Shown here: piece by piece, positions 1 to 64,000 of the stretch
Layout of the letters: each line of letters starts with the position of its first letter
Position numbering within the stretch: the stretch's first letter is position 1
Origin: Bradyrhizobium sp. ISRA464
Lineage (GTDB): Bacteria; Pseudomonadota; Alphaproteobacteria; Rhizobiales; Xanthobacteraceae
Assembly (NCBI RefSeq): GCF_029910095.1
Contig: NZ_CP094526.1
Coordinates: 930,001 to 994,000 of the forward strand
Reading direction: 5' to 3'
DNA: 64,000 nt
Translations under genes and position numbers: made by a program
Notes under the pieces: generated by a model
Databases searched by the model: none
What the model saw: the letters and a program-made list of their open reading frames with translations, nothing else
What the model was told of the DNA's origin: nothing

Positions 1-186
1 TCCTCGTCGATCTTCGCGCCGGGCACCACGATCTCGGCGGCGATCGCCTCCGAATTCGCCGAGAGCGACGGCCTGCACCAGTCCGGCCTGATCCTGCTCG
101 GCCTGCTCCTGTTCGTGCTGACCTTCTTCGTGCTGGCCGGAGCGCGGCTGATGCTGCTGCGGCTGGAAAAGAAAGCGGGGAAGTGA
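1..186 (+). CDS. pstC: Phosphate ABC transporter permease PstC (3' end only)
   Basis: Only the last 61 residues are in the window; the frame is open from base 1 and stops with TGA at 184-186. The visible part has the PstC-like segment [14 protein letters not shown], then one hydrophobic membrane helix ([18 protein letters not shown]) and a short basic tail. PstC pairs with PstA to form the inner-membrane channel of the high-affinity phosphate importer. It lies four bases before pstA, so the two are one transcript. Identity rests on this fragment plus the pstA-pstB-phoU-phoB order that follows. Confidence 0.9.
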
Positions 187-190
187 CGCC

Positions 191-1036
191 ATGAACCCGA
201 TCTACAAATCACGCCGCCGCAGTGACATCGTCGTCCGCGCCTTGTGCATCGGCGCCGCGCTGTTCGGCGTCACCTGGCTGGCGCTGATCCTGTTCACGCT
301 GCTCTACAACGGCGTCGCGGGCCTGAGCGTGCAGCTCTTCACCCAGAACACGCCGCCGCCGGGCTCGACCGAGGGCGGCCTGCTCAACGCCATCGTCGGC
401 TCGATCATCATGACGGTGATCGGGGTCGGCATCGGCGCGCCGCTCGGCCTGTTCGCCGGCACCTACCTTGCCGAATACGGCCGGCATGACAAGCTCACCT
501 CGGTGATCCGCTTCATCAACGACATCCTGCTCAGCGCGCCCTCGATCATCATCGGCCTGTTCATCTATGGCGCCGTGGTGGTGCCGATGCGCGGCTTCTC
601 GGCGATCGCCGGCGCGCTGGCGCTCGCCGTGATCGTGATCCCGGTCGTGCTGCGCACCACCGAGGACATGCTGCTGCTGGTGCCCAACCCGCTGCGTGAG
701 GCGGCTTCCGCGCTCGGCCTGCCGCGCTCGCTGGTGATCAAGCGGATCGCCTATCGTGCCGCCCGATCGGGTCTGATCACCGGCGTGCTGCTGGCCACCG
801 CCCGCGTCGCCGGCGAAACCGCGCCGCTGCTGTTCACCGCGCTGTCGAACCAGTTCTTCAGCCTGAGCCTGACCAGCACGATGGCCAACCTGCCGGTGAC
901 CATCAACAACTTCGTGCAAAGCCCCTACGCCTACTGGAAGGAGTTGGCGTGGAGCGGTGCATTGCTCATCACCATCACCGTGCTCGCGCTCAACATTGGC
1001 GCGCGTATCCTCGGTGCCGAAAGGGCCGCAAAATGA
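191..1036 (+). CDS. pstA: Phosphate ABC transporter permease PstA
   Basis: A 281-residue polytopic membrane protein with a cytoplasmic basic N-terminus, a first helix at about residues 18-40 and about five further helices. The permease EAA-type loop is seen around [21 protein letters not shown] (about 175-195). With PstC it forms the inner-membrane phosphate channel energised by PstB. The length is usual for PstA. The stop overlaps the pstB start (ATGA at 1033-1036), which implies translational coupling. No Pho box is visible here because the operon promoter is upstream of the window. Confidence 0.95.
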
Positions 1037-1851
1037 CCGAGCTTTCCGTTTCGACGACTGTCGCGAGCCACGTTCCCCAGGTGCCGCTTCCGGAGGCACC
1101 GCCGAAAGTCACGGTGCGCAACCTCAACTTCTATTACGGCGAGCACCACGCGCTGAAGAACATCAACCTGACGCTGGGCACCAACCGCGTCACGGCGTTC
1201 ATCGGTCCGTCGGGCTGTGGCAAGTCGACGCTGCTGCGCATCTTCAACCGGATGTATGACCTCTATCCGGGCCAGCGTGCCGTCGGCCAGTTGATGCTGG
1301 ACCAGACCAACATCCTCGACCCCAAGCTCGACCTCAACCTGTTGCGCGCGCGGGTCGGCATGGTGTTCCAGAAACCGACGCCGTTCCCGATGACGATCTA
1401 CGAGAACATCGCCTTCGGCATCCGTCTCTACGAGAAGATCTCGAAGTCCGAGATGGACGACCGCGTCGAGAAGGCGCTGCGCGGCGGTGCGCTGTGGAAC
1501 GAGGTCAAGGACAAGCTGAACGCTTCGGGCCTCTCGCTCTCGGGCGGACAGCAGCAGCGCCTGTGCATCGCCCGCACGGTCGCGGTGCGGCCCGAGGTGA
1601 TCCTGTTCGACGAGCCGTGCTCGGCGCTCGACCCGATCTCGACCGCCAAGGTCGAGGAGCTGATCCAGGAATTGTCCGAGGACTACACGATCGCGATCGT
1701 CACCCACAACATGCAGCAGGCGGCGCGCGTGTCCGACAAGACCGCCTTCATGTATCTTGGCGAACTGATCGAGTTCGACGACACCAACAAGATCTTCACC
1801 TCGCCGAGCGATCGACGCACCCAGGACTACATCACCGGCCGGTTCGGCTGA
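1033..1851 (+). CDS. pstB: Phosphate ABC transporter ATP-binding protein PstB
   Basis: A 272-residue ABC ATPase that powers phosphate uptake through PstCA. Visible motifs are Walker [10 protein letters not shown] (about 58-66), Q-loop [12 protein letters not shown], signature LSGGQQQR, Walker [14 protein letters not shown] and the switch histidine in VTHNMQQA. The ATG at 1033 overlaps the pstA stop. A longer in-frame extension to 949 would lie entirely inside pstA and reads as low-complexity His/Arg, so it was not used. The PstB-specific [10 protein letters not shown] segment separates it from other ABC ATPases. Confidence 0.97.
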
Positions 1852-1862
1852 GGAGACACGCG

Positions 1863-2582
1863 ATGGCTTCTGAACATACCGCCAAGGCATTCGACAGCGA
1901 TCTGCAGGAACTCACCCGCCTGGTCGCCGAGATGGGCGGCCTCGCCGAGCGCATGATCACCGAGTCCGTCGACGCGCTGATCCGCCGCGACGTCGCGCTC
2001 GGCAAGCGCGTCGTCGCCGCCGACGTCGAGATCGACGGTCTGCAGCGCATCATCGAGGAGCGCGCGGTGCTGACGATCGCGCGCCGCCAGCCGATGGCGA
2101 TCGACCTGCGCGAGATCGTCGGCGCGATGCGGGTGGCCACGGATCTCGAGCGGATCGGTGACCTCGCCAAGAACATGGGCAAGCGCGTCGCGGCGCTGGA
2201 GAGCGATTTCCAGCCGCTGAAGCTGATCCGCGGCCTCGAGCACATGACCGACCTCGTGCTGTCGCAGGTCAAGTCGGTGCTCGACGCCTACGCCGCACAC
2301 GACCTGCCGGCTGCGATGACCGTCTGGAAAGGCGACGAGGAGGTCGACGCGATCTGCACCTCGCTGTTCCGCGAACTGCTCACCTACATGATGGAGGACC
2401 CGCGCAACATCTCGTTCTGCATCCATCTGATGTTCTGTGCCAAGAACATCGAACGCATCGGCGACCACGCCACCAATATCGCCGAAACCGTGTTCTACAT
2501 GATCGAAGGCCAGCAGATCACCGACAAGCGACCGAAGGGCGACATGACCACCTTTGCCACGACGGTGCCGGGCAACGGCTAG
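1863..2582 (+). CDS. phoU: Phosphate signalling complex protein PhoU
   Basis: A 239-residue all-helical protein with two PhoU repeats (about residues 10-110 and 120-220). The metal-binding-type segments ATDLERIGDLAKNM and CAKNIERIGDHATNIAE mark the repeats. PhoU links the Pst transporter to the PhoR/PhoB sensor system and represses the Pho regulon when phosphate is plentiful. Its ATG at 1863 is 11 bases after pstB, with GGAG upstream (1852-1855). The in-frame upstream extension lies over pstB and was rejected. phoB follows after 58 bases. Confidence 0.96.
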   Translation: MASEHTAKAFDSDLQELTRLVAEMGGLAERMITESVDALIRRDVALGKRVVAADVEIDGLQRIIEERAVLTIARRQPMAIDLREIVGAMRVATDLERIGDLAKNMGKRVAALESDFQPLKLIRGLEHMTDLVLSQVKSVLDAYAAHDLPAAMTVWKGDEEVDAICTSLFRELLTYMMEDPRNISFCIHLMFCAKNIERIGDHATNIAETVFYMIEGQQITDKRPKGDMTTFATTVPGNG

Positions 2583-2640
2583 CTGAGGTGCTTGGTTCGC
2601 GTCCGGGCAACGGATCAACACAGAGAAAGAACATAGACCG

Positions 2641-3351
2641 ATGAGCGCACGCATTCTGGTAGTCGAAGACGAGGAAGCGCTGACGACGTTGTTGCGCTAC
2701 AACCTCGACGCGGAAGGCTACGACGTCGAAACGGTCGGGCGCGGCGACGATGCCGACACAAGGCTGAAGGAGCGTATTCCCGATCTCGTGGTGCTTGACT
2801 GGATGCTGCCGGGCCTTTCCGGCATCGAATTGTGCCGCCGCCTGCGCGCGCGCCCCGAGACCAAGCAGCTTCCGATCATCATGCTGACCGCGCGCGGCGA
2901 GGAGAGCGAGCGGGTGCGCGGTCTCGCCACCGGCGCCGACGATTACATCGTCAAGCCGTTCTCGGTGCCGGAGCTGCTGGCGCGCGTGAAGGGCCTGTTG
3001 CGCCGCGCGAGCCCCGAGCGGCTCGCGACCGTGCTGACCTATGGCGACATCGAACTCGACCGCGAGAAGCGCCGCGTGGCGCGCTCGGGCCGTCCGATCG
3101 ATCTCGGGCCGACCGAGTATCGCCTGCTCGAGTTCTTCCTCGAGCATCCCGGCCGCGTGTTCAGCCGCGAGCAGCTGCTCGACAGCGTCTGGGGCCGCGA
3201 CATCTATATCGACGAGCGGACCGTCGACGTGCATATCGGCCGGCTGCGCAAGCTGCTCAATCCCGGCCGCGAGCAGGATCCGATCCGCACCGTGCGCGGC
3301 GCCGGCTATGCGCTGGACGACCGCTTCGCCAAGGCCGAGCCGCAGCAGTAA
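2641..3351 (+). CDS. phoB: Phosphate regulon response regulator PhoB
   Basis: A 236-residue OmpR/PhoB-type response regulator. The N-terminal receiver (1-120) has the acidic pocket E9/D10, the phosphoacceptor D53 (VVLDWMLPG), the conserved threonine in MLTARG and the lysine in YIVKPF. The C-terminal winged helix (about 135-230) contains the typical LGPTEYRLLEFF and RTVDVHIGRLRK segments. It activates pst and other phosphate-starvation genes when phosphorylated by PhoR. A 58-base gap after phoU could hold a secondary promoter but no recognisable box was seen. Confidence 0.96.
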   Translation: MSARILVVEDEEALTTLLRYNLDAEGYDVETVGRGDDADTRLKERIPDLVVLDWMLPGLSGIELCRRLRARPETKQLPIIMLTARGEESERVRGLATGADDYIVKPFSVPELLARVKGLLRRASPERLATVLTYGDIELDREKRRVARSGRPIDLGPTEYRLLEFFLEHPGRVFSREQLLDSVWGRDIYIDERTVDVHIGRLRKLLNPGREQDPIRTVRGAGYALDDRFAKAEPQQ

Positions 3352-3407
3352 GCGTGAGTGTCGTCGCGGCGCCTGCCGGGACACATCACCAGACTCTGCA
3401 GGCATAA

Positions 3408-3438
3408 AAAATCCCCGCTTGCGCGGGGATTTCGTTTT
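3408..3438 (+). terminator. Intrinsic terminator of the pst-phoB operon
   Basis: A perfect hairpin (arms 3410-3418 and 3423-3431, AATCCCCGC type, four-base loop) is preceded by an A run and followed by a T-rich stretch (TTTCGTTTTAT). It is 57 bases after the phoB stop. It may also serve gcrA, which converges from the other strand and ends at 3450, because the A run gives a T run on the minus strand. Confidence 0.85.
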
Positions 3439-3449
3439 ATGAGCTGTGT

Positions 3450-3962
3450 TTACCGTGTCGGCGGTTTGTTGGCCGGGCGGCGCCGATCGGCGGCCGGCTG
3501 GTAGGCGACACGCGAGTGATGCGCGCAATAGGGCAGGCCGGTGAGCGCCTTGCCGCCGCAGAAGAAGAATTCGGGGCTCGAGGGGTCGCCGACCGGCCAG
3601 TGACACGTGGCCTCGCTCAGCTCGAGCAGCGACAGCCGCTGGCTCATCGGCACCACATTGTCATAGGCGACCGGATCCGGCTCCAGCTCGACCTCGAAGG
3701 CGTGCGCGAGCGCGGTGTTGCCGCGCGAGACCGGGCGCGCCACCCGCATCATGTGTTGGGCGGGACGGGCCTTGCGCTGCCGCGGGGCAGCCGTGGAGGG
3801 GGCCTTGGCACGGCCGGACAGGCCAAGCCGATGCACTTTGCCGATCACGGCGTTTCGCGTCACATTGCCGAGTTCCGCCGCAATCTGGCTGGCCGACAGG
3901 CCCGCCTCCCAGAGCTTCTTCAGCTGCTCGACGCGATCATCGGACCAGGTCAATACCGTCAT
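3450..3962 (-). CDS. gcrA: Cell cycle regulator GcrA
   Basis: A 170-residue GcrA-family protein. The N-terminal DNA-binding part (1-50) matches the family closely: TWSDDRVEQLKKLWEAGLSA, then ASQIAAELG and NAVIGKVHRLGL. The C-terminal part carries a small Cys/His-containing segment (CHWPVGDPSSPEFFFCG, YCAHH) that is typical of the family and contacts sigma-70. GcrA works with CcrM adenine methylation at GANTC sites to set cell-cycle transcription in alphaproteobacteria. It converges on phoB. GANTC sites occur upstream (see findings). Confidence 0.95.
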   Translation of the reverse strand: MTVLTWSDDRVEQLKKLWEAGLSASQIAAELGNVTRNAVIGKVHRLGLSGRAKAPSTAAPRQRKARPAQHMMRVARPVSRGNTALAHAFEVELEPDPVAYDNVVPMSQRLSLLELSEATCHWPVGDPSSPEFFFCGGKALTGLPYCAHHSRVAYQPAADRRRPANKPPTR

Positions 3963-4304
3963 CGCATTCTTCCCTTCGCCTTGCGCCGGCCAGACATTGG
4001 AGCGGCGCTGCGAGCCAAATCTGACAAATATCCCTGCGGTCAGAATCCCTTAGCCCTCGCCGGACGCGGTTTCGCGCCCGAACGTGTACGCAGAACGAAA
4101 GCTACTTAGAGGGTCCAATACTGCCGCACGAGATGTCGTATCCGACAGGCCAAACGCTACAATATGGCGTGACTCTGGCGCAAGAGTCCGCGGCAACGCG
4201 TCCACATGTTCCCACACTTATGCATTGCAATGAGGCTTTTCCACCTCACCGGAATGCACCGGATCGCGCGCGTTTCGCATTGCAGGAAGGTCACTTCGTG
4301 GCGA
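3963..4304. other. Intergenic region upstream of gcrA
   Basis: This non-coding stretch separates gcrA (leaving on minus) from the argD leader. It holds three GANTC sites (4043-4047, 4171-4175, 4184-4188), the methylation target of CcrM. It also has moderately AT-rich segments, but no promoter that I can assign with confidence to gcrA. Short open frames here have no recognisable product. Confidence 0.5.
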
Positions 4305-4332
4305 TTGACAGCGACTGCCCGCAGCATACAAT
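4305..4332 (+). promoter_or_regulatory. Near-consensus sigma-70 promoter before argD
   Basis: TTGACA (4305-4310), a 16-base spacer, and TACAAT (4327-4332). The expected start point falls at about 4339-4341, exactly where a strong hairpin begins. The argD start codon is about 107 bases downstream. This is the best-matching housekeeping promoter noticed in the window. Confidence 0.7.
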
Positions 4333-4339
4333 GTTCGCC

Positions 4340-4373
4340 ACGTGCCGCCCGAAAAGGCGGCACGTTTTGTTTT
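4340..4373 (+). terminator. Terminator-like hairpin at the predicted +1 of the argD transcript
   Basis: A ten-base perfect stem (ACGTGCCGCC, 4340-4349, with 4356-4365), a CGAAAA loop and a T-rich tail (TTTGTTTT). It has the form of an intrinsic terminator but begins where transcription from the promoter at 4305-4332 should start. It could be an attenuator, a 5'-end stability hairpin, a source of a roughly 35-nt RNA, or the terminator of an unseen upstream transcript. Confidence 0.6.
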
Positions 4374-4446
4374 CCGAAGCTGGCCGTTGCTGCGCTGGCG
4401 TCAAGGCACGCGGCAATTGTCGGCCTCAAACCCGTCAGTGATTGCC

Positions 4447-5655
4447 ATGACCAATAGCGCCACGTCGCATCTGCTTCCCGTCTTCGCCAGGGTCGATCTC
4501 GGCTTCGAACGCGGCGAGGGCGCCTGGCTCATCGCAACCAACGGCGACCGCTACCTCGATTTCACGTCGGGTGTCGCGGTCAACGCGCTCGGGCACGCGC
4601 ATCCGCATCTGGTCAAGGCGCTGCAGGAACAGGCGACCAAGCTCTGGCACATGTCGAACCTGTTCAAGAGCCCGGACGGCGAGGTGCTCGCCGCGCGGCT
4701 GTGCGAGCAGAGCTTTGCCGACTACGTGTTCTTCTGCAATTCCGGCGCGGAAGCGATGGAAGGCGTGATCAAGCTGGTCCGCCACTATCACTTCTCCAAG
4801 GGGCATCCCGAGCGCTACCGCATCATCACCTTCGAGGGCGCGTTCCATGGCCGCACGCTCGGAACGCTGGCCGCCACCGGTTCCGCCAAATATCTCGAGG
4901 GCTTCGGCCCGCCGATGGATGGTTTCGACCAGGTTCCGCACGGCGACATCGAGGCGGTGAAGAAGGCGATCGGGCCGCACACCGCCGGCATCCTGATCGA
5001 GCCGGTGCAGGGCGAGGGCGGCGTGCGTTCGGCGCCGCAAGCCTTCTTCAAGGCGTTGCGCCAGCTCTGCGACGAGCACGGCCTGTTGCTTGCGTTCGAC
5101 GAGGTGCAGACCGGCATGGGCCGCACCGGCGAACTGTTCGCCTACAAGCGCGTCGGCGTGACGCCCGACGTGATGTCGCTTGCGAAGGCGCTCGGCGGCG
5201 GCTTCCCAATCGGCGCCGTGCTGGCGAGCGCAAAGGCCGCGGCTGGCATGGCGCCGGGTTCGCACGGCTCGACCTTCGGCGGCAATCCGCTGGCGGTGGC
5301 GGCGGCCAATGCCGTGCTCGACGTCATGCTCAAGCCTGGCTTCTTCGATCACGTGCAGAAGATGTCGTTGCTGCTCAAGCAGAAGCTCGCCTCGGCCGTC
5401 GACCGCTATCCCGGCGTGATTTCGGACGTGCGCGGCGAAGGCCTGTTGATCGGCGTCAAGGCCGTGGTGCCCTCGGGCGATCTCGTCACCGCGCTGCGTG
5501 AGCAGAAGCTGCTCACCGTCGGCGCCGGCGACAACGTCGTCCGGTTCCTGGCGCCCCTGATCGTCACCGAGGCCGAAATCGACCAGGCGATCGGAAGCCT
5601 TGAGCGCGCCTGTGCCGCGCTGGCGACCGCACAGCCGAAGAAGGCGGCAGGATGA
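4447..5655 (+). CDS. argD: Acetylornithine aminotransferase ArgD
   Basis: A 402-residue class III PLP-dependent aminotransferase that converts N-acetylglutamate semialdehyde to N-acetylornithine in arginine synthesis. Visible motifs are the phosphate-binding NSGAEAMEG (about 100), the PLP-ring contact segment [22 protein letters not shown] and the catalytic lysine in [17 protein letters not shown] 4447 gives the normal N-terminus; the open frame continues upstream to 4342 but would start inside the leader hairpin. The gene overlaps argF by four bases. Confidence 0.95.
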
Positions 5656-6581
5656 TGAGCAAGCCTGTCCGCCACTTCCTCGACATTAACGAATTGCCGC
5701 TCGCCGAGCTGCGCAACATGCTCTCGGCCGGCGCCGCCATGAAGGCGAAGCTGAAGGCCCACGAGAAGGGCAGGAAGCCGCTCGAAGGCAAGACGCTCGC
5801 GATGATCTTCGAGCGCCCGTCGACCCGCACGCGGGTGTCGTTCGACGTCGGCATGCGCCAGCTCGGCGGTGAATCGATCATGCTGACCGGCGCCGAGATG
5901 CAGCTCGGCCGCGGCGAGACCATCGCCGACACCGCGCGCGTGCTGTCGCGCTATGTCGACGCGATCATGATCCGCATCCTCAACCACGATGCGCTGCTGG
6001 AGCTTGCAGCGCACGCCACCGTTCCCGTGATCAACGGGCTGACGCGTCGCTCGCATCCGTGCCAGGTGATGGCCGACCTGATGACCTTCGAGGAAAATCG
6101 CGGGTCGATCGAGGGCAAGACGGTGGCCTGGACCGGCGACGACAACAACGTGCTGGCCTCCTGGGCGCATGCCGCCGAGCGCTTCAAGTTCAATCTCAAC
6201 GTGGCGACCCCGCCGGAGCTCGCGCCGAAGAAGGCGATGCGCGACTGGATCAAGACCACCGGCGCGTCGATCGTGCTCGGCACCGATCCGGAAGCCGCGG
6301 TCCGCGGCGCCGATTGCGTCGTCACCGACACCTGGGTGTCGATGGGCGACAAGGAGGGCGAGCACCGCCACAACGTGCTCAGGCCCTACCAGGTCAATGA
6401 AAAGCTGATGTCGCTGGCCAAGCCCGACGCGCTGTTCATGCACTGCCTGCCCGCGCATCGCGGCGAGGAGGTCACCGACGAGGTGATCGACGGCCCGCAG
6501 TCCGTCGTGTTCGACGAGGCGGAAAATCGCCTGCATGCGCAGAAGGGCATTTTGGCCTGGTGTTTTAACGCGGTCGCATAG
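5652..6581 (+). CDS. argF: Ornithine carbamoyltransferase ArgF
   Basis: A 309-residue anabolic ornithine carbamoyltransferase that makes citrulline from ornithine and carbamoyl phosphate. The carbamoyl-phosphate loop [12 protein letters not shown] (about 57-68), the HPCQVMADL segment, the ornithine-binding [11 protein letters not shown] and the catalytic HCLPAHRG are all present. The start is ambiguous between tandem ATGs at 5652 and 5655; the first overlaps the argD stop, which indicates coupling. Length and motifs are normal. Confidence 0.96.
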
Positions 6582-6731
6582 CGCGCATTTAATGCTGTCG
6601 TCCCGGCCTCGCGCCGGGAGCAGTAACTGCTGCTGTGAGTTGTCGCGAATACTTGAGCTCATCAGGCTTGGGCTCAGGCGTCGCGCGTGTGCCCCTTTCG
6701 TTTTGCGGTCCGAGACCCCAGATAGAGCGCC
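6582..6731. other. argF-hslO spacer
   Basis: 150 bases with a small CCCGGC/GCCGGG inverted repeat near 6602-6618. No T run follows, so it is not a clear terminator. No ORF was recognised. argF and hslO are probably co-transcribed or separated by a weak promoter. Confidence 0.4.
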
Positions 6732-7733
6732 ATGGTTCCACAATCCCCCGACACCAAAATCGCTGCCGAGGCGCCGACCCGCGCGCCATCGGCTATTCCG
6801 GTTGACGACGCGGTGCTGGCCTTCGAGGTCGACGCGCTCGACCTGCGCGGACGGCTGACCCGGCTCGGTCCCGCGCTCGACGAGATCCTGCACAAGCACG
6901 ATTACCCGCCGCCGGTGGGCAAGCTGCTGGGCGAGGCCATCGTGCTGACGACGCTGCTCGGCTCATCCGTCAAGTTCGAGGGCCGCTTCATCCTGCAGAC
7001 CCGGACCGACGGTCCGGTCTCGCTGCTGATCGTCGATTTCCGGGCGCCCGACCGGCTGCGCGCCTACGCGCGCTACGATGCCACCCGCCTCAAGCCGGGC
7101 CTCACCTCGGGTGAGCTGCTCGGCAAGGGCCATCTCGCGATGACCATCGACCAGGGTTCGAAAACGAGCCGCTATCAGGGGCTGGTCGCGCTGGAGGGCG
7201 GCAGCCTGGAAGACGCGGCGCACGAGTATTTCCTGCGCTCCGAGCAGATTCCGACCCGGGTCCGCCTTGCGGTCGGCGAGGAGATGCGCGGCGGCGAGGG
7301 TGGCAAGCTGCACTGGCGCGCCGGCGGCATCATGCTGCAATTCCTGCCGAAGGCGCCGGAACGCGCCAAGCAGGCCGATCTGCATCCCGGCGACGCGCCG
7401 GAGGGTACCGAGGCGCACAGCGTGCCCGAGGACGACGCCTGGGTCGAAGGACAGTCGCTGATCTCGACCGTCGAGGACGTCGAGCTGATCGATCCCGACC
7501 TCTCCGGCGAGCGGCTGCTCTATCGCCTGTTTCACGAACGCGGCGTCCGCGTCTTCACCCCGCAACCGTTGCGCGCGGAGTGCTCCTGCTCGCGCGACGC
7601 GGTGTCCGCGATGCTCAAGAGCTTCACGCCGAAGGATCGCGCCGACATGGTCAAGGATGGCAAGGTGGTCGTGACCTGCGAGTTCTGCTCGTCGGTCTAC
7701 GAGTTCACGCCGCAACAAGCGGGCGTCGAATAG
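6732..7733 (+). CDS. hslO: Hsp33 family redox-regulated chaperone HslO
   Basis: A 333-residue Hsp33 homologue, a holdase chaperone in the cytoplasm that is activated by oxidation. The C-terminal zinc-binding redox switch is intact: CSC (about residue 283) and CEFC (about 315), the CXC...CXXC arrangement of the family. The N-terminal domain begins after a roughly 25-residue Pro/Ala-rich extension, slightly longer than in E. coli. It follows argF, as in many Bradyrhizobium relatives. Confidence 0.93.
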   Translation: MVPQSPDTKIAAEAPTRAPSAIPVDDAVLAFEVDALDLRGRLTRLGPALDEILHKHDYPPPVGKLLGEAIVLTTLLGSSVKFEGRFILQTRTDGPVSLLIVDFRAPDRLRAYARYDATRLKPGLTSGELLGKGHLAMTIDQGSKTSRYQGLVALEGGSLEDAAHEYFLRSEQIPTRVRLAVGEEMRGGEGGKLHWRAGGIMLQFLPKAPERAKQADLHPGDAPEGTEAHSVPEDDAWVEGQSLISTVEDVELIDPDLSGERLLYRLFHERGVRVFTPQPLRAECSCSRDAVSAMLKSFTPKDRADMVKDGKVVVTCEFCSSVYEFTPQQAGVE

Positions 7734-7758
7734 TACATGCGTCACCACACGTGACACT

Positions 7759-7860
7759 CGTCATCACCCGCGAAAGCGGGTGATCCAGTATTCCAGAGAC
7801 GTTTGTAAACGATGGAAAAGCCGCGGCGTACTGGATGCCACGCATGCGCGGGGCATGACA
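7759..7860. repeat. Palindromic intergenic element, family II (copy 1)
   Basis: About 100 bases built from two stem-loops: CACCCGCGAAAGCGGGTG near 7765-7782, followed by ATCCAGTATTCCAGAGACG, and a CGTACTGGATGCC half followed by a GCATGCGCGGGGCATG stem. A second copy lies in the opposite orientation at 15637-15736 with the same outer halves. It sits between the convergent genes hslO and apaG. Confidence 0.8.
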
Positions 7861-7867
7861 CCACGGG

Positions 7868-8266
7868 CTAATTCAGTACGCGCTTGCCGTCCGGGCTGGG
7901 GCTGTCGAGCGAGAAGGTCGGTACGTCGATCTCGAAGCGCTCGCCGCTCTCGCTGACCATCTGGTAGCTGCCCGTCATGAAGCCGGAGGCGGTCGGCAGC
8001 GGCACGCCCGAGGTGTATTCGAAGCGCTCGCCGGGGGCGAGCACCGGCTGCTCGCCGACCACGCCCTCGCCGCGGACCTCCTGGCGGCGGCCGGTGGCGT
8101 CGGTGATGATCCAGTGCCGCGTGCGCAGCTGAACGGTCTCCGGGCCGGAATTGGTGATCACGATCGTGTAGGACCAGAAATATTCGCGCCGCTCAACCGA
8201 CGAGCGTTCCGGCATGAAGTTCGGCTCGACGGTGACTTCGATCTGGCGGGTTACGGCACGGTACAT
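7868..8266 (-). CDS. apaG: ApaG family protein (Co2+/Mg2+ efflux protein ApaG)
   Basis: A 132-residue single-domain protein with the ApaG/DUF525 fold. The start at 8266 gives the family N-terminus MYRAVTRQIEVTVEPNF. Typical segments are YFWSYTIVITN, VQLRTRHWIITDA, GEGVVGEQPVLAPGE and ASGFMTGSYQM. The biochemical role of the family is not settled; in enterobacteria loss affects Co2+ resistance. The open frame runs upstream to 8407 but that part lacks family similarity and overlaps a small palindrome. Confidence 0.9.
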   Translation of the reverse strand: MYRAVTRQIEVTVEPNFMPERSSVERREYFWSYTIVITNSGPETVQLRTRHWIITDATGRRQEVRGEGVVGEQPVLAPGERFEYTSGVPLPTASGFMTGSYQMVSESGERFEIDVPTFSLDSPSPDGKRVLN

Positions 8267-8289
8267 GCAACAAATTCCGATGGTCTTGG

Positions 8290-8311
8290 AGCATGATGAT
8301 AAGATCATGCT
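8290..8311. repeat. Short palindrome related to the GAGCATGATC repeat family
   Basis: AGCATGAT and ATCATGCT (8290-8297, 8304-8311) flank a six-base loop and are followed by GAAAC. The arms match the termini of the larger element at 36701-36749 (GAGCATGATC...GATCATGCTC AAAC). It is probably a degraded or minimal copy in the apaG-opgC intergenic region (8267-8526), which otherwise holds nothing I recognise. Confidence 0.5.
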
Positions 8312-8526
8312 GAAACAGGGAGCCATCATATCGAATTGGGCCGCCGGAACCAATCGGGGCGGCGAAAAGCTGGCCCGGTAGGCGCCGGTCCATCCCGGTT
8401 TCAACATAGTTCCGTTCTAGGAGCGCGGCGGCATGCCGCCGCTGCCAGCGCTTGGTCCGCAAGCCGCGGGCCGATATTATCTTTTCTCCACGGCGTGCGA
8501 GTATCCCGCAGCCGACATGGTGCTTG

Positions 8527-9789
8527 ATGAGCTCGATTGCCGATCCCATAGCCAGTTCGCCCGCAGCTGATGCCAAGGTGGCAAAGGCCAAGGCGGCAAA
8601 GGCCAAGGCGGTCGCGCCGGCGATCACGCTGCCGGCGGCGGGCGAGCGCGAACTGCGGCTCGATCTGTTCCGCGGGCTCGCGCTCTGGCTGATCTTCATC
8701 GATCATCTGCCGACCAATCTTCTGACCTGGCTCACGATCCGCAATTACGGATTTTCCGACGCCACCGAGATCTTCATCTTCATCTCCGGCTACACCGCGG
8801 CCTTCGTCTATGGTCGCGCGATGCTGGAGGCGGGTTTCGTGATCGCAACCGCGCGGGTGCTGCGCCGGGTCTGGCAGATCTATGTCGCGCACGTCTTCCT
8901 GTTCACGATCTTCCTCGCCGAGATCTCCTACGTCGCGACCTCGTTCGAGAACCCGCTCTACACCGAAGAGATGGGGATCATGGACTTCCTCAAGCAGCCC
9001 GACGTCACCATCGTCCAGGCGCTGCTGCTGCGCTTCCGTCCCGTCAACATGGACGTGCTGCCGCTCTACATCGTGCTGATGCTGTTCCTGCCGCTGATCC
9101 TGTGGCTGATGAAATGGAAGCCCGATGTCACACTGGGCCTGTCGGTGCTGCTCTACGCGCTGACCTGGCAGTTCGATCTTTACCTCTCGGCCTATCCGAA
9201 CGGCGTCTGGGCGTTCAACCCGTTCGCCTGGCAATTGCTGTTCGTGTTCGGCGCCTGGTGCGCGCTCGGCGGCGCGCGGCGGATGTCGCGCATCCTGGCG
9301 TCGCCGATCACGATGTGGATCTGCATCGCCTATCTGGTCGCGGCGTTCTTCGTGACACTGACCTGGTACGTGCCGCAGCTCGGCCACGTCATGCCGAAGA
9401 TCATCGAGCAGTGGATGTATCCGATCAACAAGACCGACCTGGACGTGCTGCGTTTCGCGCACTTCCTGGCGCTCGCCGCGCTGACCGTGCGTTTCCTGCC
9501 GCGCGATTGGCCGGGGCTGAGATCGCGCTGGCTGCGACCTTTGATCCTGTGCGGCCAGCATTCTCTTGAGATATTCTGTCTCGGTGTCTTCCTCGCCTTT
9601 GCCGGTCATTTCGTGCTCGCCGAGGTGTCGGGCGGTGCCGCACTGCACGCCTTGATCAGCGTCTGCGGCATCCTCATCATGTGGGGCATGGCGTGGATCA
9701 TTTCGTGGTACAAGCATTCCGCCGACAAAGGCGCCTCGCGAACGAAAGGCGCCGGCGGCAATGCCGATCTGGCGGGAGGGGGAGCATGA
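8527..9789 (+). CDS. opgC: OpgC-like membrane acyltransferase
   Basis: A 420-residue polytopic inner-membrane protein with about ten predicted helices and the OpgC N-terminal signature RELRLDLFRGLALWLIFIDH (about 44-63), followed by FSDATEIFIFISGYT. OpgC proteins transfer succinyl groups from the cytoplasm to periplasmic glucans, so a role in modifying cyclic or linear glucans is likely; the acyl group here is inferred. An Ala/Lys-rich N-terminal stretch (AKVAKAKAAKAKA) precedes helix 1. The stop overlaps the start of the next SGNH gene, giving a three-gene unit. Confidence 0.88.
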   Translation: MSSIADPIASSPAADAKVAKAKAAKAKAVAPAITLPAAGERELRLDLFRGLALWLIFIDHLPTNLLTWLTIRNYGFSDATEIFIFISGYTAAFVYGRAMLEAGFVIATARVLRRVWQIYVAHVFLFTIFLAEISYVATSFENPLYTEEMGIMDFLKQPDVTIVQALLLRFRPVNMDVLPLYIVLMLFLPLILWLMKWKPDVTLGLSVLLYALTWQFDLYLSAYPNGVWAFNPFAWQLLFVFGAWCALGGARRMSRILASPITMWICIAYLVAAFFVTLTWYVPQLGHVMPKIIEQWMYPINKTDLDVLRFAHFLALAALTVRFLPRDWPGLRSRWLRPLILCGQHSLEIFCLGVFLAFAGHFVLAEVSGGAALHALISVCGILIMWGMAWIISWYKHSADKGASRTKGAGGNADLAGGGA

Positions 9790-10550
9790 AGTCCGCGCGG
9801 ACGCTGGGTCTGGCGCTGCTTGCCGCGTGCCTTGCGGCCGCGCCGGCGCGTGCCGGCGACGCGGCCGAGCCGCCGCCGCAGCCCTGCGACCTCCCGGCCT
9901 ATCTGCTGGCGAGCGAGAGCTCGCTGCCGAAGGTCACCGACACCGTCAAGGGCGGGCGCCCGCTGGAGGTGCTCGTGGTCGGCAGTCGCTCCTCCACCAT
10001 CCCCGCCAACGAGCCGAGCGCCTACCCGGCCCAGTTGCAGGCGGCGCTGAAAGAGGCATTACCGTCAGCGACGATCAATCTATCCGTGGAATTACAGGCA
10101 AAGAGCACGGCCGAGGAGACCGGAGGAAGTCTCGTTAAGCTTGTTGAGGCAAAAAAGCCGACTTTGGTGATCTGGCAGACCGGAACCGTGGATGCTATGC
10201 GAGCGGTCGATCCCGATGATTTCCGCGGCGCTGTCGACGACGGAGTTGTTGCGCTGCGGAACGCTGGGGTCGACGTCGTTTTGGTCAATCTGCAATACAG
10301 CCCGCGTACGGAGACGATGATCTCTGCGCCGCCATATCTCGACAATATGCGTGTGGTGGCACAGCAGCACGATGTCCCGCTGTTCGACCGGTTCGCGATC
10401 ATGAAGCAGTGGAGCGATGCGGGATATTTTGACCTGTTCAGCACCTCGCACGGTGTCGATCTGGCCAAGCGCGTGCATGCCTGTCTCGGCCGCGCGCTGT
10501 CGAAATTCGTGATCGACGCGGCCCATCTGGGCTCGGTGCAGCAGAATTGA
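9786..10550 (+). CDS. SGNH-hydrolase-like exported protein with eroded active site
   Basis: A 254-residue protein with a Sec signal peptide (about 1-23, cleavage after APARA). It is paralogous to the next gene: LEVLVVGSRSS corresponds to VVIVAFGSSST, LVIWQTGTVDAM to LVIWQVGTNAVL, and VVLVNLQYSPR to VVLVDPQYSPR. The SGNH residues look eroded: the block II glycine is absent, the block III Asn of GTN is Val, and the block V Asp of DxxH is not conserved. It may be a periplasmic non-catalytic partner of the OpgC/SGNH pair. Base composition becomes less GC-rich from about 10045 onward. Confidence 0.75.
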   Translation: MKSARTLGLALLAACLAAAPARAGDAAEPPPQPCDLPAYLLASESSLPKVTDTVKGGRPLEVLVVGSRSSTIPANEPSAYPAQLQAALKEALPSATINLSVELQAKSTAEETGGSLVKLVEAKKPTLVIWQTGTVDAMRAVDPDDFRGAVDDGVVALRNAGVDVVLVNLQYSPRTETMISAPPYLDNMRVVAQQHDVPLFDRFAIMKQWSDAGYFDLFSTSHGVDLAKRVHACLGRALSKFVIDAAHLGSVQQN

Positions 10551-10564
10551 AGGATCTGGAGTCA

Positions 10565-11575
10565 ATGAGGTTTGCCGTCCCTTTTCGCCCGACCACATGG
10601 CGGAGCGTGTCCGCCGTTGCCGCGCTCCTGCTGATGCCTGGCGCGATCACAGCGCTTCGTGCGCAAACCGCGCAGGCCGACCAGCATGCGGCACTGTCGC
10701 AGGGCGGAAAAGCCGACGGCGCGAAGCCTGATGCGGCTGCGCCTGCGGCGACGACGGCCGCTCCGGCTAGCCTCACCGACCAGCGCAGCGCGGCCGCCGC
10801 GGCGATCGACAAGGTCAAGCAGGCTGCGAAATCCGCCAGCGACATGTTCCGCCGCGTGCCCTGCCTGCAGCCCAAGGGCGTGCCGAACACGACCGGCTCG
10901 CTGCCGCATGTCGCAGCCAAGCTCGCCGAGGGCCGGCCCGTCGTCATCGTCGCGTTCGGATCGTCCTCGACCCAGGGCTACGGCTCGTCGGCGCCGGAAT
11001 TCACCTATCCGAACCGGCTCGCTGCGCAGTTGCGCCGGCACTATCCGTCCGCCGACATCACCGTGCTCAATCGCGGCATCGGTGGCGAGGATGCGCCGGA
11101 GATGATGAAGCGGCTGCAGACCCAGGTGATCGACGTGCACCCGGATCTTGTGATCTGGCAGGTCGGCACCAATGCGGTGCTGCGCAACCTCGATCAGCGC
11201 GCGACCGGCAAGCAGATCGAGGACGGCGTGGCGCGCATCCAGGCCGCGGGCGCCGACGTGGTGCTGGTCGATCCGCAATATTCGCCGCGCGTCACCGAGC
11301 GGCCCGAAAGCGCGCGCGGCATGGTGAAGCTGCTCAGCCGCATCGCTGCGCTGCGTCACGTCGGCATCTTCCCGCGCTTCGAGGTGATGCGCGACTGGCA
11401 CGAGCAGCAGGCGATCCCGATCCACGATTTCGTCGTCTCCGACGGCCTGCACATGAACGACTGGGGCTACGCCTGCTTCGCGCAGCTGCTCGGCGACGAC
11501 ATCATCCGCTCGGTCGGCCAGATCAAGCTCGGCGTCAACGTTCCCTCCGACGTGCGTGCGTATCGTCCGATGTGA
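10565..11575 (+). CDS. Exported SGNH/GDSL hydrolase family protein
   Basis: 336 residues with an N-terminal signal or anchor segment (about 15-38) and an Ala/Lys-rich linker to about residue 90. The SGNH domain follows with block I FGSSSTQGYG, block II NRGIGGEDA, block III QVGTNAV and block V SDGLHMNDWGY, so Ser, Gly, Asn and Asp-His are all present. Such enzymes hydrolyse or transfer acyl esters. Its position behind opgC suggests action on an acylated periplasmic glycan. ATG 10565 is preceded by GGAG; the frame is open a further six codons to a TTG overlapping the previous stop. Confidence 0.85.
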   Translation: MRFAVPFRPTTWRSVSAVAALLLMPGAITALRAQTAQADQHAALSQGGKADGAKPDAAAPAATTAAPASLTDQRSAAAAAIDKVKQAAKSASDMFRRVPCLQPKGVPNTTGSLPHVAAKLAEGRPVVIVAFGSSSTQGYGSSAPEFTYPNRLAAQLRRHYPSADITVLNRGIGGEDAPEMMKRLQTQVIDVHPDLVIWQVGTNAVLRNLDQRATGKQIEDGVARIQAAGADVVLVDPQYSPRVTERPESARGMVKLLSRIAALRHVGIFPRFEVMRDWHEQQAIPIHDFVVSDGLHMNDWGYACFAQLLGDDIIRSVGQIKLGVNVPSDVRAYRPM

Positions 11576-11679
11576 CCTGGCCTCTCCTTGCTTGCAGGCG
11601 GCAGGATGAAGAGTGCTGCGCCGCGCGCAAGGTCGTGATCAGATTTGGTTGAATAGTTGTTGCGAAGGACGCCTCGCTC

Positions 11680-11832
11680 CCTCTCCCGCTTGCGGGGGAG
11701 GGTTGGGGTGGGGGTCTCTCCGCGATGGGAATACTCTTTGTGGGGTGAGAGCCCCCACCCGGATCGCATCTGTCGATGCGATCCGACCTAAGAGCGAGCT
11801 TCGCTCGTCTCGACCCCGCAAGCGGGAGAGGT
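11680..11832. repeat. Palindromic intergenic element, family VI (copy 1)
   Basis: About 150 bases with CTCTCCCGCTTGCGGGGGAG at the left end and CCCCGCAAGCGGGAGAGG at the right, mutually complementary, plus an inner GGTGGGGG/CCCCCACC pair and a GGATCGCAT/ATGCGATCC hairpin. A shorter copy lies on the other side of glpK (13483-13603). The remainder of the 11576-11951 gap contains no recognisable gene. Confidence 0.8.
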
Positions 11833-11951
11833 CGCAGCGAATCTGCCGCCGGACCGCTCCAACCTAACATCCACCCAAGCTTGACGTTGCCGCGGTAATC
11901 CGCTCCTTTGGCCCCGATAAATCACCTTCGGGATGCCTTAAGGAAACGCTC

Positions 11952-13454
11952 ATGTCTTTCGTGCTGGCCATTGATCAGGGCACCACCTCGTCGCGCGCCA
12001 TGGTGTTCCGCAGCGACATTTCCATCGCCGCGGTCGCGCAGCAGGAATTCCCGCAGCATTTCCCCGCCTCGGGCTGGGTCGAGCACGAGCCGGAGGATAT
12101 CTGGACCTCGACCGTGATGGTGTGCCGCGAGGCGCTGGAGAAGGCCGGGTTGAAGGCGAAGGATATCGCCGCGATCGGCATCACCAACCAGCGCGAGACC
12201 ACCGTGGTGTGGGACCGCGCCACCGGGCAGGCGGTGCACCGCGCCATCGTCTGGCAGGATCGCCGCACCGCCGATATCTGCGCCGCGCTGAAGGCCGAGG
12301 GCCTTGAGCCCGCGATCTCGGCCAAGACCGGCCTGATCATCGATCCCTATTTCTCCGGCACCAAGGTCGCGTGGATTCTCGATCACGTGCCGGGCGCGCG
12401 CGAGCGCGCCGAGCGCGGCGAGCTGCTGTTCGGCACCGTCGACTGCTACCTGCTGTGGCGGCTCACCGGCGGCAAGGTGCACGCCACCGATGCCACCAAC
12501 GCCTCGCGCACGCTGCTGTTCAACATCCACACCGGCGAATGGGATGACGATCTCGTCAAGCTGCTGCGCGTGCCGCGCTCGATGCTCCCGGAGGTGAAGG
12601 ATTCCTCCGCCCGCTACGGCGAGAGCAGCGCCGATTTGTTCGGCGGCCCAATCGCGATCTCCGGCATCGCCGGCGACCAGCAGGCCGCGACCATCGGCCA
12701 GGCCTGCTTCGAGCCGGGCATGATGAAATCGACCTACGGCACCGGCTGCTTCGCGCTGCTCAACACCGGCACGACGCCGGTCGTCTCGAAGAACAAGCTG
12801 CTCACCACCATCGCCTATCAGCTCGGGGGCATGCGCACTTATGCACTCGAAGGCTCGATCTTCGTTGCCGGATCCGCGGTGCAGTGGCTGCGCGACGGGC
12901 TTGGCATCATCAAGCATGCGGCCGAGACCGGCCCGCTCGCCGATAAATCGGATTCCATGCAGAGCATCTATCTGGTGCCGGCCTTCGTCGGCATGGGCGC
13001 GCCGTACTGGAATCCGCGCGTGCGCGGCGCGCTGTTCGGGCTGACCCGCAACACCGGCCCGGCCGAGCTCGCCCATGCGACGCTGGAGAGCGTCTGCTAC
13101 CAGACCTTCGATCTGTGGGCCGCGATGCGCACCGACTGGCCGGAGGCCAACGCCGCCAACACCGTGCTGCGCGTCGACGGCGGCATGACGGCATCCGACT
13201 GGACCATGCAGCGGCTCGCCGATCTGCTCAACGCGCCGGTCGACCGCCCGATGATCCAGGAGACCACGGCGCTGGGTGCCGCCTATCTCGCCGGCCTCAA
13301 CGCCGACGTCTATCCGGAGCCCGCGAAATTCGCCGACAACTGGCGGCTCGAGCACCGCTTCAAGCCGGCGATGAGCCAGGCCACGCGCGAGCGCAAGCTC
13401 GCCGGCTGGGCCCGCGCCGTGAAGGGCGTGCTGGCAAGCGACGAGGGGGAATAG
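11952..13454 (+). CDS. glpK: Glycerol kinase GlpK
   Basis: A 500-residue FGGY-family kinase that phosphorylates glycerol to sn-glycerol-3-phosphate. The ATP-binding [14 protein letters not shown] starts at residue 5. Substrate and family motifs include [20 protein letters not shown], the central [21 protein letters not shown] and [13 protein letters not shown] near the C-terminus. AAGGA lies seven bases before ATG 11952. No other glp genes are nearby; it stands alone between two copies of a palindromic element. Confidence 0.97.
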
Positions 13455-13482
13455 GGGCGCGGTCGTGCGGCGGGCTCGCTGC

Positions 13483-13603
13483 ACCTCTCCCGCTTGCGGG
13501 GGAGGTCGCTGCGCTCAAGAGCGCAGCGGGTGGGGGTTCTCTCCACAATATGATTCGCGGAGAGAGCCCCCACCCAACCCTCCCCCGCAAGCGGGAGAGG
13601 GCT
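13483..13603. repeat. Palindromic intergenic element, family VI (copy 2)
   Basis: About 120 bases starting CCTCTCCCGCTTGCGGGGGAGG and ending CCTCCCCCGCAAGCGGGAGAGG, with an internal GGTGGGGG...CCCCCACC pair and a GCTGCGCTC/GAGCGCAGC hairpin. It shares outer arms and the G-rich inner pair with 11680-11832 but has a different internal hairpin. Confidence 0.8.
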
Positions 13604-13710
13604 CTTCCCTTCCGGTTCGAGCCGGTCACGTCGCGTACTGATCTACTTCGCCTGCATCTGCTGCAGATCGAGCATCGCCTGCAACGTGGAAACAAAACAG
13701 GGGTCGCGTG

Positions 13711-14304
13711 ATGATGTTGCCCGATGGCTACTCCGATGTCCCCGCCGGCAAGATCGCTGCCGTCGTCACCCATCTCGAAATGACCGCGCGTCCGCCGCAG
13801 CGCGACGATCCGGCCGGCGTATGGCGCCTGCGCCGGGTCGATCGGCCCGCGCTCGACTGGTATCGCGACCTCTATCGCCGCGTCGGCGAGGAGTGGCTGT
13901 GGTTCTCCCGCACGCGGCTGAGCGACGCGAAGCTCGCCGCGCTCATCCACGCGCCCGGCGTCGAGATCTATGCGCTGGTCGCAGATGGAAGCGACGAGGG
14001 CCTGCTCGAACTCGATTTCCGCGAGCACGGCCATTGCGAGCTCGTCTTCTTCGGCGTCACCTCAAACCTGATCGGCAGCGGCGCCGGCCGGTATCTGATG
14101 AACCGCGCGCTCGAGCTTGCCTGGAGGAACGACGTCGGGCGCGTCTGGGTGCACACCTGCACCTTCGATCACCCGTCCGCACTCGCCTTCTACCAGCGCT
14201 CCGGCTTTCGTCCGTTTCGGCGGCAGATCGAAGTGGCTGATGATCCGCGGCTCGACGGGACTGCACCGCGCGATGCGGCGAAGCATGTGCCGATGATAGG
14301 GTAA
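13711..14304 (+). CDS. GNAT family N-acetyltransferase
   Basis: A 197-residue acetyl-CoA-dependent N-acetyltransferase. The GNAT motif A is seen as FGVTSNLIGSGAGRYLMNRALELAW (split about 110-135), with the acetyl-CoA pyrophosphate loop IGSGAGRYL. The later HPSALAFYQRSGFRPFRRQ is the usual motif B segment. Substrate is unknown. The start is ambiguous between GTG 13708 and ATGs at 13711 and 13714; an AGGGG at 13699-13703 fits either ATG. Confidence 0.88.
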   Translation: MMLPDGYSDVPAGKIAAVVTHLEMTARPPQRDDPAGVWRLRRVDRPALDWYRDLYRRVGEEWLWFSRTRLSDAKLAALIHAPGVEIYALVADGSDEGLLELDFREHGHCELVFFGVTSNLIGSGAGRYLMNRALELAWRNDVGRVWVHTCTFDHPSALAFYQRSGFRPFRRQIEVADDPRLDGTAPRDAAKHVPMIG

Positions 14305-14504
14305 ATGGATAGGCCAGCTCCGCCGGCGTCCCTCGTGCAAGCTCCAGCGCGACCCACGACCAAAGATCATGATCTTGTTGCAACGCGGCGCAGCCCATCT
14401 AGGATGGTGCAAAGCGCAACCTTTGACCTCGGCGCGGCCGTCTCTCTTCGAAATGCCCGGCTTTCGAAGCATGGTCCGCTGCGGCATGACCGACGAGATG
14501 ACAC

Positions 14505-15131
14505 ATGTTCCTGATCGGCCAGTACGACTCGCCCTTCGTTCGCCGCACGGCGATCGCGCTCAGGCTCTATGGCTTCAACTTCCAGCACAAACCGTGGTCG
14601 ACCTTCGGCGATGCCGAGCTGATCGCGCCCTACAACCCGCTGCGGCGGGTGCCGACGCTGGTGCTCGACGACGGCGAGGCGCTGATCGATTCGGCCGCGA
14701 TCCTCGATTATCTCGACGAGACCGTTGGGCCCGAGCGCGCCATGCTGCCGCCGAGGGGACAGGAGCGGCGCCACCAGCTCCGCATCTGCGCGATCGCCAC
14801 CGGGCTCGGCGACAAGTCGGTGAGCCTCGTCTATGAGAGCGTGCTGCGCAAGGAGCAGCTCAAGCTCTGGGTCGATCGTTGCGAGGCGCAGATCACGGGC
14901 GCGCTCGATGCGCTGGAGAAGGAGCGAAGCACGATCACGACGCCCTATCTGTTCGGCGAGCGCATCGGGCATTCCGACATCGCATTGGCCTGCGCGCTGC
15001 GCTTCACCGGCGAAGCGCATCCGCATCTGTTCGACCATCGCTACCAAGCGCTGAAGGCCCACGCTGAACGCTGCGAGGCGCTGCCGGCGTTCAAGGAGAT
15101 CGTGCAGCCGCTGGCGCCACCGAAGGGGTAA
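14505..15131 (+). CDS. Glutathione S-transferase family protein
   Basis: A 208-residue protein with a thioredoxin-fold N-domain (1-80: GQYDSPFVRRTAIALRLYG, then VPTLVLDDGEALIDSAAILDYLDE, which contains the cis-proline and the glutathione-contacting Asp-Ser) and an all-helical C-domain (about 85-200). The active-site residue is probably the Ser at about position 9. Substrate unknown. The 200-base gap before it (14305-14504) holds no feature I recognise. ATG 14505 is preceded by GACGAGATGACAC, a weak ribosome site. Confidence 0.85.
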   Translation: MFLIGQYDSPFVRRTAIALRLYGFNFQHKPWSTFGDAELIAPYNPLRRVPTLVLDDGEALIDSAAILDYLDETVGPERAMLPPRGQERRHQLRICAIATGLGDKSVSLVYESVLRKEQLKLWVDRCEAQITGALDALEKERSTITTPYLFGERIGHSDIALACALRFTGEAHPHLFDHRYQALKAHAERCEALPAFKEIVQPLAPPKG

Positions 15132-15169
15132 GTATTCCGGCAAGGGGTGCGACAAATCACCCCGACGGG

Positions 15170-15570
15170 CAAGTTTCCGCTTCGCGTTTGACCCAACTCA
15201 GGTGTTGAATCCGCGCGTCTCACCCGATTGAGGGGCGCTTCGCGGTCGTCACGAGTGTTGTGGTGAGATGCGGTGGACGCCGAGCGTGTGACTGACGAGC
15301 ACCCGCAAGGCGGACGGTGAAGTCGTGTGGTTCCGACGCCCCAGTGGCAGGTGTCTCGTCGCAAAACGCGGAACGCGTCTTTGCGAAGACGGTGACAAAA
15401 AAGCCAAGTCTCGCCGGGGAGAGCACGAAGTAAGCCGTAACCCATCGCGCAGGGAAAGCCGGGATTGCTCCGGTTTCACCTGTGGTCCTACCCCTGTGCT
15501 TTTTTTTGTCGCACAGGGCCCATGGGTGCGATCGGCCCCCGGCTTTCCCTGCGCCCTCTGATCAAGGAGA
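15170..15570. repeat. Non-coding relic or repeat with nested inverted repeats
   Basis: About 400 bases without a credible gene. Its right half contains a 17-base perfect inverted repeat (15447-15463 and 15538-15554, GCGCAGGGAAAGCCGGG type) enclosing a second hairpin (CCCTGTGC 15492-15499, GCACAGGG 15511-15518) whose loop is a run of eight T plus GTC. I recall similar text (GTTGAATCCGCGCGTCTCACCC, then a GGGAAGGCCGGG inverted repeat) as dispersed in Bradyrhizobium genomes, but I cannot verify that here. Confidence 0.55.
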
Positions 15571-15636
15571 GGGCGAAACGAGATGCAAAACTCGGGCGGT
15601 TCACGTCGCGAGACTGCGAACCCATATCCCTCAATC

Positions 15637-15736
15637 GTCATGCCCCGCGCATGCGGGGCATCCAGTACGCCGCGGCGTCTCGGCTCAAACACCGACGTCT
15701 CTGGAATACTGGATCACCCGCATTCGCGGGTGATGA
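15637..15736. repeat. Palindromic intergenic element, family II (copy 2, inverted)
   Basis: Reverse-complement relative of 7759-7860: it begins TCATGCCCCGCGCATGCGGGGCATCC (split), continues GTACGCCGCGGCG, then CGTCTCTGGAATACTGGATCACCCG, and ends with a CCCGCATTCGCGGG hairpin. The inner spacer differs between copies, while the two outer stem-loops are conserved. Confidence 0.8.
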
Positions 15737-15843
15737 CAGTGCGACAGGCTGTTTGACAATTGAACGCGTCCTCCAGGTCGTCTCGGTTATCACCGGGACG
15801 AATCGAGAGAGACCTCGGCGCGATCGACGGCTTTGATTGCGTA

Positions 15844-16503
15844 CTACTTCGCCGGCATCGCCTCCGGCGTGTCGGGCTGCGCCGAGGGGTGCGCCTTGGC
15901 AAAGGCGGGCAGCGCCATCGCGGTCTCGTGGATGCGTTTCACGGTCGGCCAGGGCGAGAGGTTGATCTGTTGGTTGATTGCCGCGGTGACATGGCTGACC
16001 AGGCAGATGTCGGCGAGACCAGGTGCATCGCCGTGGCAGAACTGACCGGTCGCCTTGTTGCCGGCGAGGTGGCCTTCGAGCGCGACCAGCGTCTCGACCG
16101 TCCAGTGCCGCCGCCAGGCGCTTTGCTGGCTGTCGCGCAGATCGAGCTCGCGGTCGAGATAGCGCCGCACCCGCGGCGTCAGCAGTGGATGGCCCTCGCA
16201 GGCGACCATCAGCGCCAGCGCGCGCACCCGCGCCCGGCCGAGCGCGTCGGCCGGCAGCAGCGGCGGGGTCGGATAGGTCTCGTCGAGATAGTCGATGATC
16301 GCGAGCGACTGCACCAGCACGGTGCCGTCATCGGTGATCAGCGCCGGCAGCGCCATCTGCGGATTGATCTTGCGATAGGCCTCGGCCCGATGCGCATCGG
16401 CATCGATGTCGACCAGGATCACCTCGGCCGGCACCTGTTTCAGGTTGAGCGCGATCCGCACCCGAAAACTCGCCAGCGACCGCCAGAAGGAGAAGAATTG
16501 CAT
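15844..16503 (-). CDS. maiA: Maleylacetoacetate isomerase-like (zeta-class) glutathione transferase
   Basis: A 219-residue two-domain GST. The N-domain FWRSLASFRVRIALNLKQV and MALPALITDDGTVLVQSLAIIDYLDETYP match zeta GSTs; the C-domain has CEGHPLLTPRVRRYL and GDAPGLADICLVSHV. Zeta enzymes isomerise maleylacetoacetate in tyrosine breakdown. The usual SSCSxRVR active-site motif reads SLASFRVR here, so the Cys is replaced by Ala while serines remain. No tyrosine-catabolic neighbours are present, so the function is tentative. The start at 16503 excludes an upstream extension that falls in a repeat. Confidence 0.75.
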   Translation of the reverse strand: MQFFSFWRSLASFRVRIALNLKQVPAEVILVDIDADAHRAEAYRKINPQMALPALITDDGTVLVQSLAIIDYLDETYPTPPLLPADALGRARVRALALMVACEGHPLLTPRVRRYLDRELDLRDSQQSAWRRHWTVETLVALEGHLAGNKATGQFCHGDAPGLADICLVSHVTAAINQQINLSPWPTVKRIHETAMALPAFAKAHPSAQPDTPEAMPAK

Positions 16504-16520
16504 GGGCAGCTCACTCCGCT

Positions 16521-16608
16521 CGTCATGCGCGGACTTGATCCGCGCATCCATCGACGTCAGCGAGAAGATTGTCGGAAGATGGATCGCCGGGTCAAGTCCG
16601 GCGATGAC
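16521..16608. repeat. Palindromic intergenic element, family V
   Basis: Two hairpins: CGTCATGCGCGGACTTGATC/CGCGCATCC on the left and GGATCGCCGGGTCAAGTCC/GGCGATGAC on the right, arranged as an inverted pair around about 25 bases. It lies directly upstream of the maiA-like gene (minus strand), so it falls in that gene's 5' region. Confidence 0.75.
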
Positions 16609-16626
16609 AAGTGTCAGGGCAATCGT

Positions 16627-16715
16627 AACCCGGATGAAGCGCAAGCGAAATCCGGGACCGGCGACCGTTCAATCGCAGCTACCCCGGATTGCGCTTCGCT
16701 GCATCCGGGCTACGG
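16627..16715. repeat. Palindromic intergenic element, family IV
   Basis: CCCGGATGAAGCGCAAGCG...ATCCGGG on the left and CCCCGGATTGCGCTTCGCTG...ATCCGGG on the right form a long imperfect inverted repeat of about 87 bases. It ends 11 bases before the metH stop codon side and could act in metH 3'-end formation. Confidence 0.75.
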
Positions 16716-16725
16716 CGCCGAAGAG

Positions 16726-20592
<3,867 letters not shown>

Positions 20593-20595
20593 GGA

Positions 20596-21510
20596 TCAGG
20601 CAGCTTTCTGGGTGCCATTCGGCCGGATGCCGAGCAGATGGCTGATCGCGAACACGAGGTCCGCGCGGTTCATGGTGTAGAAGTGGAACGTGTCGACGCC
20701 GTGCTTGAACAGCTTCTGCACCTGGCCGGCGGCCACGGTGGCGGCGACCAGCTTGCGGGTCTCGGCGTCGTTGTCGAGGCCGTCGAACTTCTCGGCGAGC
20801 CAGTCCGGCACGCTGGTGCCGGCGCGGGTCACGAAGTTGCGGGCCTGCTTGAAATTGTGCATCGGCATGATGCCCGGAACGATCGGGATCTCGATGCCGC
20901 GCGCCCGCACCTTGTCGACGTAGCGGTAATAGAGCTCGTTGTCGAAGAACACCTGGGTGATCGCGCGCGCAGCACCCGCATCGACCTTGGCCTTCAGCGT
21001 ATCGATGTCGGCATCGAAGCTGGCGGCTTCCGGATGCTTCTCGGGATAGGCCGACACCGAGATCTCGATATCGGGATGGCGCTTCTTGATCCCGGCGACG
21101 AGCTCGGCCGAGCTCTGGTAGCCGTCCGGATGGGTGAAATAGGGCGTGCCGATGCCCCCCGGCGGATCGCCGCGCAATGCCACGATGTGGCGGACGCCGA
21201 CCTCGTGATAGCGGTCGACGATCTCGTCGATCTCACCGCGCGCGGCGCCGACGCAGGTCAGATGCGCCGCCGGCAGCAGCTCGGTCTCCCGCAAGATGCG
21301 GGTGATGGTCGAATGGGTGCGCTCGCGGGTCGAGCCGCCGGCGCCATAGGTCACCGATACGAAGTTCGGCGTCAGCGGCGCCAGACGGTTGATGGCCTCC
21401 CAGAGATTGCGCTCCATCTCCTCGGTCTTCGGCGGGAAGAACTCGAAGGAGATTTTGGGAGTCTTGGGCGCGCGGTGCCCGTTCGACGCGGGCGAGACGA
21501 TCTCGGTCAT
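20596..21510 (-). CDS. metF: Methylenetetrahydrofolate reductase MetF
   Basis: A 304-residue flavoenzyme that makes 5-methyl-THF for MetH. Motifs include the N-terminal SFEFFPPKTEEME, FVSVTYGAGGSTRERTH, HLTCVG, HIVALRGDPP and HFYTMNRADL at the end. ATG 21510 was chosen; a TTG at 21519 would add three residues. It is the first gene of a metF-metH operon, which makes functional sense because each enzyme supplies or uses the same folate. No SAM riboswitch is visible upstream. Confidence 0.96.
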   Translation of the reverse strand: MTEIVSPASNGHRAPKTPKISFEFFPPKTEEMERNLWEAINRLAPLTPNFVSVTYGAGGSTRERTHSTITRILRETELLPAAHLTCVGAARGEIDEIVDRYHEVGVRHIVALRGDPPGGIGTPYFTHPDGYQSSAELVAGIKKRHPDIEISVSAYPEKHPEAASFDADIDTLKAKVDAGAARAITQVFFDNELYYRYVDKVRARGIEIPIVPGIMPMHNFKQARNFVTRAGTSVPDWLAEKFDGLDNDAETRKLVAATVAAGQVQKLFKHGVDTFHFYTMNRADLVFAISHLLGIRPNGTQKAA

Positions 21511-21911
21511 GATACGCAAGAGCTCCGCAACACGTGGGCAGACGTCAGGCTTGAATATGGACGCGTTAGGATAAGCGAAACCGCACTCTCCTTACAGCCC
21601 ATCGAATATGGGAAATTGCCCAATATGGATAGATATGTGGTCCAAGTCGCTCAGAGAACAAGGAGAGTGGGATAGCGCCTGATGGTCTTGTTCTAAAACA
21701 GCAAATAATTGAAACTGTTAAAAAAAATTCATGAGCCACCAGGCAATTGCGTTGGCAATAGGTGTGGGCAGGATTGTGTCATTGGCGAATTGTCGTATTT
21801 CATCCCAATCTGCACAAGGGCCGCGACCACGGGCATCGCCCTTCCGATGCGGGACTGACCTGCGCGGCCTGGGCCTTTGTCGGCTCTGCGGGCCACACTA
21901 GGTTGTTCGCC
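21511..21911. other. Divergent metF / flavin oxidoreductase intergenic region
   Basis: 401 bases. A 10-base perfect inverted repeat CACTCTCCTT/AAGGAGAGTG (21584-21593, 21660-21669) encloses an imperfect ATATGGG...CCCAATAT dyad (about 21606-21627). A strongly AT-rich stretch with a run of seven A follows (about 21690-21735). It must hold promoters for both genes. No known riboswitch was recognised. Confidence 0.5.
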
Positions 21912-22967
21912 ATGATCCCGCTGTCCGTCCTCGACCTTTCCGTCGTCACATCAGGCACCAGACCTGCCGCCGCGCTGCGCAACAGCATCGATCTGGCGCG
22001 CCACGTCGATGGCCTCGGCTATAGCAGGTATTGGCTCGCCGAGCATCATAACCTTGCTTCCGTTGCGAGCCCCGCGCCCGATCTGATAATCGGGCAGATC
22101 GCGGCGGTGACGCAGAACATCCGCGTCGGCTCCGGCGGCGTGATGCTGCCGAACCATGCGCCGCTCGTGGTCGCCGAGCGCTTCAAGATGCTGGAGGCGC
22201 TGTTTCCCGGCCGGATCGATCTCGGACTTGGCCGCGCGCCTGGCACCGATGGCGCCACGGCCCACGCCCTGAGGAGCCGGCTCGATCGCCGCGAGGGCGA
22301 TGATTTCCTCGAACGGCTGCATGAGCTGACCTTGTGGGAGACGCGCGATTTCCCGGCCGGTCACCCCTACAACAAAGTCGTGGCGATGCCGGACGATTCG
22401 CCGCTGCCGCCGATCTGGCTGCTGGGCTCGAGCGATTACTCCGCCGAGCTCGCGGCGCAGGTCGGGATGGGTTTTGCGTTCGCGCACCATTTCGCCACCC
22501 ATGATGCGATCGCCGCGATGACCAACTATCGCGCGCATTTCACGCCGTCGGGCTGGCGCGCCGCTCCGCAGGCGATTCTTGCCGTCGCCGTCGTCGCGGC
22601 CGAGACGGATGCGGAGGCCGAGAAGCTCGCGCTGTCGATGGATCTCAACCGGCTGCGCCGCGACCGCGGCCAGTATCTGCCGCTGCCGAGCGTCGAGGAG
22701 GCGGAGGCCTATCCCTACACCGACGCCGATCGCGCCTCGATCGTGCGCAACCGTTCGCGCTTCTTCGTCGGCAGCCCCGCGACCGTGATGACCAAGCTGC
22801 AGCCGCTGATCGCAGCGACCCAGGCGGACGAACTGATGGTGGTTACCGCGGTCTACGACCACGACGCGCGGAAGAAGTCATACAGCCTGCTCGCCGAGGC
22901 GTTCGGGCTGCGCAAAAAGGCGGCGGCGAAAGTGCAGGTGGAGGGGCCTAGTCCTGCCTCTCACTGA
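21912..22967 (+). CDS. LLM class flavin-dependent oxidoreductase (luciferase-like)
   Basis: A 351-residue bacterial-luciferase-like TIM-barrel protein. Diagnostic segments are [11 protein letters not shown] at the start, [62 protein letters not shown] and the distal [23 protein letters not shown], typical of the MsnO8/YhbW subgroup that uses reduced FMN. Substrate unknown. ATG 21912 fits the family N-terminus; the frame is open upstream to 21762 without similarity. Its 3' end overlaps pheA (minus strand) by 20 bases. Confidence 0.88.
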
Positions 22968-23808
22968 AGGTCGCGCGGAAGGGGTGGCCGGGATAGACGC
23001 CGACGATGCGGAATTCGCGCGAGAAGAATTTCAATTCCTCCAGCGCAAAGGCAAGGCCGCGGTCGTTCGGATGGCCGTCGACGTCGGCATAGAATTGCGT
23101 GGCGAAGAAATTGCCGTCGACCATATAGCTCTCGAGCTTGGTCATGTTGACGCCGTTGGTGGCAAAGCCGCCCAGCGCCTTGTAGAGCGCAGCGGGCAGG
23201 TTGCGCACCCGGAAGACAAAAGTGGTGACCAGTGGCCCCGAGCCCTGCTCGGCCCATTTGGCCTCACGCGCCAGCACCACGAAGCGGGTGGTGTTATGGG
23301 CCTCGTCCTCGATGTCCTCGGCCAGGATATCGAGACCGTAGATCTCGGCGGCGAGGCGCGAGGCGATCGCCGCCACGCTGCTGTCGCCGCGGTGGGCGAT
23401 GTCGCGCGCGCTGCCGGCGGTGTCGCCGGCGACGAGCGGCCGGATGCCGAGCTTGCGGATCATGCGCCGGCACTGGCCGAGCGCGTGGACATGGCTCTCC
23501 ACGGTCTTGATGTCGGCAAGCTTGGTCCCCTTGATCGCCATCAGCTGGTGGCGGATCGGCAGGAACCACTCGCCGACGATGAACAGGCCGGAATCCGGCA
23601 GCAGATGGTGGATGTCGGCGACGCGGCCGGCGACCGAGTTCTCGATCGGGATCATGCCGAGATCGGCCTCGCCCGAGGAGATCGCGGCCAGCGCGTCCTC
23701 GAAGGTCGGGCAGGGCATCGGTTCGGCGTCCGGATAGGCCTCGACGATCGCGATATGGGAATTGGCGCCAGGCTCGCCCTGGAACGCGATTTTTAGCTTC
23801 TTGGTCAT
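22948..23808 (-). CDS. pheA: Prephenate dehydratase PheA
   Basis: A 286-residue monofunctional prephenate dehydratase that makes phenylpyruvate for phenylalanine synthesis. The catalytic domain (1-185) has [34 protein letters not shown] and the key threonine in HNTTRFVVL. An ACT regulatory domain follows (about 195-275), with [12 protein letters not shown] where E. coli has the ESRP motif; this variant is common in alphaproteobacteria as far as I recall. No chorismate mutase domain is present. It converges on the LLM oxidoreductase gene. Confidence 0.95.
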
Positions 23809-23841
23809 GGTCTCTTTCCTGCGCGGCCTTTTAGCACCCGG

Positions 23842-24582
23842 TCAGGCTTTGGAAAGCATCCGCCGCGCGGTTTCGAGGTCGGCCTGGGTGTCGACGCCCC
23901 GTGGGACGGTGTCAACGATCGTGATGTCAATCCGCATGCCGGCCTCCAGGGCGCGAAGCTGCTCGAGCTTCTCCTGCAATTCCAGCGGCGAGGGCGGCAG
24001 CCGCACAAACCGCTCAAGCGCTGCGCGGCGGTAGGCATAGAGGCCGATATGATGGTAGCGCGGACCGTCGCCATGGGGCGCGGTGGCGCGGGTGAAATAG
24101 AGCGCGCGGAGCCGGTTCGCCCCGATCGGCGAGCCGACCGCCTTGACGACGCTGGGGGCCCGGTCCTCCTCCTCGGTGTGGATTTGCGAGGCCAGCGTCG
24201 AAATATCGACGGCAGGGTCGGCCAGTGCCGGCATCACGCTGCGGATGGTGTCCGGCGTGATGGTCGGGAAATCGCCCTGCAGATTGACCACGATCTCGGC
24301 GGTCTGCTCCGGATCCAGGATCATCATCGCCTCATGGACCCGGTCCGAGCCGGACGGATGGTCGGCGCGGGTCATCACCACCTCGCCGCCCGCGGCCTTC
24401 ACCGCGTCGGCGATCTCCGCCGTGTCGGTGGCGACCGCAACCCGGCCGATCCGGGCCGCTTCGGCTCGCCGCAGCACGTGGACGATCATCGGCTGGCCCG
24501 CGATGTCCAAGAGCGGCTTTCCCGGCAGCCGCGTGGCGGCCATGCGGGCGGGAATCAGCACCAAGGTACGCGGTTCGGTCAT
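23842..24582 (-). CDS. kdsB: 3-deoxy-manno-octulosonate cytidylyltransferase KdsB
   Basis: A 246-residue CMP-Kdo synthetase that activates Kdo for lipopolysaccharide core. The nucleotide-binding N-terminus [21 protein letters not shown], the [11 protein letters not shown] and [12 protein letters not shown] segments, the metal/substrate-binding VNLQGDFP and [12 protein letters not shown] near the end are typical. It lies upstream of pheA on the same strand (33-base gap) and may share its transcript. It is divergent from cycM. Confidence 0.96.
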
Positions 24583-24784
24583 TCGTGTCGGGGCCCGTCC
24601 GGCCTGCGGAAATTGATGGGGAGGGGGTTGAATCCGGCGCGTTTATACGGGTTGCCAGAGCGCGGGCAAACCGATATCTCAAACGCTGCTTGGGGGGCGG
24701 TGCGATAGGCCGATTCCCAGGTCCTTCCGCGCGGCCGTATTCCCGGCCTGAAGTCGACATTCAAGGCCCGGAGCCTGACCCAAA

Positions 24785-25333
24785 ATGGACTCCTTCGAAC
24801 TCAATAAAATTCTCGGTGCGCTTCTCGGCACCTGCATTGTTGTCCTGGTGACGAGCTTTGCCGCTGGCGCGGTGTTCACGCCGAAGGCGCCGGAGAAGCC
24901 GGGCTTTGAGATCGCGGCGAAGGAGGAGGCCCCCGCTGGTGGCGGCGAGGCTGCCCCGGCCAAGTCGGAGCCGATCGAGAAGCTCCTGCAGACCGCCTCG
25001 GCGGAGAAGGGCGCTGCCGCGGCCAAGAAGTGCCAGGCCTGCCACACCTTCGAGAAGGGCGGTCCGAACCGCGTCGGTCCGAACCTCTATGGCATCGTCA
25101 ACGAGCCCCGGGGCGAGGGCCGCGGCTTCAACTTCTCGGCCGCGATGAAGGCCAAGGGCGGCACCTGGACCTTCGACGACCTCAACAAGTTCCTCACCAA
25201 CCCGAAGGGCTTCATCCCGGGCACCGCGATGGGTTTCGCCGGCGTTCCGAAGGACAGCGAGCGCGCCGACATCATCGCCTATCTGAACTCGAATTCGGAC
25301 CATCCCGCTCCGGTCCCGACGGCTTCGAAGTAG
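24785..25333 (+). CDS. cycM: Membrane-anchored cytochrome c CycM (c552 type)
   Basis: A 182-residue c-type cytochrome. An uncleaved N-terminal membrane helix (about 8-32) is followed by an Ala/Glu/Pro-rich linker and a class I cytochrome c domain (about 65-175) with heme motif CQACH, NRVGPNLYGIV, and the Met ligand region FIPGTAMGFAG. In Bradyrhizobium japonicum CycM carries electrons to the aa3 oxidase. The 202-base gap from kdsB shows no clear FixK or other site. An intrinsic terminator follows at 25364-25392. Confidence 0.93.
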   Translation: MDSFELNKILGALLGTCIVVLVTSFAAGAVFTPKAPEKPGFEIAAKEEAPAGGGEAAPAKSEPIEKLLQTASAEKGAAAAKKCQACHTFEKGGPNRVGPNLYGIVNEPRGEGRGFNFSAAMKAKGGTWTFDDLNKFLTNPKGFIPGTAMGFAGVPKDSERADIIAYLNSNSDHPAPVPTASK

Positions 25334-25363
25334 CGATTTGCTTTTCGCGATCACGCGGGAACG

Positions 25364-25392
25364 AAACGGCCAGGCAATGCCTGGCCGTTTTC
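25364..25392 (+). terminator. Intrinsic terminator after cycM
   Basis: A 12-base perfect stem (AAACGGCCAGGC, 25364-25375, with 25379-25390), a three-base loop and a TTTT tail, 30 bases after the cycM stop. Confidence 0.85.
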
Positions 25393-25550
25393 GCATGGGT
25401 ATTGAGTGTCGCGGGGTTGTTATCGGGACGTTTCGCCGCACCGGGACCGTTCCTGGGTTACTATCATGAGGAAAAAGCAACGTAATTTGTCGAACCGTTG
25501 CCTTATATTGGGTCCCATGTAACCGGGGGCCGCGAGCAGGAAAGACGAAT

Positions 25551-27452
25551 TTGGCGATCACCCGACGACATCTTCTTCAAGGCAGCGCACTGGCCGCAAT
25601 GGCTCCCGCGCTTGGGCTCAACTCCGGCTTGTCCACGGTCACGCCGGCCTTCGCGGATAGCGCCCCGAACGGGCTCAAATGGCGGCATGGCCTGTCGCTG
25701 TTCGGCAATGTCAAATACCCAGCCGACTTCAAGCGATTTGACTATGTCAATCCGGATGCACCGAAGGGCGGCCTTGCCCGGCAAATCGCCATCGGCACTT
25801 TCGATAATTTCAACATCGTCGTCTCGGGCGTGAAAGGCTCCATCGCAGGCGGTGTCGCGCAGATCTATGAATCGCTGACCACGCCTTCGCTCGACGAAGT
25901 CTCAACCGAGTATGGATTGCTGGCGGAGGCTGCAAGTTATCCCGACGACTTCTCCTATGTCGTTTATCGCCTGCGCCCTCAGGCAAAGTGGCACGACGGA
26001 GCGCCCGTTACCCCGGAAGACGTGATCTTTTCGCTCGGCGCCTTCAAGACGCACCATCCGATGTTCTCTGCCTACTACAGCCATGTGGTGCGCGCGGAGA
26101 AAATCAGCGATCGCGAAGTGAAGTTTGTCTTTGACATGCCGGGCAATCGCGAACTGCCGCAGATCGTGGGCCAACTGACGATCCTGCCCAAGCACTGGTG
26201 GGAGGGCACCGATGGCCAAGGCCGAAAGCGTGATGTCTCCGCGACAACGCTGGAGAAGCCGCTCGGATCGGGACCGTATCGCATCAAGGAGTTTGTCGCG
26301 GGACGGACTGTGACTCTGGAACGGGTCAAGGACCATTGGGCGCGCGACCTCGCGACCAATGTCGGCTCCAACAATTTCGACGAGCTGCGTTACGAGTACT
26401 TCAGGGACCCCACGGTTGCGATCGAGGCGTTCAAGGCCGATCAGATCGATTGGCGTACGGAGAACAGCGCGAAGGCCTGGGCGACCGCCTATGATTTTCC
26501 GGCCGTCACCGACAAGCGCGTGGTGCTGGAGGAGTTTCCCAACCGCAGTTCCGGCATCATGCAAGCCTTCGCGCCGAACCTGCGTCGCGCCAAATTCGCC
26601 GATCCGCGCGTCCGGCGGGCTTTGAACTTTGCCTTCGACTTCGAGGAAGTGAACAAGCAGCTGTTCTTCGGCCAGTACAAGCGCATCACGAGCTACTTCG
26701 ACGGCGCCGAGGAGTTGATGGCGACAGGCCTGCCACAGGACAAGGAGCTTGGCATTCTCGAACCGTTGCGTGGACAGGTGCCGGCCGAAGTATTCACGAC
26801 GGCCTACACCAATCCGGTCGGGGGAAACCCTGAAGCCGTGCGCGCCAATCTTCGCGAGGCATTACGCCTGCTCAAGGAGGCCGGCTACGAGGTGCGCGAC
26901 CGCAAGCTGGTGAACTCAAAGAGCGGCGAGCCCTTCTCGATCGAATTGCTCAGCCAGGATCCGAATTTTGAAAGGGTCATGCTGGCCTACAAGCCCTCAC
27001 TCGAGCGGCTTGGAATGTCGGTCAGTGTGCGCACGATTGATCCAATTCAATATGAGAACCGACTTCGCGATTGGGATTTCGACATTGTTGTCGGGTCCTG
27101 GCCGGAATCCCTCTCTCCTGGCAATGAGCAGCGCGAATTTTGGGGAACGAAAGCCGCTGATGCGCCGGGATCCCGCAATATCGTCGGCATCAAGAACCCG
27201 GTGATCGACAAGCTGATCGAGCGGGTGATTTTTGCGACGGACCGCGAAGATCTCGTCGCTGCAACCAAAGCGCTCGACCGCGTGTTGTTGTGGAATCATT
27301 ACGTCGTCCCGCAATGGAACTATCCGAAGGTGCGTACGGCGCGCTGGGATCGGTTCGGTCGGCCGGCACAGTTGCCGAAATACGGTCTGTCGGGATTCCC
27401 GTTGATCTGGTGGTACGACGCCGACAAGGCGGCCAAGCTCAAGAGTTCATAA
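25551..27452 (+). CDS. yejA: Extracellular solute-binding protein, YejA type (first paralogue)
   Basis: A 633-residue family 5 oligopeptide/microcin C-type binding protein. It starts with TTG; the next residues AITRRHLLQGSALAAMAPALG form a twin-arginine signal. The mature part opens with LSLFGNVKYPADFKRFDYVNPDAPKGG, the same landmark as in the next gene ([27 protein letters not shown]). It captures peptides for YejBEF. It begins the five-gene unit; the gap to the second paralogue is 16 bases. Base usage appears less GC-biased than in its neighbours, hinting at separate ancestry. Confidence 0.9.
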   Translation: MAITRRHLLQGSALAAMAPALGLNSGLSTVTPAFADSAPNGLKWRHGLSLFGNVKYPADFKRFDYVNPDAPKGGLARQIAIGTFDNFNIVVSGVKGSIAGGVAQIYESLTTPSLDEVSTEYGLLAEAASYPDDFSYVVYRLRPQAKWHDGAPVTPEDVIFSLGAFKTHHPMFSAYYSHVVRAEKISDREVKFVFDMPGNRELPQIVGQLTILPKHWWEGTDGQGRKRDVSATTLEKPLGSGPYRIKEFVAGRTVTLERVKDHWARDLATNVGSNNFDELRYEYFRDPTVAIEAFKADQIDWRTENSAKAWATAYDFPAVTDKRVVLEEFPNRSSGIMQAFAPNLRRAKFADPRVRRALNFAFDFEEVNKQLFFGQYKRITSYFDGAEELMATGLPQDKELGILEPLRGQVPAEVFTTAYTNPVGGNPEAVRANLREALRLLKEAGYEVRDRKLVNSKSGEPFSIELLSQDPNFERVMLAYKPSLERLGMSVSVRTIDPIQYENRLRDWDFDIVVGSWPESLSPGNEQREFWGTKAADAPGSRNIVGIKNPVIDKLIERVIFATDREDLVAATKALDRVLLWNHYVVPQWNYPKVRTARWDRFGRPAQLPKYGLSGFPLIWWYDADKAAKLKSS

Positions 27453-27468
27453 GGTCAAGGATTCGCGC

Positions 27469-29346
27469 ATGGCGCTATTCACCCGTCGGCACGCACTTGG
27501 TCTCGGCATCGGTGCGTTGAGCGCTGCAGGATTTCGCGCAGCCCCGGCCGCCGCCGATAACGGATCCGAGATGCACGGCATATCGGCGTTCGGCGACCTG
27601 AAATATCCAGCGGATTTCAAGCAGTTCGACTATGTCAATCCGAACGCGTCGAAGGGTGGGGTGTTCTCGACGATCCCATCGGTGCGTGCCAACAACCAAT
27701 CCTATTACACCTTCAACTCGCTCAACGCCTACATCATGAAGGGCGAGGGCGCGCAGGGCATGGACATGACCTTCGCGACGCTGATGTCGCGCGCCAATGA
27801 TGAGCCCGACGCGATGTACGGCTACGCCGCGAAGTCGGTGCAGATCTCGCCGGACAAGCTCACCTACCGCTTTACCATGAGGCCAGAGGCGCGCTTCCAT
27901 GACGGCTCGAAGCTCACCGCGCAGGACGTCGCCTTCTCGCTCAGCACGCTGAAGGAAAAGGGCCATCCGCTGATCGTCGTGCAATTGCGCGACTTCGTGA
28001 AGGCCGAGGCGCCCGACGATGCGACCGTCGTCGTGAGCTTCGCGCCGAATCGCGCGCGCGACGTGCCGCTCTTTGTCGCGGGCCTGCCGATCTTCTCCAA
28101 GGCCTATTACGCGACGCGGCCCTTCGATGAATCGACGCTCGATACGCCGCTCGGCTCGGGGCCGTACAACGTCGGCAAGTTCGAGGTCAACCGTTACATC
28201 GAATTTAACCGCGTCAAGGACTGGTGGGGAGCCGACCTGCCGGTCAGTCGCGGCAACTACAATTTCGACACCGTGCGCTACGAATTCTATCGCGATCGCG
28301 ATGTCGCCTTCGAAGGCTTTACCGCGAAGAACTATTTGTTCCGCGAGGAGTTCACCGCCCGCGTCTGGGCGACCCGGTATGATTTCCCCGCGGTGAGGGA
28401 CGGCCGCGTCAAGCGCGAGACGCTGCCCGACGACACGCCATCCGGCGCACAGGGCTGGTTCATCAACACTCGACGCGACAAGTTCAAGGATTCCCGCGTG
28501 CGCGAGGCGCTGATCAACGCCTTCGACTTCGAGTGGACCAACAAGACCATCATGTACGATGCCTATGCGCGAACGGTCTCGCCGTTCCAGAATTCGGACA
28601 TGGTGGCGGAAGGATCGCCTTCGCCGGAAGAACTCGCGCTGCTCGAGCCGTTCCGCGGTCAGATGCCGGACGAGGTGTTTGGCCTGCCCTATGTGCCGCC
28701 GATGTCCGACGGTTCGGGCCAGGATCGCACCCTGCTGCGCAAGGCCGCGCAGCTTCTCAATGACGCCGGCTACCTCATCAAGGACGGCAAGCGCGTGCTG
28801 CCGACTGGCGAGGTGTTCACCATCGAATTCCTTGCCGACGAGCCCTCGTTGCAGCCACACCATGGCCCCTTCATCAAGAATCTCGGAACGCTGGGCATCG
28901 ATGCGACGCTCCGCTTGGTCGATGCCGTGCAGTATCGCGCCCGGGTGGAAGATTTCGACTTCGACCTGACCATGCAGCGCTTCAGCTTCTCGGCTACACC
29001 CGGCGACAGCATGCGTCCGTTCTTCTCCGCGCAGGCGGCCAAGACCAAGGGCTCCTACAACCTCGCAGGGACCTCCAGTCCCGTCATCGACGCACTGGTC
29101 GAAAAGATCATCGGCGCCAACAGCCGCCATGAGCTGACGGTTGCCTGCCGTGCCTTCGATCGCGTGTTCCGCGCCGGACGCTATTGGGTGCCGCAGTGGT
29201 ACCGCAACACGCATCCAATCGCTTACTGGGACCAATTCGATCATCCGGAGAAGCTGGCGAAATATACGTCGGGCGTCGGTGCGCCTGACAACTGGTGGTA
29301 CGATGCGGCCAAGGCCGCGAAGCTCGAACAGGCGAGTAGACAATGA
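27469..29346 (+). CDS. yejA: Extracellular solute-binding protein, YejA type (second paralogue)
   Basis: 625 residues, family 5 binding protein with an N-terminal [17 protein letters not shown] twin-arginine-like signal and Ala-rich cleavage region. It shares the whole architecture with the preceding gene, including KWHD/RFHDG-type and YWVPQWY/YVVPQWNYP segments near the C-terminus. It overlaps yejB by four bases (29343-29346), so this copy is the one translationally coupled to the permeases. Substrates are probably peptides; specificity cannot be read from sequence. Confidence 0.92.
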
Positions 29347-30452
29347 GCGCCTATATTGCCCGTCGCATTCTCCTGATGTTGCCGACGCTGCTGGGCATCC
29401 TGTTCGTCTCCTTCGTGGTCGTGCAGTTTGCTCCGGGCGGACCGGTCGAGCGCGTCATCGCGCAGATCAACGGCGCCGATACGGGCGGCACCTCGCGCGT
29501 GTCGGGCGGCGGCGGTGATTTCGCGGCGCAGCGCGGCCAGGGTGGCGCTGCGGCCAGCTCGATCAACTCGAAATACCGCGGCGCGCAGGGTCTCGATCCC
29601 GACTTCATCAAGAAGCTCGAGGTGCAGTTCGGCTTCGACAAGCCGGCGCCGGAGCGCTTCCTCCTGATGGTGTGGAATTTTGCCCGCTTCGATTTCGGCA
29701 AGAGCTATTTCCGCGACATCAGCGTGATCCAGCTCATCAAGGAGAAGCTGCCGGTCTCGATCTCACTCGGGCTCTGGATGACGCTGCTGACCTACCTGAT
29801 CTCGATCCCACTCGGCATCCGCAAGGCGGTCCGGGACGGATCGCGGTTCGACACCTGGACCTCGGCGGTGATCATCATCGGTTTCGCGATTCCGGGCTTC
29901 CTGTTCGCGATCTTCCTGATCATCCTGTTCGCCGGCGGCTCGTTCTTCAACATCTTCCCGCTGCGCGGGCTGACCTCCGACGGCTGGTCGCAGTTTCCCT
30001 GGTACTGGAAGATCATCGACTATTTCTGGCACATCACGCTGCCGATAATATCGATGGCGCTCAGCGCCTTCGCCACCATGACGCTGCTCACCAAGAACTC
30101 GTTCCTCGACGAGATCCGCAAGCAATATGTGATGACGGCGCGAGCCAAGGGCTGCAGCGAGCGGCAGGTGCTCTATGGCCATGTCTTCCGCAATGCCATG
30201 CTGATCGTGATCGCGGGATTCCCGGCCGCGTTCATCCACGCCTTCTTCTCCGGCTCGCTCCTGATCGAGACCATCTTCTCGCTCGACGGGCTCGGCCTGC
30301 TCAGCTTCGAGAGCGTCCTCAATCGCGACTATCCGGTGGTGTTCGGGACGCTGTTCGTCTTTTCGCTGGTCGGGCTCGTGGTCAATCTGATCTCCGATCT
30401 CACATATATGTGGATCGATCCGCGGATCGATTTCGAGGCGCGGGAGGTCTGA
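29343..30452 (+). CDS. yejB: Microcin C/peptide ABC transporter permease YejB
   Basis: A 369-residue inner-membrane permease. The N-terminal helix ([23 protein letters not shown]) is followed by a Gly/Ala-rich periplasmic loop (about 45-85, [20 protein letters not shown]) and five further helices. The EAA loop is [22 protein letters not shown] (split about 265-287). With YejE it forms the channel. It shares one base with yejE (TGATG junction at 30450-30454). Confidence 0.95.
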
Positions 30453-31636
30453 TGACGATGCTCGCGCCAAAGCCGGTCGAGACCTCGACGCAATCGCCGC
30501 TCGGCGAGGTGGTGCCCGCCACGCGCCACGGCTTCGCGCCGTCGCCGCTGAACAAGCGGCGCTGGCAGAACTTCAAGGCGAACCGCCGCGGCTACTGGTC
30601 GTTCTGGATCTTCCTCGTGCTGTTCGTGGTGTCGCTGTTCGCCAACGTCATCGCCAATGACAAGCCGCTCGTCGTCAAGTACGACGGCCACTACTACTGG
30701 CCGGTGCTGTTCAGCTACGCCGAGACCACCTTCGGCGGCGACTTCGAGACCGCGGCGGACTATCGCGACCCCTACCTGCAGAAGCAGATTGCGGCCAAGG
30801 GCGGCAGCATGTTCTGGCCCCCGATCCGCTATTCCTATGACACGCGTAACCTCGATCTGCCGACCCCGGCGCCATCGCCGCCCACCTGGTGGTTGACCGA
30901 AACGCAGTGCAAGGACGTGGTGCAGCGGAAGGGCCTGAAGAGCTGCCGCGACCTCGAATATAACTGGCTCGGCACCGACGATCAGGGGCGCGATGTCCTT
31001 GCGCGGCTGATCTATGGCTTCCGCATCTCGGTGCTGTTCGGCCTGACGCTGACCATCCTGTCCTCGATCATCGGCGTCGCCGCCGGCGGCGTGCAGGGTT
31101 ATTTCGGCGGCTGGATCGACCTCACCTTCCAGCGGCTGATCGAGATCTGGACCGCGATTCCCTCGCTCTATCTGCTCCTGATCATCTCGGCGGTGCTGCC
31201 GCCCGGCTTCTTCATCCTGCTCGGCATCCTGCTGTTGTTCTCGTGGGTGTCGCTGGTCGGCCTGGTGCGTGCCGAATTCCTGCGCGGGCGCAACTTCGAG
31301 TACATCCAGGCGGCGCGCGCGCTCGGCGTCTCCAACGCCGTGATCATGTTCCGCCACTTGCTGCCGAACGCGATGGTCGCGACCATGACGTTCCTGCCCT
31401 TCATCGTGTCGTCCTCGGTGATGACGCTGACGGCGCTGGACTTCCTCGGCTTCGGCCTGCCGCCCGGATCGCCGTCGCTCGGCGAATTGCTGTCGCAGGG
31501 CAAGGCCAACGTACAGGCGCCGTGGCTCGGTCTCACCGGCTTCTTCTCGGTTGCGATCATGTTGTCGCTCCTGATCTTCATCGGCGAAGCCGCGCGCGAC
31601 GCCTTCGATCCGCGCAAGACGTTTTCGAAGGGCTGA
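30452..31636 (+). CDS. yejE: Microcin C/peptide ABC transporter permease YejE
   Basis: A 394-residue permease of the OppC/YejE family. It has a cytoplasmic N-tail with SPLNKRRWQNFKANRRGYWSF before helix 1 and a large periplasmic segment (about 65-170) with HYYWPVLFSYAETTFGGDFETAADYRDP (split), a YejE hallmark. The NWLGTDDQGRDVLARL motif and an EAA loop ARALGVSNAVIMFRHLLPNA follow. The start ATG 30452 overlaps the yejB stop; a longer open frame upstream is a shadow inside yejB. Confidence 0.95.
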   Translation: MTMLAPKPVETSTQSPLGEVVPATRHGFAPSPLNKRRWQNFKANRRGYWSFWIFLVLFVVSLFANVIANDKPLVVKYDGHYYWPVLFSYAETTFGGDFETAADYRDPYLQKQIAAKGGSMFWPPIRYSYDTRNLDLPTPAPSPPTWWLTETQCKDVVQRKGLKSCRDLEYNWLGTDDQGRDVLARLIYGFRISVLFGLTLTILSSIIGVAAGGVQGYFGGWIDLTFQRLIEIWTAIPSLYLLLIISAVLPPGFFILLGILLLFSWVSLVGLVRAEFLRGRNFEYIQAARALGVSNAVIMFRHLLPNAMVATMTFLPFIVSSSVMTLTALDFLGFGLPPGSPSLGELLSQGKANVQAPWLGLTGFFSVAIMLSLLIFIGEAARDAFDPRKTFSKG

Positions 31637-31639
31637 CGC

Positions 31640-33265
<1,626 letters not shown>

Positions 33266-33273
33266 TGATCCGA

Positions 33274-33358
33274 GTAGGATGGGTAGAGCGAAGCGAAACC
33301 CATCATCTCGCCGCGCCGTTGCAGCCCGATGGGTTTCGCTGCGCTCTGCCCATCCTAC
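33274..33358. repeat. Palindromic intergenic element, family III
   Basis: GTAGGATGGGTAGAGCGAAG... on the left and ...GCGCTCTGCCCATCCTAC on the right form an 85-base imperfect inverted repeat, with inner AAACCCATC/GATGGGTTT arms. It fills the space between the convergent yejF and NlpC/P60 genes and could end both transcripts. Confidence 0.8.
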
Positions 33359-33367
33359 ACGATCTGG

Positions 33368-34210
33368 CTAAAGCCGCTTGATCGCGGCGATCTCGCTGCC
33401 GGCGGCCTTGATGCGGGCGATGGCGGCTTGCGTGGGCTCGATCACGGTTGCCATATGATGCGCGTTGGCGTGCACGAGGGTGGAGGCGTCGCGCACAACA
33501 GCGACATGGCCTTTCCAGAAGATCAGGTCGCCGCGCCGCAGGTGCTTCTGCTTGGCCGTGCTCAGGTCCCGGCCGAGTCCCTCCTGCTGCATATCGCTGT
33601 CCCGCGGGCAGCCGGTGCCAGCAGCGGTCAGCGCGACCTGCACGAGGCCGGAGCAATCGATGCCGAGGCTCGATTTGCCGCCCCAGAGATAGGGCGTGCC
33701 GACGAAGCGCTCGGCGATCGCGACAAAATCCTGTTCCATCGCGTCGAGCGGGCCGAGATGCAGGCGTGGCAGATGCCAGCCCTCGCGGGTCACCGCGAAG
33801 AGGCCGTCCTCGCGGATAACCGTCAGCTTCGTTCCCATCGCCAGCGCGTCGGCCGGCGGCAGCTTGATCGACGGTCCCGGAAAGGCAAACGTGCGCAGCG
33901 CCGTCACTTTGTGGGTCGGCGCCGCTCCGGGCCTGGTCAGCGCGGCGTCGGGGATCCAGCCGACATAGCCATCATCGGCGAGTTGGCCCCACGCCCAGCC
34001 TTCGCCGTTGCGGTCGTAGACGGTGACGCGCTCGCCCTTCAGCGCCTGCGTCATCTGCTCGGCATCGGCGGCCGGCGCGCTGCGAAGCGGCGCGATGGCC
34101 TCGCTGACCTCGAACTCCTCGCCCTCGGCAAAGCGTGCGGCCTTGACCTTGCCCTCGAGATATTTCGCAGCGAGGTCGTCTCGGGCCGGGGTCAAACGCG
34201 GATCATGCAT
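33368..34210 (-). CDS. NlpC/P60 (C40) family peptidase with SH3-like domains
   Basis: 280 residues. An N-terminal bacterial SH3-like region (about 35-90, VTVYDRNGEGWAWGQLADDGYVGWIP) and a second such segment (about 95-150) precede an NlpC/P60 domain (about 155-275). The catalytic Cys is in LGIDCSGLVQVAL, the His in GHVAVVRD, and a third polar residue in NAHHM. Such enzymes cleave gamma-D-Glu-diaminopimelate bonds in cell-wall peptides. No signal peptide is visible, so it may recycle muropeptides in the cytoplasm. It overlaps the aminopeptidase gene by eight bases. Confidence 0.9.
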   Translation of the reverse strand: MHDPRLTPARDDLAAKYLEGKVKAARFAEGEEFEVSEAIAPLRSAPAADAEQMTQALKGERVTVYDRNGEGWAWGQLADDGYVGWIPDAALTRPGAAPTHKVTALRTFAFPGPSIKLPPADALAMGTKLTVIREDGLFAVTREGWHLPRLHLGPLDAMEQDFVAIAERFVGTPYLWGGKSSLGIDCSGLVQVALTAAGTGCPRDSDMQQEGLGRDLSTAKQKHLRRGDLIFWKGHVAVVRDASTLVHANAHHMATVIEPTQAAIARIKAAGSEIAAIKRL

Positions 34211-35582
34211 AGCGCTGGCTCAACAGTTTGTAGATCGCACGCGCGGCCTGGCACTCGCCGCCTTCGGGGCGCCCGGGCTTCGCCGAGGGCGTCCAGCCGT
34301 AGATGTCGACATGCAGCCACGTCTTCGCGTGCTCGACAAAGCGCTGCAGGAACAGCGCGCAGGTGATCGAGCCGGCGAACCCGCCCGACGGCGCGTTGGT
34401 GATGTCGGCGGTCTTGGAGTCGAGCCAGGCGTCGTAGGCCGGCCAGAGCGGCAGACGCCACAACGGATCGTTCTCGCTCTTGGCGTGGGCGGCGACGTCG
34501 CCGGCAAGCGTCTCATCATTGGTGTAGAACGGCGGCAAATCCGGTCCCAGCGCCACGCGCGCCGCGCCGGTGAGCGTGCCCAAATCGACCAGCAGATCGG
34601 GCTTTTCCTCGTCGGCCAGCGCCAGCGCGTCGGCGAGCACCAGCCGTCCCTCGGCATCGGTGTTGCCGATCTCGACGGTGATGCCCTTGCGCGACCTGAT
34701 GATGTCGAGCGGGCGGAACGCATTGCCGGCGACGGCGTTCTCGACCGCCGGGATCAGCACGCGCAGCCGCACCTTCAGCCTGGCGTCCATCACCATCTGC
34801 GCCAGCGCCAGCACGTTGGCGGCGCCGCCCATGTCCTTCTTCATCAGCAGCATGCCGCTCGACTGCTTGAGATCGAGCCCGCCGGTGTCGAAGCAGACAC
34901 CCTTGCCGACCAGCGTCACCTTGGGATGTGCCGGATCGCCCCAGGTCAGATCGATCAGCCGGGGCGGGCGCGCAGAAGCCATGCCGACCGCGTGGATCAG
35001 CGGAAAACCCTGTTCGAGCGCCTCGCCTGTGATGCAGTTGAAGCTGGCGTTGAAACGCGTCGCCAATTCATGCGCCGCGTCTGCAAGCTCGGCCGGACCC
35101 ATGTCGTTGGACGGCGTGTTGATGAGGTCGCGCGCAAGTGCCGCCGCGTCCACCATGCGCGCGATATCGGCGGCGTCGACGCCGTCGGGTGGCACCAGCC
35201 GCACATCGGTCGCCTCTTTCTTGCGATAGCGGCCAAAGCGGTAGCAGCCGAGCGCGAAGGCGAGCGCAGCGAGCCTGACGTCATGCGGCGCATTGGCGAA
35301 GTGGTAGACACCCGACGGCAGCAGGCCAGGCAGGGCGCCCGGCCGGAACGGATCGCGCGCCTTGTGGCTCTCGTCCTCGAGGCCGAACAGCACCTGTGCG
35401 ATGCTGCCGTCAAATGCCGGCAATACCAGGCATTTGCCGGGCTTTGCCGCAAAGCCGTTGGCGTCGGCGAACTGACGCGCCGGAGCCGGCAGCTCGGTCC
35501 GGATCGCATCCCATGTCGTTTTGGTGACAAAGGTGATCGGGATGGCGTCGGTTGCAGGCGCGGTTTCGAACACGGATGACAT
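34203..35582 (-). CDS. M17 family leucyl aminopeptidase
   Basis: A 459-residue cytosol aminopeptidase with two-metal site: VGKGVCFDTGGLDLKQSSGM, MKKDMGGAANV and the signature NTDAEGRLVLADAL (about 315). It removes N-terminal residues from peptides; pairing with a muropeptide-type C40 peptidase in one unit suggests joint peptide recycling, an inference. ATG 35582 is preferred; the frame runs upstream to 35708 with low-complexity Arg/Ala sequence. Confidence 0.92.
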   Translation of the reverse strand: MSSVFETAPATDAIPITFVTKTTWDAIRTELPAPARQFADANGFAAKPGKCLVLPAFDGSIAQVLFGLEDESHKARDPFRPGALPGLLPSGVYHFANAPHDVRLAALAFALGCYRFGRYRKKEATDVRLVPPDGVDAADIARMVDAAALARDLINTPSNDMGPAELADAAHELATRFNASFNCITGEALEQGFPLIHAVGMASARPPRLIDLTWGDPAHPKVTLVGKGVCFDTGGLDLKQSSGMLLMKKDMGGAANVLALAQMVMDARLKVRLRVLIPAVENAVAGNAFRPLDIIRSRKGITVEIGNTDAEGRLVLADALALADEEKPDLLVDLGTLTGAARVALGPDLPPFYTNDETLAGDVAAHAKSENDPLWRLPLWPAYDAWLDSKTADITNAPSGGFAGSITCALFLQRFVEHAKTWLHVDIYGWTPSAKPGRPEGGECQAARAIYKLLSQRYA

Positions 35583-35708
35583 GCGGTTCTCGGCTGTTCT
35601 GGCGTCGTTGGTCGCTACTACACGCCTTTCGCTGCGGATGGTAGCGCGGCAGCGGTTGGCGGCACCGGCAGAATCGGACCCGGGCCCGGCGTTCGCGACG
35701 GACGCCAA

Positions 35709-35723
35709 TTAACCAGACGTTAG
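35709..35723 (+). promoter_or_regulatory. CtrA-like site before tadD
   Basis: TTAA-CCAGACG-TTAG, one mismatch from the CtrA consensus TTAA-N7-TTAA, located 67 bases before the tadD ATG. A further GTTAAC follows at 35725-35730. CtrA is known to control pilus genes in Caulobacter; binding here is inferred. Confidence 0.5.
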
Positions 35724-35789
35724 GGTTAACAGTCTATTGCTGGCCCATTCGGCTCGTTCCCTTTGCCCGATTTCGTGAGTCAAAGTGCC

Positions 35790-36599
35790 ATGCGTGGACA
35801 GTCCAATCTGGGCCGGCTTGCTGCCCGGCATTTCACTTCCGCGGCCGTCGTGGCGATCCTGGCTGCAGGCCTCGGCGGCTGTCAGACCATGTCCGACGTG
35901 ACGGGGTCCCTGGCGGCCCGCACGGCACCGGCGCCCGACGATCCACGCCGTGCCGTCGAGGTCTACGGGGAGCGCTACCGCAAGAATCCGAAGGACGTCG
36001 ACACCGCGATCGCCTACGGCCAGGCCCTGCGGGCCACCGGCCAGCGCGAGCAGGCCTGCGCCGTGCTGGAACAGGCAACCTTGGCCAATCCGGGCAACCG
36101 GCCGCTGCTCGCGGCCTATGGCCGCGCGCTCGCCGACAACGGCAATTCGCAGGCTGCCTTCGACGTGCTCAGCCGCGCCCACACCCCGGACAACCCGGAC
36201 TGGCGCATCCTGTCGGTGCAGGGCACCACGCTCGACAAGATGGGCCGGCACGACGAGGCGCGCCGCTATTATGCAAGCGCGCTGCGGATCGCTCCGGACG
36301 AACCGTCAGTGCTGTCCAATCTCGGCCTCTCCTACATGCTGACCAAAGAGCTGCCCAAGGCTGAGGAGACGTTGCGCCGTGCCTATGCCGGCGCCCACAA
36401 CGACGGACGGATACAGCAGAACCTCGCGCTCGTCGTCGGCCTGCAGGGCCGCTTCGCCGAAGCCGAAAGCATCGCAAAGGCCGACCTGCCACCGGGCGAG
36501 GCGGAGGCCAATGTCGCCTATCTGCGCGACATGCTGAACCGCAAGGACGGCCCGCGCACCGCGTCGAAATCCGCGCCGGTGGTCGCGCGGGACGATTAG
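35790..36599 (+). CDS. tadD: Tad pilus lipoprotein with TPR repeats (TadD-like)
   Basis: A 269-residue lipoprotein from ATG 35790. The N-terminal hydrophobic segment ends in GLGGCQTM, a lipobox with Cys at about residue 31. At least four tetratricopeptide repeats follow (about 60-230; e.g. DVDTAIAYGQALRATGQ, PSVLSNLGLSYMLTKELPKAEETLRRAY). TadD proteins help assemble the outer-membrane secretin of the Flp pilus. A TTG at 35763 would add nine residues before the signal. It is divergent from the aminopeptidase gene, faces the tadC end of the tad cluster and ends in a terminator. Confidence 0.85.
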   Translation: MRGQSNLGRLAARHFTSAAVVAILAAGLGGCQTMSDVTGSLAARTAPAPDDPRRAVEVYGERYRKNPKDVDTAIAYGQALRATGQREQACAVLEQATLANPGNRPLLAAYGRALADNGNSQAAFDVLSRAHTPDNPDWRILSVQGTTLDKMGRHDEARRYYASALRIAPDEPSVLSNLGLSYMLTKELPKAEETLRRAYAGAHNDGRIQQNLALVVGLQGRFAEAESIAKADLPPGEAEANVAYLRDMLNRKDGPRTASKSAPVVARDD

Positions 36600-36651
36600 A
36601 ACAGGACGAACAAGGCAAGCTGCCATCAGCGCGGTGCAACCCGCAAAAAGC

Positions 36652-36677
36652 AACGCCCGGCCAGGCCGGGCGTTTTC
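36652..36677 (+). terminator. Intrinsic terminator after tadD
   Basis: AACGCCCGGCC and GGCCGGGCGTT (36652-36662, 36664-36674) form a near-perfect palindrome followed by TTTTCG, 52 bases after the tadD stop. Confidence 0.8.
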
Positions 36678-36696
36678 GTTTCCGTGTGTCCGCGTC

Positions 36697-36802
36697 CTTA
36701 GAGCATGATCCGGAAAAGTGTGAGGCGGTTTTCCGAAAAGATCATGCTCAAACAAAGAGCTAAAGCGCGATGACGATTCAACCTAATCTCATCGCGCTTT
36801 AG
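36697..36802. repeat. Palindromic element (GAGCATGATC family) ending in the tadC stop codon
   Basis: Two hairpins: CTTAGAGCATGATC...GATCATGCTCAAAC (36697-36753) and CTAAAGCGCGATGA...TCATCGCGCTTTAG (about 36761-36802). The outer CTTAG/CTAAAG-type termini resemble those of the element at 52828-52934. Read on the minus strand, the terminal CTAAAGC supplies the TAA stop of tadC at 36799-36801. Confidence 0.8.
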
Positions 36803-37773
36803 TAGATCGCCGAGATCTTGATGTAGGACGGCCCGAGGATCACGATGAACAGACAGGGCAGGAAGAACAGGATCATCGGCACGGTCAGCTTGGGCGGCAG
36901 CGCCGCCGCCTTCTTCTCTGCCTCGTTCATGCGCATGTCGCGGTTTTCCTGCGCCATCACGCGCAGGCTCTGGCCGAGCGGCGTGCCGTAGCGTTCGGAC
37001 TGCTGCAGGGCGAGGCACACCGACTTCACGCCCTCGAGCCCGACGCGACGCGCCAGGTTCTCATAAGCGGCCTTTCGATCCTGCAGATAGGAGAGCTCCG
37101 CCGTGGTCAGCGCGAACTCCTCCGACAGCGCCAATGACTGTCCGGCGATCTCCTGGGCCACCTTGCGGAAGGCGACTTCGACCGACATGCCCGACTCGAT
37201 GCAGATCAGCAGCAGGTCGAGCGAGTCGGGGAAGGCGCGCTTGATCGAGAGCTGGCGCTTGGTGATGGCGTTCTTCAGGAACAGCATCGGGGCCTGCAGG
37301 CCGGCATAGGTCGCCGCGACGCAGATGCCGATCTTGAGCGTGATCGACCAATTGGCGCCCGCGATGAAGAAGGTGTAGACGATGGCCGCAATCAGCATCA
37401 CGATCGGGGCGACCGCGCGCGCGAACAGGAAGGTGACGTAGGGGGCGTGGCCGCGATAGCCCGCCATCACGAGCTTCTCGAGCGCGGCCTCCTGGGCAAG
37501 CCATTTGGTGAGGTTCAGGTCGTCCACCACTTTGGAGACGATCTGTTTCGGCGTCTGCCGCAGCGCCACCTTTTCGGACTTGGCGAGACGGTCGCGTTCG
37601 CGCTGCCGGATGCGTTCGCGCTCGCTGGCGACGGCCTTCATGCGCTTGTTGAGATTGCCCCCGGCGAACAGCGGCATTACCAGCGTATAGACCGTGGCAC
37701 TTGCCGCGAAGAAGGCAAGCAGCATGGTCATGAACCTGACATCGTGGAGCTTGGCGACAAGGAAATCGATCAT
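36799..37773 (-). CDS. tadC: Type II secretion/Tad assembly platform protein TadC
   Basis: 324 residues with a T2SSF domain. One N-terminal helix (about 15-35), a cytoplasmic part rich in charged residues (KRMKAVASERERIRQRERDR), two central helices and a C-terminal helix MILFFLPCLFIVILGPSYI. TadB and TadC form the inner-membrane platform on which TadA drives Flp pilus growth. It is the last gene of the minus-strand tad operon; its stop lies in a palindromic element. Confidence 0.92.
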   Translation of the reverse strand: MIDFLVAKLHDVRFMTMLLAFFAASATVYTLVMPLFAGGNLNKRMKAVASERERIRQRERDRLAKSEKVALRQTPKQIVSKVVDDLNLTKWLAQEAALEKLVMAGYRGHAPYVTFLFARAVAPIVMLIAAIVYTFFIAGANWSITLKIGICVAATYAGLQAPMLFLKNAITKRQLSIKRAFPDSLDLLLICIESGMSVEVAFRKVAQEIAGQSLALSEEFALTTAELSYLQDRKAAYENLARRVGLEGVKSVCLALQQSERYGTPLGQSLRVMAQENRDMRMNEAEKKAAALPPKLTVPMILFFLPCLFIVILGPSYIKISAIY

Positions 37774-37782
37774 GCTGCACCG

Positions 37783-38760
37783 TCAGAAATCGAAGTTGAT
37801 CATCTTCTTCATCACGAGAACGCCGATCGACATCCAGATGGCGCAGAACACCAGCATCAGCTGGCCGGTCGGATTGGTCCACAGCAGCGCGATGTAGTCG
37901 GGCGTCGTGATAAACACCAGGAGCATCACGATCGGAGGCAACGATCCGATGATGCCGGCGGAGGCCTTCGCTTCCATCGACATGGCCTGGATCTTCTCAG
38001 CCATCTTCTTGCGGTCGCGCAGCACCCTCGACAGGTTGCCCAGCGCCTCCGACAGGTTGCCGCCGGATTTCTGCTGGATCGCGATCACGATGCCGAAGAA
38101 GTTCGCTTCCGGCAGCGGCATGCGTTCGTAGAGCCGGGCGCAGGCGTCGGCGAGCGGCATGCCGATCGCCTGGGTCTCGATGATCGCGAGAAACTCGCTG
38201 CGCAACGGTTCGGGTGAGTCGCTGGCGACCACCTTGAGGGATTCGAACAGCGGCAGACCGGCCTTGATACCGCGCACGATGACGTCGACGGCATCGGGCA
38301 GCGCCTTCAGAAATGCCTTTTCGCGGCGTTTCTTCAGGAAACTGAGGAGCCAGCGCGGCAGGCCGAAGCCCATGGCGAAGCCGATGCCGGCCGCGCCGAG
38401 CAGACCGCCGCCGACCAGGGATGCAGCGCCGAACCCGAACAGGCCGAGCACGCCGGAGATGATCCAGAATTTCTGTTCGGACCATTCCAGCCCGGCCTGC
38501 GAGATGCGCATGCCGAGCGGGATCTTCTTGTCCTTCTGGCTCCGCGCCTCGAGCTCCTTCAATGATCCTTCGACCTGCTCGCGGCGGGAGCGTTGCGAGC
38601 GTTCGGCGCCGCGCGCGGCTGGCGGCTCGGAGCGCGCCACCGATGCGCGGCGGGACTCGGCCTTCTTCTCCCCGGACAGATGGGGATACAGGAAGACCCA
38701 GGCGAGGCCGCCCACGGTGGTGGCGGCGAGGAAGGCCATGGCAAGGGTTTGCATCTGCAT
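37783..38760 (-). CDS. tadB: Tad assembly platform protein TadB
   Basis: 325 residues with an N-terminal helix (about 5-24), a charged Arg/Glu/Ser linker (about 28-75), then a T2SSF domain with helices around 85-130, about 270-290 and 300-320. The cytoplasmic part has GLPLFESLKVVASDSPEPLRSEF and the family segment QQKSGGNLSEALGNLSRVLRDRKKM. It sits nine bases before tadC and partners it. Confidence 0.93.
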   Translation of the reverse strand: MQMQTLAMAFLAATTVGGLAWVFLYPHLSGEKKAESRRASVARSEPPAARGAERSQRSRREQVEGSLKELEARSQKDKKIPLGMRISQAGLEWSEQKFWIISGVLGLFGFGAASLVGGGLLGAAGIGFAMGFGLPRWLLSFLKKRREKAFLKALPDAVDVIVRGIKAGLPLFESLKVVASDSPEPLRSEFLAIIETQAIGMPLADACARLYERMPLPEANFFGIVIAIQQKSGGNLSEALGNLSRVLRDRKKMAEKIQAMSMEAKASAGIIGSLPPIVMLLVFITTPDYIALLWTNPTGQLMLVFCAIWMSIGVLVMKKMINFDF

Positions 38761-38772
38761 CGTACGCTTCCC

Positions 38773-40236
<1,464 letters not shown>

Positions 40237-40260
40237 GACGTCTTGACTCCACGCGGGCCG

Positions 40261-41529
40261 CTACCTCGCCCGCAGCTTGTCGAGCAGGGGTGACAGGAAT
40301 GAACTCTTCGGCTTCTTGGTCTCGCCGCGGCCGGTTAGCCGCTGCGCCATTTGCAGGAAAATCTCGACCGCACGATGATTGGCGGAGATCTCCGCGATCA
40401 TCTGGCCGTTGTTGGCGGCCGAACCGAAGATCTGCGGATCGAACGGAATGGCGGCGATCGGCTGGCTTTCGATCGCCTTGGCGAATTCGCTGGCCGCGAT
40501 CTCCGGACGCTTCGGCACGCCGACCTGGTTCAGGCAGTACAACGGTGCGCGATCGTTCGGCCGGGCTGCCTTGAGTAGGTCGAACATGTTCTTGGCGTTG
40601 CGCAGATTGGCGAGATCGGGCGCGGCCACGATCAGGATATCATCGGCCGCGATCAGCGCACGCTTGGCCCAGCCCGACCATTGGTGGGGCACGTCGAGCA
40701 CGATGCAGGGCATCGTGGTGCGCAGCGTATCGAAGATCGCGTCGAACGCTTCGGCCCCGAAATCGTACACCTTGTCGAGCGTCGCCGGCGCTGCCAGCAG
40801 GCTCAGATGGTCGGTGCATTTCGACAGCAGGCGGTCGATGAAGGCGGTATCGACGCGGTCGGGCGAGAACACGGCGTCCGCGATGCCTTGCGCCGGGTCC
40901 TGATTGTAGTTGAGACCAGCCGTACCGAAGGCGAGATCGAGGTCGGCGACGACCGAGTCGAGCGCGAGGTCGCGGGCGATCGCCCAGGCAACGTTATGGG
41001 CGATCGTCGAAGCGCCGACGCCGCCCTTGGCGCCGACGACGGCAACGATGCGGCCGACCGCCTTGGCTTCCGGCGCCGAGAACAGGTTGCAGACCGCGCG
41101 CACCACGTCGATCGCCTGCGCCGGCGCGATCACATAGTCGCTGACGCCGCGGCGCACCAGCTCGCGGTACAGCGTGACGTCGTTGACGCGGCCGATCACG
41201 ATCACGCGGGTACCGGCGTCGCAGACCGTGGCGAGCTGATCGAGGCCGGCCAGGATGTCGTTGCGGGCTTCGGTTTCGAGAACGATGACGTTGGGCGTCG
41301 GCGCCGAGCGATAGGCCTCGATGGCCGCCGCCATCCCGCCCATCTGGATCTTGAGATGGGCCTTGGCCAGCCGGCGATCTTCGCCCGCCGACTGCACGGC
41401 GGCAGCGGTCTCGACCGTCTCGCAGAAGGCCTGGACCGAAACCCGCGGCGCCGGCGCAATATGATCCTCGACGGGCGGCGACGTGACGTCCGGCTGCTCT
41501 TCGGAGTTTTGTCTCGCGTAGGTGATCAT
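40261..41529 (-). CDS. cpaE: Pilus assembly protein CpaE/TadZ (MinD-like ATPase)
   Basis: 422 residues. An N-terminal degenerate receiver-like domain (about 30-150) precedes a MinD/ParA-type domain (about 155-400). The deviant Walker A reads VGAKGGVGASTIAHN: the usual GK[ST] lysine is Ala, while the upstream signature lysine remains, as is usual in CpaE/TadZ. It marks the pole and localises the Tad machine. It overlaps cpaD by four bases. Confidence 0.93.
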   Translation of the reverse strand: MITYARQNSEEQPDVTSPPVEDHIAPAPRVSVQAFCETVETAAAVQSAGEDRRLAKAHLKIQMGGMAAAIEAYRSAPTPNVIVLETEARNDILAGLDQLATVCDAGTRVIVIGRVNDVTLYRELVRRGVSDYVIAPAQAIDVVRAVCNLFSAPEAKAVGRIVAVVGAKGGVGASTIAHNVAWAIARDLALDSVVADLDLAFGTAGLNYNQDPAQGIADAVFSPDRVDTAFIDRLLSKCTDHLSLLAAPATLDKVYDFGAEAFDAIFDTLRTTMPCIVLDVPHQWSGWAKRALIAADDILIVAAPDLANLRNAKNMFDLLKAARPNDRAPLYCLNQVGVPKRPEIAASEFAKAIESQPIAAIPFDPQIFGSAANNGQMIAEISANHRAVEIFLQMAQRLTGRGETKKPKSSFLSPLLDKLRAR

Positions 41530-42278
41530 TTGCCAGTGTCGCTGAGTTTGGCCTTGTCGGCCTCGGGATAGGTCGTCGTGGTGGTGGTCCCCTTCCGATA
41601 CTTGTCGAAGGCGATGTTACGACGCGGCGTATAGGCCGGAGTTTCCGCGCGCGGCTGCACGATGTCGGTCGGATCCTCGACCATGGCCGCGAAGTTGCGC
41701 TGAGTGGCGCAGCCAAAATTGTAGTACTGCCCGTTCTCGATGTAGGACTTGTTGTGGATCGATGGGCCGAGGTCTTCCGGCCAAAGTCCGCATGGTCCGG
41801 CGACCGCCGTCATCCTCGGATAGTTCACCCGGATTGCCGGCAGCTGGCGCGGGTCCTCGGGATGATATTTGCGGACGACGATCCCGCGCGGCGGTACGCC
41901 GGCGGCGGCGAACGTGGCCTGGATTTCGCGCAGCGAATCCTGGGCGGCGCGGGCGTTCGGCGTGTCGGCGGGGACGTCGATGGTGACGGCGCCGGTGCCT
42001 TCACGCATCCAGTCCCGCGCCATCCCCATCACTTCGGCGCGCTGCTCGGCGGTCAGGCCGCCGCGGCTGCGGCCGACGAAGACCACGATCGAGCGATCCG
42101 CCTCGGTGACCGCGATCGGATGACGCTGGCGATAGTCGGCCGGCGCGTTGATCATCGCGAGGCTGTCGTCGTTGGTGTGCTGGCAGGCGCCGAGCGTCAC
42201 GGAAAGCCCGATGAGCGCCCCGCTGAGACAGAGGGCGCGCTTCCAACTGGCGGATGTCATGAATGTCGTCTGCGTCAT
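41526..42278 (-). CDS. cpaD: Pilus assembly lipoprotein CpaD
   Basis: A 250-residue CpaD-family outer-membrane lipoprotein. The signal ends in VTLGACQHT, a lipobox with Cys at about residue 31. The mature protein contains the family segments HPIAVTEADRSIVVFVG, GPCGLWPEDLG and NFGCATQRNFAAMVEDPTD. It is associated with the CpaC secretin. ATG 42278 is preceded by GAGGCGGGG; the open frame upstream is inside cpaC. Confidence 0.92.
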   Translation of the reverse strand: MTQTTFMTSASWKRALCLSGALIGLSVTLGACQHTNDDSLAMINAPADYRQRHPIAVTEADRSIVVFVGRSRGGLTAEQRAEVMGMARDWMREGTGAVTIDVPADTPNARAAQDSLREIQATFAAAGVPPRGIVVRKYHPEDPRQLPAIRVNYPRMTAVAGPCGLWPEDLGPSIHNKSYIENGQYYNFGCATQRNFAAMVEDPTDIVQPRAETPAYTPRRNIAFDKYRKGTTTTTTYPEADKAKLSDTGK

Positions 42279-42288
42279 TGTCCCCGCC

Positions 42289-43776
42289 TCAGTCGGTAAT
42301 GAAGCCGTAAGTGCCGCGGTAATTCCGCGCCGGCTCCGCACGACCCCGTACGCCGTAGATGCGATTGATGCTGCCGAGCAGGTCGGCCTGCGGATCGGAT
42401 GCGTTGACGAAGCCGTCATCCGGACGCGACAGGTCCTTTTGCGCCACCGCGCGCACGACATAGGGCGTCACCAGCACCATCAGCTCGGTCTGCTTGTTGA
42501 CGAAGTCGCGGCTGCGGAACAGCGTGCCGAGCACCGGCAGCGACGCCAGGCCGGGAAGGCCGTTGATCGCCTGCTTGGTCTGGTCCTGGATCAGGCCGGC
42601 CATCGCCATCGAGCCGCCCGAGGGGATTTCCAGCGTGGTCTCGGCGCGGCGGGTCTTGATCGAGGGAATCGTCGTTCCGCCCTGGCCGCCTTGCAGCGCA
42701 TTCTCGCTCGATACTTCCGACACTTCCGTCATCACCCGCAGGCTGATTCGCCCCTCGGTCAGCACCACCGGCGTGAAGTTGAGCGAGATGCCGAATTTCT
42801 TGAAGCTGACCGTCTGGACGCAGTTTCCGATCGTGCCAGTTGACGACGTCTGGCAGGTCACGCCGGTCGGGATTGGAAATTCGCCGCCCGAGATGAAAGT
42901 TGCCGATTCACCGGAGATCGCCGTCAGGTTCGGCTCGGCGAGCGTCCGGACGACACCCGCGCTTTCCATGGCGCGGAGCGTCGCCGACACCGACGGTGTG
43001 GAGCCGAACGAGGTGGCGAGAGCGTTGCCGGACACGAGCGGGGCGTTGTTCGCCGTGAACGGATTGTTGTTGGTGAATTTCACCACGGCCGTGCCGTAAT
43101 TGAGGTTGGCGGTGAGGTCGATGCCGAGCTGCTTGATCAGGCTGCGCGAGACTTCGGCGACGGTGACCTTCAGCATCACCTGGTCGCGACCCCGAACCGT
43201 AATGGAGTTCACGACTTTGTCGGCGCTGCCGGCCAGCCGCGTTGCAATGTCATTGGCCTGCTGCGCCTCGATCGGGCTCGATGCGATGCCGGTCAGCATG
43301 ATGCTGTCGCCGATGCCCTCGACCTGGATATCGGCATTGGGCATGACCTGCCGCAATGCGGCGCGTATGCCGTTGAGGTCGCGCTTGACGGCGATGTCAT
43401 AGGCGGCGATCTGCTGGCCGGCGGCGTCGAAGAACACGATGTTGGTCTGGCCGACCGTCGCGCCGATGATATAGGCGCGCTGCGCGGAGCGGACGACGGC
43501 GTTGGCGATCTTGGGATCGGCGACCAGCACGTCCTTGATGTCCCTCGGCAGGTCGATCACCACCGATTTGCCGACGCCGAGCGACAGGAAGCGCGCATTC
43601 ATCTGGCCGTCGGCTGAATTCGGCGCCGCGGCGCGATAATCGCTCGCCAGGACCGAGGTCAGCGCCGGGTTGAGTGTGAGTGCGGCGACCGCCGAAAACG
43701 ACAGGGCGCGGACCAGCATGGTCCGCATCGTCCGTTGAGTTGCCCCGCAGTTCATCCCGTGTGCCCTCACCGTCAC
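42289..43776 (-). CDS. cpaC: Tad pilus secretin CpaC/RcpA
   Basis: A 495-residue outer-membrane secretin. A signal peptide (about 18-45) is followed by the pilus-formation N-terminal domain (about 58-135, VGKSVVIDLPRDIKDVLVADPKIANAV), a BON-type domain (about 135-200) and the secretin core (about 270-450) with EPNLTAISGESATFISGGEFP and MAMAGLIQDQTKQAINGLPGLASLPVLGTLFRS. It is the channel for the Flp pilus. It overlaps cpaB by four bases. Alternative start at Met7. Confidence 0.95.
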   Translation of the reverse strand: MTVRAHGMNCGATQRTMRTMLVRALSFSAVAALTLNPALTSVLASDYRAAAPNSADGQMNARFLSLGVGKSVVIDLPRDIKDVLVADPKIANAVVRSAQRAYIIGATVGQTNIVFFDAAGQQIAAYDIAVKRDLNGIRAALRQVMPNADIQVEGIGDSIMLTGIASSPIEAQQANDIATRLAGSADKVVNSITVRGRDQVMLKVTVAEVSRSLIKQLGIDLTANLNYGTAVVKFTNNNPFTANNAPLVSGNALATSFGSTPSVSATLRAMESAGVVRTLAEPNLTAISGESATFISGGEFPIPTGVTCQTSSTGTIGNCVQTVSFKKFGISLNFTPVVLTEGRISLRVMTEVSEVSSENALQGGQGGTTIPSIKTRRAETTLEIPSGGSMAMAGLIQDQTKQAINGLPGLASLPVLGTLFRSRDFVNKQTELMVLVTPYVVRAVAQKDLSRPDDGFVNASDPQADLLGSINRIYGVRGRAEPARNYRGTYGFITD

Positions 43777-44573
43777 TTCTGCATCGTTGCCTGGCTGGCA
43801 ACGCCGTAGCGGATGACGTTCACCGTCTCGCCGCGTCTGTTGTTGTGGTTGTCATCGGTCTGGTCGTCGGTCGCGTTGACGTCCGCGATGCTGCGCAGCG
43901 CGAGCGACAGCGTGCCGCTCTGGCGCGCGCGCGCCAGCGTCTCGGTCTGCTCGGGCTTCAACTCCAGCGTCACGGTCTTGCCGACCAGTGCGTTGGTGCC
44001 GTCCTTTTCCTTCGGGGCCTGATCGATCGCGAGCACGCGGACATTGGTCAGGATGACCTCGGAGTTGACGACGTCGGCGCCGGTGCGGTCCGGATTCTTG
44101 TCGCGCCGGGACAGCAGCACATCGACTCGGTCATTCGGCAGGATGAAGCCGCCGGCCGCCGTCTCAGGCGAAATTTCGGTCGAGACGGCGCGCATGCCGC
44201 TCGGCAGGATCGCCGCCATGAAGCCGCTCCCATTGGCCTTGACCAACTTCTGCTCGCGGATCGGCTCGCCCTGGATGAACGGGGCGCGGGCAATCGAGCC
44301 CGTGACGTCCTTGATGGCGTCGGCATGGTTGTCGCGGCGCATGAAGCTATTGCTGGCCGTCGCCGCCGGCCAGGTCTGCCATTGCAGGTCGTCGGGCTTC
44401 ACGGTCTGACCGAGACCGATATCGGACCGTGCGACCAGGATGTCGACCGTCGGCAGCTGCGCAACGGGCGGCGCGGCGGGCGCCGGCTTGTTGTCGCTTC
44501 CGCTCGCCAGATAAAGGGCCGCGAGGCCGGCGCAGCCTGCGATAGCCAGGACCACAATGCGGGCCGTATTCAT
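43773..44573 (-). CDS. cpaB: Flp pilus assembly protein CpaB/RcpC
   Basis: 266 residues with an N-terminal signal/anchor helix (about 5-24) and a Pro/Ala linker, then a SAF-like domain (VDILVARSDIGLGQTVKPDDLQWQ, about 43-66) and the RcpC-type region with LPSGMRAVSTEISPETAAGGFILPNDRVDVLLSRR. It is a periplasmic component linked to the secretin. It heads the cpaB-to-tadC operon; a 127-base gap separates it from cpaA and contains TTAA half-sites (GGTTAATG, CCTTAACG) but no exact CtrA box. Confidence 0.93.
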   Translation of the reverse strand: MNTARIVVLAIAGCAGLAALYLASGSDNKPAPAAPPVAQLPTVDILVARSDIGLGQTVKPDDLQWQTWPAATASNSFMRRDNHADAIKDVTGSIARAPFIQGEPIREQKLVKANGSGFMAAILPSGMRAVSTEISPETAAGGFILPNDRVDVLLSRRDKNPDRTGADVVNSEVILTNVRVLAIDQAPKEKDGTNALVGKTVTLELKPEQTETLARARQSGTLSLALRSIADVNATDDQTDDNHNNRRGETVNVIRYGVASQATMQK

Positions 44574-44700
44574 TACGCTTCACTTTCCACATGACACCGC
44601 GACGCTGCCGCCGCCGTGATGGGAGTTGACCAGCTATTCGTCAAAGCATGGTTAATGAGGCGTATCTAAATCGCCTTAACGGGCGGTTACCCCGTCTTTC

Positions 44701-45225
44701 TCAGCCCATGGCGAGGTGAGCGAGATCAATCGTCTTGATCCAGACGGTCTCCGGATAGACCAGCAATGCGCCGAGCGCGAGCGCGATGCCGTAAGGGATG
44801 CCGGTCTGCTTGTCGTGCAGGCGGGCGAGCCAGGCCTGGGACGCAAGCGGGTAGGGCAGCGGCCACAGCCTGAACTGCAAGAGCAGCACGGTCAGCGCAC
44901 CGCCGAACAGTGATGCAAGCACCAGGTATTCGAGCAGGTGATCGAATCCGAACCAGAGGCCCACGGCCGCCGCGACCTTGGCGTCGCCGCCGCCGACCCA
45001 TCCCATCGCGAACATGCCGAACGCCACCGCGAGCACCAGCGCGCCGGCGCCGACATGGCTGAGCATATCGTGGAGCCCCATGCCGGTCAGCGGCGCCAGG
45101 ATCGCGAAGCCGGCGAGCAGCGCCAGCGACACGCGGTTCGGGATCGTCATGGTCAGGAGATCGCTCGCCGCCGCGAAAGCCATCAGGGCCGGAAACAGCA
45201 TCAAGCGCGCGATGTCGAGGATCAT
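44701..45225 (-). CDS. cpaA: Prepilin peptidase CpaA/TadV
   Basis: A 174-residue polytopic aspartic protease (A24). The catalytic aspartates are visible in AAASDLLTMTIPNR (about residue 21) and WVGGGDAKVAAA (about 75). About five helices. It cleaves and may methylate the Flp pilin and the TadE/F pseudopilins. Start 45225 gives the normal N-terminus; the frame is open 18 codons upstream. Confidence 0.92.
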   Translation of the reverse strand: MILDIARLMLFPALMAFAAASDLLTMTIPNRVSLALLAGFAILAPLTGMGLHDMLSHVGAGALVLAVAFGMFAMGWVGGGDAKVAAAVGLWFGFDHLLEYLVLASLFGGALTVLLLQFRLWPLPYPLASQAWLARLHDKQTGIPYGIALALGALLVYPETVWIKTIDLAHLAMG

Positions 45226-45344
45226 GGATGAAACGCCATCAAGCTGGAGCTGAGGTCGAAATCCGAGGCTAGCGGCCAATGGTGAACAATCGGGAAAAGA
45301 TCGTCCGCGGCCTTCGCAGACGGCGGACGATGGTCTCGGAATAG

Positions 45345-45373
45345 CAAAGGTCCCGGGAACGCCGGGACCTTTG
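45345..45373 (-). terminator. Hairpin between pilA and cpaA
   Basis: A 12-base perfect stem (CAAAGGTCCCGG, 45345-45356, with 45362-45373) lies 21 bases after the pilA stop on the minus strand. The T run that would complete an intrinsic terminator is poor, so it may be a partial terminator or an mRNA-protecting hairpin that lets pilin be made in excess of cpaA. Confidence 0.5.
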
Positions 45374-45394
45374 AGGCGAGCTTCCCGAAACCGC

Positions 45395-45559
45395 TTACTT
45401 GAGCGAGGTCGAGATCGAGCTGAAGGTGGTGGACAGCGCCTTGCCGACGCCGTTAACCGCAGCGATGATCGCGATGGCGATACCGGTTGCGATCAGGCCG
45501 TACTCGATGGCGGTCGCGCCGGACTCATCCTTCACGAAGCGCGAAACAAGGTTCTTCAT
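45395..45559 (-). CDS. pilA: Flp family type IVb pilin
   Basis: A 54-residue prepilin that is the main subunit of the Flp/Tad pilus. The short leader MKNLVSRFVKDESG is cut before ATAIEYGLIATGIAIAIIAA, giving the conserved Glu5-Tyr6 pair of Flp pilins and a single hydrophobic helix. The C-terminus is Ser/Thr-rich. AGGAG lies five bases before ATG 45559; longer open frames upstream have no pilin features. Its own promoter probably lies in 45560-45839, where a CtrA-like site is present. Confidence 0.95.
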   Translation of the reverse strand: MKNLVSRFVKDESGATAIEYGLIATGIAIAIIAAVNGVGKALSTTFSSISTSLK

Positions 45560-45714
45560 AAATGGCTCCTGTGTACACGTGGCTGGTCGAACTACATTTG
45601 GTCTGGCCGGCGTTCTCAGCACCGTGACCATTGCGGCACCCTAAGTTTCGACAATTTCGGCGCAGTTAATTTGATCGCGCAAAAACGGGACGAACCTGCA
45701 GTTGTTGCGCACAG

Positions 45715-45729
45715 TAAATTTGGCATTAA
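45715..45729 (-). promoter_or_regulatory. CtrA-like site upstream of pilA
   Basis: Read on the minus strand: TTAA-TGCCAAA-TTTA, one mismatch from TTAA-N7-TTAA, about 155 bases before the pilA start. The surrounding 45560-45839 region between pilA and the divergent hydroxylase gene is relatively AT-rich and holds no other recognisable feature. Confidence 0.4.
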
Positions 45730-45839
45730 GCCGATCGCGAAAATTGCGCGTTGTTGCCGGACGTCAAAAGTTGATGAGGATTCACAGGTCTTTAAGCGCA
45801 GGTCGATACCCATGAGACTTGCCATTGGACGGGACCGCC

Positions 45840-46667
45840 ATGCCTACGCTTCCCCTTGAAGTCATCGAGATGCTCGGCCAGACCATGATCAAGGTCGTGC
45901 CGATCACGATCATGCTGGCGATCGTCTTCACCGTGCTGACCCACTTCTGGGCCTGCAATCCCGGCAAGCCCTGGTGGCAGAAGCGCGAGCTCGTCACCGA
46001 CATCTGCTACTGGTTCTTCGTGCCGGTGTTCGCGCGCGTGTTTCGCATCGGGCTGCTGATGGTCGGCGCCGCGGCCGTATTCAACGTGCATGGTGCCGAC
46101 GAGCTGATCGCATTCTACGACAACGGACACGGCCCGCTGTCGAAGCTTCCGCTGGTGCTGCAGGCGATCATCTTCCTGGTCGCCTCCGACTTCATGCTCT
46201 ATTGGCTGCACCGGATGTTTCACGGCGGCGACTTCTGGAAGTATCACGCGATCCATCACTCGTCCGAGGATCTCGAGTGGATTTCGGCCGCGCGCTTCCA
46301 TCCCGTCAATCTCTTGATCGGCACGATTTCCGTCGACGTCATCCTGCTGATGGCGGGCATCTCGCCGAACATCATGCTGTGGGTCGGCCCGTTCACCACA
46401 TTCCACTCGGCCTTCGTCCATGCCAACCTGAACTGGACGCTCGGTCCCTTCAAATACGTGATCGCGACGCCGGTCTTCCATCGCTGGCATCACACCGCCC
46501 TCGATGAGGGCGGCGACACCAACTTTGCCGGCACCTTCCCGATCTGGGATATCCTGTTCGGAACCTTCCGGATGCCCGACAATGTGCTGCCCGCGGATTA
46601 CGGCGCCGACGACAAGGCAATTCCGACCGAGATCGGCGGACAACTGGCCTATCCGTTCCGTCAATGA
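45840..46667 (+). CDS. Fatty acid hydroxylase / sterol desaturase family membrane protein
   Basis: 275 residues with several helices and the tripartite di-iron histidine boxes HRMFH (about residue 124), HAIHH (about 137) and HRWHH (about 218). Members hydroxylate or desaturate lipids such as sterols, hopanoids, carotenoids or fatty acyl chains. The target here is unknown. It is divergent from pilA and 24 bases before a membrane-protein gene, apparently one unit. ATG 45840 was preferred over TTG 45819. Confidence 0.85.
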   Translation: MPTLPLEVIEMLGQTMIKVVPITIMLAIVFTVLTHFWACNPGKPWWQKRELVTDICYWFFVPVFARVFRIGLLMVGAAAVFNVHGADELIAFYDNGHGPLSKLPLVLQAIIFLVASDFMLYWLHRMFHGGDFWKYHAIHHSSEDLEWISAARFHPVNLLIGTISVDVILLMAGISPNIMLWVGPFTTFHSAFVHANLNWTLGPFKYVIATPVFHRWHHTALDEGGDTNFAGTFPIWDILFGTFRMPDNVLPADYGADDKAIPTEIGGQLAYPFRQ

Positions 46668-46691
46668 GTTGATTGACCGGCGCATGCCGCC

Positions 46692-48137
46692 ATGAGCTCA
46701 GAGATCGCAACCATTCCACGGGAGAGAGCCTCGGTCTTCGGCGAGGTGCCCGCGTGGTTTCTGGTGGCGTGCGGCGTCTACGCGCTGCTGTTGCTCGCCG
46801 GCAGCAAGCTGCTCGCCGATTCCGACACCTACTGGCAGATTGCCGTGGGCCGATGGATCCTCGATCACGGCACGGTGCCTTCGGTCGATATCTATTCGTT
46901 CACCAGAGCCGGCGAACCATGGATGTCGTCGTCCTGGCTTTCGCAGGTTCTGTACGCGAAGGCCTACGATCTCGCCGGATGGACCGGGCCCGCGGCGCTG
47001 GCCGCGATCTGCATCGCCGCCGCGTTCGCGCAGCTCACCGCCATTCTGAGCGGCCGGATGCCTGCGACCTATGCGAGCGTCGTCGCGCTCGCCGCGTTGG
47101 CGCTGTCGACGCCGCATCTGCTGGCGCGCCCGCACGTCCTCGTGCTGCCGGTCATGATCGCCTGGACCAATGCCCTGATGGTCGCCAGCGAGCGCCGCGA
47201 GACGCCCACGTTCTGGCTGCTGCCGTTGATTGCGCTCTGGGCCAATCTGCACGGCGGCTTTCTGTTCGGCCTGGTGCTGGTCGGTGCATTCGCGCTCGAC
47301 GCCATCTGGAATGCCGCGCCGGCGCAGCGGCCATCGCTGGCGCTACGCTGGTTGGCTTTCGGGGTCGGCGCGCTGGCCGCGTGCTGCGTGACGCCCTATG
47401 GCTGGGGTTCGATCCTGGCTTCGCTGAAGATCCTGGGTCTCGGTGAACTGCTGCATCTCATCGGGGAATGGATGCCGGCGGATTTTGGCCATATCGGCGG
47501 ATTCGAGTTTGTCGTTCTCGCCCTGATCGCCGCGGCGCTCTACGGCGGCGTGAGGCTGCCGCTGCCGCGGATCGCCCTGGTGCTCGGCCTGCTGTACATG
47601 GCGCTGTCCCACGTCAGGAATATCGAGATCTTCGCGCTGTTGTTGCCGATGGTCGTCCTCACGCCGCTGGCGTCCCAGTTCGGCTTGCGGGCGGCGGGCG
47701 TGGTCCGGCTTAGGGCCGCACCGGCATTCGCGCTGCTGGTGGCGCTTTGCATCTCGACCTGGGCCGTTGCCAGAAGCGAGCGTATCGCACCGCCGCCCCC
47801 GCAATCGCCTGCGGCCGCGGTGGACGTGTTGAAGGCGCGCAATGTCAAGCGGGTCCTCAACGACCTCCCGTTCGGCGGCTATCTGATCTGGCGGCAGGTG
47901 CCGGTGTTCGTCGACGGTCGCGCCGAGCTGTATGGCGAGACGTTCGATATCGCCTATTACCGTGCGCTGCAGCTCAAGGATGTCGATCGCTTCATCGATC
48001 TGCTCCGCACCTACGATATCGACGCAGTGATGCTCGAGCCGACGACGCCTGCGGTCAAACTGTTGGACCGGATTGGCGGCTGGCAGCGCGCGTACGCTGA
48101 CGATCACGCGGTGGTTTATGTGCGCACCGCCGATTGA
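46692..48137 (+). CDS. Polytopic membrane protein, possible GT-C-type glycosyltransferase
   Basis: 481 residues with about ten or eleven predicted helices. After helix 1 it has SDTYWQIAVGRWILDHGTVP and YSFTRAGEPWMSSSWLSQV, an acidic, aromatic periplasmic loop like the first loop of GT-C enzymes. The C-terminal roughly 100 residues are soluble (VDVLKARNVKRVLNDLPFGGYLIWRQVPVFVDGRAELYG). I do not recognise a named family with certainty. It overlaps or abuts the GT87-like gene, which supports a joint role in lipid-linked sugar transfer, an inference. Confidence 0.7.
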   Translation: MSSEIATIPRERASVFGEVPAWFLVACGVYALLLLAGSKLLADSDTYWQIAVGRWILDHGTVPSVDIYSFTRAGEPWMSSSWLSQVLYAKAYDLAGWTGPAALAAICIAAAFAQLTAILSGRMPATYASVVALAALALSTPHLLARPHVLVLPVMIAWTNALMVASERRETPTFWLLPLIALWANLHGGFLFGLVLVGAFALDAIWNAAPAQRPSLALRWLAFGVGALAACCVTPYGWGSILASLKILGLGELLHLIGEWMPADFGHIGGFEFVVLALIAAALYGGVRLPLPRIALVLGLLYMALSHVRNIEIFALLLPMVVLTPLASQFGLRAAGVVRLRAAPAFALLVALCISTWAVARSERIAPPPPQSPAAAVDVLKARNVKRVLNDLPFGGYLIWRQVPVFVDGRAELYGETFDIAYYRALQLKDVDRFIDLLRTYDIDAVMLEPTTPAVKLLDRIGGWQRAYADDHAVVYVRTAD

Positions 48138-49422
48138 GCAGGAAGCCGTTGCCGCCGCATCGATGCCGGCGCGTCTCCATTCGGCGGGATCGGGCACGAG
48201 CTTGGCCGACGCCGGAAACGACGGCAGGCAAGGCGTCCTGCGGCCGCCTGTGGTCGTGCTCGTTGTCGGCCTGGTGACGTCGGTCTATGTCTGGGCCATC
48301 CTCGCCACGACCATTCCCTATCCGGGCAGGATCGGGCTCGACCACAACACGCTCGGCACCGACTGGATGGTGTTCTGCGGGGCGATCCGTTCGGTCCTTG
48401 ATGGCAACGCGTCGCTGATCTTCGACGGTGATCGGTTCACCGGCTTTCTCAATACAGCGTTTGCAGGCTGGCTCTCCAAACCGCTGGAATTCCGGCCGTG
48501 GGCCTATCCGCCAAGCTTTCTGCTGCTGCTTCTGCCGTTCGCCCCGCTGGGGTTCTTTGGCTCCTATGCGGCGTTCCAGGCTGCGAGCGCAGGCCTGATG
48601 GCTGCCGCGCTGCGGTTGAACGCGGCCGGCTCGGCGTCCTCTGGAATTCTTCTGGCGATGGCCCTGCTGTGTCCGGCATCGGCGGTCAATGTGATCGATG
48701 GACAGCTCGCGTTCCTGGTCGTCGCGCTGATCGTCGCCGGCTTGGGGCTTCTCGAGGCGCGCCCGGTTTTGTGCGGGTTGACGTTGGGGCTGCTGACGTT
48801 CAAGCCGCAATTCTGCCTTCTGGTCCCGCTGGCGCTGATCGCCGCCGGACAGTGGCGCGCGCTGTGGGCGGCCGGTCTGTCCGCGCTCGCCATGGCCGTT
48901 GCGAGCGACCTGATCTTCGGGTGGGACCTGTGGCTTCGCTGGTACCCCCTCATGATCGACAATCTGGTCCGGCCCGATGCGAAGTGGATCGAGTACGGCC
49001 GCATGTGGGGCAACAGCGTCTACACATGTGTCGGCCTGCTTGGCGCTCCGCCGCGGCTGGCCTCGGCCATCCAGCTTGCCGCGATGATCGGCGCTGCGGC
49101 CTCTGTCGTTCTCGCCTTCCGCTCACGGCTAAGCACGATGGAGAAGACGGCCGTCTTTCTGGCGGCCACGGTGCTGGCCGCGCCGCATTCCGGCCCCTAT
49201 GACCAGGTCCTGCTGGTGGTGGCGGCGGCGTATTGGCTGATGACGCAAGGGCGCGCGCAGCCGGTGTGGTGCTGGATTCTGATGTTCATGATCTGGCTGG
49301 TGCCGATCGTCAGCCCGCCACTTCTCTTTGTCCCGGGCCGCTTGGCTCCGTTGTTGACGGTCATGCTCATCGTGCTTGTGCTTCGCCGCGCGGCGCCGAT
49401 GCTGGAGCCGCCAGCGCGGTAG
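48118..49422 (+). CDS. GT87-like (DUF2029) membrane glycosyltransferase
   Basis: 434 residues from ATG 48118 (or 419 from ATG 48163, which avoids overlap with the previous gene). About ten helices. The loop after helix 1, GTDWMVFCGAIRSVLDGNASLIFD, carries the Asp and aromatic pattern of GT87 polyprenyl-phosphate-mannose-type transferases. Later features are KPLEFRPWAYPPSFLLLLLPF and LLTFKPQFCLLVPLALIA, the KPQ motif typical of DUF2029. Donor and acceptor are unknown. Confidence 0.8.
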   Translation: MCAPPIEQEAVAAASMPARLHSAGSGTSLADAGNDGRQGVLRPPVVVLVVGLVTSVYVWAILATTIPYPGRIGLDHNTLGTDWMVFCGAIRSVLDGNASLIFDGDRFTGFLNTAFAGWLSKPLEFRPWAYPPSFLLLLLPFAPLGFFGSYAAFQAASAGLMAAALRLNAAGSASSGILLAMALLCPASAVNVIDGQLAFLVVALIVAGLGLLEARPVLCGLTLGLLTFKPQFCLLVPLALIAAGQWRALWAAGLSALAMAVASDLIFGWDLWLRWYPLMIDNLVRPDAKWIEYGRMWGNSVYTCVGLLGAPPRLASAIQLAAMIGAAASVVLAFRSRLSTMEKTAVFLAATVLAAPHSGPYDQVLLVVAAAYWLMTQGRAQPVWCWILMFMIWLVPIVSPPLLFVPGRLAPLLTVMLIVLVLRRAAPMLEPPAR

Positions 49423-49472
49423 ACCTCGCTGAGGTGCGATGCGACCCTGCGCCCCGGCATTGCCTCAATCGA

Positions 49473-50570
49473 TCAGGCGCCGGTGGATTGTACGTCCTGC
49501 GCCTGGATCGGTGTCGCCGTATTCTGGCGACGGACCAGGAGGATTGCGCCGATGGTCAGGGCGGCGCCCGCCAGCACATCGGCGAGGTGATGACCTCCGA
49601 CGGGCATCGTCGCCAGGATCATCGTCGCATTCACGATGAGCAGGGGGATCAGGAGCCAGCGCGTATCGCGCGCCGCGTAGATCGTTATGAGGCCCAGCAT
49701 GGTGTGAAACGAGGGAAAGCTGACGATCCCGTCAGGTGTCGAGAGGTCGATGATGGAGAGTGTTCCATCGCGCAGCATGAGGAAGGTTCGCAGAAAGGGC
49801 CACATCTCGCCCAACGCCGAGAAGTTCGCAAAGAGCTGCGGAGCGGGATGGAAATATGCGAAGGCGCCAGCGGCCGGAACGAGTGCCATGCCGATGCACA
49901 CGGCGACCGTGCTCAGGCTCAGAACGGCCATGAATTCCGTGATCCTGTCCCCGCGGCGTCGCAGAACAAGCGAGATCAGGACCAAGTTGGAGAGGAGACC
50001 TACCGCATTGTAAGCCCTGGCCAGCAGATTCACGACGAGCGGGCTGGAGTTTGTCGCCTGTAGAAAGCCCAGCCAGTCAAAGCCAAGCAGGCGGTCGACA
50101 TGCGCCAGCACATTGTCTCTCAAGGGCAAGTTCGCGGCGGTGATCAAATAGGTCAGTGTGACCCCCGTGAGCAGCAGCCCGCCGATGGGCAGGCTGGTAC
50201 GCCACAGCAGTTCGGTTAGAAGCAAAACCCGTCGCAACAGAATCGCTGGTCGACTTTGGTCCCCGGCAAGACGGCCGTATGCAACGGCGATAAAGATACC
50301 GGCGAACGCGCTGCAGGCGACGCATTTCAGAATTATCGTCCAGTTCGAAGGAGCGAACGAAAGCCCTGAGCTTTGCAGCCAGATCACGTCGACAAGGGCG
50401 TATCCGACGACGCAAGACCAGACGATGGCCATGTGACGCTGCGCGACTGCGCCGTAGTCGCTGAACATGAACCAGCGTCCAAGGGCTACTCGAACCCGGA
50501 TCGGATCCGGGGTGAGGCCGCGCACGCCAGCGCTGGCGGTGGGCTTCTCGATCCCGGATATCGACGACAC
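49473..50570 (-). CDS. PAP2_3-like membrane phosphatase/phosphotransferase
   Basis: 365 residues, about eight helices. PAP2 motifs are displaced toward the Aur1/PAP2_3 type: SFPSFHTMLGLI (about 290) in place of SGH, and PVGGHHLADVLAGAAL (about 328). Such proteins move phospho-head groups between lipids (e.g. inositol phosphorylceramide synthases). GTG 50570 has GAGGG seven bases upstream; Met35 is an alternative. It converges on the GT87-like gene. The link to the hydroxylase and glycosyltransferases is positional only. Confidence 0.8.
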   Translation of the reverse strand: MSSISGIEKPTASAGVRGLTPDPIRVRVALGRWFMFSDYGAVAQRHMAIVWSCVVGYALVDVIWLQSSGLSFAPSNWTIILKCVACSAFAGIFIAVAYGRLAGDQSRPAILLRRVLLLTELLWRTSLPIGGLLLTGVTLTYLITAANLPLRDNVLAHVDRLLGFDWLGFLQATNSSPLVVNLLARAYNAVGLLSNLVLISLVLRRRGDRITEFMAVLSLSTVAVCIGMALVPAAGAFAYFHPAPQLFANFSALGEMWPFLRTFLMLRDGTLSIIDLSTPDGIVSFPSFHTMLGLITIYAARDTRWLLIPLLIVNATMILATMPVGGHHLADVLAGAALTIGAILLVRRQNTATPIQAQDVQSTGA

Positions 50571-50972
50571 GTGGTGCCCTCGCTGTTGCGGCTCCCGCAG
50601 AAGTTGCTGCCAGACTCTTAAGATTGCTATAACCCTGCAACGTGCGCTCAGTGCCGCCGCAGCCAGACGTCGGATGCGTCATCGCGGGTCTTGAGCACCG
50701 TATTTTTGCGGTTCGTTGCGACGGCCGCTGGCCCGACCGCAAGGGCGACGACGATGTTGAACCCACCGATCCAGATCGCCGGGATGCTGGGCCGGGGTGC
50801 CGCTGTTGCCCGCGTCTGTCGCACCGGGTTTCCGCTCCGGAAGTCGCGACATCCGCTCAATTGGCGGAGCGATTTTTGCTCTTCTTAAATGAATTGCGGT
50901 CAGATTTGCCGCGTCGGGCGCCGGTCCGCTGCGTATCGCTTTTGCCGGCTTGTCAACGTCCCGGGGTAGAGT
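50571..50972. other. Intergenic region, promoters only
   Basis: 402 bases between the divergent PAP2-like gene and the CpaC-N-like gene. A 70-codon minus-strand open frame (50648-50860) contains one hydrophobic stretch but no supported product. No repeat or clear box was found. Confidence 0.4.
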
Positions 50973-51482
50973 ATGTCGTTTCAGTCCCAGCGTATTCGCG
51001 CCGTCACGCGCGTCGGATTCGTCTCCCTCGCCGCAGCCATGCTGCTGTGGCCCGCCGTCTCCACGGCTGCGCCAGATCCCGACAGGATCGCGGTCAATGT
51101 TGACCAGGCCAAACTGGTCAAGCTGCCCACGGGCATCGCCACCATCGTCGTCGGCAACCCGCTGATCGCTGACGTGACCCTGCAAAATGGCGGCGTCGTC
51201 GTCGTCACCGGCAAGGGCTATGGCGCGACCAACTTCATCGCGCTCGACCGCACCGGCCAGGTGCTGGTGGATCGCCAGATCCAGGTCGAGGGCCCGACCG
51301 ATCAGCTCGTCACGGTCTATCGCGGGGTCGATCGCGAGACCTACAGCTGCATGCCGGTCTGCCAGCGCCGCATCACGCTCGGTGACGGCGAGACCTACTT
51401 CAAGGCGACGATGGACCAGGCCGGCACGTTGAGCAGCCAGGCCTCCGGTTCGAGCGCCGCCGCGGCCAAGCCGACCAACTGA
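50973..51482 (+). CDS. Stand-alone pilus-formation N-terminal domain protein (CpaC-N-like)
   Basis: 169 residues: a Sec signal (about 1-33, cleavage near STAA), then one domain matching the N-terminal domain of CpaC: DRIAVNVDQAKLVKLPTGIATIVVGNPLIADV and GYGATNFIALDRTGQVLVDRQIQV. The cpaC gene in this window has the same layout (VGKSVVIDLPRDIKDVLVADPKIANAV...). The C-terminus is a Cys pair (CMPVC) followed by a Ser/Ala tail. Probably a periplasmic partner of the Tad secretin. Confidence 0.85.
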   Translation: MSFQSQRIRAVTRVGFVSLAAAMLLWPAVSTAAPDPDRIAVNVDQAKLVKLPTGIATIVVGNPLIADVTLQNGGVVVVTGKGYGATNFIALDRTGQVLVDRQIQVEGPTDQLVTVYRGVDRETYSCMPVCQRRITLGDGETYFKATMDQAGTLSSQASGSSAAAAKPTN

Positions 51483-51551
51483 CCCCTCATTGCTCCGGCG
51501 TATCCTCGACGCCGGGGCGGCGGTCGATCGCAGGCCGGCAATCCGACACGG

Positions 51552-51566
51552 TTAAGATTGGCTTAA
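51552..51566 (+). promoter_or_regulatory. Exact CtrA consensus box before tadE
   Basis: TTAA-GATTGGC-TTAA, a perfect TTAA-N7-TTAA match, 88 bases before the tadE-like start. The 51483-51653 gap is otherwise free of features apart from a GACGCCGG/CCGGCGTA-type short dyad. Confidence 0.6.
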
Positions 51567-51653
51567 CGGAACGGGTCGCTCTGTCTCGATCCGGCGAAAT
51601 ACTTCAACAACGAGTCTTCGGTAGTCGTTGCCGCCATTAATCCGGGGTCGTTG

Positions 51654-52196
51654 ATGCCGCTGCCCGCTCGTTTTTCCCTAAAACTCCTCAGACGCTTTCG
51701 CCGCAATCGCCGCGGCTCGGCCGCCGTCGAATTTGCGCTGATCGCGCCGTTGTTCTTCGGGCTGCTCTTCGCGATTATCGAGACGGCGATGACGTTTTTC
51801 GCCGGCCAGGTGCTGGAGACGGTGACGCAGGACTCCGCGCGCATGATCATGACCGGTCAGGCGCAGAAGGCGGCGCTCACCCAGGCGCAGTTCAAGAACT
51901 ACGTCTGTAGCAAGACCAACGTGCTGTTCGATTGCGTCAACGGAATCTACGTCGACGTCCGTAGCTACCCGGCGAACCAGTTCGGCTCCGTCAACATCAC
52001 CCCGCCGATCGACTTGACCGGAAACTTCCTCCCGACCATGCAGTACAATCCCGGCGGCGCCGGCAATATCGTCGTGGTCCGCCTGTTCTATCAATGGCCG
52101 CTGTTCGTGACCGGGCTCGGCTTCAACGCCGCCAACCTGAACAACAACAAGCGGCTGCTGACGGCGACCGCGGCCTTCAAGAACGAGCCCTTCTGA
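51654..52196 (+). CDS. tadE: TadE-family pseudopilin
   Basis: 180 residues. A basic leader (RRFRRNRRGS) precedes AAVEFALIAPLFFGLLFAIIETAMTFF, the pilin-like cleavage and hydrophobic segment of TadE (Glu5 conserved). The mature domain has two cysteines (NYVCSKTNVLFDCVNG). It is processed by CpaA and joins the Tad pilus base. ATG 51654 chosen over TTG 51651. Coupled to the next gene by a TGATG junction. Confidence 0.88.
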   Translation: MPLPARFSLKLLRRFRRNRRGSAAVEFALIAPLFFGLLFAIIETAMTFFAGQVLETVTQDSARMIMTGQAQKAALTQAQFKNYVCSKTNVLFDCVNGIYVDVRSYPANQFGSVNITPPIDLTGNFLPTMQYNPGGAGNIVVVRLFYQWPLFVTGLGFNAANLNNNKRLLTATAAFKNEPF

Positions 52197-52831
52197 TGCG
52201 GAACATGCAGCGGACATCTCGGATCCGGCTCTGCCTGCGCCACTTTGTGCGCGACGGACGCGGGCTCGCGGCCGTCGAATTCGCGATGGTGTTGCCGTTG
52301 ATGCTGGTGATGCTCTTCGGCACCGTCGAGTTTTCGTCCGGCGTCGCCGTGGATCGCAAGGTGACGCTGATCGCGCGAACGCTGTCTGATTTGACCTCGC
52401 AGTCGACCTCGGTAGCGGACAGCGACCTCAGCAACTTCTTCAGTGCCAGCATCGGCATCATGACGCCCTATGATCCGACGCTCACGAAGGGCACATTGTC
52501 GGAGGTCTACATCGACTCCTCGAAGATCGCGCGGATACAATGGAGCGTGGCTGGGATCCTGACGAGCGGCTCTACGGTGGCGACGTTGACGACCTCGACC
52601 CGCAAGGTGGGTGACGTCGTGACCAGTATTGTTCCGCCCGCGCTGCTGATTCCGGGGACCTATCTGATCTTCAGCGAGGTGAGCTACACATACAAGCCGA
52701 CGGTCGGCTACGTGATGGCACCGGCCGGCATCACGCTCAGCGACGTCGCCTATACCCGTCCCCGGCAGTCGCTGTGCGTATTCTATACGGCAAGCTCCGG
52801 AACCGCGCAGACGACTTGTCCGACCACTTAG
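52196..52831 (+). CDS. tadF: TadE/TadF-family pseudopilin
   Basis: 211 residues with leader RHFVRDGRGL followed by AAVEFAMVLPLMLVMLFGTVEF and a periplasmic domain ending in a Cys pair (SLCVFYTASSGTAQTTC). It overlaps the stop of the tadE-like gene by one base. The TAG stop at 52829-52831 coincides with the first bases of a palindromic repeat (TTAGAGCG), so the repeat may have set the present C-terminus. Confidence 0.85.
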   Translation: MRNMQRTSRIRLCLRHFVRDGRGLAAVEFAMVLPLMLVMLFGTVEFSSGVAVDRKVTLIARTLSDLTSQSTSVADSDLSNFFSASIGIMTPYDPTLTKGTLSEVYIDSSKIARIQWSVAGILTSGSTVATLTTSTRKVGDVVTSIVPPALLIPGTYLIFSEVSYTYKPTVGYVMAPAGITLSDVAYTRPRQSLCVFYTASSGTAQTTCPTT

Positions 52832-52934
52832 AGCGTTTTCGAGCGAAGTGGACACCGGTTCGCGTGAAGAAAACGCGTCAAAACTAGAATCTAGGGCTTC
52901 GGTTCTGATTCTATCAGAACCGAAAATGCTCTAG
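52828..52934. repeat. Palindromic element carrying the tadF stop codon and IS701 target
   Basis: About 107 bases: TTAGAGCGTTTTCGAGCGAAG..., GAAGAAAACGCGT, then a 12-base hairpin TTCGGTTCTGAT/ATCAGAACCGAA (52898-52909, 52913-52924) and a terminal AAAATGCTCTAG. Bases 52832-52884 match 63236-63288 inside ureD with three differences in 53. Its terminal CTAG is duplicated around the adjoining insertion sequence. Confidence 0.85.
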
Positions 52935-54356
52935 CATTACAGTTGTAATTTTTGCTTGAGATGCGCTTTGCGCGCGTTGGCTTGATGAGCCCTGCGCCAG
53001 GATGACCATGCGAGGATGTGGGCATGCGGGATGCGCCGCTGGGCGAGCTTCATGGCGATGCGGCGGATTTCCTGGATCGACCAGCGGATCAAGAACGATG
53101 CTTCGGTCGGGGCCGCGGTCGCGTTTTTTTAAGCAATGCTCCGGTGTTGGCCCGATGACGGATGACGGCCATCGTGGCGAAGGCAAGCATGACCAGTGAG
53201 ACATGGCGATGCCAGCCATGCCAGGAGCGGGTTTCGTTGTGATCAAGACCGAGCTCGTTCTTGGCGGTTTCGAAGCTGTCTTCGATGGCCCAGCGATGGC
53301 CTTCCACGGATACCAGCTTCTGCATGGACGTGCCCTTGGGGCACCATGTGGAGAAGAAGGCTAAGCTGTTGTCGGCAATATTGCGGCGGATCAGAAGACC
53401 TCGGGTCCATTCCCCGGCAAGGTCGTCGTTGTATTCGCCGGCGTCGAGATCGGCCAGCTCAAGATAGGCCCAGTCGTGCCAGCGCGGACCTTTGGTTCCT
53501 TCGCCGGACGGCAGGCGGCGCCAGGCCTTCTTGGGAAGGCTCTGCGCGATCGTAGAGGCAGTGCCGGCGACAGGCTGCTGCTTGCCCCAGGAATAGAACA
53601 CGTGATTGGAAGCAACCCCCAGAACAAGCCTTTGCCCGCCTTGCGCAGCAGGGTTTCGATCGCTCCCGTGCCATACACGCTGTCCGCTGCTACGAACGAG
53701 AACGGCACCTTTGCGGCGATCGCGCGAGCGATCATTTGATGCGCGATCCGGGGCTTCGTCGCAAAGCTCACATCGCTCGGGACATGTGCGGCCTTCAGGC
53801 GAGCGGGTTCGTCCGTCCATTCCTTTGGCAGGTAGAGCGCCCGATCGATGAAGGCATGGCCATGCCGCGACACATAGGAGGCAAACACTCCGATCTGGCA
53901 ATTGGTGATCTTGCCCGCCGAGCCAGTGTACTGGCGCGCGACCCCACACGAGGCCTTGCCCTGTTTCAAAAAGCCGGTCTCATCGATGACCAGAACCGCG
54001 TCCTCGTCACCCAGCGTTTCCAGCGCGTACTCACGTACAATATCGCGCAGCGCGTCGGCATCCCACTGCCCCCGACCCAGAATCGCCTGCTGGCGCCACG
54101 GGCCTGGATCGCCAGCCGCTTCCGCCCGCATCCAACCCGTCTTGCGCGGCTCGTTGCCCAACAGTCCGTCGAGAAATTGCCCCGCCGAGGCCGCGACCCG
54201 CTCTTGCGTAAACAGCGGACGGATGCGTTGCTTGGCATCTCGCAACGACGAAGCCCACAGCGTCAGCGTATCCTCAACCGACGCGCCACCAATCATCAGA
54301 TCCCGAATCATGGTCGCCCATAGATTCAGAACCTTCAGGAAGATGCAACTGTAATG
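52935..54356 (-). mobile_element. IS701-family insertion sequence (decayed)
   Basis: 1422 bases bounded by 11-base perfect terminal inverted repeats (CATTACAGTTG, 52935-52945; CAACTGTAATG, 54346-54356) and flanked by CTAG on both sides (52931-52934 and 54357-54360), which fits the four-base YTAR-type duplication of the IS701 family. One minus-strand transposase reading fills it; it is interrupted by two shifts of frame. Confidence 0.85.
52937..54311 (-). pseudogene. IS701-family DDE transposase, frameshifted
   Basis: Reading from ATG 54311 gives MIRDLMIGGASVED and the first catalytic Asp in LVIDETGFLKQG and second in FVAADSVYGTG. A -1 shift near 53624-53627 moves to the frame with LGVASNHVFYSW and the catalytic Glu segment WAIEDSFETAKNELG. 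A second -1 shift at an A7 run (53124-53130 on plus as T7) is needed to reach the family C-terminus (SFLIRWSIQEIRRIA, HAHILAWSSWRRAHQ), whose TAA lies in the terminal repeat. The first break looks like a true deletion; the second might be slippage. Confidence 0.85.
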
Positions 54357-54383
54357 CTAGGCCGCGGTCGTTCGTCCGCTCGA

Positions 54384-54413
54384 CAAAAAGGCCGCATCCG
54401 AGGAAGCGGCCTT
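54384..54413 (-). terminator. Intrinsic terminator of cspA
   Basis: Read on the minus strand: AAAGGCCGC, a ten-base loop, GCGGCCTTTTT and TGTC. The stem is nine bases and is followed by a T run; it is 50 bases after the cspA stop. Confidence 0.8.
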
Positions 54414-54462
54414 TGTTGTCTTGACGCAATTTCCTGGAGCTTCGCGCGTCCGGGAAATCGGC

Positions 54463-54675
54463 TTATCCAGCGGCGCGGAGATTATCGGCCGAGGATTTGC
54501 CGGAACGGCGGTCAGCCACGATCTCGTAGGAGATCTTCTGGCCTTCACGCAGAGTGCCAAGGCCGGCGCGCTCAACGGCACTGATGTGCACGAACACGTC
54601 GTTCCCGCCTTCATCCGGCTGGATGAAGCCATAACCCTTGGTCGCGTTAAACCACTTCACGGTTCCCATGCTCAC
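54463..54675 (-). CDS. cspA: Cold-shock protein (CspA family)
   Basis: A 70-residue single cold-shock domain. RNP1 KGYGFIQPD and RNP2 VFVHISAVE are intact, and the N-terminus [12 protein letters not shown] is typical. It binds single-stranded nucleic acid and acts as an RNA chaperone. The start is GTG at 54675 (AAGGGA eight bases upstream) or ATG at 54669. It lies downstream of infA and the DEAD helicase, all minus, so three RNA-handling genes sit together. Confidence 0.93.
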
Positions 54676-54942
54676 GTGGGTAGTCCCTTCTCAGATAGAC
54701 AGTTCAAGACCCGCTTGGTCGGCGGGGTGGTGAGATCGAATTTTTGGAAGGGTCGTCAGCGTCTGAACCGGCTGTACCGGTGTTAGCTAATGTCGTCCGG
54801 CCGAAAATCGATAGCCAATATTATTCGATAGAACGGTTCAAAACAATCCTGACGTGCGCGATTTTTTGGCCGGCGGGCCCGCCGGCCATTTATCGCGCAG
54901 GACATCGGGATGTCACGCGCGCAGCAGTTGCAAAAGTTTCCC
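54676..54942. other. infA-cspA spacer with a 20-base perfect palindrome
   Basis: 267 bases. It holds GGCCGGCGGG/CCCGCCGGCC at 54868-54887 with no loop. On the minus strand it is followed by A, not T, so it does not look like an intrinsic terminator for infA. The rest should contain the cspA promoter and leader, but no clear box is visible. Confidence 0.5.
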
Positions 54943-55233
54943 TCAGCGGCGGCGGAACTGGCCGCCGCGCTGCTGGCCGCCCCGCGGCGGACCGCCGGGG
55001 CTGCTCGGGCGCTCATCCTTGTGACGGAAAATCAGTCGTCCCTTTTCGAGGTCGTAGGGCGACATCTCGATCGTCACGCGGTCGCCGGCCAGCGTCTTGA
55101 TGCGGTTCTTCTTCATTTTGCCCGCGGTGTAGGCAACGATCTCGTGTCCGGCATCGAGTTGGACCCGATAACGAGCGTCGGGGAGGATTTCGGTCACCAG
55201 TCCTTCGAACTGGATCAGCTCTTCCTTAGCCAT
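54943..55233 (-). CDS. infA: Translation initiation factor IF-1 with RGG tail
   Basis: A 96-residue OB-fold protein. Residues 1-72 follow IF-1 ([49 protein letters not shown]). Classic IF-1 is about 72 residues; here a 24-residue tail rich in Pro, Gly, Arg ([17 protein letters not shown]) is added. It is probably a second infA. GGAGAAAC precedes ATG 55233. It directly follows a DEAD-box helicase gene, so both are likely co-expressed. Confidence 0.9.
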
Positions 55234-55257
55234 GTGTTTCTCCAGATCGAGCGACGG

Positions 55258-56679
55258 CTAGTGCTGCGGTTGCTTGTTGCGGTTGGGTTGCGGTTTCGGC
55301 CGGCTCTCGCGATGCAAGAAGGCGACGCCCTGAATGCCTTCGCTGCTGCCGGTCTGCGACGGACGTGGCGACTCGCCCCGGTTCGTCTGCGGTGCGCTAT
55401 TATTACCACCTCGACGGCGGCGGCGGCGAGGGCCTTTTGCGCCTGGAGTGGCCTCATTCCCACGGACATTATGTGCGCGTGGCGCAGAGCGGCCGCCCCG
55501 GTGCGGTTGGGAAGGAGGCTGCGCCGGCGCCGCGGCGTCGCGGTTGCCGGGCGTACGGCGGTCCTCCCGCGGCAGCGCGATCCGGATCAGCCGCTCGATA
55601 TCGCGCAAATAGCCCATTTCCTCGGCGCCCGCGATCAGCGAGATCGCGACCCCGTCGGCGCCGGCACGCGCGGTGCGGCCGATGCGGTGGACGTAGGTTT
55701 CCGGCACGTTGGGCAGGTCGAAATTCACGACATGGCTGATGCCGTCGACGTCGATGCCGCGGGCGGCGATATCGGTCGCCACCAGCGTGCGGACTTCGCC
55801 GGAACGAAACGCCGCCAATACGCGTTCCCTATGGTTTTGCGATTTGTTGCCGTGAATGGCGTTGGCCTCGATGCCGGCCTTGGCGAGGCCCTTCACCACC
55901 TTGTCCGCGCCATGCTTGGTGCGGGTGAAGACCAGGGCGCGGTCGACCGGCTCCTGCTTCAAGAGCTGGGCCAGCACCGCCGGCTTGGCGGCGAAATCGA
56001 CCTGGATCACGCGCTGGGCGATCCGGTCGGCGGTCGAGGACACCGGCGTCACCGCCACGCGAGCGGGGTCGCGCAGCATCGCCTCGGCGAGTTCGGCGAT
56101 GTCCTTCGGCATGGTGGCCGAGAAGAACAGCGTCTGCCGCCTGATCGGCAGCTTGGCGACGATCTTCCGGATGTCGTTGATGAAGCCCATGTCGAGCATG
56201 CGGTCGGCCTCATCGAGCACCAGGAACTCGACCTGGTTGAGCTTCAACCCGTTGCTCTGCACGAGGTCGAGCAGGCGGCCGGGGGTGGCCACCATGACCT
56301 CGACGCCCTGCATCACGGCGCGCACCTGGCGGCCCATCGGTACGCCGCCGATCGCGAGCGCCGAGGTGAGGCGGATGTGGCGGCCATAGGCGTTGAAACT
56401 GTCGAGGATCTGCCCGGACAGCTCACGGGTGGGCGAGAGCACGAGCACGCGGCAGCTCTTGGGCTGCGGGCGGACCCGGTTCTCGAGCAGCCGGTGCAGG
56501 ATCGGCAGGGCGAAGGACGCCGTCTTGCCGGTGCCGGTCTGGGCGATGCCGACGACGTCACGGCCAGCGAGCGCGAGCGGGATGGTCTGGGCCTGGATGG
56601 GAGTCGGCGTGAGATAGTTTTCTTCTCGAAGCGCGCGGGCGATGGGATCGGCGAGGCCGAAATCCTGAAAGGAGGTCAA
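55258..56679 (-). CDS. rhlE: DEAD-box RNA helicase (RhlE type)
   Basis: 473 residues from TTG 56679, giving the usual N-terminus TSFQDFGLADPIARAL. Motifs in order: Q motif TPTPIQAQTIP, I AQTGTGKT, Ia PTRELSGQI, Ib TPGRLLDLV, II VLDEADRMLD, III FFSATMP, IV ALVFTRT, V TDIAARGIDV, VI HRIGRTARAG. The C-terminal roughly 100 residues are disordered with Arg/Gly/Pro clusters (GPRRRRRRGGNN). It remodels structured RNA. The open frame upstream to 56895 lacks family similarity. Confidence 0.93.
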   Translation of the reverse strand: MTSFQDFGLADPIARALREENYLTPTPIQAQTIPLALAGRDVVGIAQTGTGKTASFALPILHRLLENRVRPQPKSCRVLVLSPTRELSGQILDSFNAYGRHIRLTSALAIGGVPMGRQVRAVMQGVEVMVATPGRLLDLVQSNGLKLNQVEFLVLDEADRMLDMGFINDIRKIVAKLPIRRQTLFFSATMPKDIAELAEAMLRDPARVAVTPVSSTADRIAQRVIQVDFAAKPAVLAQLLKQEPVDRALVFTRTKHGADKVVKGLAKAGIEANAIHGNKSQNHRERVLAAFRSGEVRTLVATDIAARGIDVDGISHVVNFDLPNVPETYVHRIGRTARAGADGVAISLIAGAEEMGYLRDIERLIRIALPREDRRTPGNRDAAAPAQPPSQPHRGGRSAPRAHNVRGNEATPGAKGPRRRRRRGGNNSAPQTNRGESPRPSQTGSSEGIQGVAFLHRESRPKPQPNRNKQPQH

Positions 56680-57117
56680 AAGGTCGGTCTTTCCATAAAA
56701 GCAGTCGTCGTCCCGGCTGGTATCGCCGGGATCGCACGAGGGCGTCGGGACACCCGCGTGTCTAGGGCATCTAGCTTGGTTGGCTGATAAGGCGAGCCAG
56801 AAGCCGTTGGGACGGCCAGAACACGCAGCTCGCGGGTCGCTCCGCGATTCTCGCGGGCACGCCGCTGATATGGCCCAGGAACACGGCGCTTTCAAGATGC
56901 TGCAAATGCGAGGTTAGAGACCGCCCGATCATCGCGCAGACTGTCACAAATTCATGCCGGAAATTTAGCCAAAACGCCAATCTTGCTCATGAAATAATCA
57001 GTCTGCTCTTTCGGCATTCATTCGCACAGCCCAATGATTGGGCAGCCGATTTCCGTATTTCCCCGGAACTTTCGAAATTATCCAGTAAAGTCATAGGCTT
57101 AATTGACGCGCGGACCG
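56680..57117. other. Divergent rhlE / urtA upstream region
   Basis: A long non-coding gap that becomes AT-richer toward urtA. It holds a CGTCCCGGCTGGTATCGCCGGGA hairpin near 56706-56729 and a perfect 15-base dyad at 57031-57045. No gene is visible; this is probably regulatory DNA for nitrogen control of urt. Confidence 0.5.
57031..57045. promoter_or_regulatory. Perfect dyad upstream of the urt sigma-54 promoter
   Basis: GCCCAAT-G-ATTGGGC, seven-base arms around one base, preceded by GCACA. It is about 75 bases upstream of the -24 element, a distance typical of enhancer-binding-protein sites. It is not an exact NtrC consensus (GCAC-N6-GTGC-like), so the binding protein is uncertain. Confidence 0.45.
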
Positions 57118-57132
57118 TGGCACAGTTCTTGC
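57118..57132 (+). promoter_or_regulatory. Sigma-54 promoter of the urt operon
   Basis: TGGCAC-AGTTC-TTGC: the -24 GG (57119-57120) and -12 GC (57131-57132) are ten bases apart, as required for sigma-54. The urtA start is 71 bases after the -12 element. Urea uptake in proteobacteria is commonly under NtrC/sigma-54 control. Confidence 0.8.
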
Positions 57133-57203
57133 GATTCTCTTAACCGCAGGCGGCCAGACGGCCGTTCGCAGCGTTCACGCCTGCGTCAGGGAGATGACAT
57201 TTC

Positions 57204-58532
57204 ATGCTTACTCAGCTTACTCACGATATAGCGACGATGACCCGTCGCCGCGCTCTTGCGGCGACTGCCGGCCTGGTTTTGGGGCTGGCTGCGTCTTCGC
57301 CATTCTCGCCCGCGCAAGCGGCCGACGACACCATCAAGGTTGGCGTTCTCCATTCGCTCTCCGGCACCATGGCCATCAGCGAAACCACGCTGAAGGACAC
57401 GATCCTTTTCCTGATCGACGAGCAGAACAAGAAGGGCGGCGTGCTCGGCAAGAAGCTCGAGGCCGTCGTGGTCGACCCCGCATCGAACTGGCCGCTGTTT
57501 GCGGAAAAGGCGCGTGAACTGATCACCAAGGACAAGGTCGCGGTCGTGTTCGGCTGCTGGACCTCGGTGTCGCGCAAGTCCGTGCTCCCGGTGTTCAAGG
57601 AGCTGAACAACATCCTGTTCTATCCCGTGCAGTACGAGGGCGAAGAGTCCGAGCGCAACGTGTTCTACACCGGTGCGGCGCCAAACCAGCAGGCGATCCC
57701 CGCCGTCGACTATTTGATGAAGGAAGAGAAGGTGAAGCGCTGGGTGCTTGAAGGCACCGACTACGTCTATCCGCGCACCACCAACAAGATCCTCGAGGCC
57801 TATCTGAAGTCGAAAGGCGTTGCGCCCGCAGACATCATGATCAACTACACGCCGTTCGGCTTCTCCGACTGGCAGACCGAAGTCTCCAAGATCAAGACCT
57901 TCGGCTCGGCCGGCAAGAAGACCGCGGTGGTCTCCACCATCAATGGCGACGCCAACGTTCCGTTCTACAAGGAACTCGGCAACCAGGGCATCAAGGCGAC
58001 CGACATCCCGGTGGTCGCGTTCTCGGTCGGCGAGGAAGAGCTCGCCGGCATCGACACCAAGCCGCTGGTCGGCCATCTCGCCGCCTGGAACTATTTCGAG
58101 TCGATCAAGACCCCGGCGAACGAGAAGTTCATCAAGGAGTGGCAGGCCTACACCAAGAATCCGAAGCGCGTGACCAATGACCCGATGGAAGCGCACTACA
58201 TCGGCTTCAACATGTGGGTGAAGGCGGTCGAGAAGGCGGGATCGACCGATCCGGACAAGGTGATCGACGCGCTCCCGGGCATCGAGACGCCGAACCTGAC
58301 CGGCGGCGTGGCCAAGATGCTGCCGAACCATCACATCACCAAGCCGGTGTTCATCGGCGAGATCAAGGGCAACGGCCAGTTCGACGTGGTCTGGAAGACC
58401 CCGGGCCTGGTGGCCGGCGACGCCTGGTCGAAGGAGCTCGAAGGCTCCAAGGACCTGATTGGCGATTGGGTCGGCAAGAAGTGCGGCAACTGGAACACCA
58501 AGACCAACAAGTGCGGCGGCCAGGGCTCCTGA
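57204..58532 (+). CDS. urtA: Urea ABC transporter substrate-binding protein UrtA
   Basis: A 442-residue periplasmic binding protein of the branched-amino-acid (LivJ) fold specialised for urea/short amides. A twin-arginine-type signal TRRRALAATAGLVLGLAASS (about 13-32) ends near AQAAD. Hallmarks are VGVLHSLSGTMAISE, FGCWTSVSRKSVLPVF, LFYPVQYEGEESE and MEAHYIGFNMW, typical of UrtA. ATG 57204 has GGGAGA upstream; Met12 is an alternative. First gene of the urt-ure unit. Confidence 0.95.
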   Translation: MLTQLTHDIATMTRRRALAATAGLVLGLAASSPFSPAQAADDTIKVGVLHSLSGTMAISETTLKDTILFLIDEQNKKGGVLGKKLEAVVVDPASNWPLFAEKARELITKDKVAVVFGCWTSVSRKSVLPVFKELNNILFYPVQYEGEESERNVFYTGAAPNQQAIPAVDYLMKEEKVKRWVLEGTDYVYPRTTNKILEAYLKSKGVAPADIMINYTPFGFSDWQTEVSKIKTFGSAGKKTAVVSTINGDANVPFYKELGNQGIKATDIPVVAFSVGEEELAGIDTKPLVGHLAAWNYFESIKTPANEKFIKEWQAYTKNPKRVTNDPMEAHYIGFNMWVKAVEKAGSTDPDKVIDALPGIETPNLTGGVAKMLPNHHITKPVFIGEIKGNGQFDVVWKTPGLVAGDAWSKELEGSKDLIGDWVGKKCGNWNTKTNKCGGQGS

Positions 58533-58582
58533 TTTGGCGCTCCTGATCTGATCCACGACACAACACAAACTTCCAAGAGATT

Positions 58583-58613
58583 GGAGAAGGCGGCTTCGCT
58601 CGCCGCCTTCTCC
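58583..58613 (+). other. Intercistronic hairpin between urtA and urtB
   Basis: A 12-base perfect stem (GGAGAAGGCGGC, 58583-58594, with 58602-58613), seven-base loop, no T run after it. It lies 50 bases after urtA and 25 before urtB. It resembles hairpins that protect the binding-protein mRNA from 3' decay and so allow more UrtA than permease. Confidence 0.65.
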
Positions 58614-58638
58614 CCACACTCCTGCCGGGGTTATCGAC

Positions 58639-60252
58639 GTGCTTGTTCATTGCTTTGATCGCGTTCGCGCGCTGTTTCTATCCGTTCTGCTATTGACCTG
58701 CCTTGTCGTGCCGGCGCTCGCCGGGCCGTTCGAGGACTCGGTCGCCAAATTCGCCAATGACGACTTCTCCGACACGGAGGCCGCGATCGGCGAGGTCGCG
58801 TCCTCAGGTAATCCGCTGGCGTCAGCGATCCTCGGCGCGCTGCAGGATGGCCGGCTGTCGGCCGATCCGGACACCAAGAAGGTCTTCGTCACGCGGAGTG
58901 ACGGCAAGATCATCGACGCCGCAACCGGGGCCGCCGTCGACAAGCTGCCGGACAACGTCGCGGACGTCCGCGTCAACAATCGCCTGCGCCGCAGCATAGA
59001 GGCCGCGCTCGGCGGCCTGACGCTGCTGTCATCGGATCCGGCCAAGCGCCTCGCCGCCGCGCAATCGGTGTTCAAGAGCCATGAGGAGAACCTGCTTCCG
59101 ACGGTGGAAAGCGCGTTTGCCAAGGAGACCAACAAGTCGATCAAGCAGGCCTTCGCCGAGGCGCGCGCCGCCATCATCCTGTTCAAGTCCGATGCGTCCG
59201 ACAACGACAAGCTCGACGCCGTGGCCGTGATCAAGGCGCGCGGCGACCAGGAGGCGCTGGCGCTGCTCAACGACGTCGGCACCGATCAGCCGCCGCTGGT
59301 CGGCAAGGCGGCCGCGAGCGCGATCTCGTCGATCCAGAGCAACCTCGCAATGTGGTCGGCGGTGCAAAACGCCTGGTACGGCATCTCACTCGGCTCGGTG
59401 CTGCTGCTCGCCGCGATCGGGCTTGCCATCACCTTCGGCGTGATGGGCGTCATCAACATGGCCCATGGCGAGATGGTGATGCTCGGCGCCTACACCACCT
59501 TCGTGGTGCAGGAGGTGATCCGCAGCCGCTATCCCGGCCTGTTCGACTATTCGCTGTTCATCGCCGTGCCGCTCGCCTTCCTGGTCGCGGGCGGCATCGG
59601 CGTGTTGATCGAGCGCACCATCATCCGCTTCCTCTACGGCCGGCCGCTGGAAACGCTGCTCGCGACCTGGGGCCTGTCGCTGGTGTTGCAGCAGGCGGTG
59701 CGCACGGTGTTCGGCCCCACCAACCGCGAGGTCGGCAACCCCTCCTGGATGAGCGGCGCGTTCGAGCTCGGCCAGATCACCATCACCTATAACCGGCTCT
59801 GGATCCTCTGCTTCACGCTTGCGGTGTTCGCCGTCCTGCTCGCAATGCTGCGCTACACCGCGCTCGGGCTCGAGATGCGCGCGGTGACGCAGAACCGGCG
59901 CATGGCGGCCTCGATGGGGATCGCGACCTCGCGGGTCGATGCGCTGACCTTCGGGCTCGGGTCAGGCATCGCCGGCATTGCCGGCGTGGCGCTGTCGCAG
60001 ATCGACAATGTCAGCCCCAATCTCGGCCAGAGCTACATCATCGATTCCTTCATGGTCGTGGTGTTCGGCGGCGTCGGCAATCTCTGGGGCACGCTGGTCG
60101 GCGCCTTCACGCTCGGTATTGCCAACAAGTTCCTCGAGCCGGTGGCGGGCGCGGTGCTCGGCAAGATCGCGATCCTGGTCCTGATCATCCTGTTCATCCA
60201 GAAGCGGCCGCGCGGCCTGTTCGCGCTCAAGGGACGGGCGGTGGAAGCATGA
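58639..60252 (+). CDS. urtB: Urea ABC transporter permease UrtB
   Basis: 537 residues from GTG 58639. A signal peptide (about 10-28) and a soluble helical periplasmic domain of about 210 residues (PFEDSVAKFANDDFSDTEAAIGEV...) precede a LivH-type permease (about 245-530) with FGVMGVINMAHGEMVMLGAY and GLEMRAVTQNRRMAASMGI. The N-terminal extension is characteristic of UrtB. With UrtC it forms the channel. It overlaps urtC by four bases. Confidence 0.95.
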   Translation: MLVHCFDRVRALFLSVLLLTCLVVPALAGPFEDSVAKFANDDFSDTEAAIGEVASSGNPLASAILGALQDGRLSADPDTKKVFVTRSDGKIIDAATGAAVDKLPDNVADVRVNNRLRRSIEAALGGLTLLSSDPAKRLAAAQSVFKSHEENLLPTVESAFAKETNKSIKQAFAEARAAIILFKSDASDNDKLDAVAVIKARGDQEALALLNDVGTDQPPLVGKAAASAISSIQSNLAMWSAVQNAWYGISLGSVLLLAAIGLAITFGVMGVINMAHGEMVMLGAYTTFVVQEVIRSRYPGLFDYSLFIAVPLAFLVAGGIGVLIERTIIRFLYGRPLETLLATWGLSLVLQQAVRTVFGPTNREVGNPSWMSGAFELGQITITYNRLWILCFTLAVFAVLLAMLRYTALGLEMRAVTQNRRMAASMGIATSRVDALTFGLGSGIAGIAGVALSQIDNVSPNLGQSYIIDSFMVVVFGGVGNLWGTLVGAFTLGIANKFLEPVAGAVLGKIAILVLIILFIQKRPRGLFALKGRAVEA

Positions 60253-61418
60253 CCCCGCACATCCTCACCCGTTCGCTGGATCGCGCCGCGACCAGCTTCA
60301 TCCTGATCGTGGCCGGCCTCGGCGTGCTGATCCCGCTGTCGAACCTGCTCTTGCCGCAGGGCTCGGTGTTCCACGTGCCGACCTATCTGGTGGCGCTGTG
60401 GGGCAAATATGTCTGCTACGCCATCCTGGCGCTCTCGATCGACCTGATCTGGGGCTATTGCGGCATCCTCTCGCTCGGCCACGGCGCGTTCTTCGCGCTC
60501 GGCGGCTACGCCATGGGGATGTATCTGATGCGCCAGATCGGCAGCCGCGGCGTCTACGGCAACCCGATCCTGCCCGACTTCATGGTGTTCCTGAACTGGG
60601 ACAAGCTGCCCTGGTACTGGTACGGCTTCGACAAATTCTGGTTCGCGGCGCTTATGGTGCTGCTGGTGCCGGGACTGCTCGCCTTCTGCTTCGGCTGGCT
60701 CGCCTTCCGCTCCCGCGTCACCGGCGTCTATCTCTCGATCATCACGCAGGCGATGACCTATGCGCTGCTGCTCGGCTTCTTCCGCAACGATTTCGGGTTC
60801 GGCGGCAACAACGGCCTGACCGACTTCAAGGACATCCTCGGTTTCAATGTCCAGGCCGAGGGCACGCGCTGCGCGCTGTTCCTGCTGAGTTGCCTCGCGC
60901 TGATCGTCGCCTTCGCGATCTGCCGCGCGGTGGTGACCTCGAAGCTCGGCAAGGTGCTGATCGCGGTGCGCGACGCCGAGAGCCGCACCCGCTTCCTCGG
61001 CTACCGGGTCGAATCCTACAAGCTGTTCGTGTTCACGCTGTCGGCCTGCATGGCCGGCGTTGCCGGCGCGCTCTATGTGCCGCAGGTCGGCATCATCAAT
61101 CCGAGCGAGTTCGCGCCCGGCAACTCGATCGAGGCCGTGATCTGGGTCGCGGTCGGCGGTCGCGGCACGCTGGTCGGTGCGGCCATCGGCGCCATCGTCG
61201 TCAACTACGCCAAGACCTACTTCACGTCAGGGCCGCTCGCGCCGTACTGGCTGTTCATGCTGGGCGCGCTGTTTATCCTGGTCACGCTCCTCCTGCCCAA
61301 GGGCATCGTCGGCACCTTCAATTCCTGGTGGGAGCCCTGGAGGGCGCAGCGCAGCTCGCCCGATGCCGAAAGTGCCGCGCGTGAAGACGGCGTCGGCGCA
61401 CCGAAGATGGCGGAGTAG
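60249..61418 (+). CDS. urtC: Urea ABC transporter permease UrtC
   Basis: A 389-residue LivM-type permease with about ten helices; landmarks are DLIWGYCGILSLGHGAFFALGGYAMGMYLM (split), NDFGFGGNNGLTDFKDILGF and the EAA-like AVRDAESRTRFLGYRVESYK. The C-terminal tail is charged. ATG 60249 overlaps urtB; four bases separate it from urtD. Confidence 0.95.
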   Translation: MTPHILTRSLDRAATSFILIVAGLGVLIPLSNLLLPQGSVFHVPTYLVALWGKYVCYAILALSIDLIWGYCGILSLGHGAFFALGGYAMGMYLMRQIGSRGVYGNPILPDFMVFLNWDKLPWYWYGFDKFWFAALMVLLVPGLLAFCFGWLAFRSRVTGVYLSIITQAMTYALLLGFFRNDFGFGGNNGLTDFKDILGFNVQAEGTRCALFLLSCLALIVAFAICRAVVTSKLGKVLIAVRDAESRTRFLGYRVESYKLFVFTLSACMAGVAGALYVPQVGIINPSEFAPGNSIEAVIWVAVGGRGTLVGAAIGAIVVNYAKTYFTSGPLAPYWLFMLGALFILVTLLLPKGIVGTFNSWWEPWRAQRSSPDAESAAREDGVGAPKMAE

Positions 61419-61422
61419 GCCG

Positions 61423-62184
61423 ATGAACGTGATGGATACCCGCGCCACCTCGGCCATGCTCTATCTCGACGGCGTGCACGTCTCGTTCGACGGCTTTCAC
61501 GCCATCAACAACCTGTCGCTGACGCTTGAGCCCGGCGAGATGCGCGCGATCATCGGTCCGAACGGCGCCGGCAAGACCACGATGATGGACATCATCACCG
61601 GCAAGACCAAGCCGGACGAGGGCACGGTGCTGTTCGACGGCACCGTCGACCTGACCCGGCTCGACGAGACCCGCATCGCCGAGCTCGGCATCGGCCGCAA
61701 GTTCCAGAAGCCGACGGTGTTCGAGAGCCAGACCGTGCAGGACAATCTGCTGCTCGCGCTCAATGTCGACCACTCCGTTCGCGGCACCCTGTTCTGGCGC
61801 GGCAGCAAGGCCGAATCCGAGCGCATCGACAAGGTGCTCGAGACCATCCGCCTGACCGACGCGCGCAACCGCCTTGCCGGCAGCCTGTCGCACGGCCAGA
61901 AGCAGTGGCTCGAAATCGGCATGCTGCTGGCGCAGGACCCGAAGGTGCTGCTGGTCGACGAGCCGGTCGCCGGCATGACGGATGTCGAAACCCATCTGAC
62001 CGCCGAGCTGCTCAAGGAGATCAACAGGAACCACACCATCATGGTGGTCGAGCACGACATGACCTTCGTCCGCGAGCTCGGCGTCAAGGTGACCTGCCTG
62101 CACGAAGGCTCGGTGCTGGCGGAGGGGACCATCGACCAGGTGTCGTCGAACGAGCGGGTCGTCGAAGTGTATCTGGGGCGTTGA
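61423..62184 (+). CDS. urtD: Urea ABC transporter ATP-binding protein UrtD
   Basis: A 253-residue ABC ATPase (LivG type). Walker A IGPNGAGKTTMMD, Q-loop region FQKPTVFESQTVQDNL, signature LSHGQKQWLEIG, Walker B VLLVDEPVAGMTD and switch VVEHDMTF are present; the LSHGQ variant is usual in UrtD. ATG 61423 is chosen; the longer open frame overlaps urtC. Confidence 0.95.
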   Translation: MNVMDTRATSAMLYLDGVHVSFDGFHAINNLSLTLEPGEMRAIIGPNGAGKTTMMDIITGKTKPDEGTVLFDGTVDLTRLDETRIAELGIGRKFQKPTVFESQTVQDNLLLALNVDHSVRGTLFWRGSKAESERIDKVLETIRLTDARNRLAGSLSHGQKQWLEIGMLLAQDPKVLLVDEPVAGMTDVETHLTAELLKEINRNHTIMVVEHDMTFVRELGVKVTCLHEGSVLAEGTIDQVSSNERVVEVYLGR

Positions 62185-62187
62185 ACG

Positions 62188-62883
62188 ATGCTGAAGGTCG
62201 ACAACATCAACCTCTACTACGGCGCGGCGCAGGCCTTGCGCGGCGTCTCGCTCACCGCCGAGCCCGGCAAGGTGACGTGCGTGCTTGGGCGCAACGGCGT
62301 CGGCAAGACCTCGCTGTTGCGCGCCATGGTCGGGCAGTATCCGATCGCCTCGGGCGCGATCAATTTCGACGGCAAGGACATCACCGCGCTGAAGCCCTAT
62401 GAGCGGGCGCGGCGCGGCATCGGCTTCGTGCCGCAGGGCCGCGAGATCTTTCCGCTGCTGACCGTGGAAGAGAACCTGAGGACCGGCTTCGGTCCGCTGA
62501 AGCGCGAGGACCGCAACATCCCCGACGACGTGTTCTCGCTGTTTCCGGTGCTGGAGACCATGCTCGGCCGCCGCGGCGGCGACCTCTCCGGCGGCCAGCA
62601 GCAGCAACTCGCGATCGGCCGTGCGCTGGTGATGCGGCCAAAGCTTCTGCTGCTCGACGAGCCGACCGAGGGCATCCAGCCCTCGATCATCAAGGATATC
62701 GGCCGCGCCATCTCCTATCTGCGCAACCTCGGCAACATCGCGATCGTGCTGGTCGAACAATATCTCGACTTTGCCTGCGAACTCGGCGACAGTTTTGCCG
62801 TGATGGACCGGGGTGCGGTGAAATATGCCTGCGACCGCGCGAACCTCGATCCCGCCGAGATCAGCCGCCAGATGGCGCTGTAA
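62188..62883 (+). CDS. urtE: Urea ABC transporter ATP-binding protein UrtE
   Basis: A 231-residue ABC ATPase (LivF type): Walker A LGRNGVGKTSLLR, GFVPQGREIFPLLTVEENL, signature LSGGQQQQLAIGRAL, Walker B LLLLDEPTEGIQPS and switch LVEQYLDFA. It starts three bases after urtD and its TAA overlaps the ureD ATG (62883), coupling urea import to urease assembly. Confidence 0.95.
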   Translation: MLKVDNINLYYGAAQALRGVSLTAEPGKVTCVLGRNGVGKTSLLRAMVGQYPIASGAINFDGKDITALKPYERARRGIGFVPQGREIFPLLTVEENLRTGFGPLKREDRNIPDDVFSLFPVLETMLGRRGGDLSGGQQQQLAIGRALVMRPKLLLLDEPTEGIQPSIIKDIGRAISYLRNLGNIAIVLVEQYLDFACELGDSFAVMDRGAVKYACDRANLDPAEISRQMAL

Positions 62884-63866
62884 TGCAATCTGACGCCGCA
62901 ATGAGCGGCACGGGGATTAAGGGAGCGTCGGGGCGGATGCGGAGCGAGCTCGCGGGAGCGGCTTCAGCGACATTTGCGGCGAACCGCGCCCAGGGCGCGG
63001 TCAGGTTCGGCGTGCACCTCAAGGACGGCGTCACCCGGCGCGGCGACCTGCACGAGTCGGGCTCGCTGCGCGTCCGCTTCCCGTCACCGGAGGACGAGGG
63101 TCTGTCGGCCATGTTCGTCAACACCGCCGGCGGCATTGCCGGTGGCGACCGCTTCGACATCGCGATCTCGGCCGGCGAGGGCGCCCGCGTGACGCTGACC
63201 ACGGCGGCCGCCGAAAAGGTCTATCGCGCATCGGCAGCGTTTTCGAGCGAAGTGGGTACCGGTTCGCGTGAAGAAAACGCGTCCAAACAAAATGAGAGCA
63301 TGGTGCGATCCAACCGGATCGCACCATGCTCGATCGCAGCGGCGCGGCTCGACATCGCGCTGAAGGCCGACACAGGTGCGCATCTGGCCTGGCTGCCACA
63401 GGAGACCATCCTGTTCGACCGCGCCCATATTCACCGCCGCTTCGACATCGACCTAGCCGACGATGCCTCGCTCTTGCTCTGCGAGATCGTGGTGTTCGGC
63501 CGCTCCGCGATGGGCGAGACCATGCGCCATGGCGAATTTGTCGACCGCTGGCGGATGCGCCGCGGCGGCCGGCTGGTGTTTGCCGAGACGGTCCGTCTCG
63601 ACGGCGAGATCGGCGAGAAGCTCGCCAGGCCCGCGATCGCGGGTGGCGGCACGGCGATCGGCACCGCGCTGATCGTACCGGGCGATGCGGCGCTGGTCGA
63701 GCGCATCCGCGAGGCATCGGACAACTTCGGCGGCGAGGTCGGCATCTCCGCCTGGAATGGCTTTGCAATGGCGCGCTTCTGTGCCCAAGATGCCGCCCGG
63801 CTCCGCGCCGACATGATGACGGTGCTGAGCCGCGCCTCCGCCGTGCCGCTGCCGCGGCTCAACTGA
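62883..63866 (+). CDS. ureD: Urease accessory protein UreD with an in-frame inserted repeat
   Basis: 327 residues; a UreD/UreH chaperone needed to load nickel into urease. Family segments are GAVRFGVHLKDGVTR, FVNTAGGIAGGDRFD, LTTAAAEKVYR, LAWLPQETILFDRA and SLLLCEIVVFGRSAMGE. Between KVYRAS and AARLDIAL lie about 34 extra residues (118-151: SSEVGTGSREENASKQNES...) encoded by a palindromic element at 63236-63335; without them the protein would be about 293 residues, near usual length. The frame stays open. Start ATG overlaps the urtE stop. Confidence 0.93.
   Translation: MQSDAAMSGTGIKGASGRMRSELAGAASATFAANRAQGAVRFGVHLKDGVTRRGDLHESGSLRVRFPSPEDEGLSAMFVNTAGGIAGGDRFDIAISAGEGARVTLTTAAAEKVYRASAAFSSEVGTGSREENASKQNESMVRSNRIAPCSIAAARLDIALKADTGAHLAWLPQETILFDRAHIHRRFDIDLADDASLLLCEIVVFGRSAMGETMRHGEFVDRWRMRRGGRLVFAETVRLDGEIGEKLARPAIAGGGTAIGTALIVPGDAALVERIREASDNFGGEVGISAWNGFAMARFCAQDAARLRADMMTVLSRASAVPLPRLN
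63234..63340. repeat. Palindromic element inserted in frame within ureD
   Basis: The left half (63236-63288) matches 52832-52884 at 50 of 53 positions. The right half is a 16-base perfect hairpin (GAGCATGGTGCGATCC, 63296-63311, with 63316-63331; AACC loop). GCAGC occurs at both borders (63234-63238 and 63336-63340), consistent with a five-base target duplication and a net insertion of 102 bases, exactly 34 codons. Confidence 0.85.
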
Positions 63867-63890
63867 ATTCCTGAACGACAGAGTGCTCGC

Positions 63891-64000
63891 ATGAATTTGT
63901 CTCCCCGCGAAAAGGATAAGCTCCTGGTCTCGATGGCGGCCATGGTGGCGCGCCGCCGGCTCGAGCGCGGCGTCAAGCTGAACCATCCCGAGGCGGTCGC
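63891..64000 (+). CDS. ureA: Urease gamma subunit UreA (5' end only)
   Basis: The first 36 residues are present: [20 protein letters not shown], then [16 protein letters not shown], which matches the start of UreA, a roughly 100-residue subunit of urease. It follows ureD by 24 bases and runs off the end of the window. Urease hydrolyses the urea brought in by UrtABCDE. Confidence 0.95.

Follow-up and report, generated by a model that had tools for sequence, protein, structure and literature searches.

In Rickettsia, palindromic repeats (RPEs) lie in frame within genes of known function, as the parts of two reports drawn on here describe (PMC10969869, PMC3733652), and in-frame palindromic repeats have also been described in Coxiella (PMC5896051). 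In several free-living species, intragenic REPs of the GTAG and CGTC types are small palindromes inside open reading frames; REP ends often supply stop codons to neighbouring open reading frames, and Bradyrhizobium has CGTC REPs, according to the relevant parts of PMC3733652. Bru-RS1 and Bru-RS2 are described as palindromic elements of 103 and 106 bp (PMC10800456), and Br-REP1 and Br-REP2 of B. japonicum as dispersed palindromes in 3′-UTRs (PMC5082802).

The repeat that we describe here lies within ureD, in a window of 64,000 nucleotides from Bradyrhizobium sp. ISRA464. Like the RPEs as described in those parts of the reports, it is in frame and has insert-free homologues. Unlike them, it belongs to a family that is found in a gene in only 1 of 83 scored copies, as against nearly half of the RPEs in open reading frames according to PMC10969869, and the ureD hairpin evolves by compensation within the gene, the RPEs being likened to it by description. 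REPs are described as units of 20–40 bp with a terminal tag and, in the CGTC type, stems of 8–9 bp, whereas the ureD element comprises about 106 bp and two modules; it has GCGTC after the left stem, a possible likeness to CGTC REPs that is again drawn by description (PMC3733652). The size and layout of the ureD-type repeat fit those given for Bru-RS1/2 (PMC10800456), while the published consensus of Br-REP1 and Br-REP2, as given in the part of PMC5082802 considered, differs from it in sequence. We found no published report of the element in Bradyrhizobium or in UreD in literature that consisted mostly of titles and abstract openings. In-frame palindromic repeats are thus already known; the novelty lies in hairpins that evolve by compensatory change although the insert is translated. 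The locus extends the phenomenon of palindromic repeats inside protein genes to a free-living rhizobium and to a gene whose product, urease, can be measured.

The account that we propose, and in which as a whole we have fairly high confidence, is that of a repeat in ureD that forms a tolerated loop and whose hairpins are kept by compensation. An ancestor of a Bradyrhizobium subclade would have received in its ureD, at a site like CCGGCAGCG, a palindromic repeat of about 106 bp whose family is found across the order; orientation and frame would be those in which the element most often lacks stops. The 33 new residues would form a flexible surface loop between β-strands that is tolerated rather than used, with only the openness of the frame mattering. 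The two stem-loops would largely have been kept through compensatory changes, in the mRNA or in the DNA, with selection or else palindrome-repairing mutation as the cause, and the hairpin half or the entire block would since have been lost or exchanged several times.

Results and Discussion

The block inside ureD

The features of the locus are collected in Table 1. The ABC-transporter gene that precedes ureD presumably has a urea-transporter role. The genes ureB, C, E, F and G lie downstream, past the end of the window (read on locus L246), and Pfam shows ureA, B, C, E, F and G to have open frames of nearly full length. For ureD itself, an alignment of 19 UreD proteins from relatives makes a start at 62937 likelier than one at 62883.

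Table 1. Coordinates of the features discussed (positions in the window).
Feature	Position	Strand	Basis or remark
Full-length intergenic copy	52829-52936	+	Top covariance-model match in the genome, E 2.7e-29
ABC-transporter ATPase gene, immediately 5′ of ureD	62188-62883	+	Pfam ABC_tran
ureD (urease accessory protein) ORF	62883-63866	+	Pfam PF01774 UreD, E 9.4e-53
Left GCAGC word	63234-63238	+	Part of likely ancestral target CCGGCAGCG
Left module	63236-63295	+	51 genome copies, fold, conservation over 7 carriers
Net in-frame insertion, 33 codons	63240-63338	+	One register; edges ambiguous by a few bases
Right module, translated hairpin	63296-63331	+	Fold, compensatory pairs
Right GCAGC word	63336-63340	+	102 bp from the left word; offset by 3 bp from the register of the L114 duplication
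ureA (urease gamma), 5′ part	63891-64000	+	Read on locus L246

The original prediction, made from the window alone, had described a block of about 102 bases between conserved UreD segments that keeps the frame open and adds about 34 residues. Place and open frame were correct, but comparison of protein and DNA with insert-free relatives gives a net in-frame gain of 99 bp, or 33 residues, at the junction between KVYRA and AARLDI; because the gain is 99 bp, the reading frame survived. Exactly three differences separate the 53 bases from 63236 and the stretch 52832-52884, as had been noted (BLAST, 94% over 53 bp, E 8e-17). In the left module, a stem joins 63237-63244 with 63273-63280, with an inner stem GCGAA/TTCGC and a linker after it, and the right module is the perfect 16-bp stem that had been predicted, closed by a 4-nt loop. 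Folding energies are -28.9 kcal/mol for 63297-63332 (z -9.5) and -55.1 kcal/mol for the 99 nt of 63237-63335 (z -9.1).

The GCAGC words that had been read as flanks both exist, but since they lie 102 bp apart and the net gain is 99 bp, this repeat of the window is partly coincidental. The undivided site CCGGCAGCG is read in two of 78 insert-free rows, L119 (the same as L254, genome G036) and L125 (G147), where the empty alleles are GCACCGGCAGCGGCGGCACGG and GCGCCGGCAGCGGCGGCGCGG, respectively. In L114, a filled allele, CCGGCAGCG stands on either side of the block, at a distance of 99 bp. Because the element often starts with AGCGTTTTC, the duplication at ureD may be 5 to 9 bp, and a repeat of this length is seen there in one carrier (L114). 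Around 26 other copies there is no direct-repeat signal of a target duplication (p 0.54; second test p 0.72), and an inverted-repeat signal in the flanks of copies is marginal (p 0.038).

An AlphaFold2 model of the 309-residue UreD (mean pLDDT 75.8) has a predicted fold that resembles UreD/UreH of solved complexes (8hcn_D, TM 0.81 by target; 3sf5; 8hc1). In this model residues 100-131 of the insert have a pLDDT below 50 and are flanked by strands 94-97 and 136-144, and the insert is accordingly predicted to be a disordered loop between two β-strands of UreD.

A repeat family of the genome and the order

In the 8.46-Mb genome to which the window belongs, a search with a 42-bp pattern taken from the left half gave 51 matches at up to 3 mismatches, ureD included, and so revealed a dispersed repeat. 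The reversed pattern gave 0 matches; this control rules out an independent low-complexity match, and with its 51 near copies the sequence belongs to a true repeat family. A covariance model was built from 32 other copies, with 150 of 2353 first-look candidates scored and 130 listed at E<=0.1. It finds 96 matches at E<1e-3 in the same genome, with the ureD copy at E 5e-15. In the consensus the left stem-loop has conserved sequence and the right hairpin varies between copies.

Model matches at E<=0.01 occur in 34 of 61 genomes sampled over the order, a number that includes the genome studied and one congener, and the core AAGTGG..ACCGGTT was found again in several of the distant matches that were read. 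Below threshold, Rfam matched the intergenic copy and two distant copies to the Brucella sRNAs CI27 and CI408; it gave no such match at the ureD copy. The family may resemble the RIME1/Bru-RS palindromic repeats of Hyphomicrobiales in sequence, and it is like RIME1 in size and layout. Traits of this type that are present are a length of about 100–106 bp, two stem-loop modules, dispersal, and a location mostly outside genes.

Carriers among related genomes

Alignment of UreD with its relatives shows the block in 5 of 80 loci on genome contigs, with 33, 32 or 21 extra residues, and its absence from the other 75. Because empty alleles are found in close relatives, the objection that all relatives carry the block fails; together with the genome copies, the insert-free relatives bear out the central claim of the original prediction, that of a dispersed palindromic element inserted into ureD with the frame kept. 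The 120 scored UreD proteins comprise 6 with the full block, 4 with a hairpin-less form of 21 residues and 110 with neither (the set being the best 120 matches of an insert-bearing query together with the window, P0109 unscored). UreD is found at E<=1e-60 in 259 of 265 genomes of the genus, where, among the matches listed, 7 align over the whole query. A DNA search of 257 genomes that is independent of frame has the same 7 aligning across the block, and no frame-broken carrier, among the matches listed.

A ureD tree was built from 85 rows and 809 columns, with the insert columns left out. The carriers, 7 in number, all fall within its starred set of 30 rows, in which they are scattered: 6 changes are needed, and a single carrier clade is rejected (AU p 2.4e-6). 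The UreD protein tree, which is weakly supported, needs 7. Since one carrier clade is rejected, the distribution requires more than a single vertical insertion, and the best explanation is that the hairpin half or the whole block was lost or exchanged several times.

Was the block then spread or lost by short-tract recombination between species? We give this a substantial chance, somewhat below even. The scatter of the carriers speaks for it, as does the closest pair of a filled and an empty allele, G090 and G036, which differ at 52 of 834 sites: 15 of 75 sites differ just upstream of the block, against 0 of 54 and 1 of 75 immediately downstream, a pattern that is compatible with local recombination. 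Against it, the same pair has a second divergent patch farther downstream, away from the block (16 of 150 sites), and flank divergence between carriers is on average not reduced compared with elsewhere, which argues against a recent single sweep.

The hairpins and the encoded peptide

Over 7 orthologous inserts, 96.6% of 208 cells are paired; the 7 unpaired cells are three in L115 and one each in L113, L114, L116 and L117, and L117 is without the right hairpin. Changes on both sides with pairing kept occur at 5 of 32 pairs (6 cells). Such a count of compensated pairs was reached in 0 of 500 shuffles, a kind of test that relatedness can inflate according to the tool's own warning, and slid-partner controls reached at most 1. 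A fifth covariation measure, which takes in further pair types, is weaker, with 24 of 500 shuffles as high.

The codons tell of the peptide. In the insert, 3 variable codons are synonymous and 15 nonsynonymous, compared with 118 and 63 in the remaining ureD (one-sided Fisher p 8e-5), the hairpin's share of this count depending partly on gap placement in the 32-residue forms; the left module alone has 2 and 7 (p 0.013). The insert has thus lost the codon-type constraint of the rest of the gene. Moreover, EENASKQNE of the window has EEKRVQTNE as its counterpart in the nearest homologue, P0001. Gain and loss of one A in two A runs reproduces the P0001 stretch exactly, with two other substitutions in the region, and we infer from this protein a probable compensated +1/-1 frameshift pair. 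Compensated pairs, nonsynonymous excess and frameshift pair together indicate that the fold lasted while the peptide drifted, the hairpins being largely kept in the sequences compared.

Accordingly, the term "domesticated" that had been applied to the block does not hold for a protein feature: the block is predicted to be disordered and its amino acids drift, while it is the nucleic-acid fold that is conserved. The statement that the element modifies a urease chaperone is right in the literal sense of 33 extra residues in UreD, but as a claim of a functional effect it goes further than the sequences suggest.

The left core is conserved beyond its pairs. Variable columns number 7 of 45 there, against 155 of 268 third positions of ureD (p 9e-8), and are about as rare as in codon positions one and two of ureD (72 of 535); 16 of 59 columns vary once the linker is counted in. 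Four-fold sites of the left module do not differ significantly from those elsewhere (2 of 7 versus 78 of 130 variable, p 0.11).

Related species hold full, hairpin-less and empty alleles, a natural series that lets one ask: is the insert kept for its RNA structure, by palindrome repair, or is it merely tolerated? The hairpins could be a selected RNA element on the polycistronic transcript, acting in mRNA stability, processing, or the expression of ureD versus ureABC. The mobile repeat would then be in dual use, its codons selected for hairpin structure in the urt/ure transcript and not for amino acids. We regard both the selected element and the dual use of its codons as tentative, at clearly less than an even chance. 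The compensatory pairs, the very stable fold and a conservation of the left core far above that of third positions favour such selection, as do unpaired left-module positions that are invariant among carriers as well, and that palindrome repair alone would not keep. On the other hand, a block that is absent from 75 of 80 relatives, and whose hairpin half is missing in 4 of 10 carrier proteins, is dispensable. If true, this reading would make the block a regulatory RNA element inside an open reading frame that evolves by paired changes.

Comparably doubtful is an upkeep without any selection, through template switching between the arms of the quasi-palindrome and gene conversion of the left core from genomic copies. 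Two copies of the same genome, L003 and L005, have a 42-bp core identical to that of ureD, which leaves conversion possible, and L113 and L114 show one paired double change despite only 26 differences over 809 sites of ureD. Against this, a linker and hairpin of the ureD type have persisted although the genomic consensus differs, and any conversion would need to be limited to about 45 bp.

The linker also bears on the number of insertions. Its non-consensus form is common to 6 of the 7 carriers, with up to three base changes, L116 having diverged, and the hairpin is of the GCGATCC type in every carrier that has one (6 of 7). Because linker and hairpin type are shared, one origin is favoured. 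Several independent insertions of the same subfamily at one hotspot would account for the scatter of the carriers on the tree, and subfamily copies do exist elsewhere in several genomes, but the same site, the same frame and the shared linker and hairpins make this improbable. That the insert is a selected new segment of the UreD protein, for example a binding loop, is very unlikely: 10 of the 120 scored proteins keep it, in full or in shortened form, and its frame is open in the carriers found, but the nonsynonymous excess, the probable frameshift pair of P0001, the predicted disorder, and the scattered presence and shortened forms all speak against it. The tolerated loop with compensated hairpins is thus the reading that we keep.

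Copies in genes and outside

For a copy to count as lying in a gene, the spanning frame had also to be the best coding frame on both flanks. Scored in this way were 83 copies of the genome (51 of the 53 first loci and 32 of 40 further ones), 13 of the 96 model matches being outside the scoring (L145, L150, eight of L176-L215 and three others). The copy in ureD is the only one in a gene among these 83; the test also passes ureD of another species (L113), which served as positive control. Hand-picked from the listed part of 396 matches, a further 20 copies that have long open frames and belong to four relatives gave 0 in-gene cases. The generalization that the element can enter genes without breaking them is therefore weak, given 1 case in 83 copies and 0 in 20 in relatives.

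Long frames that span other copies were rejected as genes, being non-coding by codon score, and the spanning frame of 1029 aa at L014 has no Pfam match. L006, L014 and L151 each have one coding frame on either side that is interrupted by a stop within the element; L006 and L014 were rejected as in-gene copies, since each lies between two different genes. As judged by a codon-score heuristic, 17 of 51 copies supply the upstream gene with its stop codon, usually TAG, from their left end, and in this the element resembles GTAG REPs as described in the part of PMC3733652 considered. The frame used by ureD is open in 36 of 51 copies and the other five frames in 17, 5, 3, 19 and 23; that ureD uses the most open frame of the element helps to explain the survival of its reading frame.

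Some individual copies are of note. L019, L023, L025 and L027, all of the same genome, have by eye a left module without the right hairpin, like the 21-residue form in ureD. In the window (52829-54311), the right end (CTAG) of the intergenic copy adjoins a minus-strand ORF that looks transposase-like by eye, and the 400-bp flank of copy L030 matches that of the intergenic copy at 399 of 400 positions; because this flank is common to both, the CTAG end of the repeat seems to be occupied by an insertion sequence in two places. In three carrier genomes (L002, L237 and L238), an apparently orthologous intergenic copy with a hairpin of the ureD type (GCATGATACGATCC) precedes the same downstream sequence, and could serve as a non-coding control for the ureD insert. 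Finally, L162 (7044579-7047620 of the genome studied) has a copy directly 5′ of a glutathionylspermidine-synthase-like gene, near the start codon.
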